Positions 1-64,000 of a DNA stretch of 64,000 bases are shown in pieces. Made by a program: the position numbers and the translations under genes. The notes below the pieces were generated by a model. It was not told the origin of the DNA. It saw only the letters and a program-made list of their open reading frames with translations, and ran no database searches. Numbering within the stretch: the first letter of the stretch is position 1; every line of letters starts with the position of its first letter. Location of the stretch: contig JAGXGA010000061.1 in NCBI GenBank assembly GCA_024636975.1, positions 186,001-250,000 on the forward strand. The letters are read 5' to 3'. This DNA is from Mariniphaga sp. (GTDB taxonomy: Bacteria > Bacteroidota > Bacteroidia > Bacteroidales > Prolixibacteraceae).

Positions 1-405
1 GGCTCACTTGGTGAAATTTCTGCTCTGCTTCTGATTCTTGGCGGAGTGTACATGCTGATTAAGAAAGTTATTACCTGGCATATTCCGGTTTCAGTTATTG
101 TAACAGTTGCAGCCATTGCAGCATTGTTCTGGCTCATTGATCCGGAAAGGTACGTTAACCCGATTTATCATATACTGACAGGAGGTTTAATGCTGGGCGC
201 TATTTATATGGCAACCGATATGGTAACCTCACCAATGACTCCCAAAGGACAATTAATTTTTGGAGCGGGGATCGGCATTATTACCATCAGCATTCGAATG
301 TTTGGTGCTTATCCTGAAGGTATTTCTTTTGCCATTCTGATTATGAATGCGTTTACACCACTCATAAACAATTATGTGAAACCTAAACGATTTGGAGGGA
401 ATTAA
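1..405 (+). CDS. rnfD: Ion-translocating oxidoreductase subunit RnfD (3' part)
   Basis: Membrane subunit of the Rnf complex, which couples electron flow between ferredoxin and NAD+ to ion transport across the inner membrane. The reading frame is open from base 1, so the 5' end lies outside the window; 134 residues are visible. The fragment begins with GSLGEISALLLILGG and contains the ATDMVTSPMTPKG stretch typical of the RnfD/NqrB family, with about five hydrophobic segments. The flavinylated threonine of the family would lie upstream and cannot be checked. The stop is one base before the RBS-linked start region of rnfG, so the genes are co-transcribed. A GTG at base 46 is internal, not a start. 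The identity is firm because rnfG, rnfE and rnfA follow in order. Confidence 0.93.
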   Translation, partial: GSLGEISALLLILGGVYMLIKKVITWHIPVSVIVTVAAIAALFWLIDPERYVNPIYHILTGGLMLGAIYMATDMVTSPMTPKGQLIFGAGIGIITISIRMFGAYPEGISFAILIMNAFTPLINNYVKPKRFGGN

Positions 406-406
406 C

Positions 407-1018
407 ATGGCAAAACGCGAATCGACATTTTTTAATATGGTAGTAACGCTTTTAGCGGTTACTTTTATTGCAGCAGCTGCTCTTGGCTTTGTTTATGATT
501 TAACTAAAGAGGCAATTGAGCTGGCAAAATTGAGGGCTCAAAGTGAGGCCATTAAAAAGGTACTTCCCGAATTTGATGAATTGGGTGAATCGTTTAAAGT
601 AGCAATACCCTCTTCTACCGATAGTCTTGAATTCTTTCCTGCTTTCAAAGGGGAAGAACGTATTGGGGTAGCCATAAAAACCTATACCAACAATGGATTC
701 AGCGGCTTTATTTCAATTATGGCAGGTATCGATAGCTCAGGAAAAATATCAGGCTTTGAGGTGCTGGAACATGCTGAAACACCTGGCCTTGGATCCAAAA
801 TGAATGAATGGTTCAGAAATGAACAGAAACCCCAACAAAACGTAATTGGGAAGAGCCCCAGCACCCACTCCTTTAAAGTATCAAAAGATGGCGGCGACTT
901 TGATGCCATTACAGCATCAACAATTACTTCCCGTGCTTTTCTTGAAGCTCTTAAAAGAGCATACGATGCCTACGAAAAGAATATGAATGCAACTACTGCA
1001 TCGGCAGTAAACCAATAA
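407..1018 (+). CDS. rnfG: Ion-translocating oxidoreductase subunit RnfG
   Basis: Rnf subunit that carries a covalently bound FMN on the outer face of the inner membrane. There is one N-terminal membrane segment (about residues 10-30), then an FMN-binding domain. Near the C-terminus DAITASTITS fits the flavin attachment motif, with Thr172 as the likely acceptor. The usual G-A before the acceptor is A-S here. I chose the ATG at 407 (203 aa) over an upstream TTG at 392 because GGAGGG at 394-399 is well placed for it. It starts one base after the rnfD stop and is followed by rnfE after 9 bases. Length and order fit the family. Confidence 0.93.
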   Translation: MAKRESTFFNMVVTLLAVTFIAAAALGFVYDLTKEAIELAKLRAQSEAIKKVLPEFDELGESFKVAIPSSTDSLEFFPAFKGEERIGVAIKTYTNNGFSGFISIMAGIDSSGKISGFEVLEHAETPGLGSKMNEWFRNEQKPQQNVIGKSPSTHSFKVSKDGGDFDAITASTITSRAFLEALKRAYDAYEKNMNATTASAVNQ

Positions 1019-1027
1019 TAAACGACT

Positions 1028-1612
1028 ATGGATCAATGGAAAAATTTTACCAAAGGATTTATTAAGGAAAACCCGGTTTTCGTACTGTTGTTGGGAATGT
1101 GCCCTACACTTGGAGTCACCTCATCAGCAATTAACGGCCTGGGAATGGGACTGGCAACTACCTTTGTTCTGGTAATGGCAAATATTGTAGTATCGCTAAT
1201 AAAATCCCAGATACCCGATAAAGTGCGCATACCGAGCTTCATTGTAATCATTGCTGCATTTGTGACTGTAGTTGAACTGATGATGGAAGCTTACCTGCCA
1301 GCATTGTTTAAAAGTCTGGGCATTTTCATCCCGCTTATTGTAGTTAACTGTATTGTGCTGGGCCGTGCTGAAGCATTTGCTTCAAAAAACAGCCTGGGCA
1401 AGGCAGCTGTCGACGGACTGGGAATGGGTCTGGGATTTAGCTTCGCCCTTGTTTTGCTTGGAGGTGTGCGTGAATTGCTTGGCAGCGGAAAACTATTTGA
1501 TTTTCCTATTTATTCTGAAAATTATGTATCCCTGCTGTTTGTGCTGGCACCCGGAGCTTTTATCGTATTGGGTTATCTGGTTGCCATAATAAACCAGGTT
1601 AAAAAGAATTAA
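1028..1612 (+). CDS. rnfE: Ion-translocating oxidoreductase subunit RnfE
   Basis: Six-helix membrane subunit of Rnf, 194 aa, a normal length. RnfE and RnfA form an antiparallel pair in the membrane core and share an iron-sulfur site known from Rnf/Nqr structures. The matching cysteines are visible: Cys25 in LLGMCPTLG and Cys108 in VVNCIVLGRAEAF. The GRAEAF segment after the second cysteine separates RnfE from RnfA. It lies between rnfG and rnfA with short gaps (9 and 28 bases), consistent with one operon. Confidence 0.95.
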   Translation: MDQWKNFTKGFIKENPVFVLLLGMCPTLGVTSSAINGLGMGLATTFVLVMANIVVSLIKSQIPDKVRIPSFIVIIAAFVTVVELMMEAYLPALFKSLGIFIPLIVVNCIVLGRAEAFASKNSLGKAAVDGLGMGLGFSFALVLLGGVRELLGSGKLFDFPIYSENYVSLLFVLAPGAFIVLGYLVAIINQVKKN

Positions 1613-1640
1613 TCGGTTAACAGTAAATAAATTCTGAACA

Positions 1641-2213
1641 ATGAATTATTTTGTAATAGTTTTAGGGGCAATACTTGTTAATAATATCGTATTAATGCGT
1701 TTCCTGGGAATATGTCCTTTCCTGGGTGTTTCCAAAAGAATTTCCACTGCCATTGGGATGACCTTCGCAGTTGCATTCGTAATGGTCCTGGCTACAATAG
1801 TCACTTATCTTATCCAGGTTTATGTACTTGATGTTTTCGGATTATCGTTTCTGCAAACCATAGCCTTCATTCTGATAATCGCATCTCTTGTGCAACTTGT
1901 TGAGATCATAATGAAAAAGGTAAGCCCTGCCCTATATCAGGCCCTTGGAATTTTTCTCCCGCTTATTACAACCAACTGTGCTATTTTGGGTGTGGCTATT
2001 CTTACAATTCAAACCGATTACAATTTAGTAGAAGGTGTTGTATTTGCTGTTGCAAATGCGTTTGGCTTCGGTCTCGCCTTATTATTATTTGCTGGTATAC
2101 GTGAACACCTCGAATTGCAGAATATTCCAAAAGGACTTAAAGGCGCCCCTATTGCACTTATTTCTGCAGGTATACTGGCAATGGCATTCATGGGCTTTTC
2201 TGGGCTTGTGTAA
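1641..2213 (+). CDS. rnfA: Ion-translocating oxidoreductase subunit RnfA
   Basis: Six-helix membrane subunit of Rnf and paralogue of RnfE, 190 aa. Cys25 (FLGICPFLG) and Cys113 ([10 protein letters not shown]) occupy the positions that ligate the intramembrane iron-sulfur centre together with the RnfE cysteines. It is the last gene of the visible operon (rnfD-G-E-A). No clear intrinsic terminator follows; the next gene starts 172 bases on and is unrelated. The order D-G-E-A is the normal rnf order, so rnfB and rnfC would be expected upstream of this window. Confidence 0.95.
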
Positions 2214-2385
2214 CTTTCTATAGTTAGATTTTGAGATATCAAAAGCGAGTTTAATTTGCAGTAGAAAAAGTACTGCCAGTTATTCCGGGATTTTAAATAA
2301 AATCCGTAATAACATTCTGCCCAAAATTTATTTTATTGATTCAACATATTTCACCAATTTTATAATTTAAATAAAATGATGAAAT

Positions 2386-3081
2386 ATGAAACCATTGTTT
2401 TTACTTCTGGTAATGAGCCCATTGCTTTGCAAGGCAGCAAATGCCCAGGTTGAATATGAAATCAGGAAGGCAGTCGAATTTTTCAATTCTGCCAAAACGC
2501 ATGGGAGCAATTGGAAAAATGAGCTTAATGAAACAAATATTGGAGGCTCACCCTTCTTAAATGAAAACTTTACTGAAGGGTCGGTTTTCACTACCTCCAA
2601 AACCATATTCATTGACGTTCCACTTCGATATAACATCTATAACGATCAGATTGAATTCAAGACCGATGACGAACAGGTGCTTGCATTGGCTGTGCCTGAA
2701 GTAATTGAAAAAGTTGAGATGGGAGAATACCTGTTTGAATATATTCCCTATTCAAGTTCAAACAACTTAAAGCGTGGCTTTTTTATCGTTCATGAAAAGG
2801 GAAAAGCAACTTTATACTCCCGTCCCCGGATTATGTTCGAAAAAGCAAAAGAACCGGCAGCTTATCAGGATGCTCAACCTGCCCGATTTATAAGAAAACC
2901 TGATGAGTATTATATCCGCATTGGCATGGAACCCGCAAAACCAGTGTCAGGAAAAAAAGACCTCCAGGCTGTTTTCTCCGGAAGTAACAAAGAGGTGAAT
3001 ACATTCATAAAAAATAATAAGATCAGACCTGGCAGTGTTGAATCATTAAAGGAGTTGGTTGTTTATTACAATTCTCAATAA
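2386..3081 (+). CDS. Secreted protein of unknown function
   Basis: I do not recognise this 231-aa protein. It starts with a clear signal peptide (hydrophobic core FLLLVMSPLL, cleavage probably after ANA at residue 20), so it should be periplasmic or surface exposed. The mature part is mixed alpha/beta with many charged residues and repeated short beta-like stretches. There are no cysteines in the mature part, no lipobox and no sorting domain. It is separated from rnfA by 172 bases and from the sigma factor by 70 bases, so it may be transcribed alone. The start is the ATG next to the signal peptide; no other start fits. Confidence 0.72.
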   Translation: MKPLFLLLVMSPLLCKAANAQVEYEIRKAVEFFNSAKTHGSNWKNELNETNIGGSPFLNENFTEGSVFTTSKTIFIDVPLRYNIYNDQIEFKTDDEQVLALAVPEVIEKVEMGEYLFEYIPYSSSNNLKRGFFIVHEKGKATLYSRPRIMFEKAKEPAAYQDAQPARFIRKPDEYYIRIGMEPAKPVSGKKDLQAVFSGSNKEVNTFIKNNKIRPGSVESLKELVVYYNSQ

Positions 3082-3151
3082 GTAAAAAAAATAATTCAGA
3101 ACAGTGCAACATTGAAATAAAAGTATCGTCATTAACACAGAACTGAATAAA

Positions 3152-3706
3152 TTGGAAAAACAGTATCAAAATATTCATCAGGATTTGATTGACCAATGTG
3201 GAAAAGGTAATCAAAAAGCCCAGTTCCAGCTGTATAAACTCTATTACAAGAGCATGTACAGCGTGAGTTTGAGAATAGTGAACCATGAAGCCGAAGCAGA
3301 AGACATAATGCAGGAGTCGTTTTTAAAGGCCTTCAAAAAAATAGATACATATCGGGGTGAGGTTAGCTTCGGTGCCTGGTTAAAAAAAATAGTAGTAAAC
3401 CGTTCTTTGGATCATTTGAAAAAAAAGAAAGTGCAGTTTGATGAGGTAAATACCCGTACCGCGCAGCTCGCCGATGATAACGAAACTTATACTGAGGTGG
3501 ATGTGGAAAGGATCAAGGGTGCCATCAGACTACTGCCCGACAGCTACCGCACCATCCTGAGCCTCTATCTTATTGAAGGATATGATCATGATGAAATTAG
3601 CGAAATACTGGGAATCAGTAATTCTGCATCGAGAACCCGGTATTCGAGAGCAAAGAGCAGATTAAAAGAATTGTTGAAAGGAAAAGAAATTTTTTTATAT
3701 AACTGA
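3152..3706 (+). CDS. ECF-type RNA polymerase sigma factor (RpoE family)
   Basis: Extracytoplasmic-function sigma factor, 184 aa. Region 2 spans about residues 25-90 (EAEDIMQESFLKAFKKI is the core-binding and -10 part) and region 4 about 120-172 (LPDSYRTILSLYLIEGYDHDEISEILG, then NSASRTRYSRAKSRLKELL as the DNA-recognition helix). No ATG exists upstream in frame, so the start is the TTG at 3152 or a nearby non-ATG codon. The next gene begins 2 bases after its stop and probably encodes its membrane regulator. Target promoters cannot be read from the sequence. Confidence 0.9.
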   Translation: MEKQYQNIHQDLIDQCGKGNQKAQFQLYKLYYKSMYSVSLRIVNHEAEAEDIMQESFLKAFKKIDTYRGEVSFGAWLKKIVVNRSLDHLKKKKVQFDEVNTRTAQLADDNETYTEVDVERIKGAIRLLPDSYRTILSLYLIEGYDHDEISEILGISNSASRTRYSRAKSRLKELLKGKEIFLYN

Positions 3707-3708
3707 AA

Positions 3709-4296
3709 ATGAAAAAGAAAGATAACATAGAAGACCTGATTTTAAATAACCTCGAAGAGTTGAATGACAATGAACCTAATGAAGGACACTTCGGGCGGTT
3801 TGAAGCCCGGTTAGAGGCATTGAACAAAAGAAAAAAAGTTTTTTCACTCGAAGTCGTCTGGAAGGTTGCAGCAGCAGCTATATTTGCTTTTTTGGTTGTT
3901 AACCAAGGTATAATATGGTTTTCTACAGATTCAGGAAACCAAACTCCTGCAACAGGAAACTCAGATATGACACTGGCGACAGTTTCTGCTGAATATGAAG
4001 AAGTGGAGTTCTACTATACAAATGCAATAAACGTAGGGCTGAATCAATGGGAGAACCTTGCCGAACAGGGATTAATTTCGCAGGAAGAGCAACAAATGAT
4101 GCAAAATGAATTGGATGATTTTGAAAAGGTATTTCAGAAGCTGCAGAACGATCTGTCTTCAAGTCCCAACGATGACCGTGTTATAAATGCCATGCTTGAA
4201 TATTACCAGACTAAGCTTAGTTTAATAAATATGATTGTAGAAAAATTACAAGAAGTGAAACAAAAAAATAATGAAAATCATGAAACCGAAAGTTAG
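3709..4296 (+). CDS. Single-pass membrane protein, possible anti-sigma partner
   Basis: A 195-aa protein with an N-terminal cytoplasmic part (about 1-43), one membrane segment (about 47-68, VVWKVAAAAIFAFLVVNQGIIWF) and an extracytoplasmic part rich in glutamine and acidic residues that is probably helical. No zinc-binding HxxxCxxC motif of the classical ZAS anti-sigma fold is seen. Its position 2 bases after an ECF sigma gene and its topology suggest an anti-sigma or signal-transmitting role; this is inference. The 3' end overlaps the DUF4097 gene by 26 bases, so the three genes are translationally linked. Confidence 0.75.
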   Translation: MKKKDNIEDLILNNLEELNDNEPNEGHFGRFEARLEALNKRKKVFSLEVVWKVAAAAIFAFLVVNQGIIWFSTDSGNQTPATGNSDMTLATVSAEYEEVEFYYTNAINVGLNQWENLAEQGLISQEEQQMMQNELDDFEKVFQKLQNDLSSSPNDDRVINAMLEYYQTKLSLINMIVEKLQEVKQKNNENHETES

Positions 4297-5323
4297 AACT
4301 TTAATGGCCTTCCTGTTAACCTGCTTTTTAATTGCAGGATCAACAGCCAGCGCTGAAGAGAAAACAAAAAATTACAGCGAATCGTGGCCTGTAAACTCTG
4401 TGCAGACACTTGAAATAAACAATCGCTTTGGAGAAGTAAGAGTAACTGATAAAGGTGGAAGTACTGTTACCGTCGATGTGGTGGTTACAGTGGAAGCTAC
4501 CAGCGAAAGAAAAGCTGAGGAACTGCTCGATCTGATTAATGTAAATTTCGGCAAAACCGGAAATACAGTAACAGCTGAAACATATATCAGCAAAAGCTTT
4601 AGCAGCCGCAGGCACTTTTCCATCGACTACGAGATAAATATTCCTTCTGATAAGAATCTAAACATTACCAATAAATACGGGAACACTTTTGTAAATATAT
4701 TGAATGCAGACGGAACCTTTGATATTCAATATGGCAACATAACCATCAACGAATTGAATACTCCGGACAGCGGCTCGGCAGAACTTAACCTGGCCTATGG
4801 CAAATCGGAAATCCAGAATGCAAAGGATATGACTGTTACCGTTAAGTATTCAAATATGAATTTTGGTACGCTGAACGATTTAAAACTAGACTCAAAGTAC
4901 ACCGTTATTAACATTGATAAGGTTGGTTCAGTAAATGCCGAATCGAAGTACGATACTTTCAATTTTGAAAGTGTAAGATCACTGCAGGCCAATACAAAAT
5001 ATACCCATGTTAAAATGGAAGAACTTTTTGAAAGCCTGGACCTGGAAGCCGGGTATGGAGGAATAAAAATAGGAAAAGTGGATAATGGGTTTAATAATAT
5101 TAATGTTACAAGCAGTTATGGCCAGGTAGCCCTTGGATTGAGCAACGCCAGTTATTCAATCGATGCGGATTGCGATTATTGCGGGATTTCTTATCCCGAA
5201 AGCAACTTTTCAGGAGATAAAATCAATGAAAATCATACAAAGACCGTTAGAGGCAAGGTTGGTAATGGCTCCGGTGGTAGGGTAACTATTAATAGCCGTT
5301 ATGGTGAAATAAAACTTGATTGA
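4271..5323 (+). CDS. DUF4097-type secreted beta-repeat (putative adhesin) protein
   Basis: 350-aa exported protein with a signal peptide (about 1-28, cleavage near ASA-EE). The mature part is a run of short beta-strand repeats of the kind NRFGEVRVTD, NKYGNTFVNI, LAYGKSEIQN, SKYTVINIDK and SRYGEIKLD, giving the right-handed beta-solenoid look of the DUF4097 family. The family is often called putative adhesin but its function is unsettled. Two cysteines near the end (DCDYC) could form a disulfide. It is the third gene of the ECF sigma operon, overlapping its predecessor, and is followed by a strong hairpin terminator. A second ATG at 4280 is an equally possible start. A role in envelope stress is inferred from context only. 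Confidence 0.82.
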   Translation: MKIMKPKVRTLMAFLLTCFLIAGSTASAEEKTKNYSESWPVNSVQTLEINNRFGEVRVTDKGGSTVTVDVVVTVEATSERKAEELLDLINVNFGKTGNTVTAETYISKSFSSRRHFSIDYEINIPSDKNLNITNKYGNTFVNILNADGTFDIQYGNITINELNTPDSGSAELNLAYGKSEIQNAKDMTVTVKYSNMNFGTLNDLKLDSKYTVINIDKVGSVNAESKYDTFNFESVRSLQANTKYTHVKMEELFESLDLEAGYGGIKIGKVDNGFNNINVTSSYGQVALGLSNASYSIDADCDYCGISYPESNFSGDKINENHTKTVRGKVGNGSGGRVTINSRYGEIKLD

Positions 5324-5348
5324 TATTATAAAGTCCTGCGATTCATCG

Positions 5349-5384
5349 AATGCCTTTGCAATTTGCTGCAAAGGCATTTTTTAT
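5349..5384. terminator. Intrinsic terminator after the ECF sigma operon
   Basis: A 12-bp perfect stem (AATGCCTTTGCA / TGCAAAGGCATT, 5349-5360 and 5367-5378) with a 6-base loop is followed on the + strand by a T-rich run. It ends the sigma-DUF4097 transcript. The stop codon of the convergent glycosyltransferase sits right at the T-run, so the minus-strand transcript also runs into this hairpin. Confidence 0.85.
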
Positions 5385-6286
5385 TTTGCATTTTTCAATT
5401 TTGCAAAATATCCCACTTTATATAAATCGAACCACATAAGTACAGGTTTTCTGCCAGTAAGATTGGATTCCATTCGATCTTTAAATAAATAAAAATAAAG
5501 ACGAATTAGAATTGGTGGACATACTCTTGTGATCTTATGGTATTGATTCAGAAATCTTACTCTCTCAGCGAAATCTGAAGCACCTGCCAGCTTTTCCTGT
5601 GTTATAAAAAGAAGATTCTCCAAAGCTTTCCGCGTTTTCAGAATAAAAACTTCAGAATTTTCAAGCCCTGTATGTTCCACAGGGTTATCTATGTGCAATG
5701 GATTAATTCCTTTCTTATATAATTCATACCCCAAAAGAGTATCTTCGTGCCCGTATGGTCCGATATCATCCCTGAATTGATTTCTTTGAAAAACCTGCCT
5801 GTCAATTAAAAAGTTATTCGAGGTAATAATGAACCCCTTGTGATGATTTCTTTGCTCCGCTGTTATCGCCTCACGCTTTCGGCCATATACCCATCGTAAT
5901 ATTTTTTCCTCATCATCCGGCTTTTCTGCAGCATATTGAGTACCTCCGCATAAAACGCAACCGGGAGTAGCATGTTTCAAATAGTTTTCGATATAACTTT
6001 CGGAAATCAATCTGGAATCGGCATCAATAAACAACAGGTAATCTTTTTCTGACTCACTGCCCATTTTGTTTCGAATGGCCGACCGCCCCATATTTGCCGG
6101 CATCTCTCTATACACATTTTGGGGCAGCTCTGCCAGATGCCTGTTCCTCTCTTTTACCTCCTCATCCGAATAATCATCATATATTCTGATCTCATAATCG
6201 ATACCCAACGCATCGGCTTGTCTGGCTATTTGCATAACAAGGTCATTGACCTCTATATTGAAAACCGGAATGTTTATTGAAAGCAT
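5381..6286 (-). CDS. Family 2 glycosyltransferase
   Basis: 301-aa cytoplasmic GT-A fold enzyme that moves a sugar from a nucleotide donor to an unknown acceptor. The N-terminus (MLSINIPVFN) is the first beta strand of the nucleotide-binding fold, YDDYSDEE is the base-binding Asp region, FIDADSR (DAD at 88-90) is the metal-binding DXD motif, and GHED at 179-182 is the acidic motif near the catalytic base. There is no membrane segment. It is a single gene on the minus strand between two plus-strand genes, so its pathway (O-antigen, exopolysaccharide or protein glycan) cannot be told from context. Confidence 0.85.
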   Translation of the reverse strand: MLSINIPVFNIEVNDLVMQIARQADALGIDYEIRIYDDYSDEEVKERNRHLAELPQNVYREMPANMGRSAIRNKMGSESEKDYLLFIDADSRLISESYIENYLKHATPGCVLCGGTQYAAEKPDDEEKILRWVYGRKREAITAEQRNHHKGFIITSNNFLIDRQVFQRNQFRDDIGPYGHEDTLLGYELYKKGINPLHIDNPVEHTGLENSEVFILKTRKALENLLFITQEKLAGASDFAERVRFLNQYHKITRVCPPILIRLYFYLFKDRMESNLTGRKPVLMWFDLYKVGYFAKLKNAK

Positions 6287-6394
6287 GATACCTGAAAATG
6301 AAAGCGGATGAATTTAATGAAACATTACGAATTAAAGATTTTTAATCCGGTTTTTCAACATTAAACTTTATTTTTGGCACATATTTTCTGAAAA

Positions 6395-7801
6395 ATGCAT
6401 AAAAAAATCATAAAATACGTTGGTGTTCTCCTGCTGCTTGTTCCTTTAACCGGATTAAGCCAAAACCTGAATTTGCAGATAGAAATAAAGCAGGCAGCAG
6501 GGAAGGAAATCTTTCTGGCCAATTATTATCTGGGTAGCATTTATGCAAAGGACACCCTGCTTCTCGACAATGAAGGGAAAGGAGAATTTACAGCTGACAC
6601 ATTGCTCCCGCAGGGGCTGTATAAAATTTTCGCAGATGAAAACCGTCATTTTGATTTCCTGTTAGGGGCCGATCAACAATTTTCATTGAAGAATGAAACT
6701 TTTCAATCGGAAACCATGCAGATTGAGGGCTCAGCTGAAACAAAAGCATTTGCTGAATATACCGGCTACCTGAAAGGCCTTCAACAAAAAAATGCTGCAA
6801 TACGTAAAAAGATGGAAACGGCCACTGCACAGGAAAAAAAGTTGCTTATACAAGAACTGGAAGAACTGACTGCAGAATTGCATGAATACTGGAATACAAC
6901 AGAAGCTGAATTTCCGGATGCATTTCTGCCAAAGTTTATAAAGGCAAATCATGTTCCCACCCTGGATACTTCTACTCTGCCTTTGGAAGTACAACAAAAT
7001 GACTCAATGCTGTTGCTTGCACGGTTTAAATATCAGCAGGAACATTTCTGGGATAATTTTGATTATACCGATGAGCGATTTTTATACACCCCGTTTTTCA
7101 AATCGAAGCTTGAAACCTGGTTTACCAAAGTATTTTATCAAAATTACGATTCGATAAAGCAACCGGTATTTGAGCTTTTAGAGGAGGTAAAGCCTCACAA
7201 AAGAATATTCCAGTTTGCTGTTTCCTATTTTATGAACAGCAGTATCAACAGTAAGATCATGGGAATGGATGCTTTGTTTGTTGATTTGGCACGCAAATAT
7301 TACCTGTCAGGGGATGCTTTTTGGGCATCCGATGAGTCGCTGGAAAAAATAAGGGAGAATGTATTATTTTATGAAAATAACCTGATAGGAAAAACTGCAC
7401 CTGATTTGACCCTTGAAGGATTAGACGGCGAGTACTACAATCTTCACCAGATAGATTCCAGATATACCCTGGTGGTCATATATGAACCGGGTTGTTCGCA
7501 CTGTAAAGTATTTGTTCCCGAACTTTATTCGGATATCTATTTACCGTTCAGGGAAAAAGGACTCGAGGTATTTGCCATTTATTCGATGGATGACAGGGAA
7601 GAGTGGGAAAAATTTATCACCGAACATAACCTTTATGACTGGATAAACGTTTGGGATGAACATCATGTCTCGAGGTTTAAAATCCTGTACGATGCACGTA
7701 CTACTCCCGGATTATATGTACTGGACAGCAACAAAGAAATTATAGCCAAAAAAATATCGGTTGAGCAATTAAAAGGCTTTTTACAAAAGGAATTACATTA
7801 A
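6395..7801 (+). CDS. Secreted DUF4369/TlpA-like thioredoxin protein
   Basis: 468-aa exported protein with a signal peptide (about 1-22, ending LTGLSQ). Residues about 25-115 look like the DUF4369 beta domain (IYAKDTLLLDNEGKGEF and following), the middle is a helical DUF5106-like part, and the last 140 residues are a thioredoxin fold with the redox pair Cys367-S-H-Cys370 (EPGCSHCKVFVPEL). The cis-Pro loop (TTPGLYVLD) is present. Family members act as periplasmic disulfide reductases, often for cytochrome or envelope proteins; the substrate here is unknown. Its stop is only 4 bases from that of the convergent SulP gene. A possible -7 box TATTTTTG lies at 6369-6376. Confidence 0.87.
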   Translation: MHKKIIKYVGVLLLLVPLTGLSQNLNLQIEIKQAAGKEIFLANYYLGSIYAKDTLLLDNEGKGEFTADTLLPQGLYKIFADENRHFDFLLGADQQFSLKNETFQSETMQIEGSAETKAFAEYTGYLKGLQQKNAAIRKKMETATAQEKKLLIQELEELTAELHEYWNTTEAEFPDAFLPKFIKANHVPTLDTSTLPLEVQQNDSMLLLARFKYQQEHFWDNFDYTDERFLYTPFFKSKLETWFTKVFYQNYDSIKQPVFELLEEVKPHKRIFQFAVSYFMNSSINSKIMGMDALFVDLARKYYLSGDAFWASDESLEKIRENVLFYENNLIGKTAPDLTLEGLDGEYYNLHQIDSRYTLVVIYEPGCSHCKVFVPELYSDIYLPFREKGLEVFAIYSMDDREEWEKFITEHNLYDWINVWDEHHVSRFKILYDARTTPGLYVLDSNKEIIAKKISVEQLKGFLQKELH

Positions 7802-7805
7802 ATAC

Positions 7806-9455
7806 CTAATGAACTGACTTCTTTTGAATATGTTTTAATGCCTCTCCCACCGCATTTTCAAATGAAGGAAATATTGAATTATTTCCGATGATCTTGTAAA
7901 CATCTGCCTTCTCCAGAGCCCCATTTACATTATCGTTTACACCTGAAAGTATCACTTTAGTATCTGAATGAACCAATATTTTCAAAGCAGCTTTTAAATT
8001 GGTAATACCTGTTGAATCGACGAATGGTACATGCCGCATTCTGATAATAATAATTTTACTGTTTAGACCTGTAGATTTCAAAACCTCACAATACTGCTTG
8101 GCCGACCCAAAAAACAAAGGCCCGCTGATCTCATAAATGCTTATTTCTTTTGGCAGGTCAGAATAATCTTCAATTACATCAGTATCTATCAAAACAGGAA
8201 GTGTATTGCTCAGATCAGCCATCCTTTTCATAAACAACAGGGCAGAAAGAACCACGCCAATCTGAATGGCCACGGTTAAATCAACTAATACCGTCAGAAG
8301 AAAGGTTGATACCAGCACTATTATATCAAAAAATGATCCTTTCAGAATAGAACGAAAAGAGCGCCATTCACTCATGTTGTAAGCAACAACAATCAGAATT
8401 CCGGCCAAAGCCGACATGGGAATCAACTTTACCCATCGGCCGAAAAAAAGCATAATCAGCAACAGAACAATAGCATGAAAAATACCGGCAACAGGTGTTT
8501 TACCTCCATTTTTAACGTTTGTTGCCGTGCGGGCTATAGCTCCGGTTGCCGGAATCCCTCCAAAAAACGGTGTAACAATATTGGCAATTCCCTGGGCGAT
8601 GAGTTCTGTATTCGAACGGTGACGACTGCCGGTCATTCCATCGGCAACTACCGCCGAAAGAAGCGACTCTATACCACCTAAAAGAGCAATGGTAAGGGCA
8701 GGTTGTATATAAGTACTCAATTTGGATAATTCAAATTGCGGAATTTCAAAATGAAATGAACCGGGGATATCCCCAAAAAACGATTCAATAGTTAATACAG
8801 GAAGATTAAATATCTGAACGAACAATGTACAGGCAACGATTGCAATAAGTGAACCCGGAACCTTTCTTATTATTCTCTTTGAAAAAACTACCAATAGTAT
8901 GGTTATAGCAGTAATTCCAACGGCATAAAAGTTAAGGGTGCTGAGATTTTCCACGTAACTTGACCATTTGGCCATAAATCCTGCAGGTACCTGTCCGATT
9001 TCCAGCCCCAAAGCATCCCTGATTTGAGTGGAAAAAATAACTACAGCAATTCCGCTTGTGAATCCGACAATTAAGGGGTGTGGGAAATATTTCAGAAGTG
9101 CCCCCAACTTTAACAACCCAAAAACAACAAGTAATATACCTGCCATAATGGTTGAAATAATAAGCCCATTAAGACCATGTTGTGCAAGTATACTGTAAAC
9201 AATTACTATAAATGCACCGGTAGGACCTCCTATCTGTACCCGGCTACCCCCAAAAAAAGAGATAATAAATCCTGCAACAATTGCCGTTATCAATCCCTTT
9301 TCAGGTGAAACACCCGAGGCCACTGCAAAAGCAATTGCCAGGGGCAATGCCACGATTCCAACAACAGTGCCTGACAACAAATCCGATGAGAATTGTCGGG
9401 CTGTATATCCTTCTTTCAGGACACTGAATAACTTAGGCTTAAATACTGATTCCAC
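7806..9455 (-). CDS. SulP-family anion transporter with STAS domain
   Basis: Inner-membrane SLC26/SulP transporter for sulfate, bicarbonate or a similar anion. The conserved start of the fold is visible (FKPKLFSVLKEGYTARQFSSD, then a first helix with GIVALPLAIAFAVASG), followed by GGPTGAF and by ATGAIARTATNVKNGGKTPVAG. A cytoplasmic STAS domain fills the last 120 residues (SGPLFFGSAKQY ... HVPFVDSTGITNL). The reading frame opens as far as a TTG at 9557 (583 aa), but I prefer the GTG at 9455 (549 aa): it begins just before the conserved N-terminus and lies 22 bases after a TACATTTG -7 box. No carbonic anhydrase neighbour is present, so the substrate stays open. Confidence 0.9.
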   Translation of the reverse strand: MESVFKPKLFSVLKEGYTARQFSSDLLSGTVVGIVALPLAIAFAVASGVSPEKGLITAIVAGFIISFFGGSRVQIGGPTGAFIVIVYSILAQHGLNGLIISTIMAGILLVVFGLLKLGALLKYFPHPLIVGFTSGIAVVIFSTQIRDALGLEIGQVPAGFMAKWSSYVENLSTLNFYAVGITAITILLVVFSKRIIRKVPGSLIAIVACTLFVQIFNLPVLTIESFFGDIPGSFHFEIPQFELSKLSTYIQPALTIALLGGIESLLSAVVADGMTGSRHRSNTELIAQGIANIVTPFFGGIPATGAIARTATNVKNGGKTPVAGIFHAIVLLLIMLFFGRWVKLIPMSALAGILIVVAYNMSEWRSFRSILKGSFFDIIVLVSTFLLTVLVDLTVAIQIGVVLSALLFMKRMADLSNTLPVLIDTDVIEDYSDLPKEISIYEISGPLFFGSAKQYCEVLKSTGLNSKIIIIRMRHVPFVDSTGITNLKAALKILVHSDTKVILSGVNDNVNGALEKADVYKIIGNNSIFPSFENAVGEALKHIQKKSVH

Positions 9456-9476
9456 GATTCTGTAAAAAAAACTGTG

Positions 9477-9484
9477 CAAATGTA
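9477..9484 (-). promoter_or_regulatory. Candidate Bacteroidota -7 box for the SulP gene
   Basis: On the minus strand the bases read TACATTTG, matching TAnnTTTG. No clean TTG or TTTG is seen about 19-21 bases upstream, so this rests on the -7 element alone. It supports the short GTG start at 9455, because the TTG at 9557 would lie upstream of this promoter. Confidence 0.35.
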
Positions 9485-9702
9485 GATTGTTTTTACATCT
9501 GCTGCCTTTTCTTTGAAAATATTTGTATTGTCGGTACTTTTCATTTAACAAACCCAACTTTTACTGACAATGAGCAAGTAAGAATGACAGCAGTAATATA
9601 TGCCCGTTTCCTATGAAAGCAGTAAATTATGGTTCTGTTGTACGAACAACTTTTTTTCCCCATATTGTTATATATTTAAGGTATCAAATGTGACAATACT
9701 CT

Positions 9703-10173
9703 ATGAAAAAACTTACTAAAAAAATGGTTCGCTCAGCACAACAATCATGGGCTGATGGTATCCTCCGGATAGGTAAAGCCTATAGAAACAAGGAAGACTA
9801 CCACTCGCTCGCTGACACTTTTATAAACCTGCACTACGGGTATAACGAAGGAATTGTATTGTTTAAGCCTACCCTTGCATCTGTAGAGCAGTTCCGCGAC
9901 ACATTTGAAAAAGCACATTCTTATTTTGTTTCAGGAAATCCAGACTTTCCCGAAGACCAGGGCTTTGCTATCAGACATTGGGTTAAGGTAAAATTTGATA
10001 ATACAGGAATTATCAACATGGGGCACAGGGCTGTAGCTATGGGGAATTATTATTTTACCGATGATGCCGGTAATGAAGTGAAGGTGGAATATACCTTCGG
10101 TTATTTCCTGACAGAAAACAATGAAATTAAAATAAATCTACATCATTCATCAATACCTTATTCAAAAACTTAA
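9703..10173 (+). CDS. SnoaL/NTF2-like small protein
   Basis: 156-aa cytoplasmic protein with no signal peptide. The sequence (LHYGYNEGIVLFKPTLAS ... AMGNYYFTDDAGNEVKVEYTFGYF ... INLHHSSIPYS) fits a family of cone-shaped SnoaL/NTF2-like proteins. I recall similar proteins labelled phosphoribosyl-AMP cyclohydrolase in databases, but the zinc-binding cysteines of HisI are absent, so that name should not be used. No enzymatic role is established. It lies 10 bases upstream of the secreted RraA-like gene and is probably co-transcribed with it. Confidence 0.7.
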   Translation: MKKLTKKMVRSAQQSWADGILRIGKAYRNKEDYHSLADTFINLHYGYNEGIVLFKPTLASVEQFRDTFEKAHSYFVSGNPDFPEDQGFAIRHWVKVKFDNTGIINMGHRAVAMGNYYFTDDAGNEVKVEYTFGYFLTENNEIKINLHHSSIPYSKT

Positions 10174-10183
10174 TTTATTTATT

Positions 10184-11011
10184 ATGAAACATTTTTCATC
10201 TATTCTCCTAATCTTTAGTTTAATAATGAGTTTATCTGCCACTGGGCAAGATAAATCTGATGTTAAGAACGGAATAAATTTAATTGAAACTCAAACTTTT
10301 TCGAATGAAGAGAATGCCGAGTTGTTGAAATTTTACGAAGGATTGCGTGTAGCTGATGTTTCTGATGGCATGGACATGGTCGGGCTGCCAAATACAGGGC
10401 TTGTAAGTACAGATATCCATGCCGACTGGACCGATACCGAGAACATGTCACACATCATTCGTGGTATTGCGGTTACGGCACGCTATGTTCCTACTCAACG
10501 TCCCGACAGACCAAAGCCGGGCGAAGATTTTGCAGCATGGGAAGGACATTTCTACAGCACTTATTCCACAGAAGCGTTTGCCGATGCCATCCAACCTGGT
10601 TCAGTGGTTGTACTTGATGATGTAGAAGACCGGGATATAGGCTCAATTGGCTCAAACAACATTCTGTACTGGGTAAAATTAGGTGCTGTTGGTGTTGTTA
10701 CCGATGCCAGTTCACGCGACACCGATGAAATCGCCCTTCAGAAAATTCCGCTTTATCTTCGCAAAAAAGGCCGCGGCATACGTCCGGGAAGAAATGAGCT
10801 GGAATCGGTAAACCGCCCCATTGATTTAGGAGGTGTACTTGTTATGCCAGGTGATGTGGTAGTGGCCGATGGCGACGGTGTGGTGGTGGTTCCACGTAAA
10901 GTGGCTAAACAAGTGGCAGAATTTGCACATGGCATATTGGTAAAAGATAAAGCCGGCAGAAAAAAGCTATACGAAAGCCTTGGAATTCCGTTGGATGACA
11001 CTGTGGAATAA
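10184..11011 (+). CDS. Exported RraA-like (HMG/CHA aldolase fold) protein
   Basis: 275 aa. The RraA/demethylmenaquinone-methyltransferase-like fold is clear from RVADVSDGMD, PGSVVVLDD, DIGSIGSNN, LGAVGVVTDASSRD (R178-D179, the conserved substrate/metal pair) and GVLVMPGDVVVADGDGVVVVP. Fold members are class II pyruvate aldolases or RNase E regulators, usually cytoplasmic and about 160-230 aa. This one carries an N-terminal signal peptide (about 1-21, ending SLSATGQ), so it appears to be exported. The old menaquinone methyltransferase name is wrong for the fold. It follows the SnoaL-like gene by 10 bases. The substrate is unknown. Confidence 0.82.
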   Translation: MKHFSSILLIFSLIMSLSATGQDKSDVKNGINLIETQTFSNEENAELLKFYEGLRVADVSDGMDMVGLPNTGLVSTDIHADWTDTENMSHIIRGIAVTARYVPTQRPDRPKPGEDFAAWEGHFYSTYSTEAFADAIQPGSVVVLDDVEDRDIGSIGSNNILYWVKLGAVGVVTDASSRDTDEIALQKIPLYLRKKGRGIRPGRNELESVNRPIDLGGVLVMPGDVVVADGDGVVVVPRKVAKQVAEFAHGILVKDKAGRKKLYESLGIPLDDTVE

Positions 11012-11105
11012 AACTAAACAGGTGCACTGAAACAGATATTGTGGAGAAAAAAACTTCGCCCGATATTTAAATAATTAACTTTTTCAGGAAAAAACTCCGG
11101 TGTGG

Positions 11106-11136
11106 TTTGCCTGAAATAAAATAAATATTACTTTTG
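11106..11136 (+). promoter_or_regulatory. Bacteroidota housekeeping promoter of tRNA-Lys
   Basis: A -33 element TTTG (11106-11109) is followed after 19 bases by TACTTTTG (11129-11136), which matches the TTTG-N19-TAnnTTTG promoter of Bacteroidota. Transcription would begin a few bases later. A small hairpin (GCCTTTG / CAAAGGC, 11142-11160) lies in the leader just before the tRNA. Confidence 0.75.
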
Positions 11137-11171
11137 CACCCGCCTTTGAGAAACAAAGGCACCATAAGGAT

Positions 11172-11247
11172 GACTCAGTAGCTCAGTTGGTAGAGCACAT
11201 CCCTTTTAAGGATGGGGTCCTGGGTTCGAGCCCCAGCTGAGTCACCA
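11172..11247 (+). tRNA. tRNA-Lys(TTT)
   Basis: A complete cloverleaf of 76 bases. The acceptor GACTCAG pairs with CTGAGTC, the D stem is GCTC/GAGC, the anticodon stem CATCC/GGATG encloses loop CTTTTAA (anticodon TTT, lysine), and the T arm is CTGGG-TTCGAGC-CCCAG. The CCA end is encoded (11245-11247). It has its own promoter upstream and a terminator downstream. Confidence 0.97.
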
Positions 11248-11256
11248 AATATTTTG

Positions 11257-11288
11257 AAAAGGAAAGTCGTTAGGCTTTCCTTTTTTTA
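11257..11288 (+). terminator. Intrinsic terminator of tRNA-Lys
   Basis: Stem GGAAAG/CTTTCC (11261-11266 and 11275-11280), extended by an A-run pairing with a run of seven Ts, with an 8-base loop. It lies 10 bases after the tRNA CCA end and before the decayed tRNA copy, so that copy is probably not read from the tRNA-Lys promoter. Confidence 0.8.
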
Positions 11289-11293
11289 TTTTA

Positions 11294-11368
11294 ACACCAG
11301 TAGCTCAGTTGGCAGAGCATTCCGCCTAAGCGGAAGGGTCCTGGGTTCGAGCCCCAGCTGAGTCACCA
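11294..11368 (+). pseudogene. Decayed tRNA-Lys copy (tRNA pseudogene)
   Basis: A 75-base sequence shares with the intact tRNA-Lys the D arm and an identical 33-base 3' part (11215-11247 and 11336-11368, including CCA). The 5' acceptor strand reads ACACCAG and pairs with only 3 of 7 positions of CTGAGTC. The anticodon arm TTCCGC-CTAA-GCGGAA has become a perfect 6-bp stem with a 4-base loop, one base shorter than in the intact tRNA, with no normal seven-base loop and no U33. It cannot be a normal tRNA; it may be a duplication remnant. Confidence 0.8.
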
Positions 11369-11489
11369 GTAACAAAATGGAGAGCCGAATAAACCTTTAC
11401 TTATTATTTCCATTACACAACTTTAAATCATCAATCAACACCTGCTTAGCGTGAATACGCGCTATTTAGGTCAGATCAGGCCCTGACTT

Positions 11490-11597
11490 AATTCAATATT
11501 AATTCAGTATAAATTCAATAATAATTCAATGTAAATTCAATTATAATTGAATTTACATTGAGTTATTATTGAGTTAATATTGAGTTTACATTGAGTT
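11490..11597. repeat. 11-bp phased inverted pentamer array, locus A
   Basis: AATTC begins at 11490, 11501, 11512, 11523 and 11534, an exact 11-base step. After a 10-base gap, GAATT begins at 11549, then GAGTT at 11560, 11571, 11582 and 11593, again exact 11-base steps. The two 54-base arms are mirror related around 11543.5: 46 of 54 positions are Watson-Crick pairs. Five of the eight exceptions become G-U pairs in a plus-strand transcript, so an RNA would pair at 51 of 54. Confidence 0.95.
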
Positions 11598-11671
11598 TGA
11601 ACAGGAGAAGGTATAGAGAACGTATTATTTAAAGAGGTACATAAACACTGAATGTAATACCAACTCTTAAA

Positions 11672-11728
11672 TTTAGCTGATAGGTTGAATGTCGGACTTG
11701 GAAAGTCCGACTCCCAGAGGTTCCTGCA
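11672..11728 (+). repeat. 57-bp direct repeat with palindromic core, copy 1
   Basis: The sequence starts TTTAGCTGAT and ends GGTTCCTGCA. Its core at 11691-11711 is a 9-bp inverted repeat, GTCGGACTT-GGA-AAGTCCGAC. A near-identical copy lies at 12002-12058 in the same orientation. The core resembles palindromic repeats I recall from many environmental bacterial genomes, but I cannot name a family. Confidence 0.9.
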
Positions 11729-11832
11729 ACGATTGGCACTCCAGCAACTTTTCAAGGCAGGCCAACGGCACTTTGACTTTCCAAGTTAAAGATTCTAGGT
11801 ACGGCACCGGTTAATTAATTCCAACCCAAGGG

Positions 11833-11986
11833 TTCAATCCCTTCAGGGATTAAATATGGGTAGAAATAAATGAAAAACAGGGAATTACGGCTCATGCCGG
11901 ACATGAGGGTTTTCGTGTCACGAGATTTTCTACCCATATGATCTGCCTACAGCACATTTCCCTCCGGTTGGAGATTTGGCATTTTT
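11833..11986 (+). repeat. Modular hairpin element, copy 1
   Basis: Modules in order are: palindrome AATCCCT-TC-AGGGATT (11837-11852), ATATGGGTAGAAA, an inner inverted repeat around GGCTCATGCCGG, TTTTCTACCCATAT (inverted to the second module), CCTACAGCACAT, CTCCGGTTGGAG and a final GCATTTTT. Aligning it with the minus strand of 48937-49085 keeps the same order and spacing. It lies between the two 57-bp repeats. Confidence 0.85.
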
Positions 11987-12001
11987 AAATGGGTGTTGTT
12001 T

Positions 12002-12058
12002 TTTAGCTGATGGTTTGAATGTCGGACTTGGAAAGTCCGACTTCCGGGGGTTCATGCA
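12002..12058 (+). repeat. 57-bp direct repeat with palindromic core, copy 2
   Basis: This matches copy 1 from TTTAGCTGAT onward, with the 9-bp inverted repeat at 12021-12041 and a slightly different tail (TTCCGGGGGTTC). It ends 10 bases from the uvrA stop codon, so it may lie in or near the uvrA 3' end and act as its transcript end. Confidence 0.9.
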
Positions 12059-12068
12059 CAATTCATAG

Positions 12069-14951
12069 TCAGGCTTCAATTTTCATTTCAAGTTCTTCTT
12101 TCAGGAACTTTGCCGTGTAGGATTTTTTATTTTTGGCAACCTGTTCAGGAGTGCCGGTACACAGTATCTGACCGCCGTTTTTGCCGCCGTCGGGACCGAG
12201 ATCGATGATGTGATCAGCAACTTTTATTACATCCATGTTGTGTTCGATTACAATCACCGTGTTTCCCTTATCCACGATTTTATTTAGCACATCGAGCAGC
12301 ACACTGATGTCCTCAAAATGGAGGCCGGTGGTTGGTTCATCAAGGATGTATATGGTTTTGCCGGTATCGCGTTTGGCCAGTTCAGCTGCAAGCTTTACCC
12401 GCTGTGATTCTCCACCTGATAAAGTTGTAGAAGACTGTCCGAGGGTGATGTACCCCAACCCTACCTCCTGCAGTGTTTTTAACTTAATAATGATGTTGGG
12501 TATGTTCTCGAAAAATTCAACGCCCTGGTTGATTGTCATCTCCAGCACATCGCTGATAGACTTTCCCTTGTACCTGACCTCAAGGGTTTCGCGGTTGTAA
12601 CGTTTGCCGTTGCATTTGTCGCAATGAACATAAACATCGGGAAGAAAATTCATTTCGATTAGTTTCATTCCCCCACCCTGGCACTCTTCACAGCGGCCAC
12701 CTTTAACATTGAACGAGAACCGGCCGGGCTTATAACCCCTTATTTTAGATTCCGGCAACAGGGTAAACAGGTTGCGGATGTCGGAAAAAACTCCGGTATA
12801 GGTGACAGGATTTGAGCGGGGTGTGCGGCCGATTGGCGACTGATCAACACGAATTACCTTATCTGCCAGATCAATACCTTCTATTTTTTTGTAAGGCAAG
12901 GGGTCCTGTATTGATTTATAGAAATGCTGACTTAGTATCGGCTGCAGGGTTTCGTTGATCAGGGTTGATTTTCCGCTTCCCGAAACACCTGTAACACAAA
13001 TGAAGGTACCGAGCGGAATGTCGAGCGTAACATTTTTAAGGTTATTCCCTGTACAACCCTTTACTTTCAGCACATTCCCGTTCCCCTCGCGACGGGTATC
13101 AGGAACTTTAATCATTTTTCTGTGGTTCAGGTAATCAGAAGTCAGGGTATGTGTTTTGAGCACATCTGCAGGAGTACCAGCTGCCACAATCTCACCACCG
13201 TGCCGGCCAGCATGAGGACCCATATCGATAAGCCAATCGGCATGCATCATAGTATCGCGGTCGTGCTCCACCACAACCACCGAGTTTCCGCTGTCGCGCA
13301 GTTGCTCCAGCGCCTGTATAAGCTTCAGGTTATCGCGGTGATGCAGTCCGATGCTGGGTTCATCAAGGATATACAACACATTAACCAGTTGTGAACCGAT
13401 TTGAGTAGCCAGCCGGATGCGTTGCGATTCGCCTCCGGAAAGGCTTTGAGCAGTGCGGTCGAGCGCCAGGTAATCAAGCCCTACCCCCAGCATAAATCCA
13501 AGCCGGTCGCGAATCTCCTTTATTACTTCAACCCCAATTTGCCGCTGCCGATCGCTCAGCCTGTCTTCCAAGCCGTTCAGCCACACGCCCAGCTCAGTCA
13601 AATCGAGCTGAGCAAGCTCCGAAATGTTTTTACCATCAATTTTAAAATGAAGCGATTCTTTTTTTAGGCGTTGCCCGTTGCACTCAGGACAAACGATTGT
13701 TTTAACAAACTGATTGGCCCACTTTTGTGCTTTCTTAGCTGGATTATCTTCCCGCTGGCTGTCTATGTACTTCACTACCCCATCGTAACTCATCATGTAA
13801 TTCATACTCGACCCTAGGGGAGTATTTTTAAGCTGAATGCGCTCACTTGTGCCAAACAGCACAGCATGCAACCCCTCTTCCGGAATATCTCCGACCGGGG
13901 TTTTAAGCGTAAAGCCAAACTTTTCGCCTAACGCTTCGATCTGCCAAAATATTAATGAATTGCGGTAAGCCCCTAAGGGTGCAATCCCTCCTTTTCCGAT
14001 GCTCTTCCCTTTATCGGGAATTAACTTTTCGGCATCGATTTCCGTGATCCGCCCCAGCCCGTTGCAATGAGAGCAAGCGCCCTGGGGTGAGTTGAAGGAA
14101 AAATTATGAGGGGCAGGTTCACTGTAAGAAATACCGGTGGTAGGGCACATCAGCAGGCGGCTGTAATATTTGGCGGTATTGGTTTCATGATCGAGAATCA
14201 TGAGAATACCGTGACCGTGTTTCATTGCAGTCTGTACACTGTCTTTCAATCTTTTGCCGGCCGCTTCTTCAACAACCAGTTTATCGATTACTATTTCAAT
14301 AAAGTGGTTTTTGTACCGGTCGACACGCTGGTGATGTTTTATTTCTGTTACCTCTCCATCGATCCGGGCATGCAGGAATCCTTTACGCCTGATTTGTTCG
14401 AAGAGTTCACGGTAATGCCCTTTTCTTCCTTTCACCACCGGCGCCAGGATGTATATTCGTTTTCCCTGAAATTGCTCGTTAATAAGTTGCAGGATTTTCT
14501 CCTCGGAGTATTTCACCATTTTTTCTCCGGTGTTGTATGACCAGGCTTCACCAGCCCGTGCATAAAGCAACCGGAGGAAGTCGTAAATTTCTGTAACCGT
14601 CCCCACCGTTGAGCGTGGATTACGGGTGGTTACCTTCTGCTCGATTGAGATTACCGGGCTAAGGCCTGTAATTTTGTCCACATCGGGCCGCTCCAGATTA
14701 CCCAGGAACGATCTTGCGTAAGCAGAAAATGTTTCGATGTACCGTCGTTGCCCTTCAGCATAAATGGTATCGAAGGCAAGAGACGATTTGCCACTGCCGC
14801 TTAATCCGGTAATAACCGTAAGTTTATCGCGTGGTATCTCCACTGTAATATTCCGGAGGTTATGTACCCGCGCGCCATACACAACTATTTTATCTTCCGG
14901 CTCCGTTGCTATATCGTAAACCAGTTCTTCTGTTTGTTTGTCTTCCCGCAT
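12069..14951 (-). CDS. uvrA: Excinuclease ABC subunit A
   Basis: DNA damage-sensing ATPase of nucleotide excision repair, 960 aa, a usual length. Two ABC ATPase halves are visible: Walker [13 protein letters not shown] and [12 protein letters not shown], and signatures [14 protein letters not shown] and [14 protein letters not shown]. The zinc-binding cysteine pairs are present (CSHC, CPEC, CEEC and CDKC). The ATG at 14951 is followed by [10 protein letters not shown] and then the conserved [12 protein letters not shown]. It is a single gene on the minus strand with no uvrB or uvrC nearby. No LexA-type operator was recognised upstream. Confidence 0.97.
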
Positions 14952-15019
14952 GTTGCTTCTTCCTACCGTATCTGTTTTCTATGATTTTTTCCTGTCGGTG
15001 AATAATTGTAAATTTATAT

Positions 15020-15949
15020 TTACACGTCTTCCATTACAGGAATCTTGACAATGTATTTTTTCCCTCCGGAATTGGTGAGGTTGTTTTCCCTAAGCCACGG
15101 ATTAAAATCTTTCAAGAGTTTATAGTTAATGTTATGTTGATGAGCAAAATCAGCAAAATCATCCACCCGGCCATTAATCTCAATATCACGTGTAATCACA
15201 ATGGGATATTTATCTTCTTCGGCAACATAAAAATTATAGTCTTCCGGATTTTCCATGATTAGTTTTAAAGCAACAATCCTGAAAACGTACCTGCTGGTTT
15301 CTTCACCAAAAAGAAGATCGTAATACACATTGTTCTTTTGCCTGGTCATTTGCCTTTCCACACCTGCCATTCCACCATTATAGGCAGCTGCCACCATAGC
15401 CCAGCTTCCATATTTTTTGTATGCTTTCAACAAATAACTGCATGCGGCATAGGTTGATTTTTCGATGTGATAACGCTCATCAATTTCACTGTTTACTTCC
15501 AGGCCATATTCCTGGGCAGTGCCTGCCAAAAACTGCCATAATCCTACGGCCCGGGCAGGCGAAACCGCTCTGGGGTTGAATCCACTTTCGGCCAAAGCCA
15601 AATATTTAAAGTCGGCAGGTACACCTTTTTCTGCCAGGATTGGATCAATTATGGAAAAATAACGGGGGGCCATTTTTATATACCTGAGTGTTTGTGAATG
15701 AAAATAGGAATTTACAAGCAATTCACGGTCGAGTGACTCCCTTATATCAAATCGGTCCATAGGGACCGGCTCGCCGGCAAAAGTAACTGAATCGGGAATT
15801 TTAACCGATTTGAATGCCACCGGCACTTCCATCTTCAACACCTGGGGCTCTTCCCGTAAGGAGGAACCCATAATTAAAAAATAAACAACTACAACGTTTG
15901 CCGCTACAATGGCGGGTAAAAAAATCCTCAACAACTTTTTCCTGCTCAT
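15020..15949 (-). CDS. Membrane-anchored lytic transglycosylase (SLT domain)
   Basis: 309-aa periplasmic enzyme that cleaves peptidoglycan glycan strands. Residues 10-27 form an N-terminal membrane anchor. The SLT domain is marked by ALAESGFNPRAVSPARAVGLWQF, with Glu121 as the catalytic acid, and by AYNGG further on. The last 40 residues (NINYKLLKDFNPWLRENNLT) resemble a degenerate LysM-like cell-wall binding part, as in MltD-type enzymes. The gene lies 68 bases downstream of uvrA start on the same strand and is probably transcribed separately. The 683 bases upstream carry repeats. Confidence 0.88.
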   Translation of the reverse strand: MSRKKLLRIFLPAIVAANVVVVYFLIMGSSLREEPQVLKMEVPVAFKSVKIPDSVTFAGEPVPMDRFDIRESLDRELLVNSYFHSQTLRYIKMAPRYFSIIDPILAEKGVPADFKYLALAESGFNPRAVSPARAVGLWQFLAGTAQEYGLEVNSEIDERYHIEKSTYAACSYLLKAYKKYGSWAMVAAAYNGGMAGVERQMTRQKNNVYYDLLFGEETSRYVFRIVALKLIMENPEDYNFYVAEEDKYPIVITRDIEINGRVDDFADFAHQHNINYKLLKDFNPWLRENNLTNSGGKKYIVKIPVMEDV

Positions 15950-16185
15950 CTTCCTTTTTCTTTTTTTTTACAACGCAAAATTACATTTTTAGTTGATGGC
16001 TGGCAATTAAAAATCAAAAGATTCGGGAAGAAATATTTAAGTTCGATTTCCCTTTGCAGCAGAAGTAAATCTATGGTAAATTTGATTCAGGTTTTAGTAA
16101 TGTAAGTAATTCACCGGTATGATTGCCAGAGACATGCCAATTCCGTTGGAGATTAATTACGGACTAAAAACCATGAGAAAAAGGT

Positions 16186-16375
16186 TGTTTCGTCCCCTAC
16201 GGGACGTGGTAGCCTTACCTGCCATGAATGATCTACCCATATATTGTGCCTACAGCACATTCCTCTCCGATTGAATGTATAGCATTTTTTGCAGGATTTT
16301 CCTAATCCCGTGAGGAATTATATATGGGTAGAGCGATGATGGCAGTGTGAATCTTCGTCCCGTATGGGATGATAC
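16186..16375 (+). repeat. Modular hairpin element, copy 2 (extended)
   Basis: Modules are CGTCCC-CTAC-GGGACG (16191-16206), ATCTACCCATAT, GTGCC-TACA-GCAC, TCTCCGATTGAATG, a GCATTTTTT run, CCTAATCCCGTGAGGAATTA, TATATGGGTAGAG and a second CGTCCCGTATGGGATG. The core 16231-16290 aligns with 11926-11986 and with the minus strand of 48937-48993. Having two GTCCC palindromes, it covers more than one unit of the element. Confidence 0.85.
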
Positions 16376-16542
16376 TATTTCTGAATGTGTCTTTTTCCTC
16401 CCTGTATTTTAAATTTGCATATCACTTCCTTTCAGATGTAAAAATACCGTTTAGGGTTTGTACAAAATCCCGTTCCTGTTTCATCAGGAAAAGTAAAATA
16501 CTTTGTATTTTTGGGAAAAACAAAAAATTAACTTTTTAATGC

Positions 16543-16573
16543 CGTGTAACAGGCAGGTTAAATACGTTACACG
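16543..16573. promoter_or_regulatory. 8-bp inverted repeat upstream of lipoprotein gene
   Basis: CGTGTAAC (16543-16550) and GTTACACG (16566-16573) are perfect inverse copies with 15 bases between them, 60 bases upstream of the lipoprotein ATG. They could be a protein-binding operator or a leader hairpin. No T-run follows, so it is not a terminator. Confidence 0.4.
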
Positions 16574-16632
16574 ATGCTTTTATTACTAAAAATTCACGCA
16601 AATTAATTGTCACACCTTTAAAAACCAATTAC

Positions 16633-17832
16633 ATGAATCCTGTGAAAACCTTTAAATTCCTTCAGCTTGCTTTCTTATTTTTAGTTATTGCATCCTGCGA
16701 AAAAGAATCGCTTCCGGAAACCTTCCTTTTTGATAACATATCCGGTTATGTTCAGAAAGGACCATACATTAACGGAACAGATATTCAAATTGCAGAATTA
16801 ACCAATCAGCTGCATCCCACCGGGAAGAATTTTTCTTCCCAGCTCAACGACAATAAAGGCACCTTCAGTATAAGCAACATTGAGCTGGAATCACCATTTG
16901 CAGAACTAAAAGCCAATGGTTTTTATTTCAATGAGGTTTTGAATCAAAATTCGGCAGCACAGCTTACTTTGTATGCACTTGCCGATATTTCGCAGACAGG
17001 TGATTTAAATGTCAATATTTTATCAACCCTGGAGATGCAAAGGGTACGGTATTTAATATCCACAGGAATCGATTTTAGCAGTGCAAAAGCACAGGCACAG
17101 TCGGAAGTTTTAAGAATATTTGAAATGGAATCACCGCAAATTGATGCCTCCGAACAACTCGACATTTCGAAACAGGGAGAAGGCAATGCCCGGCTGCTTG
17201 CTCTTTCAGTTATCATGCAGGGTTTTCTGCCTGAAGCTGATCTGTCGCAACTAATAGCCAATATAAGCAGTGATATCAGGGAAGACGGAGAATTGACTGA
17301 TGCCGCACTAGGCACCATTCTGATTAATAATGCACGTACAATAAAACCTGAAGTAATACGTGAGAACCTGGAAAAGAAATATGAAGCCCTGGGACATCAG
17401 GCAAACATTCCCGATTTTAAGAAGTATATAACTCATTTTATTGAAAATACCGGGTTTGAATTTACTGCCTTTATTGAATATCCGGAAACAGGAGAGAATG
17501 GGCTAAATATTCTGGATAAGGAAAGAACCAGTTATACCTATGGTGACTATTCAATGAAAGCGGTACTTCCGGAAGGAACCAACCTCAGGGTAAAAATACA
17601 AGGTCGTAATTGGGGGTTCCCTGCTTTTCAGGAAGATACCGGATGGATTTTCGGAGATTGGAATGATGAAGAAAGCTCCAGAATATTTACTTCCTCAAAA
17701 ACAGGTGCGCTTGATATGGAAATTATGCTTGGACTTATGGGGCCATCGGAAGGAGATCAGGTAACTGTTTTTGTATTTGAAAATGAAGATACCGAACCTT
17801 CGTGGAGTAAAATAATAAAAGTTAACTACTGA
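16633..17832 (+). CDS. Lipoprotein of unknown function
   Basis: 399-aa lipoprotein: the signal ends in VIASC with Cys22 as the lipidated residue, followed by EKES. Directly after comes a short beta domain (SGYVQKGPYINGTDIQIAEL ... GTFSISNIELESPFAELKANGFYFNEV) of the kind seen in carboxypeptidase-regulatory-like folds. A helical middle (about 115-270) and a C-terminal beta part (about 280-399) follow. I do not recognise the middle part and know of no assigned function. It probably faces the periplasm or cell surface. It stands alone, about 100 bases before recJ on the same strand. Confidence 0.72.
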   Translation: MNPVKTFKFLQLAFLFLVIASCEKESLPETFLFDNISGYVQKGPYINGTDIQIAELTNQLHPTGKNFSSQLNDNKGTFSISNIELESPFAELKANGFYFNEVLNQNSAAQLTLYALADISQTGDLNVNILSTLEMQRVRYLISTGIDFSSAKAQAQSEVLRIFEMESPQIDASEQLDISKQGEGNARLLALSVIMQGFLPEADLSQLIANISSDIREDGELTDAALGTILINNARTIKPEVIRENLEKKYEALGHQANIPDFKKYITHFIENTGFEFTAFIEYPETGENGLNILDKERTSYTYGDYSMKAVLPEGTNLRVKIQGRNWGFPAFQEDTGWIFGDWNDEESSRIFTSSKTGALDMEIMLGLMGPSEGDQVTVFVFENEDTEPSWSKIIKVNY

Positions 17833-17903
17833 TCCGATAATTTAACAGAGTAATCTAAAATGCAGATGCTGCTCTTTCTGAAATTTCGTTTGCACCGAAT
17901 TGT

Positions 17904-17911
17904 TATCTTTG
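17904..17911 (+). promoter_or_regulatory. Candidate -7 box for recJ
   Basis: TATCTTTG matches TAnnTTTG and lies 26 bases before the recJ ATG. A TTTG at 17889 is too close (11 bases) to serve as the usual -33 element, so this rests on the -7 box and its position only. Confidence 0.35.
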
Positions 17912-17936
17912 CGTATTGGGGGAAAACAATTAGGAA

Positions 17937-19661
17937 ATGGAAAGAATCTGGAACTTAAAAAAGCAGGGCGATTTAAATGAAATCAAGCACCTGTCGGCAG
18001 CATTGAATGTAAATATGACCATTGCAAGGTTATTGGTACAGAGGGATATTAAAACATTCAATGAAGCCAAAGCTTTTTTCAGACCGCGTCTGAGCGACCT
18101 GCACGATCCGTTCCTGATGAAAGACATGGAAAAGGCAGTTGAAAGGCTTGAGCAGGCCATAGCCCGGCAGGAAAAAATACTCATCTATGGCGACTACGAT
18201 GTAGACGGCACCACTTCAGTGGCTTTGATGTACTTATTTCTTAAATCAAGGATCAACCACCTGGAATATTACATACCTAACCGCTACAGCGAAGGGTATG
18301 GCATTTCACCCAAAAGCATTGATTTTGCTGTTGAAAATGGATTTTCCCTGGTAATAGCCCTTGACTGCGGCATTAAAGCCGTTGAAAAAATTACCGATGC
18401 CAAACAGCGGGGATTGGATTTTATTATCTGTGATCATCACAATCCCGATGAAATAGTACCTCCTGCGATAGCCGTTCTTGATCCAAAGCAATCGGATTGT
18501 AATTACCCGTATAAAGAACTTTCCGGATGCGGTGTAGGCTTTAAGTTTTTACAGGCCTATTGCCAGAAGAATGAAGTCGAACTGGAAGAGATATATGATT
18601 TACTTGATCTGGTTGTGGTAAGTATTGCTTCCGATATAGTACCCATTACCGATGAAAACAGGGTATTGGCTTATTATGGTCTGAAAAAGCTCAATTCAAA
18701 TCCGGGCATGGGCCTGCAAACCATTATCAATCTTGCCGGCATCAACGGGAACGACATTACCATCAGCGATATTGTATTTAAAATAGGACCACGCCTGAAT
18801 GCATCAGGGCGCATCGAACACGGTAAAAAATCGGTTCAGATACTTGTTTCAATAGATGAGGACAAATCAGATATTCTGGGTGAGGAAATCGATTCCTTTA
18901 ATGAGATAAGAAAAACCCTTGACAGAGATATCACCCAGGATGCGCTGGATATGATCGGGAAAAATGAAACGATGAAGTACATGAACAGCACTGTACTCTA
19001 TAACCGCGATTGGCATAAGGGGGTTGTGGGAATCGTGGCTTCGAGGGTAACGGAGCAGTTTTACCGGCCCACGATCATTCTTACCGAATCGAACGGACTG
19101 GCAACCGGTTCGGCACGGTCGGTTAAGGATTTTGACCTTTACGAAGCCATCGGGCAGTGCAGCGACCTGCTGGAATCATATGGAGGTCATATGTATGCGG
19201 CAGGCCTTACCCTTAAAATTGAAAACATTCCTGAATTCCGCAGGCGGTTCGAGGAGATTGTAACCAAACAACTTACCGACCTGTCGCAGGTACAATCGAT
19301 CGATGCTGATGCAAAAATTACCCTGAGTGAAATTACCCCGCGCTTTTACCGTATTCTGAAGCAATTTGCACCATTTGGGCCTCACAACATGACCCCTGTA
19401 TTCATCACAGAAGATGTTTTCGATGCAGGTACAAGCCGCCTTGTGGGGAAAAACCAGGAGCATTTAAAACTCGATTTAGTGGAACCGGATGTGCATTCCG
19501 GTATTTTCCCCGGTATTGCGTTTAACCAGTCCGATAAGTTTGACCTTATAACCTCCGGGCTGCCTTTTGATGTATGCTATTCGATTACCGAAAATGAATA
19601 CCGGGGCAAAACCAGCCTTCAGCTGTTTATCCGCGACGTTAAAAAAAGAGATATCTTTTAA
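17937..19661 (+). CDS. recJ: Single-stranded-DNA-specific exonuclease RecJ
   Basis: 5'-3' exonuclease for single-stranded DNA in recombination and repair, 574 aa, a normal length. The DHH phosphoesterase core is visible: YGDYDVDGTTS (Asp86, Asp88, Asp90), ICDHHNP (Asp166-His167-His168), and the DHHA1 part with GRIEHGKK, HKGVVGIVASRV and SYGGHMYAAGL. The OB-like C-terminal domain ends the protein. It is transcribed from the + strand, and its stop overlaps the stop of the convergent GT39 gene by 4 bases. Confidence 0.96.
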   Translation: MERIWNLKKQGDLNEIKHLSAALNVNMTIARLLVQRDIKTFNEAKAFFRPRLSDLHDPFLMKDMEKAVERLEQAIARQEKILIYGDYDVDGTTSVALMYLFLKSRINHLEYYIPNRYSEGYGISPKSIDFAVENGFSLVIALDCGIKAVEKITDAKQRGLDFIICDHHNPDEIVPPAIAVLDPKQSDCNYPYKELSGCGVGFKFLQAYCQKNEVELEEIYDLLDLVVVSIASDIVPITDENRVLAYYGLKKLNSNPGMGLQTIINLAGINGNDITISDIVFKIGPRLNASGRIEHGKKSVQILVSIDEDKSDILGEEIDSFNEIRKTLDRDITQDALDMIGKNETMKYMNSTVLYNRDWHKGVVGIVASRVTEQFYRPTIILTESNGLATGSARSVKDFDLYEAIGQCSDLLESYGGHMYAAGLTLKIENIPEFRRRFEEIVTKQLTDLSQVQSIDADAKITLSEITPRFYRILKQFAPFGPHNMTPVFITEDVFDAGTSRLVGKNQEHLKLDLVEPDVHSGIFPGIAFNQSDKFDLITSGLPFDVCYSITENEYRGKTSLQLFIRDVKKRDIF

Positions 19662-21085
19662 ATTAACTGAAACAAACGAATCTTTCCCTGATCCATTTTT
19701 CCAATTAATCTGTACCTTTTTTCTATATACCCGTTGAGCTTTTCATTATCCCTCTCAACGATTATATATTCCGGGGAGGCCTCCATTATTCGTTTTAACT
19801 CGGTATCTACATCAATGTTGAACGCCTTATGTGTATTGGTAAATATCAGGTTGGGATGTACATATTTTGTGGGACTTTCCAAATCAAGCAAATAATAAAC
19901 GATTTGTTCATAATTGGTAACGTATATATGTTCGCCAGGGTCCAGTTCAGGTCTGATTTTTGCGGCAACTTCCCGTGGATAATCCCGCTTCATCATTTCA
20001 TTATTAAAACTGATGATTTGTATTGCTACAATCGCAACCACCATTAAGGCCAAACCCGTTTTGCCGGTAAATAATACCGATGTGAGTTTATCCTTCCCTA
20101 ATTCAGAATGAAAAAACAATCCCCCCAGCAAGCTCAGGGGTAACATCAATTGGATGGTGTAATGGCTGAATTCCTTCCCCGGAAGATAAATTGCAATTAA
20201 AATACCTGTAACCCATATAATAAAAAACCACTTTAATTTTCCCACCAGAAAATTCTTCTTAAAAATAACATAGAATACAAAAAAGGAAATGGGCAGAAAT
20301 TTAGCAATGAAATCAAGCAACATAATGCCATATCTTTTCAGGGAAGGATCGCTACCATAGTTTTCCGGTAATTCATATGTCACATAAAAAAAATCGTGTA
20401 ACGGGCTATCCAGCCAGAAATAAAGGTTCAGCAATCCGAAAACAATAAGAAAGGTAAAGCCGGCAACCATATATCGTCCCCAGAATTTTAAGTTTCGCAA
20501 CTTTTCGGAATCGTCAAGAATTTCGAAGATAAAAAAGAACAGCAGAAAAGCAACCAGGTCGAATAAAACCAGATATTTAATAATAAATCCAATCCCCATA
20601 AGTAATCCTCCCAGGAACCAGGTCTTCATTTGGGGGCGAAGAAACAGCAATAAAGCCCCAATAGTGGTTAGATTAAACAACAATTCAGTATTCGGAGATC
20701 TTCCATGGTATATCCAAATGGAAGTGTAAAAAATATAAATCAATCCTGCTGCAAATGCTGACTTTTGATTTTTAAAAAACCTTATGGAAACCCTGTAAAC
20801 AAGAAATGATGTAATACCTACAACCCATGCAAAAACCAGGCGTTTCAAGAAAATGGAGCCGCCAAAAAGAAGCTCCATAGCTGCATAGAAAATAAAAATG
20901 CCTGCCGGTTTGGTATCGGTGACATCTGTATATAATTCTTTCCCGTTTAAAATATCACGGCCAATTATCATATAGGTCGATTCATCGTGATCAAGAACAC
21001 TGGGGAAAAAGCTAAAAAACCGCAATCCCACCGACACAACAATAAAAACCAAGGCTATATTCTTTTCAGTTAGAAAAAATTTCAT
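19658..21085 (-). CDS. Membrane glycosyltransferase, GT39/ArnT-like
   Basis: 475-aa polytopic inner-membrane protein with about 10-12 hydrophobic segments. The first outer loop carries LDHDESTYM (Asp32, Asp34-Glu35), the acidic motif of the PMT/ArnT GT-C fold, followed by GKELYTDVTDTKPAG. Family enzymes use polyprenyl-phosphate sugars to modify lipids or proteins on the periplasmic face; donor and acceptor are unknown here. It is the last gene of a minus-strand run (PorV-like, HhH, acyltransferase, HAD, GT39), 17 bases after the HAD gene, which points to envelope glycolipid or glycoprotein work. Its stop codon overlaps that of recJ. Confidence 0.82.
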   Translation of the reverse strand: MKFFLTEKNIALVFIVVSVGLRFFSFFPSVLDHDESTYMIIGRDILNGKELYTDVTDTKPAGIFIFYAAMELLFGGSIFLKRLVFAWVVGITSFLVYRVSIRFFKNQKSAFAAGLIYIFYTSIWIYHGRSPNTELLFNLTTIGALLLFLRPQMKTWFLGGLLMGIGFIIKYLVLFDLVAFLLFFFIFEILDDSEKLRNLKFWGRYMVAGFTFLIVFGLLNLYFWLDSPLHDFFYVTYELPENYGSDPSLKRYGIMLLDFIAKFLPISFFVFYVIFKKNFLVGKLKWFFIIWVTGILIAIYLPGKEFSHYTIQLMLPLSLLGGLFFHSELGKDKLTSVLFTGKTGLALMVVAIVAIQIISFNNEMMKRDYPREVAAKIRPELDPGEHIYVTNYEQIVYYLLDLESPTKYVHPNLIFTNTHKAFNIDVDTELKRIMEASPEYIIVERDNEKLNGYIEKRYRLIGKMDQGKIRLFQLI

Positions 21086-21102
21086 AATGCTATTGTTTGG
21101 CT

Positions 21103-21756
21103 TTATTCAGGCAGTCTTACTGCATTCGTTTTTACTATGTCAATAAGATTACTTAATACCAAAGCTCCCGTACTTTTCAGTCTTTTTCCCGACTGGTGCC
21201 CATCGGCAATCAATATACATTTTATGCCAAGTGCATTTGCTACCTCAAAATCATGGTTAGTATCGCCAATCAGCCAGCTGTTTTCCTTTTTAATATCAAA
21301 TTCATTCAACAGCCATTTCCCACGTTCCTCTTTCGACACAGCATAATGGTCATTCAAACCGGCAATTCCATCAAAATAATGATGAATACCATTTAGCTTC
21401 AATGTCTTTTCCAGCATATCCTGATGCATGGCTGAAAGAACAAACTGACGGCAGCCTTTCTCTTTAAACCATGAAAGCACCCTGATTGCTGATGGGTGAA
21501 GAGGACACTTTTCAACACCGGCTTCATATAAATCAATAAATTCAAGTGCCGGAACGGAGAAGTCTTCCTTGCTGAAATCAAATCCAATGGCTGTATAATA
21601 ATCTTTTACAGGAAAGGAAAAAACCTCCTGGTATCGTGTTTTATCGAGCAAAGGGAGTGTTCGCTTTTCAAGAAGCAAATTAATTGACGAGATGCACAGG
21701 CTGAGATCGTTAAGCAATGTACCGTTCCAGTCCCAGATAACAGTGGTTGACGGCAT
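21103..21756 (-). CDS. HAD-family phosphatase-like hydrolase
   Basis: 217-aa cytoplasmic HAD protein of the phosphoglycolate-phosphatase-like type. Motif I is WDWNGTLL with nucleophile Asp9; the residue two after it, usually the acid/base Asp, is Asn11. Motif II (LSAMHQ), a lysine before the motif IV region, and motif IV (IGDTNHDFEVAN) are present. DWNGT forms recur in related HAD proteins, so activity is possible but altered. The gene overlaps the acyltransferase stop by one base (TAATG), a sign of coupled translation. The substrate is unknown. Confidence 0.83.
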   Translation of the reverse strand: MPSTTVIWDWNGTLLNDLSLCISSINLLLEKRTLPLLDKTRYQEVFSFPVKDYYTAIGFDFSKEDFSVPALEFIDLYEAGVEKCPLHPSAIRVLSWFKEKGCRQFVLSAMHQDMLEKTLKLNGIHHYFDGIAGLNDHYAVSKEERGKWLLNEFDIKKENSWLIGDTNHDFEVANALGIKCILIADGHQSGKRLKSTGALVLSNLIDIVKTNAVRLPE

Positions 21757-22895
21757 TATGCTTCAAGCGCTTTTAACTTGTTAATAACCGGGTTGGCATA
21801 AAGTTTCAGGAACCGTTCCTGAATATCGGTAATTGGAAAATCAATATGAATCAATGCCTGATCAATCATAAGTTTAAAGTTTTTCTTTTCATGAGGGGTA
21901 TATTTGTCCTGGAAACGAGGTTCAGGCATCAGCATATCGTATGCGATGTAATTGTTTGGCCACAGCTTGTAATTACTGTAAATCTGACGGTCGATAAGTT
22001 CAGCCAGTTGTTTCACCTGCACATTTTTCTCCTCCTTTGCAGTTGTTTCCCCAACGGGAACCTGGATGGGTTTTCCGAACGAAAACCGCATACGTCCCTT
22101 CGGATTAAATATCCCCATCGACATACTTTTAAGGTCATCCTTGTTGGTTTTTATATCTCCGTAATGCTCCAGCTTAATAAGCTCTTTCATCTTAGCCAGA
22201 CCGCAGGGTTCTATCTCATATGAAATGGAAACCGGCACTACATTCAATTCATTAAAACCTTCAGCAAAACTTTTAGTATTACTCATGTTCAGCATCTTAA
22301 GGACACTTTCCTGAGTTTTATCGAACCCGTTTTTTGTACGGCCTTCACGCTGGGCAATCCACACTGAGAGGTTATCCTCAGTTATTGATTTGCGGATAAA
22401 ATGGGAAACGATTTTTGATGACTGCAACAACTCCCGGGGCGGCAGGTTACGCTTTATAATAAATGAGCGGTTCAGCTTAACTGCATGCTCAATCCACTCA
22501 TACAGCAACAAGTTGTTACCTATGGCAATCTGAGTGGTATTCATTCCTTTGTCAAAAATCAGCAAATTTAGCAGCGCAGCATCGAGAATTATGTCGCGGT
22601 GGTTGGAAATAAACAGGTATGGCTGCTTCTTATCCAGGTTTTCAAGGCCTGTGCATGTCAACCCATCAGAGGTCTTGTTAATGATCCAGCTTAACAAATC
22701 GTAAATAAAAGTACCCTGCAACTGCTTTATTTTCCGGATCATTCTTAGTTGCAGTTTTACCATTTCTACTTTAGGCCTGGTTTTGAATAAATGTACCAAC
22801 ACCCTTTCAAAAGCAGGGTCTTTCACCATCAACCTTATCTTTTGCTTAACTTCCTTATCGGTATAAGGTCTGATTTCATCGAAATTGTATTCCAT
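21756..22895 (-). CDS. PlsC-like glycerolipid acyltransferase
   Basis: 379-aa protein with a PlsC acyltransferase domain at about 80-250. The catalytic block reads FISNHRDIILDAALLN: His99 is followed by Asp101 and Asp105, so the usual HX4D spacing becomes HX5D, or the pair is His99/Asp101. The block with WIAQREGRTKNG and the later VVPVSISYE match motifs III and IV of the superfamily. It would transfer a fatty acyl group to a glycerophosphate or lipid acceptor. The first 75 residues form a helical N-terminal domain. It lies in the envelope gene run, overlapping the HAD gene by one base. Confidence 0.83.
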   Translation of the reverse strand: MEYNFDEIRPYTDKEVKQKIRLMVKDPAFERVLVHLFKTRPKVEMVKLQLRMIRKIKQLQGTFIYDLLSWIINKTSDGLTCTGLENLDKKQPYLFISNHRDIILDAALLNLLIFDKGMNTTQIAIGNNLLLYEWIEHAVKLNRSFIIKRNLPPRELLQSSKIVSHFIRKSITEDNLSVWIAQREGRTKNGFDKTQESVLKMLNMSNTKSFAEGFNELNVVPVSISYEIEPCGLAKMKELIKLEHYGDIKTNKDDLKSMSMGIFNPKGRMRFSFGKPIQVPVGETTAKEEKNVQVKQLAELIDRQIYSNYKLWPNNYIAYDMLMPEPRFQDKYTPHEKKNFKLMIDQALIHIDFPITDIQERFLKLYANPVINKLKALEA

Positions 22896-22938
22896 GCTGC
22901 TGATTTTGTTTAACCCGACAAAGTAAGTAATTTACCCT

Positions 22939-24981
22939 CTAAAATTTTAATCTAAGCTGAAATTTTAGTTCTGTTTTTTGATTTCCAGCGATTTGATTGT
23001 AGCCTGTGCCAATTGATTCTGTATTATTCTGAATTGTATTGGCCATCTTAACCCACACCTCTGCCTTTTCGCTCAACTTATATTTCAGGTTCATGTAGGT
23101 ACGAAATCCTTCGCCATAAAAAGCAGGAATTGCAAAAGTGTAGAGTAAATCGTTTTCATATGCATAGATGCGCGTATTATAACTTTCGGTATTAAACCAC
23201 GCAATTCGTGCCGAAAGGTTCAAAGGAAACCGGACAGGAGAGAATTGCACATCCTGATAAGCCATGATTCCATTTTCTGTTTTCAATCCTTTATACTGAA
23301 CATGCTCAAACCGGGCCTTTAAAACAATCGCCTCCGACAGGTTGTACTGAACATGAAACCTGCTTTTTCTGAACTGTTCGGGCTGAGTTACATGTTTTTC
23401 ATTCAGCAGGAACTTCTTGTCCTTTTCTTCATTTTTGTACCGGATGTAAACCTGGAAAGGGCCAGGGGGACGAAAATCAGCCTGTGCAAAAACATCCCAG
23501 CCATTCGATGGGCCTGCAGTTGTATACTTAATCCATTCCGAACGGTGCACATCGGAATACGCCGAAAGTGTGACATATTTGAACGGCAGAATATGAGTAC
23601 CTAAATAGAGACCAGTTTCATTGGCAGCAGAACTGCCTTCAGAAAAGGGGGCAGCCCATATAGCATGGTAATCCTTGTCAAAGTGACGAAACAGTGACGA
23701 AAGCTGTATCCGGTCGTGAAGGTATGCCGTTACACCCTGCAATACCGCTTTTCCACCCGACTTCGAAACAGCTGCTTCACCATATAACTGGTAATTGCCT
23801 TTACTGTAAAGGTAATCGGCACCCGAAACGTAGTTTTCTGTTCCCCTGAAATAAAACCGGTTGTAAAGCTGGTTTGCAGGCATAAATGGTAAAGCAAAAT
23901 GTCTGTATAAAAAAACAGCTCCCAATTTCAGGTTGCCCGACTGCCAGCTTCCCAGGACTCCTGCATTTAAATCCCCTACACTTTTTTTATCGGCAATCTC
24001 AGATTCGGTACGATGATAACCTGAACTTTGCAAACTGGTGAACCAGGTACCCAGTGAATCGGAAGAGGCAAGGTTGCCATCCCTGTTCTTTTTTGAAAAG
24101 AAAAAGCTAAATCGTGAATCCCCGGCCTTCAGCGCAGTAGATATTCCTCTGAAATATTGATTTTCATCGGTAGAAGTATAGGGCCTTATTCCCTGGTTGG
24201 TTTTTGAAATATTGAGTGCATAAAGTGATTTTCCCATTGAAAAACCTTGCCAGACCACCAGTCCCTGTCCGCTTCGGACTATAAAATCACCTACAGTTAT
24301 GTTTTGAATAAACGGACTCACCTTAAAACTTAAATGCGCAGAATAAAAATCAAAACCATGAGGGTTCGTTCCGGCAAAAAAAGCTTCACCCGGATCCTTT
24401 TCTGCTATGACTCCTGCCGAAATATCATTTCCCGACTGAAACCGGTAACGGCTATAATACCTGAACCGGTTTCCTTCATATGGAACAGTTCCATCCTCCC
24501 TTTCCTTATATCCCTCTGCTGCCTGAAGGTTTCCAAGAGAGCGGAGCAAAAGTTCATGCCTGCCGTATTTCAGTATTTCTGATAATTTTCGTCGCTCCTC
24601 ATCAGGTGGGCCAAACCAGACAAAAGGCTCCATCCTCTTCAGAATTTCAGGATGTAAAGCATCAATTGCATTTAACTCGTATATTGATAGAACAGGGCCA
24701 TACTTCTCACGGTAAGCTACCAGGTGCTCCACCTGAATAATATTTAACAGATGTAACCGTGAAAGCTCATCCCGGGTAGCAGTGTTTATATTCAACGGGT
24801 TGGCGGCAAAACCTTGCAGGTCTTCAAGTAAAAGTGTGGCATCGTATTCCTCTCCCATTTCTTCGATAACCGACTCAATAATCGCTTCAATCTGATACTG
24901 TGCATCGGGCACTTGTGCCTGAAGCGCAATTGGTAATCCAACCAAAAGGAAAAACTTAAAGTATTGGGCTAATTGTTTCAT
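22939..24981 (-). CDS. Outer-membrane beta-barrel protein with N-terminal helix-hairpin-helix domain
   Basis: 680-aa exported protein: signal peptide (about 1-22), then helix-hairpin-helix repeats of the ComEA type at about 55-120 (NPLNINTATRDELSRLHLLN ... LSIYELNAIDALHPEILKRM). From about 150 to the end there are alternating beta strands ending in an aromatic C-terminus (LKFQLRLKF), as expected for an outer-membrane barrel. HhH domains often bind DNA, but no function is known for this arrangement. It overlaps the upstream PorV-like gene by one base (TAATG), so the pair is co-translated. Confidence 0.8.
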   Translation of the reverse strand: MKQLAQYFKFFLLVGLPIALQAQVPDAQYQIEAIIESVIEEMGEEYDATLLLEDLQGFAANPLNINTATRDELSRLHLLNIIQVEHLVAYREKYGPVLSIYELNAIDALHPEILKRMEPFVWFGPPDEERRKLSEILKYGRHELLLRSLGNLQAAEGYKEREDGTVPYEGNRFRYYSRYRFQSGNDISAGVIAEKDPGEAFFAGTNPHGFDFYSAHLSFKVSPFIQNITVGDFIVRSGQGLVVWQGFSMGKSLYALNISKTNQGIRPYTSTDENQYFRGISTALKAGDSRFSFFFSKKNRDGNLASSDSLGTWFTSLQSSGYHRTESEIADKKSVGDLNAGVLGSWQSGNLKLGAVFLYRHFALPFMPANQLYNRFYFRGTENYVSGADYLYSKGNYQLYGEAAVSKSGGKAVLQGVTAYLHDRIQLSSLFRHFDKDYHAIWAAPFSEGSSAANETGLYLGTHILPFKYVTLSAYSDVHRSEWIKYTTAGPSNGWDVFAQADFRPPGPFQVYIRYKNEEKDKKFLLNEKHVTQPEQFRKSRFHVQYNLSEAIVLKARFEHVQYKGLKTENGIMAYQDVQFSPVRFPLNLSARIAWFNTESYNTRIYAYENDLLYTFAIPAFYGEGFRTYMNLKYKLSEKAEVWVKMANTIQNNTESIGTGYNQIAGNQKTELKFQLRLKF

Positions 24982-25817
24982 TATAAACCAAACTGAACAG
25001 AAACGGAAGGAGTAATCCCCAGGTTGCCATGATATGCAAAACTCAGGTCAGCAGAAAACCGGCCGGTGCTGTATCCAAAGCCGGCGGTATATCGAAAAGG
25101 TTTTCCCGAAACTCCGAAACGGAGGACAAAATTCTCAGCAGGCATAAATTCAACCCCTGATTTTAAAAGCAACGGGTACTGATTGTCTTTTTCCGCTTCG
25201 AAAGCGACCAGTACCATTTTATCGAAAGCATAATTTCCACCAAAACGTACTACAACCGGCATTTCATCCTTACCCGAAGGTAAATCAAATCCACCCATAA
25301 CCGGATTGAATAGATGTACTGCCAGTTGCAGGTTACCGGCAGGATCGAAAAATAGCCCGCCTTCGAACGTAGCAAGCCCTTTAACCTGGTCATTTTCGGG
25401 AAAACTCCTGAGAAAGTAATCGAGTTGCAGGCCGGCGCTCCATATTTCAGATAACTTGTGGGCGTAGGCCAGCCCATACTTACTTTCCTTAAAAGTGCCT
25501 TTGCCAAACTGCAATGTGCTTATAGCAAAAGCGCCATTACCGACAGGCAATACAAATGAACCCGCCGCCAGGGATAGCTCGTCAATGCCAAATTTCGACT
25601 CAAAATAAACACCGCCCGACAAATGGGTAATAGCTGCCAGCCCCGCCTGGTTATGAAAGGTCGCCCATACATCGGAAAACGAAACAAAAGCATGCGACAA
25701 AGCCAAAGAACGGGCTCCTGCCGGATAATTGTCTGCTCCGTCACAAAGGTTAGATTGAAATAAAACTAATACAAATAAACCCCAACTTTTAATCCTATCG
25801 AGGAAAACTTTACCCAT
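24981..25817 (-). CDS. PorV/PorQ-like outer-membrane protein
   Basis: 278-aa protein with a signal peptide. The mature start (NYPAGARSLALSHAFVSFSDVWATFHNQAGLA) is the conserved beginning of the PorV/PorQ/FadL-like family of small outer-membrane barrels. The rest is beta-rich and ends in SVSVQFGL, a typical barrel C-terminus. PorV and PorQ act in type IX secretion; this copy is paired with an HhH-barrel gene rather than a por operon, so it may be a partner of that protein. It is first in the minus-strand run of five envelope genes. Confidence 0.75.
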   Translation of the reverse strand: MGKVFLDRIKSWGLFVLVLFQSNLCDGADNYPAGARSLALSHAFVSFSDVWATFHNQAGLAAITHLSGGVYFESKFGIDELSLAAGSFVLPVGNGAFAISTLQFGKGTFKESKYGLAYAHKLSEIWSAGLQLDYFLRSFPENDQVKGLATFEGGLFFDPAGNLQLAVHLFNPVMGGFDLPSGKDEMPVVVRFGGNYAFDKMVLVAFEAEKDNQYPLLLKSGVEFMPAENFVLRFGVSGKPFRYTAGFGYSTGRFSADLSFAYHGNLGITPSVSVQFGL

Positions 25818-25866
25818 TCAGGTTTTACTGGTTTTTAGTCGGCTGAAGGCTACAAAAGGATTTACG

Positions 25867-26373
25867 TTAATTCGTCTTAAACTGATACTTCACTTCTGCC
25901 AGCTCCTGGTTTGCCTTAATAATTTTTTGTTTCAGGGTTTGCTTGTAGTCTATCATTTTCTGCATCAGGGAAGGATCGCCGGTTGCCATCATTTGAACGG
26001 CAAGGATGGCTGCATTCATAGCACCATTAACGGCAACAGTTGCAACCGGTATACCGGGGGGCATCTGCACTATTGATAAAACGGAATCGAAACCGGCCAT
26101 GCTTGCATTTATTGGTACACCTATTACCGGCAAGGGAGTCATAGCGGCAATAACACCTGGCAGGTGGGCAGCCATTCCGGCGCCTGCAATAATTACTTTT
26201 ACTCCGCGATTGTTGGCTCCCTTGGCAAATTTCTCTACCTCATCGGGGGTGCGGTGGGCCGATAACGCATTCATTTCAAACGGAATTTCAAACTCCTCAA
26301 GCAATTGTGCTGCTTTTGACATCACATCCAGATCGGAAGTGCTACCCATAATAATGCTAACTTTTGGCTCCAT
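25867..26373 (-). CDS. purE: N5-carboxyaminoimidazole ribonucleotide mutase
   Basis: 168-aa cytoplasmic enzyme of de novo purine synthesis that converts N5-CAIR to CAIR. The family motifs are clear: IIMGSTSDLDVMSKA, SAHRTPDEVEKFA, IAGAGMAAHLPGVIA and VIGVPINASMAGFDSVLSI, with the catalytic Ser-Asp and His in these blocks. Length fits the class I PurE. It is divergent from hpt with 110 bases between them; a possible minus-strand -7 box (TAATTTTG) is at 26426-26433. No purK is seen in the window. Confidence 0.95.
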   Translation of the reverse strand: MEPKVSIIMGSTSDLDVMSKAAQLLEEFEIPFEMNALSAHRTPDEVEKFAKGANNRGVKVIIAGAGMAAHLPGVIAAMTPLPVIGVPINASMAGFDSVLSIVQMPPGIPVATVAVNGAMNAAILAVQMMATGDPSLMQKMIDYKQTLKQKIIKANQELAEVKYQFKTN

Positions 26374-26483
26374 CTTTTAAAATATGTCTTTAGTTAATCA
26401 AATTGTTTTCGTTATTTTGTACTTTCAAAATTATAAACGAAAATACAGCATAAAAGCAACTTATAAAAATAATTTTTCAGTAA

Positions 26484-27023
26484 ATGAAGCAAGTTAAGAT
26501 TCACGACAAAGACTTTCAGCTTTTTATCCCTTATGAGAAAATCCGGGCAGCAGTAGAAAAAATGGCCGAAACAATGAACCGGGATTTAGCCGGCAAAAAT
26601 CCGCTATTCGTTTGCATCCTTAACGGATCGTTTATGTTTGCCACCGAATTATACAAACGCATTGAGATGATAGAGACCGAAATATCGTTTGTAAAACTGG
26701 CATCCTATGCCGGTCAACAAACCTCTGGGGAGATAAAACAACTAATAGGCCTGAATGAAATTATTGAAGGACGTACTGTAGTTGTTTTGGAAGACATTGT
26801 TGACAGCGGCCTTACCATAGAACATATTCAGAAACAATTGGAGCAGCTGAACCCAAAGGAGGTTAAAATTGCAACCCTGTTATTAAAACCTGATGCCCTT
26901 AAAAAGAAAATAGATCTCGACTATATCGGTATGGAAATTCCAAATGATTTTATTGTTGGGTACGGACTTGATTACAATGGATATGGGCGTAATCTGATTG
27001 ACATTTACTCAGTTATTAATTAA
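26484..27023 (+). CDS. hpt: Hypoxanthine phosphoribosyltransferase
   Basis: 179-aa purine salvage enzyme that makes IMP/GMP from hypoxanthine/guanine and PRPP. The PRPP loop is VVVLEDIVDSGLTIEH (Glu103-Asp104), the pyrophosphate loop is LNGSFMFA, and the C-terminal base-binding part is IPNDFIVGYGLDY. It is first in a plus-strand run hpt-adk-obgE-PAP2-mutS-like with short gaps. Its position next to purE and adk makes a purine-nucleotide group. Confidence 0.95.
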   Translation: MKQVKIHDKDFQLFIPYEKIRAAVEKMAETMNRDLAGKNPLFVCILNGSFMFATELYKRIEMIETEISFVKLASYAGQQTSGEIKQLIGLNEIIEGRTVVVLEDIVDSGLTIEHIQKQLEQLNPKEVKIATLLLKPDALKKKIDLDYIGMEIPNDFIVGYGLDYNGYGRNLIDIYSVIN

Positions 27024-27038
27024 TAAACTTCGATTGAT

Positions 27039-27614
27039 ATGTTAAACATCGTATTATTTGGCCCTCCCGGAGCGGGTAAAGGCACACAGGCAGAATTCTT
27101 AATCAGTTCGTATGAATTAATTCATCTGTCGACAGGTGACTTGCTTCGTAGTGAAATTGCTGCAGGATCAGGTCTCGGAATGGAAGCAAAGGCCTATATG
27201 GATAAAGGAGAACTGGTACCCGATGAAGTGGTTATCGGAATGATTGAAAACAAGCTGGAAGCAAACAAGAATGCAAAAGGTTTTATTTTCGACGGGTTTC
27301 CTCGCACCACAGACCAGGCAAAGGCCCTCGACGTACTTCTCAACCGTCTGGGAACACCGATTACTGCTATGTTGAGCCTTGAAGTTGAAAAGCAGGAGCT
27401 TATCGACAGACTGTTAAGCAGGGGCAAAAATTCGGGAAGAGCCGATGACCAGGATAAATCGATAATTGAAAACCGTATCAGTGTTTACAATGAAAAGACT
27501 TCTCCGCTTATCGAATATTATAAGAAGCAGGACAAATACTACGGTATAGATGGAATGGGTTCCATTGAAGATATTGCTGGCCGTTTAAAGGAGATAATTG
27601 AGAAGCAAAATTAA
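27039..27614 (+). CDS. adk: Adenylate kinase
   Basis: 191-aa short-form adenylate kinase, which interconverts ATP + AMP and 2 ADP. The P-loop GPPGAGKGT (8-16), the AMP-binding STGDLLR and the [10 protein letters not shown] stretch (84-93) are intact. The LID is short ([11 protein letters not shown]) and lacks the zinc cysteines of long forms. It starts 15 bases after hpt and is followed by obgE after 56 bases. Confidence 0.96.
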
Positions 27615-27670
27615 ATTCACCGGTACGTGCCGGCTGGAAATTAGAACGAACAGAAACGGAGGGGGAGAAA

Positions 27671-28660
27671 ATGGCTGAATCGAATTTTGTAGATTATGTA
27701 AAGATCCATTGCAAATCGGGAAAGGGAGGCGCAGGTTCTGCTCATTTCCGCCGCGAAAAATTTGTGCCAAAAGGAGGCCCCGACGGAGGTGATGGAGGCC
27801 GTGGCGGGCACATTATCCTGGAAGGGAACCAGCACAAATGGACCCTTCTCCACCTGAAATACAGCCGGCACATACATGCAGGTAACGGCGATGCAGGAAG
27901 TGCCCAGAAAAGCACCGGTGCCGACGGGAAAGACATTACTGTGGAGGTGCCCCTGGGAACCATTGCCAAAGATGCCGGGACCGGAGAATTTATATGTGAA
28001 ATTACTGAACACGGTCAGCAGATAACCCTTATGAAAGGTGGCCGGGGAGGTTTGGGAAACGATCATTTCAAGACCTCTGTCAATCAGGCCCCACGGTATG
28101 CCCAGCCCGGAGAAGAAGGTGAAGAGGGTTGGCGGATACTTGAGCTGAAGGTTTTGGCAGATGTGGGTCTGGTGGGTTTTCCAAGTGCAGGGAAATCAAC
28201 CCTGCTTTCAGTAGTATCGGCAGCCAAGCCCAAAATAGGCGATTATCCCTTTACCACGCTTACTCCCAACCTCGGAATCGTAAGCTACCGTGAGGATAAG
28301 TCGTTTGTTATGGCCGACATACCCGGGATCATCGAAGGGGCCCATGAAGGAAAAGGCCTTGGATTACGTTTCCTAAGGCACATCGAACGCAATCCGCTGC
28401 TTTTGTTTATGGTGCCTGCTGACAGTGCGGACCACCTGAAAGAATACAATATACTGTTGAACGAACTGGAGAAATACAATCCGGAACTGCTCGATAAACA
28501 ACGCTTCCTGTCAATAAGCAAAGCCGATATGCTTGACAAAGAACTAATGGAGGAAATCAGTGCTGAACTGAAGGATGTACCCCACCTCTTTTTTTCATCG
28601 GTCACAGGATTTAACATTCAACAGCTCAAAGATAAAATCTGGCAAATATTGAATAGTTAA
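27671..28660 (+). CDS. obgE: GTPase Obg/CgtA
   Basis: 329-aa essential GTPase of ribosome assembly. The glycine-rich Obg domain fills 1-158 ([27 protein letters not shown]). The G domain follows: G1 GFPSAGKST (169-177), switch region [14 protein letters not shown]3 [16 protein letters not shown], and G4 as SKAD instead of NKxD. The C-terminal extension found in some Obg proteins is absent. A strong RBS (GGAGGGGGA) lies just before the ATG. The stop overlaps the PAP2 start (TAATGG). Confidence 0.96.
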
Positions 28661-29352
28661 TGGAGTTTTTTCAAAAAATACTTGAACTCGACACCGAACT
28701 TTTTCTATATCTAAACAGTTTCCACAGCGACTTCTGGGATACCATTATGTTGATGATTACCCGAAAGGAGCCCTGGTTGCCATTCTTTGCTGCTATCCTG
28801 TTTTACATCCTAAAAAATTTCAGGGGCAAGGCTTTATTGATTTTTATATTCATTGGAATTACAATTTTGCTCAGTGATCAGATTTCTGTATTAATGAAAG
28901 AATCGATTCATCGGTTCAGGCCGGTGCATAACCCGGAAATAGAACATCTTGTGCATAATGTATTACGCAAAGGCAGCTTATATGGATTTGTTTCCTCTCA
29001 TGCAGCTAACGTATTTGCGGTATTTGCATTCTCAACCCGTATCTTTCGAAACCGGGGATTTTGGGTGCTCATGCTTTTCTGGGCAGTTGTAGTATCCTAC
29101 TCAAGAATATATTCCGGAGTGCATTACCCGCTCGATCTTTTGGGAGGTGCTTTGTTGGGTTGGCTGATTGGCGTAGCGACCTATAAATTACTTATATTTT
29201 TCGAAGTGCACTTTTTCGTGGCAAGAAACCCAAAAATTGAAACAACCAATCTTGCCCCCGGACAGATGGGCATTGTGTTTTTGGTGTTTGTTGTATTATG
29301 GGTTACTGTATTTTTAGTTACTTTCATACTGCACCATTACAACTATTTGTAA
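28660..29352 (+). CDS. PAP2-family membrane phosphatase
   Basis: 230-aa inner-membrane phosphatase of the PAP2/undecaprenyl-diphosphatase type with about five to six helices. All three family motifs are present: KX6RP (Lys80-Arg87-Pro88), SSHA in place of PSGH (112-115, His114), and SRX5HX3D (Ser148-Arg149-His155-Asp159). It may dephosphorylate a lipid pyrophosphate such as undecaprenyl-PP; the substrate is not shown by sequence. It overlaps obgE by one base and is followed by the mutS-like gene after 1 base. Confidence 0.9.
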   Translation: MEFFQKILELDTELFLYLNSFHSDFWDTIMLMITRKEPWLPFFAAILFYILKNFRGKALLIFIFIGITILLSDQISVLMKESIHRFRPVHNPEIEHLVHNVLRKGSLYGFVSSHAANVFAVFAFSTRIFRNRGFWVLMLFWAVVVSYSRIYSGVHYPLDLLGGALLGWLIGVATYKLLIFFEVHFFVARNPKIETTNLAPGQMGIVFLVFVVLWVTVFLVTFILHHYNYL

Positions 29353-29353
29353 T

Positions 29354-31141
29354 ATGGCAATAACTGCTGTTGAATTTTATACGCTAAAACAAGAAACCTA
29401 TCATAAAAAAGCATCAGCGGTTTCAAGTAAGATCAGGATGTTTGCCTGGTTCAGACTGTTTTCATTCCTGCTGATCTATGCTCCGCTGGTGAGTTGGGGC
29501 TGGAACAGCTGGCAGACAGTTTTACCATCCTTACTATTTGTAGTTTTGTTTTTCTTTTTGGTGAAAAAAAACATACAGTTTGAAAAACAAAAAAAAACAT
29601 TTCAAATATTAGAAAAACTTTCAAGCGATGAGTTGTTGGCATTGGATCATCAATTCAGCCATTTCGAAAACGGTGAAGAATTTCTGAATCCTGCTCATTT
29701 CAACTCCTATGACCTTGATCTTTTTGGTGAGGGTTCCTTGTTCCAGTTCATAAATCGTACTTCAACCCAGGGCGGCAGGCAAAAATTGGCAGGATGGCTG
29801 CAAAGCGCATTCCTTCAGAAAGATGAGATAGAACGCCGCCAGGGAGCTGTTCGTGAACTTGCCTCCCAGCCTGAATGGAGGCTTAATTTTCTGGCAAACG
29901 GTCATCTTTTCAAGGAATCTCCGGAGGTAAACGAGGAAATCATGCAATGGTCGCAAGCAGAACTTCACATGAAGCATCCCACCACCACACGCTGGTTGCT
30001 GGTAATAATACCTATTCTTACAATTGCAGCAGGTATTTATGCTATATTGGGAGGATCTAATCTCTGGATACTACTGTTGGTGTTTACCCAGGGAGGTTTG
30101 CTTTATTATTACAGGAAAAGCGTTGCTCAGTTTTACAGTTATTTTGGAAGAAAATCGGAACTGCTTGGAAAATACATGCTATTGGTTCATTTAATAGAAA
30201 AAGAAGATTTTACTTCTCCTTTTTTAAAGGACCTTCGGAAAAAAGTACTGAAGCCTGATACGGCAAGTCATATTTTTGGTCAGCTGAAAAAGTTTGTCAA
30301 CCAGTTTGAGTACCGCCTGAACATTATCACCAACATCCTGTTAAACACCATTTTAATGTGGGATATCCGGTGTACCTACAACCTGTGGAACTGGCACCGG
30401 CTCAACCGCTCAAAAATGGCTGCATGGCTTGAAGTGATTGCCGAAACCGACGCGTTAATAAGTCTTGCCAACCTGGCATATAACCATCCTGAATTCACCT
30501 ATCCGGAAATTCATGACGGGGGGTTTGCCCTACAGGCCAAACTGCTGGGGCACCCGTTAATTCCTCCGGCCAAAAGAGTTGATAACGATTTAAAAATCGA
30601 CGGCTGGGGCAAGGTGCTTATAGTTACAGGGGCAAACATGGCAGGTAAAAGTACTTTTCTCCGGACTGTGGGTGTCAATCTGATTTTAGGACGCACAGGG
30701 GCACCCGTTTGTGCTCAATATCTGGTTTTTACGCCGGTTAAAATTTACACCAATATGCGCACTACCGATTCGCTGTTGAAAGATGAATCGTATTTCTTTG
30801 CCGAACTAAAACGGATAAAAACAGTGCTCGACAGGCTGCAAAACGGCGAACGTATTTTTGTAATTCTTGATGAAATGCTGAAAGGAACCAATTCAGTCGA
30901 CAAACTGAATGGTTCAAGAAAACTCATCAAAAAGCTCCTGGAACTGAAAGCAGTGGCTTTAATTGCCACGCACGATCTGAAAATTAGTGAAATGGAGGAG
31001 GAATACCCTCAGATGGTTTATAATAAATGCTTCGAAATAAAACTGGAGGGTGAGGAAATGTTTTTCGATTACCTGCTTAAGGATGGTGCAACAAAAACTA
31101 TGAATGCGACTTTTCTAATGAAAAAGATGGGGATCATCTAG
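29354..31141 (+). CDS. MutS-like ATPase domain protein with membrane segments
   Basis: 595 aa. The C-terminal 190 residues are a MutS domain V ATPase: GANMAGKSTFLRTVG (from residue 426), a DESYFFAELKR block, FVILDEMLKGTNSVDK as the Walker B part and ATHDLKISEMEEEY. The N-terminal MutS mismatch-recognition domains are missing; instead there are two pairs of hydrophobic segments (about 30-72 and 215-255), suggesting a membrane-anchored protein. The middle (about 95-200 and 265-400) resembles the clamp/core region. It is therefore not a mismatch-repair MutS, and its role is unknown. It ends the hpt-to-mutS-like run and converges on the GH36 gene. Confidence 0.85.
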   Translation: MAITAVEFYTLKQETYHKKASAVSSKIRMFAWFRLFSFLLIYAPLVSWGWNSWQTVLPSLLFVVLFFFLVKKNIQFEKQKKTFQILEKLSSDELLALDHQFSHFENGEEFLNPAHFNSYDLDLFGEGSLFQFINRTSTQGGRQKLAGWLQSAFLQKDEIERRQGAVRELASQPEWRLNFLANGHLFKESPEVNEEIMQWSQAELHMKHPTTTRWLLVIIPILTIAAGIYAILGGSNLWILLLVFTQGGLLYYYRKSVAQFYSYFGRKSELLGKYMLLVHLIEKEDFTSPFLKDLRKKVLKPDTASHIFGQLKKFVNQFEYRLNIITNILLNTILMWDIRCTYNLWNWHRLNRSKMAAWLEVIAETDALISLANLAYNHPEFTYPEIHDGGFALQAKLLGHPLIPPAKRVDNDLKIDGWGKVLIVTGANMAGKSTFLRTVGVNLILGRTGAPVCAQYLVFTPVKIYTNMRTTDSLLKDESYFFAELKRIKTVLDRLQNGERIFVILDEMLKGTNSVDKLNGSRKLIKKLLELKAVALIATHDLKISEMEEEYPQMVYNKCFEIKLEGEEMFFDYLLKDGATKTMNATFLMKKMGII

Positions 31142-31189
31142 GTTGTGCTTTTGATTTTTTTTGCCTCCACAACTAAAACGTAAGCAAAA

Positions 31190-33349
31190 TTATTCTGCTG
31201 TTCTAATTTCATACAGTTCTCCCTGAAATTCGTTCCCAAAGACAACTTTGAACCCTTCTTCCTTAAAATCCCTGCCATTTCCTTTTGCAATAATTTCTCC
31301 CCCATTTGCTTTTACTACAACATACGGCTTTTTATCATCAAGGTAATTCACCCTCACCCATTGCTCACCAGTACCGGAAAACTGTTTGAAAACACCTATG
31401 ATACCGCCCGATTTGGTTTCGGTATTTATGCGCTGAAAGCCATCCCAGTTGCCATGAACCGGCTCACCAAACCCGGGCAGGTCCTGTCTAAAAAGCATTA
31501 TCTGGTGTTTATTTTCCATAGCTCGCAGCCAGTTGGCATAAGCTTTAAACTCCTGTTGCTTCTGCTTGCTCATTTTCCGCACATCGCCAAGCATAATGGG
31601 AAGAGAGCCTGCAAGTGATTTAAAGGAATATAAAGCGTCCTCGTCGTCGAGCGACTGATTGCCGATTACCAAAGCCGTTGCAGGAATTGCACCCGAACGC
31701 CACCAGCTCATTTGCCGCACCCTGAGACTTCCATCGGGTGCCTGCCCTTCAAAATTCGACAGCCAATTGCCTTCGGCATGTTTACACATATCAAAATCAA
31801 CCATCTGCAGTTCGCCCATGGTTTCAAAGGTACAGTCGATAAACAGATTGGGAGCTGCTTCATGCAGTTCATCATACAATTGCCAGGCACTCCGGTATAT
31901 TTCAAGGTATGATTCCTGCCGGTCGTTGTGCGGATGGTTTTCAGCAAAGCATCCCGAAACATCGGGATCAAAACGATAAGCGCTTGCCACAATAGCAAAG
32001 TCGAGTTTTACATATTCCAGTCCGTGCTCTTTTACCAGTCCCAGAATTTTATCACGTATATAATCTTTCCAACCGGTAGTGAAGCAAGCCGAATACCTAC
32101 CCTGTTCATGTTCACTGTGGAGGTTGACAAAGTTTCCGTCGCGGTATCGGGCAAACCATTCCGGGTGTTCTTTAAACACTTTACTGTCAGCAGACGCCGC
32201 ACCCATGCTCAGCCACAGACCGGGTTTCATTCCCTTCGCCTTAATGTAATCGAAAACAGGCTTCAGGCCGTTGGGGAACTTCTTGTAATCGATTTCCCAG
32301 TCACCGAAACCAACCTGCCATCCATCATCGATAATAAATTCCTCAATACCACAGGCAGCAGCGGCATCGGCAAGTTCTATAATCAGCTGTTCATTCACAT
32401 CCCTGCGAAAAGGATTCCAGGTGTTATACACAAAAGTTGGTCGTTGGGGTATCTCTGCCAACCGAATACCCATGTGCTTCCGAATAAAATCGTTCACAAA
32501 ACCTTCAGTTGCTTCATGAGGGTTTTTGCCTGTATACAGGCCGGTAAACACCCAGGGGCTCTCCCACTCCTCCCCAGGCTCCAGCCATTTGCGAAATGCA
32601 TATTCCTGACCTGTGTGCGTCAGTCCTGCTGTTAAACTGCGCCCATCGGCACAAACCGAGACCCGTTTTAATACACCCGGAGCTTCGTTTCCCAGTACAA
32701 TGCCATGATGAGCATCGGGATCATGGGTTAATATCAGCGGATCGTTCCAGTTTCCAAGGTACGGTCCGATGTGTTTGTACCGTGCATAATTGTGGTAAAT
32801 AACATTATGTGTGTTCCCCCATGGCACATTCAGACTCTCAATATCCAATGATTCTATATTTAATTCTTCAGAACCTGTATTTATAAAATCAATCTTCTTC
32901 CTTACTAAAGGAAGATCAGGATACACCACATAAGAAACTGTCAGTTGTATATCGCGGTTGATATTTTTGGTACCTTTTAAAACAATACGGAAAGCCACAT
33001 TTTCATCCTGACTTTGTTCTTCTGTCTCAACAATCTCCCAGCCTGTGCTGCCATCTACATATTCATCGTTTAATAAAAAACTAAACTCACGGGGATTCTC
33101 TCCCCGGTACCATGTATCTTTCGAAGATAAATCTGCAGCATCTCCGCCAGGTTCCTTGCTAAGAATGGAAACAAAATTATAGGGATGTTCCTTCAGCCTA
33201 AAGCTTAAAGTTGAAAATTCTCCGTTTTGTAACAGGATTTTACGAATAATTTTATCGTTTTGTATGGTTATTAACTGGCTCCCGAAATTCTGTTGTGCAG
33301 ATGTGACAAAGGGCAGTATAAATAGAAGTAAGCATAAAGTCCTGTTCAT
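31190..33349 (-). CDS. Secreted GH36-family alpha-galactosidase-like hydrolase
   Basis: 719-aa glycoside hydrolase with a signal peptide (MNRTLCLLLFILPFVTSA), so it acts in the periplasm or outside. An N-terminal beta supersandwich is followed by a TIM barrel with FIIDDGWQVGFGDWEID (the conserved DDGW block) and the catalytic nucleophile Asp450 in YVKLDFAIVA. The usual SSGGGRFD block is not seen; DCTFETMGEL stands there, so this is a divergent GH36 branch and other alpha-galactosides are possible. I chose ATG 33349 over the upstream TTG 33373 because it begins the signal peptide. It is divergent from the sugar porter. Confidence 0.85.
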   Translation of the reverse strand: MNRTLCLLLFILPFVTSAQQNFGSQLITIQNDKIIRKILLQNGEFSTLSFRLKEHPYNFVSILSKEPGGDAADLSSKDTWYRGENPREFSFLLNDEYVDGSTGWEIVETEEQSQDENVAFRIVLKGTKNINRDIQLTVSYVVYPDLPLVRKKIDFINTGSEELNIESLDIESLNVPWGNTHNVIYHNYARYKHIGPYLGNWNDPLILTHDPDAHHGIVLGNEAPGVLKRVSVCADGRSLTAGLTHTGQEYAFRKWLEPGEEWESPWVFTGLYTGKNPHEATEGFVNDFIRKHMGIRLAEIPQRPTFVYNTWNPFRRDVNEQLIIELADAAAACGIEEFIIDDGWQVGFGDWEIDYKKFPNGLKPVFDYIKAKGMKPGLWLSMGAASADSKVFKEHPEWFARYRDGNFVNLHSEHEQGRYSACFTTGWKDYIRDKILGLVKEHGLEYVKLDFAIVASAYRFDPDVSGCFAENHPHNDRQESYLEIYRSAWQLYDELHEAAPNLFIDCTFETMGELQMVDFDMCKHAEGNWLSNFEGQAPDGSLRVRQMSWWRSGAIPATALVIGNQSLDDEDALYSFKSLAGSLPIMLGDVRKMSKQKQQEFKAYANWLRAMENKHQIMLFRQDLPGFGEPVHGNWDGFQRINTETKSGGIIGVFKQFSGTGEQWVRVNYLDDKKPYVVVKANGGEIIAKGNGRDFKEEGFKVVFGNEFQGELYEIRTAE

Positions 33350-33550
33350 AGCCTTATAGTTTTGTTTGCTCAAAGTTATTTATTTCGCCAAAAAATTGAA
33401 ACTGTTTCTTTAATTACTTATCAAAGTAGCGGTAAATAAAGCTCCAACTCTAAATTAACTAAATTCAGACAAAAATAATATTGTCACTTTATCAGGCTGT
33501 GGAATTCTATTTTAATTTGTATTTTGGGACGATTATCATAACCGGAATCA

Positions 33551-34945
33551 ATGAAAGTCAATTTCAGTTATCTGCTAACCATATCCATTGTTACTGCCTT
33601 GGGCGGCCTTCTTTTCGGTTTTGATATTTCGGTAATTTCAGGGACCATTCCTTTTCTACAGGAATTTTTTGACCTCAATGAATCGATGAAAGGCTGGGTG
33701 GTAAGCAGCGCCCTGCTCGGTTGTATTCTGGGTGCCAGCTTTAGCGGAAGGCTGGGAGACAAATACGGCAGGAAAAAAATATTGCTGATAACCGCACTAC
33801 TATTTGGCATTTCTGCCATTGGCAGTGGTTTTTCCTATTCTGTAACAACCTTTGTTTTTTACCGGATATTGGGTGGACTGGCGGTAGGTGGGGCATCAGT
33901 GCTGGCGCCGGTTTATATTGCAGAAGTTTCACCGGCACATCTTCGGGGCCGTATGGTGTCGGTAAACCAGCTGACTATAGTTATTGGGATATCGCTGGCA
34001 TACTATTCCAACTGGCTTCTGCTGGGAATAGGAGAAGATGCATGGCGCTGGATGTTTGCTGCAGAAACACTGCCAGCCACACTGTTTTTTGCAGCCTTAT
34101 TTGTAATCCCGGAAAGCCCGCGCTGGCTTGTTGGCAAGCAAAATGAAACAAAAGCAAGGCTTGTCCTTGAAAAAATTACCGATCACGAAACGGCCTCCTT
34201 TGAGTTGAAAGAAATAAAAGCTTCACTTAAAGGGAATGTAAAACGGGGATCATTAAAAGATGCTTTTAAAAAGAAATATTCCTTTATCCTTTTTCTTGGA
34301 ATTTTCCTTGCTGTATTCCAGCAGTGGTCGGGTATAAACGTCATATTCTTTTACGCACCAGATATCTTTGCAAAAGCCAATATGGGAGCAGATACCGCAC
34401 TTTTCCAAACCACACTAATAGGTTTAATGAATGTTGTCTTCACCATACTGGCCATGCAGGTAATCGATAAAGTGGGCCGAAAAAAGCTCATGCTGATTGG
34501 TGCGGCAGGCATGGCTGTCTGTTATATTGCCATAGGGGCTCTGTTCACAGCGGGCAGAACAGGCGACTGGCTCCTGCTGTCGCTTATTATTATCACACCG
34601 GCGTTTTTTGCATTTGGACTGGGACCTACCGTATGGGTTGTGTTGTCTGAGATTTTTCCCAATCGGATAAGGGGGGCGGCCATGTCGGTAGCCACCTTTT
34701 CGTTATGGGTGGCATGTTACCTGCTTACCCTTACTTTTCCCATTTTTGTGGAACAACTGAATGCAGCCAATACCTTCTGGATTTATGCTGTTGTATGCAT
34801 CACCGGTTTTGTCGTCATATTAAAATACCTGCCTGAAACCAAGGGAATCTCTCTTGAAGAACTGGAACGAAAACTGGTTGGGAAACCTGATAGTTTTAAT
34901 AAGAAACTGCCTGATGAGGAACTAAAATTAAAGACTGTACAATGA
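33551..34945 (+). CDS. Sugar porter of the major facilitator superfamily
   Basis: 464-aa inner-membrane transporter with 12 helices, probably a proton-sugar symporter of the XylE/GalP type. Family signatures are visible: GRLGDKYGRKK in loop 2-3, PESPRWLVGK after helix 6, QQWSGIN in helix 7, DKVGRKK in loop 8-9 and PETKGISLEELE after helix 12. In this cluster it would import monosaccharides released by the secreted hydrolases. Its stop overlaps the start of the beta-helix gene by 4 bases (ATGA), so they are co-translated. Confidence 0.92.
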   Translation: MKVNFSYLLTISIVTALGGLLFGFDISVISGTIPFLQEFFDLNESMKGWVVSSALLGCILGASFSGRLGDKYGRKKILLITALLFGISAIGSGFSYSVTTFVFYRILGGLAVGGASVLAPVYIAEVSPAHLRGRMVSVNQLTIVIGISLAYYSNWLLLGIGEDAWRWMFAAETLPATLFFAALFVIPESPRWLVGKQNETKARLVLEKITDHETASFELKEIKASLKGNVKRGSLKDAFKKKYSFILFLGIFLAVFQQWSGINVIFFYAPDIFAKANMGADTALFQTTLIGLMNVVFTILAMQVIDKVGRKKLMLIGAAGMAVCYIAIGALFTAGRTGDWLLLSLIIITPAFFAFGLGPTVWVVLSEIFPNRIRGAAMSVATFSLWVACYLLTLTFPIFVEQLNAANTFWIYAVVCITGFVVILKYLPETKGISLEELERKLVGKPDSFNKKLPDEELKLKTVQ

Positions 34946-36804
34946 AAAGAACGATTCTTTATATAATTGCTGTTATGCTTTGTATGATTAGTTCTGCAAC
35001 GGAATTTCATGTAGCTAAAAATGGCAACGATACCAATCCGGGAACTGCAGAAAAACCATTCCTTACCATACAGGCTGCAGCAAATACAGCAGAACCCGGT
35101 GATATTATCATTGTGCATGAAGGGGTGTACCGCGAATGGGTGAATCCTCAAAGGGGAGGAACATCAGATCTTAACCGGATTGTTTACAAGGCAGCAGAAA
35201 ATGAAAAAGCAGAGATTATAGGATCGGAAATAATAACCGGCTGGGAAAATATTACGGGCACCATTTGGAGGGTAACAATTCCTAATTCTTTCTTCAATGA
35301 TTACAATCCTTATAAAGATTTGATTTATGGCGACTGGTTCAATCCTTTGGGAAGAATTCATCATACCGGAGAGGTTTACCTGAATGGAAAATCACTCTGG
35401 GAAGCTGCTCTTTTGGAAGATGTGCTGCATCCAAAATTGCAGAAGGATAAGTTTGATGCTGAAGGCTCTCTGCTCACCTGGTACTGCGAAAGCAATGATG
35501 AGAACACCTACCTTTATGCCAACTTTCAGGGGGCTGACCCCAATGCTGAGCAGGTGGAGATAAATGCACGCAAAAGCTGCTTCTATCCGGAATCAACCGG
35601 TATAAACTATATTACTGTCAGCGGGTTTCATATGAGTCAGGCGGCAACACAGTGGGCTCCGCCAACTGCTGAACAGATTGGCCTTATAGGTACCAACTGG
35701 AGCAAGGGATGGATTATCGAAAACAATACCATCAGCGATTCAAAGTGCTCAGGCATTACCCTGGGCAAACACGGCGATGAATTCGACAATACTTCAGAAG
35801 ATTCGGCCGAGGGGTACGTGGAAACTATTCACCGGGCGATAAAAAGGGGATGGAGCAAGGAGAACATCGGGAGCCATATCGTTCGCAACAATACCATTTT
35901 CAATTGTGAGCAAACCGGCATCTGCGGTAGCCTGGGCGCTATTTTTAGCACAATAGAAAACAACAACATTTATAACATTTGGGCGAAACGACAGTTTACC
36001 GGGGCAGAAATGGGCGGAATAAAAATCCATGCTGCCATCGATATGCTAATCAAAAACAATCGGCTTGCCAACTGTGGACGCGGCTTATGGCTCGATTGGA
36101 TGGCTCAGGGTGCCCGTGTTACAGGCAACCTGTTGTACGACAATTCCACTGATGATTTGTTTGTGGAGGTGAATCACGGACCATTTATTATTGAAAACAA
36201 CCTCTTTCTGTCGGAACTATCTCTTCGCGACTGGTCAGAAGGAGGGGCATATATACATAACCTGTTTGCCGGAACAATTGAAGTGATGCCGCAGGACAGG
36301 CTTACACCATGGCATCTGCCCCACTCAACACAACTCGGAGGATTAACAGAAACGCGTTGCGGAGATAACCGCTTTTACAATAACATTTTTGCGGGTAGTT
36401 ACCCTGAAAAGGAAAAAAGAAGACTGGGAATGATTATTTATGAAAATACCTTTTTCCCTAACATTGCCGACGGTAACGTATATCTTAAAAATGCGCTGCC
36501 ATTTCCCGGTGAGGAAAACTATCTGCAACTGGAAATGCACCCGGGAATTTCTGTGTCAGAAAAAGGTAATCATGTTTTCATTACCTTCCCTTTTGACAAA
36601 GAGTTTGGCAGGGTAAAAACGCAAAAAATAACAAGTGAAATAATGGGAAAAACTAAAGTTGCTGAAGCTGCTTTTGAAAATCGTGATGGAACCTCTATCT
36701 TGATCGACAATGATTATTTTGGCAATCAAAGAAATACCCGAAGGCCGGTGCCGGGACCGTTTGATAAACCATGGCCGGGTGCGACCAGTATAGAGGTATG
36801 GTAA
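34942..36804 (+). CDS. Secreted right-handed parallel beta-helix protein
   Basis: 620-aa exported protein: signal peptide (about 1-20), then FHVAKNGNDTNPGTAEKPFLTIQAAANTA, the DUF1565-like start of many beta-helix polysaccharide enzymes, then a long set of beta-helix turns (asparagine-rich blocks IENNTISDSKCSGITLG, IVRNNTIFNCEQTG, IKNNRLANCGRG). The C-terminal 90 residues form a beta-sandwich-like part. The fold points to a lyase or hydrolase such as GH141 or a polysaccharide lyase, but I cannot place the family. It is translationally coupled to the sugar porter, which favours a role in glycan breakdown. Confidence 0.78.
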   Translation: MKRTILYIIAVMLCMISSATEFHVAKNGNDTNPGTAEKPFLTIQAAANTAEPGDIIIVHEGVYREWVNPQRGGTSDLNRIVYKAAENEKAEIIGSEIITGWENITGTIWRVTIPNSFFNDYNPYKDLIYGDWFNPLGRIHHTGEVYLNGKSLWEAALLEDVLHPKLQKDKFDAEGSLLTWYCESNDENTYLYANFQGADPNAEQVEINARKSCFYPESTGINYITVSGFHMSQAATQWAPPTAEQIGLIGTNWSKGWIIENNTISDSKCSGITLGKHGDEFDNTSEDSAEGYVETIHRAIKRGWSKENIGSHIVRNNTIFNCEQTGICGSLGAIFSTIENNNIYNIWAKRQFTGAEMGGIKIHAAIDMLIKNNRLANCGRGLWLDWMAQGARVTGNLLYDNSTDDLFVEVNHGPFIIENNLFLSELSLRDWSEGGAYIHNLFAGTIEVMPQDRLTPWHLPHSTQLGGLTETRCGDNRFYNNIFAGSYPEKEKRRLGMIIYENTFFPNIADGNVYLKNALPFPGEENYLQLEMHPGISVSEKGNHVFITFPFDKEFGRVKTQKITSEIMGKTKVAEAAFENRDGTSILIDNDYFGNQRNTRRPVPGPFDKPWPGATSIEVW

Positions 36805-36942
36805 GAATTTGGTTGCAACTGTTGTTTATTATGTATAAAAGTGACATAACACTGAAGTATGAAACTTTATAAAATGTATTTTTAAATTTCAATTACTATA
36901 AGTCTAAATTTGACAACCTTATAATTAACCAGATTAATCAAT

Positions 36943-38208
36943 ATGAATTCCAGAGAACAATTTTTAAACACAATAAATCACCGTCAACCCGACCGTGTAG
37001 TTATTGATTTAGGCTCCACTGCAGTTACAGGTATTCATGTTCATGCAATATCTAAATTACGCAGACATTACGGACTGCAGCGAAAACCAATTCGTGTTAT
37101 TGAACCTTTTCAAATGCTTGGAGAAGTTGGCTGGGAGTTAATTGATTCCATTGGAATTGATGTAGTTGGTGCGTGGGGAAAAAACAACATGTTCGGGTAT
37201 CACAACCACAGCCCCTATAAAGAATGGAAAACTCCCTGGGGTCAGCGGGTTATGGTGCCGATGAATTTCAATGTCACCTACGATGAAAAGGGAGATGTAT
37301 TTATGCATCCTGAGGGAGATACGTCAATACCTCCTTCTGCACGAATGCCCAAAACGGGCTATTTCTTCGATGCAATCATCCGACAGGAACCTATTGAAGA
37401 AGATGAACTGGATGTGGAAAACAACCTCGAAGAATTCGGGCTGATCACAGAAAAGGAACTGGAGCACTGGAAAGTAGAAGTTGATAAAGCCTACTACTCA
37501 GGTAAAGGAGTGATAGCCGCTTTCGGGGGAACAGCTTTGGGAGACATTGCCCTGGTGCCTGCTATGCAGCTCCGCCATCCCAAAGGAATACGCGACGTCG
37601 CGGAATGGTACATGAGTACCATCAGCCGTCCGGAATACATCAAGAAAATATTTGATAAGCAGTCTGAAATTGCCATTGAAAACCTGAAGCGGATTTTTGC
37701 AGTAGTAGGGAATAAAGTACATGCTGTTTTTATGTGTGGAACCGATCTGGGAACACAGGGATCCCTATTCTGCTCTGTAGAACAATTTGATGATCTGTGG
37801 CTTCCTTATTATAAAAGGATGAATGACTGGATACATCAAAACACGCAGTGGAAAACTTTTAAGCATTCATGCGGGGCTGTTGAGCCGCTGTTGGAACCTT
37901 TCATCCGTGCAGGTTTCGACATCATAAACCCGGTGCAAATAAATGCAGTGGGAATGGACCCAAAAAGATTAAAAGAAAAATACGGACGCGACCTGGTATT
38001 CTGGGGCGGGGGAATCGACACCCAACAAGTTTTACCTTTTAGCACCCCTGCAGAAGTAAGGGAACATGTTCTTAAAAACTGCGAAATCTTCATTAAAAAT
38101 GGCGGCTTTGTTTTCAATACTGTTCATAATATTCAGGCAAATGTGCCGGTGGAGAATATCGTTGCCATGCTGGAAGCCATTCAGGAGTTTAACGGTAAAA
38201 AAAGCTGA
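36943..38208 (+). CDS. Uroporphyrinogen decarboxylase-like (methyltransferase-type) protein
   Basis: 421-aa cytoplasmic TIM-barrel protein of the UroD/MtaA superfamily. A zinc-ligand pair His308-Ser-Cys310 (KHSCGAVEPL) matches cobamide-dependent methyltransferases rather than true heme UroD. The third, C-terminal cysteine of those enzymes is replaced (FNTVHNIQANVPVEN, with a His there). No heme gene and no corrinoid-protein gene is nearby, so its reaction is open. It sits in a glycan cluster between a beta-helix protein and a fucosidase, where UroD-like genes may act on methylated sugars (inference). A possible -7 box TAAATTTG lies at 36905-36912. Confidence 0.8.
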   Translation: MNSREQFLNTINHRQPDRVVIDLGSTAVTGIHVHAISKLRRHYGLQRKPIRVIEPFQMLGEVGWELIDSIGIDVVGAWGKNNMFGYHNHSPYKEWKTPWGQRVMVPMNFNVTYDEKGDVFMHPEGDTSIPPSARMPKTGYFFDAIIRQEPIEEDELDVENNLEEFGLITEKELEHWKVEVDKAYYSGKGVIAAFGGTALGDIALVPAMQLRHPKGIRDVAEWYMSTISRPEYIKKIFDKQSEIAIENLKRIFAVVGNKVHAVFMCGTDLGTQGSLFCSVEQFDDLWLPYYKRMNDWIHQNTQWKTFKHSCGAVEPLLEPFIRAGFDIINPVQINAVGMDPKRLKEKYGRDLVFWGGGIDTQQVLPFSTPAEVREHVLKNCEIFIKNGGFVFNTVHNIQANVPVENIVAMLEAIQEFNGKKS

Positions 38209-38250
38209 ATTTTTAGATACACATTCAATAGTTAATATAAATCGATTTAA

Positions 38251-39627
38251 ATGAAAAAAATAATTGTTCCTGTCCTGTTATTAATGTTATTCTTTCAAAT
38301 GAATGCACAAACATACCAGCCTAATTGGGAATCAATCGACAGCCGTCCGGTACCTCAATGGTTTGAGGACGTGAAATTTGGAATATTTATCCACTGGGGG
38401 CTTTATGCTGTACCGGCATGGGCGCCTGCTGATGCCGATATTGGTGTTTATGCCAAGTATTCGGAATGGTACTGGTGGCGTATAAATGAACAGAGCGATG
38501 CCGGCAAACTATTCAGAGCCTACCATAACGACATGTATGGAGAAGATTTTAAATACCAGGATTTTGCTCCTCAGTTCAAGGCACAGCATTTTAATCCTGA
38601 CCAATGGGCCGATGTGTTTAAAAGGGCAGGTGCAAAATATGTAGTGCTTACATCAAAGCACCACGAAGGATTTACTCTCTGGCCCAGCGAGCAAAGCTGG
38701 AACTGGAACAGCGTTGATATAGGTCCGCATCGCGATTTATGCGGAGACCTTACAAAATCGGTTAAGGATGCAGGGCTACATATGGGGTTTTACTATTCGC
38801 TTTATGAATGGTACAACCCATTGTATCACAACAACCTCGAAAAATATGTCGACGACCATATGATTCCCCAGATGAAAGACCTGGTTACACGTTACGAACC
38901 TGATATTCTTTGGACCGACGGTGAGTGGGACCATCCAAGCGAGAAATGGAAGAGTACCCAATTCCTGGCCTGGCTGTATAATGAATCACCTGTAAAGGAT
39001 CGCATTGCAGTAAATGACCGCTGGGGTAAAGAAACACGTGGTGTGCACGGCGGGTATTTTACTACTGAATACGACATGGTGCACGAACAGGAAGGTGTAG
39101 GCGAAATAGAACGCCCCTGGGAAGAGTGCCGTGGCATAGGCACTTCCTTTGGCTACAACCAGATTGAGGACCTGGACAATTACATGACATCCGATGGACT
39201 GGTGGACCTTCTGATTGAAAAAGTAGCCGGAGGTGGAAACCTGCTGCTTGATATTGGACCTACTGCCGATGGCCGTATCCCCGTTATCCAGCAGCAACGT
39301 CTGCTTGATATGGGCGCCTGGCTCGACATTAACGGGGAAGCCATATATGAAAGCCGAAAATGGGAAGGCGCAGAAAACAATTCAGCAGAAAATGTTTATT
39401 TCACAAAAAAAGGAAACGACTTATATGTTCTTTGTACCGAATTTCCGGAAAAACCCATTACCGTTAAAGGATTGAAAAAATCAGGTGAGGTGAAAATGTT
39501 GGGATATAATGGTAAAATAAATTCGAAAAAATCAGGTGGCAATGTAATCCTTTCGGTACCGGAGATAACACCGGCCAATTTTAAAGGACAGCATGCCTGG
39601 GTTTTTAAACTCAGTGACATTCAATAA
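38251..39627 (+). CDS. Secreted GH29 alpha-L-fucosidase
   Basis: 458-aa exported enzyme with signal peptide (1-20) that removes terminal fucose from glycans. The GH29 barrel is clear: FGIFIHWGLYAVPAWAP (His48-Trp49), SKHHEGFTLWPS (136-147) and ILWTDGEWD with nucleophile Asp223. A C-terminal beta domain follows from about 350. It lies 42 bases after the UroD-like gene on the same strand. Fucose released would need import; the neighbouring sugar porter is one candidate route. No fucose-catabolic genes (fucI, fucK) are seen here. Confidence 0.92.
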   Translation: MKKIIVPVLLLMLFFQMNAQTYQPNWESIDSRPVPQWFEDVKFGIFIHWGLYAVPAWAPADADIGVYAKYSEWYWWRINEQSDAGKLFRAYHNDMYGEDFKYQDFAPQFKAQHFNPDQWADVFKRAGAKYVVLTSKHHEGFTLWPSEQSWNWNSVDIGPHRDLCGDLTKSVKDAGLHMGFYYSLYEWYNPLYHNNLEKYVDDHMIPQMKDLVTRYEPDILWTDGEWDHPSEKWKSTQFLAWLYNESPVKDRIAVNDRWGKETRGVHGGYFTTEYDMVHEQEGVGEIERPWEECRGIGTSFGYNQIEDLDNYMTSDGLVDLLIEKVAGGGNLLLDIGPTADGRIPVIQQQRLLDMGAWLDINGEAIYESRKWEGAENNSAENVYFTKKGNDLYVLCTEFPEKPITVKGLKKSGEVKMLGYNGKINSKKSGGNVILSVPEITPANFKGQHAWVFKLSDIQ

Positions 39628-39751
39628 GGACTGATAAGTCATCGCAGGAAATAATATCATTTTTATATAAAATAAAACCAACGCTTAATGCTTGGGCGTT
39701 CGGCGTGAATGTCTTAATTTAGCTAAAAATGAAAAATTAAAAGTTAAAATT

Positions 39752-41035
39752 ATGAATGAAGCACAACAGTTTATAAAAAAACACCAGTTATCGGCTGATG
39801 AGATCAATATTGATACGGTAGTTAAGGATTTCCTGAATGAAATGAATGCCGGTCTATCGGGAGATGAGAGTTCTTTAATGATGATCCCCACCTATATTGA
39901 AGCAGACAAGCAGCTTAAGGCAAACCTTCCGGTTATTGCAATTGATGCCGGAGGCACCAACTTCCGTACAGCAAAAGTACATTTTGACGATAACATGAAG
40001 CTTATCGTAGAAGATCTGAAAAATGGTAAAATGCCTGCTGTGGATGAAGAATTATCGAAAGAGGAATTCTTCAGGGCAATGGCAGCATTTCTTGAGAACA
40101 GCAAAGACTATTCTGATAAAATAGGATTTTGCTTCTCATATGCAGTGGAAATATTTCCCAACAAAGACGGTAAGCTGTTGGAATGGAGTAAAGAGGTCAA
40201 AGCGCCTGAAGTTATTGGGCAAATGATCGGTAAAAACCTCCTGGAGGCAATGGGCACACCCGACAAGCATGTCGTGCTGCTGAATGACACAGTAGCTACC
40301 CTGCTGGCAGGACAGGCAGCAACAGCGGGAAAACAATACGACACCTACCTCGGATTTATTTTGGGTACCGGGACCAATACCTGTTACATCGAAAACAATA
40401 AAAACATTACAAAAACACCCGAACTGGATGCCAACGATAGCCAGATTATTAACATCGAGTCGGGCAATTTTGGGAAGGCCCCCCGGTCCGACATTGATTT
40501 ACTGTTTGACTCTCAAACTAAAAACCCGGGCCGCTATACGTTTGAAAAAATGTTCTCGGGTGGTTACCTGGGAGGTTTATGCACTGCGGCCTTGCGTGTT
40601 GCGGCAAACGAAGGCGTTTTCTCCGGGGAATCAAAGCAAAATGTAAAAGAGTTGACTGAGCTTTCTTCGGAAGAGGTGAATAAATTTGAACTTGGCGTTG
40701 ATATGCAGCAAAACAGGCTTGCCCAGGCATTGGCCAACGAAGAAGACATGAATTATGCGAGACAAATAATCGAAGCAATTATCGAAAGGGCAGCCAAACT
40801 GGTAGCAGCAAACCTTGCTGCTGTGATCATGCAGACAGGTAAGGCCAGATCGGCAGAACGGCCTGTGCTGATGACCATTGAGGGTACTACCTTCTATAAA
40901 CTAAAGAATTTCCAAAGTATGTTTGAAGACTTCCTCAAGGGATATCTTTCAGGAGATAATCAACGTTATTATGAAATTGTGGAAGTTGAAAACTCCAGCC
41001 TTGTGGGTGCTGCCATCGCAGGAATTGTAAACTGA
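39752..41035 (+). CDS. Hexokinase-family sugar kinase
   Basis: 427-aa cytoplasmic kinase of the eukaryotic-type hexokinase family, as found in Bacteroides. The phosphate-1 motif IAIDAGGTNFRTAKVHF, the catalytic-Asp block LLNDTVATLLAG and phosphate-2 ILGTGTNTCYIE are visible. It phosphorylates glucose or another hexose after uptake. I chose ATG 39752 (MNEAQQF) rather than an ATG at 39692, which adds 20 poorly fitting residues. It is followed by a strong terminator, ending the transcript from the glycan cluster or its own. Confidence 0.9.
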   Translation: MNEAQQFIKKHQLSADEINIDTVVKDFLNEMNAGLSGDESSLMMIPTYIEADKQLKANLPVIAIDAGGTNFRTAKVHFDDNMKLIVEDLKNGKMPAVDEELSKEEFFRAMAAFLENSKDYSDKIGFCFSYAVEIFPNKDGKLLEWSKEVKAPEVIGQMIGKNLLEAMGTPDKHVVLLNDTVATLLAGQAATAGKQYDTYLGFILGTGTNTCYIENNKNITKTPELDANDSQIINIESGNFGKAPRSDIDLLFDSQTKNPGRYTFEKMFSGGYLGGLCTAALRVAANEGVFSGESKQNVKELTELSSEEVNKFELGVDMQQNRLAQALANEEDMNYARQIIEAIIERAAKLVAANLAAVIMQTGKARSAERPVLMTIEGTTFYKLKNFQSMFEDFLKGYLSGDNQRYYEIVEVENSSLVGAAIAGIVN

Positions 41036-41046
41036 TTACATAATTT

Positions 41047-41084
41047 AATCCCTGGCAATATTTTGAGAACTGCCAGGGATTTTA
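41047..41084 (+). terminator. Intrinsic terminator after the hexokinase gene
   Basis: An 11-bp perfect stem, AATCCCTGGCA (41047-41057) with TGCCAGGGATT (41071-41081), encloses a 13-base loop and ends in a short T-run. The GH2 ATG is only 11 bases after it, so GH2 needs read-through or a promoter inside this short gap. Confidence 0.8.
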
Positions 41085-41094
41085 CATTTAAACC

Positions 41095-43329
41095 ATGAAA
41101 AAACCAGCAGGCCTACTTGTTATCCTTTTAATCTCCTTTTCTGTGATTTCCCAAAATGCGGAAAAAGTAATTGAACTTAACGGCCAATGGGATTTCGAAC
41201 AAACTGCAAATGCATTTCCTCCGCAAACCTTCAGTCGCAAATGTCCGGTTCCGGGGTTAATACATCTTGCCCGGCCAAAGATTGAAAGCTATGATAAGTT
41301 GTTCAAAAAACCGGAGCAAACTATCAGCGAAGAAGCATCCGATTACAGGCAGCTGGATTATGAGCCGATGTACAGCTGGTATCGTAAAACTGTGCATATT
41401 CCCGCCGAAAATGAAGGATTGGAAGCAATGATCTCTATTCTTAAAAGTAAATACGTTACACAGGTTTATGTAAATGGAATGGATGTAGGACAGTCGGTGG
41501 CATGTTACACACCGATTGATTTAAAAATTACCCAGGCCTTAAGATTTGGTGTTGAAAACGAAATTCTTATCAGGGTAGGCGAACGGATATGGCTTCCGCC
41601 TCATGCAGCAGGAAGCACCGATAAAGAAAAGGTTCATTACATTCCGGGAATATGGGACGATGTGTTTCTTTCTTTTTCCGGAAAGCAAAAGATTCTAAAG
41701 AACCTGGTGTTACCATCTGTAAAGGGGAAGAAGGTCGATGTTAAACTGTTGGTTCGGAATTTTTACCCGCAGCAGGTAATGTATGGTGATCCGATGCAGG
41801 ATAGTGTTAAAGCTGAAATTTCCATAAGGGAAAAAGCTTCAGGACGCCAAATCGCCACGGGCATAATTGAAGGAACAACAGTACGCGATAACGAAACACA
41901 GTTAACTATTGAAATCCCTGTTGATAATTTTAAAACATGGTCGCCCGAAGAACCATTTTTATATGAAGCAGAAATAAAACTATATAATGACAATACGATT
42001 TCGGATGAAACAGTTACCCAATTTGGTATGCGTGATTTTGAGCGACGTGGAAAATTTTTTTATCTGAATGATGAAAAATATTACCTGAGGGGCAGCAACA
42101 TTACCCTGCACCGTTTTTTTGAGGACCCCGATTGTGAGGCTCTGCCCTGGGACAGGGAATGGATAAAAAAAATGCTGATTGACGATCCTAAATCAATTGA
42201 TTGGAACGCTATGCGCATTTGCGTTGGCGTTGCACCCGATTTCTGGTACGACCTGGCCGATGAACATGGAATGGTTTTTCAAAACGAGTGGCTTTACTGG
42301 CAAAATCATGGCTGGGACGACCAGATAAGGAAAGAATTCACTGACTGGGTATGGAGCGATGGAAACCACCCGAGCATAGTTATCTGGGATGCCATCAATG
42401 AAAACTGGAACACATACATAGGGAATGTCCTTATTCCCGAACTGCAACAGCTTGACCCTACCCGGATATGGGATGCCGGCTATATGCAGGAAACCGATCT
42501 GGCAGGTGTTGACCCCATGGATGAACCACATCTTTACCGGGCCGGATGGCACTTAATACAGCAGAATGATCCTTATGAATACCTGAAAAAAAATCCCTAC
42601 CTGCTTGGGAAGATGGATGACTGGGAGCAGGACCATTTAAAGTACCTCGAAGCATCGGCTACTCAGCTGGTAAATGAATATGGGTGGAACTGGCTGTGGC
42701 GTGACGGCCGGCCGGCAAAGCTTACAAAAAACATGTACGACAGCCTGTTGGGTGAAAACGCTTCCCCCGAACAACGCCGGGAAATGCAGGCATATTGGCT
42801 TGCCTGCGAAACAGAATGGATAAGGGCTGAACGGACTATGGCGGGCGTACTTTCATTTTGCCACCTGACCAATAATTACGGATATACAGGCGACTGGTAC
42901 ATCAATGAAATCAAAAACCTGGAACCGGGAGTTTCTTTAAAATGGTTTAAACATGCATTTGCACCGGCAAATGTCTTCATTGATCTGCCCGACCAAAGGT
43001 ACTTTCCAAACGGTAATTACCAGCCGGGAGAAATGCTTGAATTTAATCTTACCGGCATTAATGATTTAAAAAATGCCATTAGCGGAACTGTATTCATGAA
43101 ATTAATGAATGGAGATGGAGAAATAATAACTCAAAAAAAAATTCCCGCTAAATTAAAACCCTATGGACGGATTAACATTCCCGCTTCAGTAAAATTACCT
43201 GATACTTCCGGAGGATACCTCCTTTTAACCGAATTTAAACAGAATGGCTCTGAAGAAACTTTAAAAAGCAGAAGATATTTAAAAGTAGGTGACCAAAAGC
43301 AATTTAATTTTCATGATGTAACTCCCTGA
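41095..43329 (+). CDS. Secreted GH2-family glycoside hydrolase
   Basis: 744-aa exported hydrolase with a signal peptide (about 1-19). An N-terminal jelly-roll (GQWDFEQTANAFPPQTFS ... YSWYRKTVHIP), an immunoglobulin-like domain and a TIM barrel follow in order. The acid/base is Glu436 in VIWDAINENWN and the nucleophile candidate is Glu528 in LVNEYGWNW. The subfamily (beta-galactosidase, beta-mannosidase, beta-glucuronidase) cannot be fixed from sequence by eye. It ends the plus-strand glycan cluster, and its start lies just after the hexokinase terminator. Confidence 0.87.
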   Translation: MKKPAGLLVILLISFSVISQNAEKVIELNGQWDFEQTANAFPPQTFSRKCPVPGLIHLARPKIESYDKLFKKPEQTISEEASDYRQLDYEPMYSWYRKTVHIPAENEGLEAMISILKSKYVTQVYVNGMDVGQSVACYTPIDLKITQALRFGVENEILIRVGERIWLPPHAAGSTDKEKVHYIPGIWDDVFLSFSGKQKILKNLVLPSVKGKKVDVKLLVRNFYPQQVMYGDPMQDSVKAEISIREKASGRQIATGIIEGTTVRDNETQLTIEIPVDNFKTWSPEEPFLYEAEIKLYNDNTISDETVTQFGMRDFERRGKFFYLNDEKYYLRGSNITLHRFFEDPDCEALPWDREWIKKMLIDDPKSIDWNAMRICVGVAPDFWYDLADEHGMVFQNEWLYWQNHGWDDQIRKEFTDWVWSDGNHPSIVIWDAINENWNTYIGNVLIPELQQLDPTRIWDAGYMQETDLAGVDPMDEPHLYRAGWHLIQQNDPYEYLKKNPYLLGKMDDWEQDHLKYLEASATQLVNEYGWNWLWRDGRPAKLTKNMYDSLLGENASPEQRREMQAYWLACETEWIRAERTMAGVLSFCHLTNNYGYTGDWYINEIKNLEPGVSLKWFKHAFAPANVFIDLPDQRYFPNGNYQPGEMLEFNLTGINDLKNAISGTVFMKLMNGDGEIITQKKIPAKLKPYGRINIPASVKLPDTSGGYLLLTEFKQNGSEETLKSRRYLKVGDQKQFNFHDVTP

Positions 43330-43357
43330 ATATTTCACAGTCATTAAAATCATATGC

Positions 43358-43378
43358 CTGAAACATAATGTGTTTCAG
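43358..43378. repeat. Short hairpin after the GH2 gene
   Basis: CTGAAAC (43358-43364) and GTTTCAG (43372-43378) form a 7-bp stem with a 7-base loop, 29 bases after the GH2 stop. The following bases (CACCTTTTA) are a weak T-run, so it may be a modest terminator for the plus-strand transcript. Confidence 0.4.
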
Positions 43379-43423
43379 CACCTTTTATATGCATGTATTT
43401 AAGCATGATAATTCAAAAGTGTG

Positions 43424-43454
43424 CAAAAAGAAAAGGGCAGCTCATCAGCTGCCC
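43424..43454 (-). terminator. Intrinsic terminator of the glpKDF operon
   Basis: Read on the minus strand, an 8-bp stem (GGGCAGCT / AGCTGCCC, 43435-43454, 4-base loop) is followed by TTTTCTTTTT. It lies about 120 bases beyond the glpF stop and is placed to end the minus-strand glycerol operon. On the plus strand there is no T-run. Confidence 0.7.
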
Positions 43455-43576
43455 TCAAATGTTAACCCCCAAACACACAAGCAATACAGAACGTATTGCG
43501 CTACAAATGTAGAAAACCTTTTTTCATTTCCAAAAGAACTTCATTCTTTTTTCAAAAAAAAAATCAATTTACATTT

Positions 43577-44317
43577 TCATGGAAGGAGTAGTTTATATAA
43601 AACTGCTGCAATTAATGCTCCGGCAGCAGGACCAAAAACAGGGATCCAGGAATACTGCCAGTCGTTTAAATCTTTATTTTTTAATGGGAGCAATGCATGC
43701 ACAATCCGTGGACCTAAATCGCGTGCGGGGTTAATGGCATAACCCGTGGTGCCTCCCAGACTGAGACCCAGGGAAAAGACCACAAGCGCAACAGGCAAAG
43801 CGCCCAATGACCCCAACCCAACTTTAGTACTTCCCATACTGACATATTCCAATTGGGGAAGTGTAATTAACAATACTGCAAAAACAAGAATAAAAGTCCC
43901 CACTAATTCAGAAAAAAAATTATTCGGATAATGCCTTATGGCTGGCGCCGTACAGAAACAGGCCTTTTTTGCTCCTGCGGTTGAGGTAATGCTGAAATGA
44001 TTCCGGAAAAATACATAAACTGTGAATGCCCCCAGCATGGCGCCTCCCATCTGAGCCAAAATAAAAGGCATAACCTTACTCCATGCGAATAATCCACTAA
44101 AGGCCAATCCCAGGGTTACTGCCGGGTTAATGTGTGCACCACTCAGATCGGCTGTTGCCAAAACGGCGACAAAAACTGCCATAGCCCATCCGGCTGTAAT
44201 TACTATCCATCCACTGCCATGGCTGTGGGTTTTCTCAAGGTTCACATTGGCCACCACGCCATTGCCAAGCAAAATCAGGATGAATGTGCCCAAAAATTCT
44301 CCAAATAGTTCGATCAT
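43577..44317 (-). CDS. glpF: Glycerol facilitator (aquaglyceroporin)
   Basis: 246-aa inner-membrane channel of the MIP family with six helices. Both pore motifs are present: NPA in AHINPAVTLG (Asn64) and NPARD in YAINPARDLGP (Asn196-Asp200). The Asp after the second NPAR is the sign of a glycerol channel rather than a water channel. It allows glycerol in by diffusion and is the last gene of the minus-strand glpK-glpD-glpF operon, 12 bases after glpD. Confidence 0.95.
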   Translation of the reverse strand: MIELFGEFLGTFILILLGNGVVANVNLEKTHSHGSGWIVITAGWAMAVFVAVLATADLSGAHINPAVTLGLAFSGLFAWSKVMPFILAQMGGAMLGAFTVYVFFRNHFSITSTAGAKKACFCTAPAIRHYPNNFFSELVGTFILVFAVLLITLPQLEYVSMGSTKVGLGSLGALPVALVVFSLGLSLGGTTGYAINPARDLGPRIVHALLPLKNKDLNDWQYSWIPVFGPAAGALIAAVLYKLLLP

Positions 44318-44329
44318 AGGTTACGGTTT

Positions 44330-45892
44330 TTAGTCCTCAAAGTAATAATTTTTTGCTATTGCATTGTATTTTTCAATTTGTTGCTTCACCCACCTTCTGT
44401 TCATATCCAACTCCCTGCTCATTAATGCGGCAACTTCCGGCGCAATACGCAGGCTTTCCCTGGCATCGAGAAACAAGGCTCTGGTGCGACGGGCCAGCAC
44501 ATCCTCAACGGTGCGTGCCCACTCATAACGAACAGCCCATGCTACCTGCGATTTTTGAATCTGCAATTTTTCACTTAGCCATCCTTTCCACCGTTTTTCT
44601 TCATCAGCAATGGCCAATACTTTCTCTTTATCTAAGCCATAATGGGTCATTGGGTCATTATAGGCATCAATGTCCATCCGGTAACCATGAACAGGCAGAT
44701 GCTGGGTAATGCATTCCCGCTCCGATAGTCCTCCCAGCATTATAGCTTTGTCGATGGTGTCCTCTGCCATCTTACGGTATGTTGTCCATTTCCCGCCAAT
44801 AATAGTTATCAGCCCTGAAATGGAAATCATTATTTTATGCCCCCTTGAAATTTCCCGTGTGGCTTTCTTTTCACCTTCAGGTCGGGCCAGTGGTCGTAAC
44901 CCTGCAAATACGCTCAGCACGTCTTTACGTTCAGGCTGCTTAACAAGGTATTGGCCGGCAGTTTTCAATACAAATTCAACTTCCGAATCAAGCGCTACCG
45001 GCTCCAGTGAGCGACTTTCAAGCAATGTATCAGTGGTGCCCACAACCACATGATTGTGCCATGGGACGGCAAACAGAACCCTTCCGTCGGAGGTTTGAGG
45101 AACCATAATGGCATATTTGTTTGGCAGAAAATCTTTATTCAGTATCAGGTGAATTCCCTGGCTGGTGGTTATCATTTCAGGTTTACCCGGCTCATCCATC
45201 TGAACCACTTCATCGGCAAACACCCCGGTTGCGTTTATTACCACTTTCGATTTAATCCTGATTTCTTCTCCTGTTTCCTGATCCACAACCACAACCCCGG
45301 TAATTAACTCATCCTCCTTTAAAAGCCCGGTTACCTTACAGTAATTCATAACCGTTGCTCCATAGTCAACTGCTGTTTGCGCAAGGGTGATGGCCATCCG
45401 TGCATCATCAAACTGTCCGTCCTGGTAAATTACACCCCCCTTCAAACCTTCCTGTTCTACAGTCGGCAAGGCTTCAATGGCTTCCTCCCGCGACAGGTGT
45501 TTTGAAGGCCCCAGCCCGAGTTTTCCTGCCATCAGGTCATAAACTTTTAAACCCACTGTATAGAAGGGACCTCCCCACCAATCGTAGGTGGGAATAACAA
45601 ACGATTGGTTGGTTACAAGATGAGGGGCATTTTTAAACATTAAGCCACGTTCCTTTAATGCCTCAAAAACCAGTGATACATCACCCTGCTGAAGGTAACG
45701 CACACCACCATGCACCAGCTTTGTACTCCGGCTCGAAGTTCCTTTTGAGAAATCGACCTGTTCCAGAAGTAGTGTCTTAAACCCTCTCGATGCTGAATCA
45801 ACTGCACACCCCAGTCCTGTCGCACCACCACCAATGACTAAAATATCCCATGGATGCTTCGACAATTTTTTTATACTCTTGGTCCGTTCCAT
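44330..45892 (-). CDS. glpD: Glycerol-3-phosphate dehydrogenase, FAD-dependent
   Basis: 520-aa FAD enzyme that oxidises sn-glycerol-3-phosphate to dihydroxyacetone phosphate and feeds electrons to quinone. The FAD-binding motif VIGGGATGLGCAVDSASRGF is at the N-terminus, with the following KGTSSRSTKLVHGGVRYL block, and the C-terminal helical part (VRYEWARTVEDVLARRTRALFLD) is typical. The single-subunit length fits GlpD or aerobic-type enzymes rather than the GlpABC complex; no glpB or glpC follow. It lies 85 bases downstream of glpK in the same operon. Confidence 0.95.
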   Translation of the reverse strand: MERTKSIKKLSKHPWDILVIGGGATGLGCAVDSASRGFKTLLLEQVDFSKGTSSRSTKLVHGGVRYLQQGDVSLVFEALKERGLMFKNAPHLVTNQSFVIPTYDWWGGPFYTVGLKVYDLMAGKLGLGPSKHLSREEAIEALPTVEQEGLKGGVIYQDGQFDDARMAITLAQTAVDYGATVMNYCKVTGLLKEDELITGVVVVDQETGEEIRIKSKVVINATGVFADEVVQMDEPGKPEMITTSQGIHLILNKDFLPNKYAIMVPQTSDGRVLFAVPWHNHVVVGTTDTLLESRSLEPVALDSEVEFVLKTAGQYLVKQPERKDVLSVFAGLRPLARPEGEKKATREISRGHKIMISISGLITIIGGKWTTYRKMAEDTIDKAIMLGGLSERECITQHLPVHGYRMDIDAYNDPMTHYGLDKEKVLAIADEEKRWKGWLSEKLQIQKSQVAWAVRYEWARTVEDVLARRTRALFLDARESLRIAPEVAALMSRELDMNRRWVKQQIEKYNAIAKNYYFED

Positions 45893-45977
45893 ACTATTTA
45901 TTTTAACAGGATGATAATGGCAGATGCCTTGCCTGGAAATTCATCAGGTTAGTCCATCCTATATATTTTCAATTCAA

Positions 45978-47471
45978 TTACCTTTCTTCATACCAGCCTT
46001 TGCTTCTGTGAACAGCTTTCCTCCAATTACCAATCACTTCTTCAAACTGTTTTTGCTTCTCATCCGGTTTAAATTCACGGTCTATTTTCCACTGCTTTTT
46101 AAGTTCCTCCATATTCCAGAACCCGGTTGCCAAACCAGCCAGGAAGGCAGCTCCCAAGGCCGTTGTTTCGGTAATTTTCGGCCTCACAACCCGTGTATCA
46201 ATTGCATTCGCCTGGATCTGTAACAGCAGGTTGTTAACTGCAGCCCCTCCATCAACACGCAATTCGTGAACTTTTATACCCGAGTCTTCCATCATGGCTT
46301 CAATTACTTCCATGGTACGGAGGGCTATGGCTTCGAGGGCTGCACGCGCAATATGAGCCTTACCTGTTCCCCTGCTGATGCCAATTATAGTGCCCGCAGC
46401 ATACTGGTCCCAGTGGGGGGCACCCAAACCCACTAAAGCTGGCACAAACGATACGCCTCCGCTATCTTCCACTTCCGATGCCAGACTTTCTATTTCAGAC
46501 GCGGAATTAATAATGCCCAACTGGTCGCGCAACCATTGCACTACTGCTCCGGCAATGAAAATACTCCCTTCAATGGCATAGGTAGTCTCACCATTAATCT
46601 GCCAGGCAACAGTTGAGAGTAAATTATGCTTCGATTCCACAGGTTTTTTGCCGGTGTTCATTACCACAAAGCACCCGGTGCCATAAGTATTTTTTGTCAT
46701 CCCTTCTTCAATGCACATCTGTCCGAACAGTGCAGCCTGCTGATCACCGGCAATACCTGCCAACGGAATTTCAGCTCCCAACAAATTTTTACTGGTTTTT
46801 CCGTAAATCTCGCTGCTTTGCTTAACACCGGGAAGTATTTCCTCTGGAATATCAAGTATTTGAAGTAATTCATCGTCCCATTGAAGCGTATGGATATTAA
46901 ACAGCAGCGTACGGCTGGCGTTCGTAACATCCGTAATATGCAGGTTACCTCCTGTCATTTTCCAGATAAGCCACGTATCAACGGTTCCGAAAGCAAGCTT
47001 GCCGGCTTCTGCCAGTTCACGGATACCTGCCACATTGTCGAGTATCCATTTGATTTTGGTTCCCGAAAAATAAGCATCGAGAACCAACCCGGTTTTCCCT
47101 GAAAATACTTTTTCAAGTCCCCTGCTTTTTAATTCATCGCATATCCCGGCTGTTCGGCGATCCTGCCAAACTATGGCATTGTATACCGGCTCACCTGTTT
47201 CGCGGTTCCATATAAGGGTTGTTTCCCGTTGATTGGTAATACCGATACCAGCTATTTCAGTTGGGTCGACATTATTTTGTTTCATCACCTCAAGAGCTAC
47301 TTTCAGCTGGCTTTCCCAAATAGCTGTGGGATCGTGCTCCACCCACCCCGGCCGGGGATATATTTGATCAAACTCCTGTTGTGCAGTACCGGCAATTTCG
47401 CCCGAATGATTAAAAAGAATAGCCCTGTTGCTTGTTGTGCCTGAATCGAGTGCAAGGATGTATTTCTGCAT
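45978..47471 (-). CDS. glpK: Glycerol kinase
   Basis: 497-aa cytoplasmic FGGY kinase that phosphorylates glycerol. [18 protein letters not shown] at the N-terminus is the ATP-binding start. Also present are [17 protein letters not shown], the substrate-binding [26 protein letters not shown] and the FGGY signature near [13 protein letters not shown]. It is the first gene of the glpK-glpD-glpF operon on the minus strand. The 426-base region upstream has no other gene, so the operon promoter should lie there. Confidence 0.97.
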
Positions 47472-47897
47472 AGCCCGGATCTTTTTATTGATTATGAACC
47501 ATTAAATTACAATTTTTACATCGATTTTAAAGTATATTTTACAACATCTTCGAAAAACAGTTGTACTCTGGCTTAATCGATTGATGCTGCTTTTTATTCT
47601 AATCCTGAATTACTTTATAAAACTGAAACCTTTCCTGACCGCGTTCACAGTGGAAAGAACTGATTTCAGTAGCCAAATCTCCTGAAAAATTGTTTCTTTT
47701 TGTTGGAGACGGATGTACGACATAAGCTGAATTTGTTTAAACGGCTGCAACGGTGATCCCTATGTTCTTTTGTCCTCTGACAGCCTGTTAGCTAAAAAAA
47801 TAAAAATGCCTTCATATATTGAATTAAAGCTACATTGAAGGGAATGATCCTCCAATCAAATATTTAAACTATTTTTGCACTCCGCAAATTGAAAAGG
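47472..47897. other. 426-bp intergenic region between glpK and gpsA
   Basis: No gene or repeat was seen. The region separates divergent genes and must hold promoters for glpK on the minus strand and gpsA on the plus strand. The only element I can point to is a TATTTTTG -7 box (47870-47877) for gpsA. Confidence 0.7.
47870..47877 (+). promoter_or_regulatory. Candidate -7 box for gpsA
   Basis: TATTTTTG matches TAnnTTTG and lies 20 bases before the chosen ATG. No TTG occurs at the usual 19-21-base distance upstream, so the support is the -7 box and location only. Confidence 0.4.
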
Positions 47898-48896
47898 ATG
47901 AACGTAAAAACTGACAAAGTAGGTATTATCGGGAGCGGGAGCTGGGCTACTGCCATTGCAAAAATGGTATTGGAGAATGTAAGTCAGATCAATTGGTTTT
48001 TCAGAAGAAAAGATACCATTGAAATGTTTAAGGAATTAAACGCTAATCCGCGTTATCTGCAAAGTGTGGAATTCGACCTTAACCGGGTCCATTTTTATAA
48101 CAATGTAAACGATCTGATAAAAGATTCGGATATCATTGTGTTGGCAGTACCTTCAGCATTCCTGCCAGAGGTGCTCAAAAGATCGAAAAAATACCTTGCA
48201 AAAAAACACATCCTTTCCGGGATTAAGGGAATTGTATCGAAAGAGAATCTGCTGGTACTGGAATACCTGAATAAAAATTTTGCTGTACCTCTCGTGAACA
48301 TGGGAGTTATTGCTGGTCCCTGCCATGCAGAAGAAGTAGCGCTAGAGAAGCTTTCATATCTTACAATTGCCAGCCTGGATGAAGCAAAGGCCTCCCGCTT
48401 TGCCCGGCTACTCCACAGCGGATACATTTATACTTCCATTTCCGATGATATCTGGGGAACAGAATACAATTCGGTTATGAAAAACATCATTGCCATTTGT
48501 GCGGGAGTTGCTCACGGATTGCGTTATGGCGATAACTTTCAGGCCACACTTGTGTCAAATGCCATTCAGGAAATTAAACGCTTTGTTGATACGGTGCACC
48601 CCATCAGCCGCGACATAAAGGATTCGGCATACCTGGGTGACCTTATGGTAACCGTATATTCCCAGTTTAGCCGGAACCGTATGCTTGGAACCATGATCGG
48701 GAAGGGCTATTCGGTGAAAAATGCCTTCCTAGACATGAACATGGTAGCCGAAGGGTATTATGCTTCCCGCTCCATTCATGAGATCAACAAAAAGCACCAG
48801 GTGGAATTGCCCATCTGCGAAGCCGTATACCGTATATTGTATGAAAATGCCCCACCTAAAAAAGAGATCAAACAGTTATCGTTGAAATTGAGCTAA
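47898..48896 (+). CDS. gpsA: NAD(P)H-dependent glycerol-3-phosphate dehydrogenase
   Basis: Makes sn-glycerol-3-phosphate from dihydroxyacetone phosphate for phospholipid synthesis; 332 aa from ATG 47898. The Rossmann motif reads IIGSGSWATAIAK. The blocks LAVPSAFLPEVL and LSGIKGI, and the catalytic-lysine region GTEYNSVMKNIIAICAGVAHGL, match the family. A TTG three codons upstream is possible but unneeded. It is divergent from glpK and convergent with pgi. Confidence 0.93.
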   Translation: MNVKTDKVGIIGSGSWATAIAKMVLENVSQINWFFRRKDTIEMFKELNANPRYLQSVEFDLNRVHFYNNVNDLIKDSDIIVLAVPSAFLPEVLKRSKKYLAKKHILSGIKGIVSKENLLVLEYLNKNFAVPLVNMGVIAGPCHAEEVALEKLSYLTIASLDEAKASRFARLLHSGYIYTSISDDIWGTEYNSVMKNIIAICAGVAHGLRYGDNFQATLVSNAIQEIKRFVDTVHPISRDIKDSAYLGDLMVTVYSQFSRNRMLGTMIGKGYSVKNAFLDMNMVAEGYYASRSIHEINKKHQVELPICEAVYRILYENAPPKKEIKQLSLKLS

Positions 48897-48936
48897 GTAA
48901 ATGATTGCCTGCATGGATTCATTAAACCCTGACAAT

Positions 48937-49085
48937 CATTACACATTTCTATCCGAAGGAGCATGTGCCGCAGGTACATCATATTGGTAGAAAATCTAAT
49001 GTCGCATAAATCCCAACGTCCCGTATGGGATGTAACACCTTGCTTTTCGCTTTTTTCTACCCAGATTTAATCCCTAACTTGACTG
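48937..49085 (-). repeat. Modular hairpin element, copy 3
   Basis: On the minus strand it reads AGGGATTAAATCTGGGTAGA, then ATCCCATACGGGACGT, then GATTTTCTACCAATATGATGT, CCTGCGGCACAT and CTCCTTCGGATAG, the same order as copy 1 (11833-11986). It fills nearly all of the 205-base gap between the convergent gpsA and pgi genes, with no other terminator seen, so it may serve as a transcript end. Confidence 0.85.
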
Positions 49086-49101
49086 GGAACCCCACAACCT
49101 C

Positions 49102-50751
49102 TTACCTCATCTCCTTATATGCATTGATCAACCCGTTGGTGGAAGCATCGTGTCCGGTTACCGGTTGGTCGCCTTCAAGTTCCGGAAGAACCACATTGGC
49201 CAGCTGCTTGCCAAGCTCCACACCCCACTGATCAAAACTGAATATGTTCCAGATAATTCCCTGCACGAAAATTTTATGCTCATACATTGCAATCAATGAT
49301 CCCAGTGTACGTGGGGTCAATTTTTTCATCAGGATGGAATTGGTGGGTATATTCCCCTTGAAAACCTTGAACGGCAGCAATTCAGCAATTTCTTTTTCGC
49401 TCTTGCCTGCTTTCTGCAATTCACTTCTGACCTGCTCTTCTGTTTTTCCAACCATCATTGCTTCGGTCTGGGCAAAGAAGTTTGCCAGCAGCTTGGGATG
49501 GTGGTCGCCAACTACATTATGGCTAATGGCCGGTGCAATAAAATCACACGGAATCAGCTTGGTACCCTGGTGAATAAGCTGATAGAATGCATGCTGCCCG
49601 TTTGTTCCGGGTTCACCCCAGATAATAGGACCGGTCTGATAATCCACCGGATTGCCGTTCCTGTCGACATACTTCCCGTTGCTTTCCATATTTCCCTGCT
49701 GGAAGTAAGCCGAAAACCGGTGCATGTACTGGTCGTATGGCAAAATGGCCTCAGTTTCGGCCCCGTAAAAGTTATTGTACCAGATGCCGATGAGCGCCAG
49801 GATAACCGGTATGTTTTTATCGAACTCCGTCGTATTGAAATGGTTGTCCATGGCATGAGCTCCTTCCAGCAGTTCAACATAATTTTCAAAGCCCAGTCCG
49901 CAGGCAATGGAAAGCCCGATGGCCGACCACAATGAATAACGGCCTCCTACCCAATCCCAGAACATGAACATATTTTTAGTATCAATCCCAAACTTCGCCA
50001 CCTCCTTTTCATTGGTGGATACAGCCACAAAATGGTTCCTTACAAACTTTTCATCTTTTGCTGCATCCAGAAACCAGCTCCTTGCCGTGTTGGCATTTGT
50101 CATTGTTTCCTGCGTGGTAAAGGTTTTGGAAGCCACAATAAACAATGAAGTTTCAGCATCCACCCGCTTCAGTGTTTCTGCCATATGGGTACCATCAACA
50201 TTCGACACAAAATGCAGGTTGATGTGTTCTTTTTTATAAGTTTTCAAAGCTTCTGTCACCATTAAAGGTCCCAGGTCGGAACCGCCAATACCTATGTTAA
50301 CAATATCTGTAATCGCCTTTCCTGTATAGCCTTTCCACTCACCCGAGATGATCTTGTCAGAAAATTCCTTCATCTGATTGAGCACGTCATTCACTTCAGG
50401 CATCACATCCTCACCGTCAACCAGGACGGGTGAATTGCTCCTGTTCCGAAGAGCTGTGTGCAGTACAGCCCTGTTTTCAGTAACATTAATCTTCTGCCCC
50501 GAAAACATGCTGTTGATGGCCTCTTTCAAACCACATTCACTTGCCAGTTCAATCAAAAGATTACGAACGGTTTCATCAACCCTGTTCTTTGAAAAATCAA
50601 CCAAAATATCCTCAAACTTCAGCGAATACCTTTCAAAACGGTCGGCATCCTGTTCGAAAAGCTCTTTAATATGCTTTCCCTTAAAATCGTTGTAGTAAGC
50701 TTCCAGTTTTTTCCATGCTTTTGTTTCAGTCGGATTTACTTTTGGTATCAT
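49102..50751 (-). CDS. pgi: Glucose-6-phosphate isomerase
   Basis: 549-aa glycolytic enzyme that interconverts glucose-6-phosphate and fructose-6-phosphate. Family signatures are visible: [43 protein letters not shown] and [11 protein letters not shown], plus the His/Lys active-site region [13 protein letters not shown]. The length is normal for the eubacterial long form. It is a single minus-strand gene converging on gpsA and 136 bases from the aldo/keto reductase. Confidence 0.97.
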
Positions 50752-50883
50752 AATCGCTTGTTTTTATAAAATTAAATTGTTGATGAACTGCCTAATGAAC
50801 CCTTAGCTCGATTTAAGCCGGATGCAAAGATATATTTTTATGTAAACAGCCAAAGAAACCCGCCGTATGTTCTTAACCAACAT

Positions 50884-51888
50884 TTAAGCTTCCTGCTTTT
50901 TATAATATTCGATGTTTCCGGCCGTGGCAATGTTTTTCACCTTCTCTACCAATGCCATGCGTTGTTGTTCCGAAAGTTTAACAAACGAGCGGGCGAGGGC
51001 GATTTTCTCCCTCATGTAAGTTGCGTTTTCGTTGCCTGAGATAAGCACCGAAACCGGTAACGACCACACAAAATGCATTGCTTCTTTTATGCTCAGGTAA
51101 TTTGGGATAATGGGATCGTCGCTGGTCCAGTTGGCTTCTTTCTTATTTGCAAAGAAACGTCCGTCGGCCAGTGATTTAATAGCCATGATACCCATATTAC
51201 GGTTCAACGCTTCGGGCATAACATTTTCAGTAAAACTAAAATACGAAGGGTCGAGGGCATTAACCGGCATCAGCACACCATCGAAAATATTGCTTTCGGT
51301 GGTCCGTTCCAGCATGCGGGCATGGGCGTAAGGATTCTGGTGACCGGTATACCCGATGTACCGAATCTTTCCCTGCTCCTTCGCCTTCAGCAATACATCC
51401 AGCACACCGTTTGCAATGCGGTCGTCAACATCCTGCGGGGTACGCACCGAATGCACCTGGTACAAATCAATCTGATCAACCTTCAGCCGGCGAAGTGATC
51501 CTTCCAGATGCTCCTGCACGGTTTTCGCATCGGGACCGGTGGTTTTGGTCATCAAAAAAATGAGGTCGCGGTACTTTGGAGTTAGGTACTTTCCATACCT
51601 TTCCTCGCTCACCCCCGCCGAATAGCTTTCTGCAGTATCAAAAAAACGCACACCTCCTTCCAGAGCAGCCTCAATAACCTCCTGCGCATCACGCTCAGTG
51701 GTCCAGCCAACATGGTAACCACCTGTGCCGAGCATGGTCACTAGTTCACCTGTCCGGCCAAATTTTCGTTTTGGGAGCACCTCCCCCAACCTGTCGGAAT
51801 CCTGGTTTTTTGCATACGATACGCTGCTAACCGATAAGCCGGCGGTTAAACCTGCCAGCGATTTTAAAAAAGTCCTCCTGTTTGCCAT
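50884..51888 (-). CDS. Tat-exported aldo/keto reductase
   Basis: 334-aa aldo/keto reductase fold. MANRRTFLKSLAGLTAG is a twin-arginine signal, so it should be folded in the cytoplasm and exported. The catalytic tetrad is complete: Asp84, Tyr89 (DTAESY), Lys115 (MTKTTG) and His146 (YQVHSV). AKR enzymes use NADPH, which is not expected outside, so the protein may use another bound cofactor or substrate. A start at 51924 would add 12 residues before the Tat signal; ATG 51888 fits better. Confidence 0.85.
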   Translation of the reverse strand: MANRRTFLKSLAGLTAGLSVSSVSYAKNQDSDRLGEVLPKRKFGRTGELVTMLGTGGYHVGWTTERDAQEVIEAALEGGVRFFDTAESYSAGVSEERYGKYLTPKYRDLIFLMTKTTGPDAKTVQEHLEGSLRRLKVDQIDLYQVHSVRTPQDVDDRIANGVLDVLLKAKEQGKIRYIGYTGHQNPYAHARMLERTTESNIFDGVLMPVNALDPSYFSFTENVMPEALNRNMGIMAIKSLADGRFFANKKEANWTSDDPIIPNYLSIKEAMHFVWSLPVSVLISGNENATYMREKIALARSFVKLSEQQRMALVEKVKNIATAGNIEYYKKQEA

Positions 51889-52167
51889 ATTGTTAAAGAT
51901 TAAATGATTCACTACTAATACCATTTACAACAAAAATTGTTTAAAGGTTACTGAAAATGAAACAGCTGAAAATTCAGGATAAGGCAAAAATCAGGTATGA
52001 GAGTATAAATAGTTTAATAAAAACATGATAATCAGGAAATGGTGATCGTAAATTAGTGAATTAACTGATAAATAAGTCCCCCCTCGGTATTTAACCGAAC
52101 TTCAAAATGAATAACTTTAATTGTAAATTAATCATATATCCAACTGAAGGCAGCTGCATGATAGCGT

Positions 52168-52198
52168 GAGATTGCTTTGCTGCGCGCGCAATGACGGC
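52168..52198. repeat. Dispersed GC-rich repeat fragment
   Basis: Read on the minus strand, it resembles the CGTCATTGCG...GCAAAGCAATCTC motif that I recall as a short repeat in many unrelated bacterial genomes. It stands out as GC-rich in an AT-rich gap. I infer a small mobile or recombinogenic repeat; no transposase is near. Confidence 0.4.
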
Positions 52199-52425
52199 TT
52201 TGTGGCGGGGTCAGCATGCGGCGCATCAAGTATCATGATATTATATATAACATTTGCGCCGCAGAAAAACCCATTTTTAAATAATTTATATAGTAGGTTA
52301 TGCATTACCTTTTGAAAGAAAGGTCCATTTCTCCATAATAGGTATCTTCTTATGGCAGCAGGCATATAATAAAAACTTCCTGTGGAATTACATGTAGTAA
52401 TTTCATCAATATTAAATTTGTAGTA

Positions 52426-52509
52426 TATTCGTATTAAATTCGTGGTTAATTCGTGGTTAATTCGATAAAATACGAATTTAATACGAATATACATCGAATA
52501 AATATCAAA
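52426..52509. repeat. 11-bp phased inverted pentamer array, locus B
   Basis: TTCG starts at 52428, 52439, 52450 and 52461, exact 11-base steps. The inverse CGAA starts at 52473, 52484 and 52495, and a decayed CAAA at 52506. AATTC at 52459 and GAATT at 52474 have the same 10-base gap as the central pair of locus A. The mirror centre is 52468.5. Arms pair at 26 of 44 positions, chiefly within the pentamers. Confidence 0.92.
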
Positions 52510-52864
52510 TAAAATACCTATATTTACTATAACTGATACTAACAGGATATTGAGTAACCGGCTCAGCGTTTTCATTCGATGAAGTGTTCACAGTAAATTT
52601 GGAAACATCCTTTGTTTGCTTTTTTTTTGTATTATGAATTATTTCTCCTTTTTTAAAATTTAAGATTGTTACTTTTGATTTGTGAAACCGGGAGGAGATT
52701 ATCGGATTTTTTATATTTTAGAAAACAGGATCGAAATGGAGTCCCGGTATGGAAAAGTTATAATCAGTGTTGGGTCATGAAATTCTAAAATGCCAATATC
52801 TGAGGAACATAAAAATACCTTGACAATAGCATCGAATACCTTTGAAAGTTATAAATCGGATAAA

Positions 52865-54160
52865 ATGAAAAATTTAATTACTCTTTTACTTATTCTGTCG
52901 GTATTTGGCACAATTGCCGGCGCTCAGACAAAATCGATCAACTCCACGCCGGAACTGAAGGAAGCTTCACCTGAAGAGGCAGGCATTTCACCTGAGCGGC
53001 TGGCACGCATTGACCAGATGTGTGAAGAAGCAGTAGCATCGGATGATCTTCCCGGCATTGTTGCCCTGGTGGCACGCGACGGAAAAATTGTGTTGTGGAA
53101 AGCATACGGCATGGCCGACAATCAGGCGGGAAGAAAATTACAACGCGACGATATATTCCGTATAGCTTCACAAACAAAAGCAGTTACTGCCACCGCCGTA
53201 ATGATGCTGTGGGAAGAGGGCAGATTTCAACTCGATGATCCAATTTCAAAGTACATTACCGAATTTAAGAACCCGCAGGTTTTATATACTTTCAATCCAG
53301 CCGACTCCTCGTGGACGGGCGAACCGGCAAATTCGGAAATTACAATCAGGCAGTTATTAACACATACCTCCGGAATAGGGTATGGTTTTATCGACAACGT
53401 TGAACACATGCGCATGATTTACCATAAAGCAGGGATAATCGATGCTTTTACCACAGAAGACATCATTATTGAAGAAAATATAAAAAAACTGGCCCTGCTG
53501 CCGCTGCATTTCCACCCCGGTAGTAAATATCGGTACAGTTTAGGACTGGATGTGCTGGGATACTTCATTGAAGTGGTATCGGGTTTGCCCTTCGATGAGT
53601 TTTTAAAAACACGGATTTTCGATCCGCTTGGGATGAACGATACCAGGTTTTACCTTCCGGAAGACAAAGCCGGCCGACTGGTGGCTGTTCAGCATAAAAC
53701 AGACGGGCATTGGGAAAAGTATCCTGTCACATCTTACGATACCGACTATCCTGTAAAAGGAGCAAAACGATTCTTCTCAGGCGGAGCAGGCCTTTCCAGT
53801 ACAGCAAAAGATTATGCTGTTTTCCTCCAGATGTACCTGAATGGAGGGGAATACAATGGTGTGCGGTTGCTTAGCCGCACTACGGTGAGAAGCATTATGG
53901 GAAATCAAACCGGAGATTTATGGGGCGGTGATGAAAAACATTACGGCCTTGCTTTTGGGGTAGTAACCCCTGAAGGACAGGACAAAGGTGGGATTGGAAG
54001 TGCAGGCACCTTTGATTGGGGAGGTTATTTCAACACCCAGTATTTTGCCGATCCACAGGAGGGGGTTATTGGCATATTAATGAAACAAACCCAGGGAGAT
54101 GTTAACGATCAAACCGGATGGAAATTCAGGCAACTGGTGTTTCAGACAATTGATGATTAA
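52865..54160 (+). CDS. Exported serine hydrolase (beta-lactamase/transpeptidase fold)
   Basis: 431 aa with a signal peptide (about 1-20, ending AGAQ). The penicillin-binding fold is shown by Ser102-Q-T-Lys105 (RIASQTKAVT), YSL in place of the YxN motif (KYRYSLGLDVLGY), the GLPFDEFLKTRIFDPLGMNDTRF block typical of the class C/esterase group, and GTFDWGGYF as the C-terminal triad region. The substrate could be a beta-lactam, a peptide or an ester; none is shown. I chose ATG 52865 for the signal peptide over an upstream ATG at 52790. It is 11 bases before deoC. Confidence 0.87.
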   Translation: MKNLITLLLILSVFGTIAGAQTKSINSTPELKEASPEEAGISPERLARIDQMCEEAVASDDLPGIVALVARDGKIVLWKAYGMADNQAGRKLQRDDIFRIASQTKAVTATAVMMLWEEGRFQLDDPISKYITEFKNPQVLYTFNPADSSWTGEPANSEITIRQLLTHTSGIGYGFIDNVEHMRMIYHKAGIIDAFTTEDIIIEENIKKLALLPLHFHPGSKYRYSLGLDVLGYFIEVVSGLPFDEFLKTRIFDPLGMNDTRFYLPEDKAGRLVAVQHKTDGHWEKYPVTSYDTDYPVKGAKRFFSGGAGLSSTAKDYAVFLQMYLNGGEYNGVRLLSRTTVRSIMGNQTGDLWGGDEKHYGLAFGVVTPEGQDKGGIGSAGTFDWGGYFNTQYFADPQEGVIGILMKQTQGDVNDQTGWKFRQLVFQTIDD

Positions 54161-54171
54161 ATAATTATACT

Positions 54172-54885
54172 ATGGATAAAATAAAAGAACTTGCAAAAAT
54201 GATCGACCACTCGATTCTTCATCCTACAATGACCGATGAAGATTTGCGGAGGGAATGCGAAGTGGCGAAAAAATACGATGTAGCATCGGTTTGTGTTAAA
54301 CCCTATGCAGTGAAACAGGCTGTTGAACTATTGAAGGGTTCAGACGTGCTTGTGGGTTGTGTCATTGGTTTTCCTGCAGGCAATTCTGCCGTAGCAGTAA
54401 AAGTGTTTGAAACCGAAACGGCATGTAACGACGGGGCGGTGGAAATCGATATGGTTATAAATATTGGCAAAGCGTTGCAGGGTGACTGGGCTTATATTGA
54501 GGAAGAAATTGGCGCCGTTACTAAAACCTGCCACGAAAACAATTCAATTGTTAAAGTGATTTTTGAGACCGACTATGTAAACAAAAAAGAAGACATTGTT
54601 AATCTGTGTAAGATTTGCACCAAAGTGGGTGCCGATTATGTTAAAACCTCATCGGGGTTTGGCTTTGTAAAAGGCGGTGATGGGAAATATGCATATACCG
54701 GTGCTACCATTCCCGATCTTGAACTGATGAAACAAAGCGTGGGACCGGGAGTTAAAGTTAAAGCCGCCGGAGGTGTACGCTCGCTCGATGGATTGATTGA
54801 AGTACAGGAAGCAGGTTGCAGCAGGTGCGGTGCAACAGCCACCATAGCTATACTGGAAGAGGCAAAAGTAAGGTTTGGTGGTTGA
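54172..54885 (+). CDS. deoC: Deoxyribose-phosphate aldolase
   Basis: 237-aa enzyme that cleaves 2-deoxyribose-5-phosphate to glyceraldehyde-3-phosphate and acetaldehyde in deoxynucleoside breakdown. The Schiff-base lysine is Lys158 (DYVKTSSGF); Asp93 (EIDMVINIG) and VKAAGGVRSLDG complete the barrel active site. It follows the serine hydrolase by 11 bases and is followed by a strong terminator. No nucleoside phosphorylase gene is visible nearby. Confidence 0.95.
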   Translation: MDKIKELAKMIDHSILHPTMTDEDLRRECEVAKKYDVASVCVKPYAVKQAVELLKGSDVLVGCVIGFPAGNSAVAVKVFETETACNDGAVEIDMVINIGKALQGDWAYIEEEIGAVTKTCHENNSIVKVIFETDYVNKKEDIVNLCKICTKVGADYVKTSSGFGFVKGGDGKYAYTGATIPDLELMKQSVGPGVKVKAAGGVRSLDGLIEVQEAGCSRCGATATIAILEEAKVRFGG

Positions 54886-54990
54886 TTAGAACAAAAAGCA
54901 GTATTTTAATCTACCAGTAATGAATAATAATTTTGGCATTAAATACATTACCATCAAAGCTATAGAATGATGCTATTGTTATGCTGACAT

Positions 54991-55021
54991 AGCTGCCTTA
55001 TTTGCAGGGCAGCTTTTTTTT
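54991..55021 (+). terminator. Intrinsic terminator after deoC
   Basis: A 7-bp perfect stem AGCTGCC/GGCAGCT (54991-54997 and 55008-55014), with a 10-base loop, is followed by a run of eight Ts. It lies about 105 bases after deoC and ends the serine hydrolase-deoC transcript. An upstream in-frame start for the next gene at 55002 would fall inside it, which argues against that start. Confidence 0.85.
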
Positions 55022-55064
55022 ACTAATATTAACCTTTTATTTGATTGCCAAAAAATTAGTTAAC

Positions 55065-58000
55065 ATGAAGAAATTTTACTCTGGAAATATTCTATTCCTA
55101 CTTTTATCAGTATTAACAAGTGGCCTGCTTTCAGCACAAACAGGCCCCTCTTCTGCCGGTCAGGATTCTCTGAATGTTTTTATCGGTTCAGGAGTCAATC
55201 AGTTGCTGATACCTGTACCTGACTCCCTGGCTTCGGAAAATATTCAGCCGGAAGTTGTTTCATCTGATACTGAATTATTGGAAATCATTGAAGTGGATTA
55301 TACTTCCGGACAATCATTTGCGGTGGTAACTGTGGAGGAAAAAGATGCACCCGGGGTGGTTAACCTAACATTAAACCTTAATTTTGAGGGAGAAAGTGTA
55401 CCCCTAGTTTTCGAAGTTCATATTGTGCCATACAGTAATCCGGGAATGGTATTTGAAATTCATGATATCGTTTTCTGGCAGGAGGCTATACCGTTAGATG
55501 GGGTGCCTGTTTATGAGACTGTGACAACGAACTCAGCAGGGCCATACAACCAGCTAAATTATGATGAAATTCCCTTAACAGTAAATATGGATTGTTCCGG
55601 GACAGTTTGTACAGGCCACGATTTTTACACCTCCTTTTACAGAGGATATCTTATACCACCTGCCGACGGTACCTACCATTTTTATATGCGTTCGGCCGAT
55701 AACCATACTTTCTGGATAAGTCCAAATGCAAATTTTAATGATGCCGAAGCAATTGTTGCCCGTAGCAATAACTATGGCAAAATAGGATCAGAAATCGGAA
55801 ACAATACAACAAAGTCGGAACCGGTAACTTTAGAAGCAGGAAAAGTTTATGCCATTTATGCCACTCAATGGACTATTCATTCAACCTATGGAGGGATCAT
55901 GTGGGATGGACCGGGCATAGAAAGGCAATACATACCCGGTGAAAATTTAATGCCAACATATGACATTGACAAGCCTTCAGCACCAGCCAATCTTGATTAT
56001 GTATGGCGTTCTTCAGCGAGCTTTTTGGTTGACTGGAGTCCTTCAACTGACGGGACTATTGTTTCGGGATATAATATTTATGTAAATGGTATACGCATAA
56101 ATGAGGATCTAATCAGCGAAACATCCTACAGAGCTGAAGGCATGGCTGAAGAAACTACCTATTACCTGGCAGCAACTGCAGTTGACCAGTCGGGAAATGA
56201 ATCATTTATCAGCAACATACTTGAAGTTGAAACCTATCAGAGCGATTCGGTACCCCCATTGCCACCACAGCAACTGGTTGTTTTGGAAGCAACCAGTCTG
56301 GCTTTACAAATTAGCTGGAGCGGAGCTTCAGACACTGAAACAGAAGTTATCGGTTATAACCTCTATATTAATGATGTCCTGTACAATACTGAAGATTTAA
56401 TCTATAACGACAGTATTATAATCCACAATCTGGCTCCTGAGACTGAATATCTTCTTACTTTGGAATCGGTTGATGCCGGTATGAATGTTTCTGAAAAGAG
56501 TGAACAATTTATTGTTGCAACTTTAGCATTCGATCCAACCGGACCCGGGTTAGGTGAACAGGTTGGCAAAGTGATAGTTTATAATCAGAATACCTCCTGG
56601 AATGAAGGTATCGGGTTGAACGGTCCATACGAAAATGGTGATATGGTAAATAATGCCACAGTCAGGGAGCTTGTAAAAGATTTTGAAGCAGGTGCCATAA
56701 GATGGGGCGCCATTTCTGCAAACTCAAAATCATTTCAGGGCTCGGTTGGTAGCGGCAAATCAAACACTTATGCTAAAATGCTAAACCTGGCAAATGAAAT
56801 TGATGCCCGTTTTGCCCTTACTGTCGGCGTTCAGAATGGAATTGACTATCGCACCGATCCCAATACCTTCCTGCATTTACTGGAATATCTTGCAGGAGAT
56901 GCATCTACCACATGGGGAGCAGTGCGTGCTTCGGAAGGATTTACCGAACCTTTGCTTCAGCAGGGAAAAGGAATTCTTTTGGAATTTGGAAACGAAGTCT
57001 GGGGTGCAGCAGCTCATGATGCGGAAATCGGCTCCGACTATGCTGCCTATGCCAGATGGGTTAGGGAGATGTCTGATGTAGTGCGCTCTTCACCCTATTA
57101 CGATCCGGAAAAAATTATAATGGTTTACAGTGGCAGATACCCCCATCCCGACAGCAGTTATGGGGTGAATACCAAGGTTCTTACCGGCGACAAGGGGCAC
57201 GTAGAAAGTCTTGGTGTTTCCGGATACCTTGGAGGAAACCTTTCCTACGATCCTGAAATTCCTAAAGGGAAATCGGAGCTTGACTATTACAAGAACGGTA
57301 TTGCCATGTCAAGAAAAAACATGGAAGGTTTTGTACTCACCATGAAAGAGATGTTCAGCCTTACAGGAACCCTTAAAACTTTTTACCTGTACGAATCAAA
57401 TATGACGACCACTTCTTACAACGGAAGGTTCGGACAGGCTATTGTAATGACTGATTACCTTGCCAACTCTATGAATTACGGATCAATTGTGCCCAGTGTT
57501 TTTCACCTTACAGGCGGACAGTGGAGAATTACCCAACCGGCTGAAAACTACAATAAATTGCCATTGTACTATACCGGGCAGTTCTTTAACCGGTTTTGCA
57601 AGGGGCATATATTGGAAACAGAATTTATTTCAAACAGCATACTGACCAATTCTGACGGACAGACTATTAATTATGATGCTGTTGGAACGTATGCTTTTAA
57701 TAATGGGGAAAACTTTAGCATCTTGTTAATCAACAGAGACTTTGAGAACGAGTTTACATTGCAGCTGGAATTACCCGAGGGTATTCATATCAACGATGAA
57801 GCAATGATGTATACCATATGGGAAGATGATTTCAGTTCATTTATAACTAATATTGATTCAGTGTCAGTTACCCTGTCAGATGATTTGCTGGTGCAGGTTC
57901 CAAAACATGCAATGGTAATTATTTCAATGCAGGGAGAAGATCCGGGATATGAGCAGTTACCGCTGGGATATTACGATCGCATACGGCCCGACAGTCTTAA

Positions 58001-58550
58001 AATTACTTCTGACCGTAACTTCATTATCAGTAACGATGGCGGAACTGATATTATCCGCACAGTGATTTTGCCTTCAGATGCTTTCAGCACTGCAGCCGTG
58101 ATTGATGTGATTGAAAACACAACTGAAAGCACTTTAAATCCTTTGTCTGGTGGCCGGCTTTATATAAAAGGATCAGGCATCTGTGGTGACGAAGGATACA
58201 TACGAATTCACGTTTATGCAGCCGACAACCATGAATTAAGTGATACTGTAACGGTGCAGGTAACAAATCAGGGCATTAATTGTCCGGTTACCAGCTCAGA
58301 ATTAATTGATCTGGAAGGCGGAAATCTGTTTCATCCAAACCCTGTAAAAGAAATATTATACATGAACAAAAACCTCGATAACCGGTGTTATATTCAGCTG
58401 TTTGACGATGCCGGCAGGGTAATTTATCAAAATTACCTGAACAAAGGTTATGAAATTCCTGTGAGTGCTTTACAACCGGGAATGTATGTTATTTCGGTGC
58501 TTAAGCCCGATGGAAAATATATATCAGATAAAATTCTCAAACAAAACTAA
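55065..58550 (+). CDS. T9SS-secreted multidomain protein with PA14, FN3 and GH-A-like domains
   Basis: 1161-aa secreted protein. After the signal peptide (about 1-26) comes a beta domain, then a PA14-like carbohydrate-binding domain (about 150-300: GTYHFYMRSADNHTFWIS, LEAGKVYAIYATQWT), two fibronectin type III domains (about 305-490), then a TIM-barrel-like catalytic region (about 500-900). EFGNEVWG gives Glu644 as acid/base candidate and FYLYESN gives Glu777 as nucleophile candidate, as in clan GH-A; the family may be arabinofuranosidase-like. The end (LFHPNPVKEILYMNKN ... GMYVISVLKPDGKYISDKILKQN) is a T9SS sorting domain. I chose ATG 55065 because it begins the signal peptide. Confidence 0.8.
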   Translation: MKKFYSGNILFLLLSVLTSGLLSAQTGPSSAGQDSLNVFIGSGVNQLLIPVPDSLASENIQPEVVSSDTELLEIIEVDYTSGQSFAVVTVEEKDAPGVVNLTLNLNFEGESVPLVFEVHIVPYSNPGMVFEIHDIVFWQEAIPLDGVPVYETVTTNSAGPYNQLNYDEIPLTVNMDCSGTVCTGHDFYTSFYRGYLIPPADGTYHFYMRSADNHTFWISPNANFNDAEAIVARSNNYGKIGSEIGNNTTKSEPVTLEAGKVYAIYATQWTIHSTYGGIMWDGPGIERQYIPGENLMPTYDIDKPSAPANLDYVWRSSASFLVDWSPSTDGTIVSGYNIYVNGIRINEDLISETSYRAEGMAEETTYYLAATAVDQSGNESFISNILEVETYQSDSVPPLPPQQLVVLEATSLALQISWSGASDTETEVIGYNLYINDVLYNTEDLIYNDSIIIHNLAPETEYLLTLESVDAGMNVSEKSEQFIVATLAFDPTGPGLGEQVGKVIVYNQNTSWNEGIGLNGPYENGDMVNNATVRELVKDFEAGAIRWGAISANSKSFQGSVGSGKSNTYAKMLNLANEIDARFALTVGVQNGIDYRTDPNTFLHLLEYLAGDASTTWGAVRASEGFTEPLLQQGKGILLEFGNEVWGAAAHDAEIGSDYAAYARWVREMSDVVRSSPYYDPEKIIMVYSGRYPHPDSSYGVNTKVLTGDKGHVESLGVSGYLGGNLSYDPEIPKGKSELDYYKNGIAMSRKNMEGFVLTMKEMFSLTGTLKTFYLYESNMTTTSYNGRFGQAIVMTDYLANSMNYGSIVPSVFHLTGGQWRITQPAENYNKLPLYYTGQFFNRFCKGHILETEFISNSILTNSDGQTINYDAVGTYAFNNGENFSILLINRDFENEFTLQLELPEGIHINDEAMMYTIWEDDFSSFITNIDSVSVTLSDDLLVQVPKHAMVIISMQGEDPGYEQLPLGYYDRIRPDSLKITSDRNFIISNDGGTDIIRTVILPSDAFSTAAVIDVIENTTESTLNPLSGGRLYIKGSGICGDEGYIRIHVYAADNHELSDTVTVQVTNQGINCPVTSSELIDLEGGNLFHPNPVKEILYMNKNLDNRCYIQLFDDAGRVIYQNYLNKGYEIPVSALQPGMYVISVLKPDGKYISDKILKQN

Positions 58551-58653
58551 TAAGAAAAGAAATTCGAAAAGGGGGGATTTTAAGGACAATTGACAATTCT
58601 TTACCTGAAAACAGGAGAACTTGTAAAAAGGGGTTACAAATTCTTAAGAAATT

Positions 58654-59019
58654 TTAGCGGGAAGATACCACCAGCTTTTTGACAATACTTTTGTTTTCAA
58701 ATGATTTAACCCTGACAAAGTATATTCCACTTGGTACATTTTCAAGGGGCAATTCATATTTAGAAGTACCAAAATCCATTTTACGATAAACTACCTCTTT
58801 CCCGGCAATATTAATCAAACGAACCTCTGAAATTTCTCCTGTGTTCATTTCAAGGGTTACCTTTCCGGTTTCTGCAGGATTAGGATATACTTTCAGTTCA
58901 TTCTGGGTGGAATCGATACGGACAGCACCATCCTGCAACCCATCAAAATAGCCGGGTACTCCGGCAAATGCAGCCAAAATAAATGATGAAAATATAGTTA
59001 AGAGTAAAATTTTTTTCAT
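58654..59019 (-). CDS. Small T9SS type A sorting-domain protein
   Basis: 121 aa: signal peptide (about 1-19), a linker of about 20 residues (VPGYFDGLQDGAVRIDSTQN), then a T9SS type A sorting domain from about 43 to the end (LKVYPNPAETGKVTLEMN ... VRLINIAGKEVV ... LENVPSGIYFVRVKS). Nearly the whole mature protein is a sorting tag with no cargo. It may be a real small surface protein or a remnant of a larger gene. It faces the large T9SS protein 103 bases away. The ATG at 59019 fits the signal peptide; an upstream start at 59055 would add 12 residues before it. Confidence 0.8.
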   Translation of the reverse strand: MKKILLLTIFSSFILAAFAGVPGYFDGLQDGAVRIDSTQNELKVYPNPAETGKVTLEMNTGEISEVRLINIAGKEVVYRKMDFGTSKYELPLENVPSGIYFVRVKSFENKSIVKKLVVSSR

Positions 59020-59067
59020 GATTAAAAAGTTACTGTTTTTTGTAATAACATGCAAATAATATGCCCT

Positions 59068-59805
59068 TTATTTAAGCAGCAATTCGGCTGTCTGCAAATC
59101 TGCAGGTGTATCAATACCAATGCTTTGGAAATTTGTCACTGCGGTTTTAATTGAATATCCATTTTCGAGCCAGCGCAATTGTTCGAGCGATTCAGCCTTT
59201 TCAAGCTTCCCTGGAGCAAGCCCGGTAATCTTTTGCAACACCTCTTTGGTATAGGCATACATTCCAATATGAGACCAAAACTGATGATACAAATGCCATT
59301 TGCCTTCTTTTTCTCCTCTTACATATGGAACCGGCGACCGGCTGAAGTACAATGCGTAGTTGTTATTATCGAGCACTACCTTGGGCCGGTTAGGATTAAA
59401 GAGTTCATCTGCATTATCAATTTCCCTGATAAGGGTGGCAATTTTGGTTTCCGCATCGAAACACGACCTCAATTGTTCAAGCTGTTCGGCTCTGACAAAA
59501 GGTTCATCCCCCTGTACATTAATCACAGCATCAAAATTAACATTCTGCTCCAGTAATTTGGCAGCTTCGGCGCAACGATCGGTGCCACTCTTATGTGTTG
59601 AATGAGTAAAAACGGCTTTACCACCGAATGATACAACGGCATCATGTATTCGTTCATCATCGGTAGCTACCCACACATCCTCAATTGCTCGTGCCGAATT
59701 TTCATAAACCCACTGAATTACAGGTTTTCCACCAAGAAGAGCAAGTGGTTTACCAGGGAAACGGGTAGATTGAAAACGTGCTGGTATTATAACTATAAAT
59801 TTCAT
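59068..59805 (-). CDS. kdsB: 3-deoxy-manno-octulosonate cytidylyltransferase
   Basis: 245-aa cytoplasmic enzyme that activates KDO with CTP for lipopolysaccharide core synthesis. The nucleotidyltransferase fold shows IIPARFQSTRFPGKPLALL, VWVATDDERI, THSTHKSGTDRCAE and NVQGDEPFVRAEQL. The ATG at 59805 begins the conserved KFIVIIPAR and is preferred to 59838. It lies 48 bases upstream of the small T9SS gene and is probably co-transcribed with it. Confidence 0.95.
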   Translation of the reverse strand: MKFIVIIPARFQSTRFPGKPLALLGGKPVIQWVYENSARAIEDVWVATDDERIHDAVVSFGGKAVFTHSTHKSGTDRCAEAAKLLEQNVNFDAVINVQGDEPFVRAEQLEQLRSCFDAETKIATLIREIDNADELFNPNRPKVVLDNNNYALYFSRSPVPYVRGEKEGKWHLYHQFWSHIGMYAYTKEVLQKITGLAPGKLEKAESLEQLRWLENGYSIKTAVTNFQSIGIDTPADLQTAELLLK

Positions 59806-60171
59806 ATGATTAATATTGTTTGTTTTCAAAGGTATCATATGCCAGCCTTTTACGGCAGGCAGGGAATTCGCATGAAAGTTTAAATCATCAACAATTGATG
59901 CGACAGATTGCTCATGCTCATTTCATGCAAATTTTTTAATTAATACAAGTGTAAATATAACCAATATAGAAATCGGCAGGATTGCAGAATAAAAAATTAA
60001 CAATTAATAAAATAAAAAAGGTTAAACAAAATACCAAATAGAACATTGCCATTGAAAAATTGTAAATTTGAGGCCTGAAACAAGCCGTGTACGATTTTTT
60101 CTAATATGAATCTGCAAGGCCTGTTTCATTAAATTCCCGCCTGAGTAAAAGCATTAACAGGCGAAAGAACG
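59806..60171. other. 366-bp divergent intergenic region
   Basis: No gene was seen. The region separates kdsB on the minus strand from the sigma-54 regulator on the plus strand. It holds a -7 box candidate TAAATTTG (60063-60070) and an 11-base hairpin in the regulator leader (60076-60128). Confidence 0.7.
60063..60128 (+). promoter_or_regulatory. -7 box and leader hairpin of the sigma-54 regulator gene
   Basis: TAAATTTG (60063-60070) matches the Bacteroidota -7 box. Just after it TGAAACAAGCC (60076-60086) pairs with GGCCTGTTTCA (60118-60128), 10 of 11 bases, around a 31-base loop. The leader of about 95 bases before the ATG could thus carry a 5' hairpin. No -33 element was recognised. Confidence 0.4.
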
Positions 60172-61407
60172 ATGAAAATGGATATTCAGGATTTAAAACA
60201 ACGATTTGAAATAATAGGAAATTCGTCAGGATTGCACAGGGCCATTGAAGTTGCAGTGCAGGTGGCTCCGACTGACCTTTCGGTTTTGATAACCGGTGAA
60301 AGTGGCACAGGGAAAGAAGTCTTTCCGCAGATAATTCATCAGTTTTCGACCCGTAAACACGGTAAATATGTTGCAGTAAACTGTGGCGCCATCCCTGAAG
60401 GAACCATCGATTCAGAGTTATTCGGCCATGAAAAAGGCTCATTTACAGGCGCCTTTTCTGAAAGAAAAGGTTATTTTCAGGAAGCTGATGAAGGGACTAT
60501 TTTTCTGGACGAAATCGGTGAGCTGCCACTGGCCACACAGGTTCGTCTGTTAAGGGTACTCGAAACCGGTGAGTTCATGAGGGTTGGTTCCTCAAAAGTA
60601 TTGAAATCAAATGTACGGGTGATTGCCGCAACCAATCTGGATATTCCCAAAGCAATTGAGGAAGGAAAATTCAGGGAAGATTTGTATTACAGGTTAAATA
60701 CGGTACCGATCCACATCCTGCCACTGCGCCAGAGGCCGGAAGATATCCATCTGCTCTTTCGGAAGTTCACGCGAGATTTTGCTGAAAAATACCAGATGCC
60801 GCCATTACGCCTGGATGAAGATGCCCGAATTCTGCTGGAAAATTACAGGTGGCCGGGAAACGTCCGGCAGTTGAAAAACATTACCGAGCAAATATCGATA
60901 ATTGAACAGAATCGTGATATTACTGCCGATATATTGCAGCGGTACCTACCTGCCATTTCAACTAAAAATCTTCCTGCATTATTTAATCATCCAGAAGATA
61001 AAAACTATTCTACCGAAAGGGAAATACTTTATAAAATCCTTTTTGATATGAAGCGTGATGTGAACGAGCTTAAAAAGCTGGTACTTGATTTGATGGAGAA
61101 CCGCGATTACCAGATTTCGGTTGATCAGGAACGTATGATCCAGAACCTTTATGATGGGGAAGAAATAAATTTATCGACTAACGAAAAGCTGCCAAAACCT
61201 GTGCATTATAAAGATTTCGATCGGAAAAATATTCAGGATACGGAGGAAGTGGTAGAGGAATCATTACTGCTCGAAGACAAGGAGATTGAACTGATAACCA
61301 AGGCACTCGAAAAGCATCATGGCAAAAGAAAATATGCAGCTAACGAGCTTGGCATATCAGAAAGAACACTTTACCGTAAAATTAAAGAACACAATATAAA
61401 AGGCTGA
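60172..61407 (+). CDS. Sigma-54-dependent transcriptional activator without receiver domain
   Basis: 411-aa DNA-binding activator of RNA polymerase with sigma-54. It begins almost directly with the AAA+ domain: Walker A GESGTGKEV (42-50), the GSFTGA loop (89-94) that contacts sigma-54, FLDEIGELP as Walker B and NVRVIAATNLDI. A linker with an acidic stretch (about 350-365) and a Fis-type helix-turn-helix (about 370-408) end it. No N-terminal receiver, PAS or GAF domain exists, so its signal input is unknown. It is 3 bases before lptE, starting an envelope operon. Confidence 0.93.
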   Translation: MKMDIQDLKQRFEIIGNSSGLHRAIEVAVQVAPTDLSVLITGESGTGKEVFPQIIHQFSTRKHGKYVAVNCGAIPEGTIDSELFGHEKGSFTGAFSERKGYFQEADEGTIFLDEIGELPLATQVRLLRVLETGEFMRVGSSKVLKSNVRVIAATNLDIPKAIEEGKFREDLYYRLNTVPIHILPLRQRPEDIHLLFRKFTRDFAEKYQMPPLRLDEDARILLENYRWPGNVRQLKNITEQISIIEQNRDITADILQRYLPAISTKNLPALFNHPEDKNYSTEREILYKILFDMKRDVNELKKLVLDLMENRDYQISVDQERMIQNLYDGEEINLSTNEKLPKPVHYKDFDRKNIQDTEEVVEESLLLEDKEIELITKALEKHHGKRKYAANELGISERTLYRKIKEHNIKG

Positions 61408-61410
61408 AAG

Positions 61411-61926
61411 ATGCTCAAAAAATCACTCATTCTGTTTATAATAACATTTCTCATATCAGGAACTTTCAACTCCTGCAAAATAGGATACTCTTTTACCGGG
61501 GCAAACATTTCACCTGCTGTAAAAACTTTTTCAGTATATTATTTCCCCAACCGGGCCCGGCTGGTAAACCCAACACTCAGTCAGTCGTTCACAGAGGCGC
61601 TTCGCGAAAAACTGCAGCGACAGACGTCGCTTAATGAACTAGCCGAAGACGGCGATCTGATATTTGAAGGCCAGATTACCGGTTATGAGGTGCGGCCAAT
61701 GGCTATTCAAAAAGAAGATTTGGCCGCTTTAAGCCGGCTGACCATTACGATCAGGGTTAAATATACGAACAGCATCGACCCGGAACAAAACGTCGACAGG
61801 TCTTTTTCAGCTTTCGAAGATTTCGACAGCTCAAGTACATTGGCAGATGTAGAAGATGGCCTTGTACCTGAAATTATTACCAAAATCACTGAAGATATTT
61901 TTAACGCAACCCTGGCCAACTGGTAA
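61411..61926 (+). CDS. lptE: LPS assembly lipoprotein LptE
   Basis: 171-aa lipoprotein with the lipobox ending in Cys22 (TFNSCKIGYSF), which would be lipidated at the outer membrane. It fits LptE, the plug partner of LptD in lipopolysaccharide insertion: NPTLSQSFTEALREKLQRQT, then LIFEGQITGYEVRP. No lptD is in the window. It lies 3 bases after the sigma-54 regulator and 3 bases before the TPR-like gene, so the four genes to secG form one operon. Confidence 0.87.
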   Translation: MLKKSLILFIITFLISGTFNSCKIGYSFTGANISPAVKTFSVYYFPNRARLVNPTLSQSFTEALREKLQRQTSLNELAEDGDLIFEGQITGYEVRPMAIQKEDLAALSRLTITIRVKYTNSIDPEQNVDRSFSAFEDFDSSSTLADVEDGLVPEIITKITEDIFNATLANW

Positions 61927-61929
61927 AAG

Positions 61930-62535
61930 ATGGAGAAAGAATTATTTTATAAACTGTCCCAAAATCCCTCCAAATTAAGTCGTGATACATTGGAAGGACT
62001 CAAAAAGTTAACTGAGGATTTTCCTCAATTTCATGCAGCCTGGATGCTTTACCTGAAAAATCTTAAAGATTTAAACCACCCGGAGTTTGATGAAGCTTTA
62101 AAAAAGGCAGCTCCTATCCTTCCCGACCGGAAGCATTTATACCGATTTTTGCATTCGAAAATTGAACCTCCAGGATTAAGACAAGACAGGAATATAGCAG
62201 GAAACCCGGTTTCGGAATATACACTTGAAAAACCGGATGACGCCCATACCGGTGATAATCTCATCGATAAATTCCTTTCAACAACACATAGTCCGTTAAA
62301 GCTTAATAAGCCTTTACCCGAGAGCCAACCTTTAGCTGCTGAAAATGAAATTATTGCAAAATCGCTCACAGAAGATGAAGATCTGGTAACAGAAACATTG
62401 GCCAATATTTATACCAGACAAAAAAAATACGACAAAGCATTGGAAGCTTTTAAAAAATTATGCTTGAAATATCCGGAAAAAAATAGTTACTTTGCCACCC
62501 GAATTGAAGAGATAGAGAAATTAAAAAATATTTAA
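61930..62535 (+). CDS. TPR-like protein of unknown function
   Basis: 201-aa soluble protein without signal peptide or membrane segment. The last 45 residues (VTETLANIYTRQKKYDKALEAFKKLCLKYPEKNSYFATRIEEIEKL) are a tetratricopeptide-like helix pair. The first 100 residues are helical and match a weak TPR pattern; the middle is low in structure and rich in Pro, Glu and Ser. I do not recognise a function. Its fixed place between lptE and secG in this operon suggests a part in envelope or secretion work. Confidence 0.78.
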   Translation: MEKELFYKLSQNPSKLSRDTLEGLKKLTEDFPQFHAAWMLYLKNLKDLNHPEFDEALKKAAPILPDRKHLYRFLHSKIEPPGLRQDRNIAGNPVSEYTLEKPDDAHTGDNLIDKFLSTTHSPLKLNKPLPESQPLAAENEIIAKSLTEDEDLVTETLANIYTRQKKYDKALEAFKKLCLKYPEKNSYFATRIEEIEKLKNI

Positions 62536-62545
62536 CTGTTTTGAG

Positions 62546-62911
62546 ATGTACGTTTTAATCACTGTTTTAATATTTATCGTCTGTGTTTTGCTGGTACTGA
62601 TTGTATTGGTTCAAAATTCAAAAGGCGGAGGTTTGGCAAGTAATTTTCAGTCGTCGAACCAAATTATGGGAGTTAGGAAAACTACCGATTTTCTTGAAAA
62701 AGCAACCTGGGTATTGGCCGGTTCGCTGTTGGTGTTGTCAATTATGGGCTCGGCATTCATTCCAAGGGAAGGAGCTATGCTGGAAAGATCAAGGGTTCAG
62801 GATCAGATTGAAAATGCGGTTGATCCAACGCAGGTTCCCAATTTCCCAACAACCGTTCCTGATGTAAACGATGAAACTCCTGCTCCGGCAGCCGGAGATA
62901 CCAGCAATTAA
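62546..62911 (+). CDS. secG: Protein translocase subunit SecG
   Basis: 121-aa small inner-membrane subunit of the SecYEG channel. Two membrane segments are seen (about 2-22 and 48-68), joined by the conserved VLVQNSKGGGLASNF and by VRKTTDFLEKATW. The C-terminal tail is longer than usual and is acidic and proline-rich (residues 85-121). It closes the sigma-54 regulator-lptE-TPR-secG operon and is followed by a strong two-way terminator. Confidence 0.93.
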   Translation: MYVLITVLIFIVCVLLVLIVLVQNSKGGGLASNFQSSNQIMGVRKTTDFLEKATWVLAGSLLVLSIMGSAFIPREGAMLERSRVQDQIENAVDPTQVPNFPTTVPDVNDETPAPAAGDTSN

Positions 62912-62930
62912 TTGTACGTAAAGACATTTT

Positions 62931-62971
62931 AAAAAAGCCATTTGAAAATAAATATTTCAAATGGCTTTTTT
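62931..62971. terminator. Bidirectional intrinsic terminator between secG and aroK
   Basis: A 17-bp perfect stem with a 7-base loop (AAAAAAGCCATTTGAAA and its inverse, 62931-62947 and 62955-62971). The A-run on the left and T-run on the right make it a terminator on either strand, serving secG from the left and aroK from the right. Confidence 0.9.
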
Positions 62972-63043
62972 AGTGCTGTAAGTGTTTTAATACGGCGGCT
63001 TCCAAAATGCGATACTTACTAATACAGGTAAGGATTTCTCCTT

Positions 63044-63541
63044 TCAACTGATCATCTTCATCACCTCGTTCAAATCCACATCGGGCCTGGTGATCCGGCA
63101 TTTAGCCATGCTGTAATATACAATTCTTTTTTCGAGGGTTTCACCAATAAATTGCACAAGTTCTTCTTCTGATTTCCCTTTAATAAGCGGCCGGTCAGTT
63201 TTTGATTTAAGTAACCGGGTTGCCAGAATTTTTGGATCGATGTCCATGTAAATGGTCTTGCCTGTGCGATTCATTAATTCCATATTATCGAAGAAGCATG
63301 GGGCTCCACCTCCCGTAGCAATCACAACATCAGTAAATTCCGATAGTTCTTCCAGTGCCTTACGTTCCTTCTTACGGAATTCATCTTCACCTTCTTCGGC
63401 AAAAATCTGCGGGATTGATTTGCAGTTGCGTTCTTCAATGTATTGGTCCATATCGATAAACTGCAATCCTGCATGACTGGCAAGCTTGCGTCCCAGGGTT
63501 GATTTCCCGCACCCCATGTATCCTGTAAGGTAAATCCTCAT
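63044..63541 (-). CDS. aroK: Shikimate kinase
   Basis: 165-aa enzyme that phosphorylates shikimate in aromatic amino-acid synthesis. The P-loop GYMGCGKST (7-15), the shikimate-binding DMDQYIEE and GGGAPCF, and the LID region KTDRPLIKG are all present. A TTG at 63559 would add six residues; ATG 63541 fits the conserved MRIYLTGYMG start. Its stop is 73 bases from the two-way terminator. The next gene upstream on the same strand is parC, 53 bases away. Confidence 0.95.
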   Translation of the reverse strand: MRIYLTGYMGCGKSTLGRKLASHAGLQFIDMDQYIEERNCKSIPQIFAEEGEDEFRKKERKALEELSEFTDVVIATGGGAPCFFDNMELMNRTGKTIYMDIDPKILATRLLKSKTDRPLIKGKSEEELVQFIGETLEKRIVYYSMAKCRITRPDVDLNEVMKMIS

Positions 63542-63594
63542 AACATATGTTTTCAACAAAAATCTACATAGAAGATTATAAACATCAGTTTTAA

Positions 63595-64000
63595 CTAAAA
63601 GAGCGACATCTGGCTAGGATCGTCATCCTTGCCGGGTCTTTTTACTTCAAAGGGAACATCATCAAAATCATCATTCGATTTTTGTTCCTCTTCCTCTTCT
63701 GCAGCTGGTTTATCGTCTTCGTCTTTTATAACCGGCTCAATCTCCTTCACGTTTTCTATGCTGTAGTTCGAGAGCCGCTTACCTTTAGCCTTCCATGATT
63801 TAACGCCAATAAATTCTGCCACTTCAATGATTTCATTTTCACGTTCGGCATATTTACCTCCAAACTCTATTTCAAGTCGTGGGAAACGAACCCAGGTAAT
63901 GTTTATCAGTTTATTGTCAGGACGTTCTCCGATAAACCGTATTCGCTTACCTTCAATATCCTCAATTTCGAAACGTTTCAGGTAATAGAAACCTTGCTCG
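63595..64000 (-). CDS. parC: DNA topoisomerase IV subunit A, C-terminal part
   Basis: The frame stays open past the window end at 64000, so this is the 3' part of a longer gene; about 134 residues are visible. The sequence (FYYLKRFEIEDIEGKRIRF, NITWVRFPRLEIEFGGKYA, EIIEVAEFIGVKSWKAKGKRL) fits the C-terminal end of Bacteroidota ParC-type topoisomerase IV subunit A. The last 50 residues are an acidic tail rich in Glu, Asp and Lys, ending DDPSQMSLF. The assignment is from recall of the family end and less firm than for a complete gene. Confidence 0.78.
   Translation of the reverse strand, partial: EQGFYYLKRFEIEDIEGKRIRFIGERPDNKLINITWVRFPRLEIEFGGKYAERENEIIEVAEFIGVKSWKAKGKRLSNYSIENVKEIEPVIKDEDDKPAAEEEEEQKSNDDFDDVPFEVKRPGKDDDPSQMSLF

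Follow-up and report, generated by a model that had tools for sequence, protein, structure and literature searches.

The genome of Mariniphaga sp. carries large symmetric arrays of 11-bp units in at least 113 distinct places, found on 41 of its 67 contigs (5.76 Mb). Two of these places, loci A and B, lie in the stretch analysed here (the window, 64,000 nucleotides of contig C20). The best explanation, to which we give a probability of about 0.5, is that the arrays are sites for a cooperative sequence-specific protein with a role in chromosome architecture or segregation. They look like an undescribed chromosome-organising system and not like a switch for the two genes beside locus B.

Table 1. 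Features of loci A and B, in positions of the window
Feature	Position	Strand	Description
Locus A, type-A array	11474..11613	.	dyad between 11543 and 11544 (C20:197544); central palindrome AATTCAATTATAATTGAATT
Locus B, whole element	52399..52538	.	dyad between 52468 and 52469 (C20:238469 = window 52469); 140 bp by analogy with the 140-column array models
Locus B, left arm	52415..52463	+	AATTT at 52415, TATTC at 52426, AATTC at 52437, 52448 and 52459; step 11
Locus B, core	52464..52473	.	GATAAAATAC, non-palindromic
Locus B, right arm	52474..52511	-	GAATT at 52474, GAATA at 52485 and 52496, degenerate unit near 52507; step 11
Left neighbour of locus B	50884..51924	-	aldo/keto reductase, PF00248
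Right neighbour of locus B	52790..54160	+	Pfam Beta-lactamase family protein, PF00144

Direct reading of locus B agreed with the first-pass annotation, which had described an exact 11-bp step, inverted arms and a 10-base gap between the central AATTC and GAATT. A recount of the pairing about the dyad also returned the earlier value of 26 of 44 (30 of 50 in a wider count). The weak pairing is true of that centre only, since a shift of the register by 11 bp brings the complementarity of the arms to 83% over 35 nt, and in that register the + strand folds as RNA into an uninterrupted stem of 22 bp. The shift would be accounted for by two additional TGGTTAATTCG units in the left arm. A two-unit pattern, with one mismatch allowed, matched four times in the window against 0.53 expected, and none of 100 shuffles reached four. 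In an autocorrelation scan of the window (periods 5-59) loci A and B alone stood out, at 11 and 22. Locus B lies inside a divergent gap, where it overlaps a 147-aa ORF without a Pfam match. A Pfam search of the five ORFs around locus B placed four of them in families unrelated to parM/parR and gave no match for the fifth. A separate dispersed intergenic repeat lies beside the locus (window ~52094-52299) and also at C42:57145-57350. Further copies lie close to several other arrays, with no constant distance or orientation.

Locus A had no match in plasmids and phages. Just before it lies a tandem pair of tRNA matches (window 11172-11360; L017 1183-1371). The second is much weaker (35.8 vs 71.9 bits, model positions 5-66 of 71) and is perhaps a decaying copy.

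The genome was searched with a type-B sequence model and a type-A paired model, both strands being counted. The type-B model gave 150 matches from the best 150 of 2238 candidates and the type-A model 147 from the best 150 of 1829. Merged with a separate list of places, these matches make up the at least 113 distinct places, and further arrays may exist. The first-pass annotation had named, as an outcome that would count against it, that loci A and B might be the only cases, and the census shows otherwise. Each arm of an array has about five or six units of 11 bp, and the two arms are inverted about a core, the whole lying within ~140 bp. Type-A model matches mostly fill all 140 columns, some being 129 or 118 bp long (one or two units fewer). 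The pentamer score at the best centre was at least 36 of 50 in 110 of the 113 places listed. It was 29 or 33 in the other three, C5:18674, C45:49426 and C38:21035, the last of which has one clear arm only. Going by the base after TC, 74 of the 113 places listed were labelled A and 39 B, a rough division in which A mixes AACTCAATGTA-like units with core AATTCAATTA/TAATTGAATT and AACTCACATCA-unit arrays with B-like cores. Arrays labelled B have units resembling TTCGTAGTTTA or TTCGGGGTTAA, and CGCGAT often flanks the centre on one side. Three places (C6:49212, C20:139414 and C33:165917) were wrongly centred and took no part in the arm and information tests. For these tests type A was narrowed by its core to 54 or 63 arrays, depending on the test, which left a mixed remainder of 56 or 47. 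The flanks of the arrays within this genome have assorted intergenic repeats in common, at variable distance. Four arrays (C58:31576, C58:80166, C30:36905 and C48:329813) have ~400-600 bp of homologous flank in common on one side, suggesting that they may derive from an older, larger element.

The geometry was measured on four complete contigs (C48, C14, C38 and C20; 1.42 Mb, 34 arrays). Adjacent exact pentamers inside the arrays were 11 bp apart in 182 cases and 8 bp apart in one, with none at 9, 10, 12, 13 or 14. Outside the arrays the same pairs numbered 15-36 for every step between 8 and 14 (21 for step 11). Random steps of 9-13 bases, the other outcome that had been set against the earlier proposal, thus did not occur. 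All 120 exact triple pentamers on the four contigs were inside arrays. A pentamer scan at a score of at least 36 found 33 places in the real sequence of these contigs and two in the reversed sequence, missing C38:21035. A motif-free scan for a dyad with an 11-bp period (cut-off 78) recovered 33 of the 34 arrays and no other period-11 place; its period-11 maxima were 70 in 400 kb of the congener G002 and 66 in sequence shuffled in 3-base blocks. At periods 9, 10, 12 and 13 a few places passed the cut-off, and they were mostly known arrays. The passes outside arrays were C48:320035 (period 9) and C14:62396 (period 12), and C48:169740 passed at period 22.

In the B-like remainder (47 arrays, mixed) the mean information was highest at the T (1.34 bits), the C (1.61) and the following base (1.09), and the spacer minimum was 0.20 bits. 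The earlier expectation that the spacers vary freely around a fixed pentamer and step was therefore borne out in part: the step is invariant and these three bases carry most, but two spacer positions also carry signal (1.16 and 0.80 bits in the same remainder). The spacers of neighbouring units were most alike within an arm (0.63), against 0.56 between arms and 0.50 with another array, as tandem duplication would produce.

An alternative is that the arrays are transcribed as a long hairpin RNA, or form a cruciform, and that the helix is the selected feature. Loci A and B do fold better than shuffled sequences on both strands (z -4.2 to -10.1). The arms of type-A arrays are distinct from each other (EM log-likelihood -2921 vs -3052 +- 26 in 15 nulls), and 63 type-A arrays could be oriented by arm type. 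In these, an array's own arms matched at 39.0 of 55 positions and swapped arms at 39.4 (z -1.7), and allowing G-U pairing made no change. Compensatory change between the arms was thus not found in type A. Own arms were in fact poorer than swapped arms at 27-38 bp (z -6.3) and 38-49 bp (z -2.6) from the dyad. This poorer match at units 2 and 3 may reflect avoidance of a perfect palindrome, or a fixed difference between the arms that was imperfectly oriented; under either reading, type A gives no sign of selection for pairing. In the remaining 56 arrays, a mixed group, the result differed: own arms were more alike than re-dealt arms (z 6.9), for which mixed subtypes or a common origin could account. 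The wobble counts are also uneven. G-U outnumbered A-C by 209 to 180 in 54 type-A arrays, unevenly within arrays (P 0.019), and by 282 to 201 in the 63 oriented ones. In the 56 other arrays the counts were 195 G-U and 207 A-C, and none of 5000 simulations was as uneven within arrays. Differing arm composition could explain this imbalance. There was no Rfam match to the arrays in six loci, the two tRNAs near locus A being the only Rfam matches, and no terminator-like site was found in window positions 51900-52900. A helical RNA was rejected despite the strong folds, given that type-A arms lack co-variation and Rfam gave no array match in the six loci, and we regard this alternative as very improbable. 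The first-pass annotation had argued that phased units and not a helix are what is kept. The invariant step and the type-A arms agree with it, while the 56-array remainder and the shifted 22-bp helix of locus B do not. On balance the comparisons of array sequences support phased units, and hence probable binding of the DNA by a protein.

The arrays are intergenic. On the four contigs, where predicted ORFs cover 85-90% of the sequence, 33 of the 34 arrays lie outside them, the exception being locus B. Sixteen arrays are in tandem gaps, 11 in convergent gaps and six in divergent gaps, to which locus B in its own divergent gap is added. Convergent gaps are enriched (11 of 33 arrays vs 52 of 378 gaps, P 0.002). 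Divergent gaps are not (7 of 34 arrays, counting locus B, vs 109 of 378 gaps on the four contigs). The earlier note had taken the divergent gap at locus B as the mark of a regulatory site and proposed operators at which a transcription factor controls the neighbouring genes. The phased dyad is indeed sequence-specific, and locus B is placed as such an operator would be. The preference for convergent gaps in place of divergent ones does not bear this out, and regular spacing would not be expected of a regulon, so that of all the explanations weighed here we consider this one the least probable. Neighbouring genes were also compared between genomes for a subset of loci. Most pairs had a single gene in common, with identities from ~20% to 77%, and no common intergenic position was seen for the pairs inspected.

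Regular spacing was observed in this genome alone among those examined. Over all contigs, the 72 intervals among the places listed have a minimum of 13.5 kb, none being below 13 kb, and a CV of 0.43. On the four contigs the 30 intervals have a median of 35.0 kb, the same minimum of 13.5 kb and a CV of 0.34. The observed spacing was unmatched in 10,000 random intergenic placements, where the mean CV was 1.01 (lowest 0.55) and the largest minimum 7.1 kb. Intervals below 13 kb, a mark chosen from the data, numbered 9.7 on average in the random placements and zero in the four contigs. For the 11 contigs with at least four arrays (59 intervals) the best period was 33.0 kb, and 64% of the intervals fell at 25-45 kb. 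The coherence of 2.34 was above the 95% points for uniform placement (1.88) and for shuffled intervals (2.29). The spacing order is mainly short-range, because the coherence exceeds that of shuffled intervals only marginally. Replication polarity was considered and rejected, as the orientation of 18 oriented arrays on the four contigs had no consistent relation to GC skew.

Arrays were patchily distributed among other genomes. Among 140 genomes of the family, the triple pattern had 369 matches in this genome (48 in the control), 56 in G021 (1) and 6 in G022 (0). It was present in 26 of the 140, and the 23 others had at most three matches each. Three congeners (G001-G003) had no match to it and no convincing array, the one weak match in G002 not being array-like. 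The function of the arrays is dispensable, since these congeners show none. With model R1 at E 0.001 there were 129 matches in G021, 104 in G022, 38 in G093, two in G051 and none in G028; at the G051 locus just one arm is present. Applied to 10 further genomes, the model gave seven weak matches in G016, which belongs to another family, and single matches in G002, G005 and G009 that are not array-like. The geometry is kept with other units in G021, G022, G093 and two G016 loci, where step and dyad agree. The units are AATTCGAAACA, AATTCGTAGAT and GAAGTTCATTC, with TACGTATTTCA in the two G016 loci. The central TC is 5 nt from the dyad in the present genome and 10 nt from it in the aligned arrays of G093, a difference of about half a turn. 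An array with type-A-like units was found in a contig of Marinilabilia sp. Soudan_9 (L279 12493-12632), one of 80 contigs, among which the only other place at that score was a run of N. The ATTCG triple occurred 39 times in the present genome and at most twice elsewhere in 396 genomes of the class, a sample that does not include G021, G022 or G093 and a pattern that is blind to other units. No viral contig matched the one type-A pattern used. The type-B pattern matched one viral contig (L443 ~3090-3260), in an arrangement unlike the arrays. It has two clusters of 11-bp repeats pointing outward, with a terminator-like hairpin between them.

The spacing in the other array-bearing genomes was looser. 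In G021, 50 listed places gave 22 intervals with a minimum of 14.0 kb and a CV of 0.60, and a run of three triples at C10:47857 lies 7.7 kb from the array at C10:40153. G093 is a single contig, given as 5.2 Mb, in which a dedicated model found 57 places, or 55 after two pairs less than 1 kb apart (each within 400 bp) were merged before counting. The 55 places had no gap below 13.4 kb, where 6.9 gaps below 13 kb were expected (P = 4e-4), and a CV of 0.96. A further subtype in this genome, gamma (TCACATATT units), had 48 matches against one in the control, in 21 places. Four of these were omitted as single weak matches, leaving 17 counted, two of which merged with earlier places. With gamma added (70 places) the smallest gap was 9.8 kb, the median 51 kb and the CV 1.02, and gamma adds two further close pairs. 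Close pairs in G093 are near 478.2/478.6, 850.6/850.9, 1882.0/1882.2 and 3311.8/3312.0 kb of C1. Ten of the 17 counted gamma places lie at 2.00-2.65 Mb, a 0.65-Mb stretch picked after seeing the data.

The patchy presence is what the main alternative predicts, namely that each array is a non-coding dispersing element, MITE- or REPIN-like, which binds its own mobilising protein and is spaced by target exclusion. No convincing array was found in the congeners. The 34 array neighbourhoods had no match in 400 kb of G002 (blastn, E 1e-20), which therefore offered no empty site for comparison. Both neighbours of locus B were aligned by blastn in five of 30 relatives. The aligned parts are 228 (Mariniphaga sediminis), 280, 366, 970 and 1,030 bp apart, compared with 1,021 bp at locus B. 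The array of locus B is absent from the corresponding place in these five, since none of them reaches the array score there. The alpha arrays of G093 sit in a larger repeat of 477-929 bp, which in at least 10 of 30 loci is bounded by 29-bp terminal inverted repeats, and dispersal in some form is likely for that reason. One such repeat (L415 1384-2311, 928 bp) has no long ORF, carries the 29-bp terminal inverted repeats and has the alpha array near one end. In the present genome many type-A copies have TACC...GGTA outer ends. The type-A copies and the alpha copies of G093 look like descendants of copying.

Other features do not fit such an element. No target-site duplication was seen by eye around the 113 elements listed in this genome, and none was consistent in 10 copies from G093, one of which has TAAAG on both sides. 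There is no exact triple outside the arrays on the four contigs, and diverged copies retain both step and unit. The clustering of intervals at 25-45 kb also goes beyond simple exclusion, which sets just a minimum. We therefore view dispersal of this kind as a possible but rather unlikely account of the arrays as a whole.

The arrays were compared with known systems. REPs usually exceed 100 copies per genome, as described in PMC2817692. Like REP/BIME and MITE sequences, the arrays are present as many intergenic palindromic copies, and in G093 some are part of a repeat that has terminal inverted repeats. They differ in their regular spacing over tens of kb, their invariant 11-bp step, the lack of stray exact triples on the four contigs and the lack of a consistent target-site duplication. 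Of MITE-like terminal inverted repeats, the present genome has the inverted architecture, with TACC ends in many copies only. The matS sites bound by MatP in the Ter macrodomain of E. coli are dispersed chromosomal sites of similar mean spacing: the 13-bp target is described as occurring 23 times in 800 kb, about once per 35 kb (PMC3330122). However, matS is a single 13-bp site of Ter only, whereas the arrays are ~140 bp of 11-bp units and are not restricted to the terminus. The parC region of plasmid R1 (type II partition) is described as having 11-bp repeats in two regions around a promoter, which are bound by the oligomerising RHH protein ParR with wrapping of the DNA, and from one plasmid system to another the repeats differ in sequence and spacing (PMC9426499, PMC5016525). 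The arrays resemble it in having 11-bp repeats in two clusters. Within each arm the units are direct repeats, but unlike parC, whose direct repeats lie upstream of its own partition genes, the arrays have two clusters that are inverted, and they occur in at least 113 places. KOPS and Chi are short, frequent words.

The nearest geometry is that of DNA gyrase sites. The E. coli motif is described as a symmetric sequence of 130 bp in which a central part is flanked on both sides by DNA with a GC periodicity of 10.75 bp, and binding is described as better where the phasing is good (PMC6379681). The arrays might accordingly be strong gyrase sites, phased dyads of 140 bp which the enzyme wraps and which set supercoil domains. 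The likeness extends to length, symmetry and ~11-bp-periodic arms, and is one of geometry only. A gyrase site is a degenerate GC rhythm with a fixed phase to its centre, whereas the arrays have a specific unit, read out by sequence, and a phase that differs between genomes; the half-turn difference from G093 would be disallowed by a fixed wrap. Gyrase is also described as essential in nearly all bacteria (PMC12324340), whereas the arrays are patchy. We consider this explanation improbable. We file the arrays under no known family, because the matS features looked for were absent, no target-site duplication of the MITE kind was found, and the likeness to parC and gyrase sites is confined to geometry. 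No printed description of such arrays was found with narrow terms in open-access full text, a scope that excludes subscription journals.

We suggest that each array is a putative DNA-binding site, neither gene nor RNA. An oligomerising protein that binds one unit after another, in the way that ParR occupies the split parC repeats of R1 (PMC5016525, PMC9426499), would fit a step of about one helical turn that does not vary, direct units within dyad arms, and units that differ from one genome to the next. Such a putative sequence-specific protein would place one subunit on each 11-bp unit, on one face of the DNA, and would spread cooperatively along each arm. Where the two inverted arms come together at the core, a single symmetric nucleoprotein block of ~140 bp would result. 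Occurring about once per 33 kb in this genome, such blocks could act on the whole chromosome, whether as anchors, as boundaries or as segregation sites distributed along it, much as matS sites serve MatP yet without being limited to one region. We infer the protein, its cooperativity and the architectural role from these features of the arrays. Several observations count against this explanation: the CV of 0.96-1.02 in G093, the close pairs in G021 and G093, the array-free congeners, the copied look of the arrays, the lack of clear tracking of GC skew, the marginal long-range order and the arm match in the 56-array remainder.

A wider version of this architectural reading is offered only tentatively. 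In some Bacteroidota, large symmetric iteron arrays placed once per 30-50 kb may form a lattice over the entire chromosome, which a fast-evolving partner protein would read for distributed (holocentromere-like) segregation or for loop anchoring, with regional subtypes such as gamma in G093. If this is true, regularly spaced and distributed chromosome-organising sites would be a new principle, as matS marks one region. If the arrays are mobile instead, they would represent an element that keeps its own copies apart, which is also unusual. Their patchy presence and genome-specific units would allow a direct functional test between array-bearing and array-free congeners.
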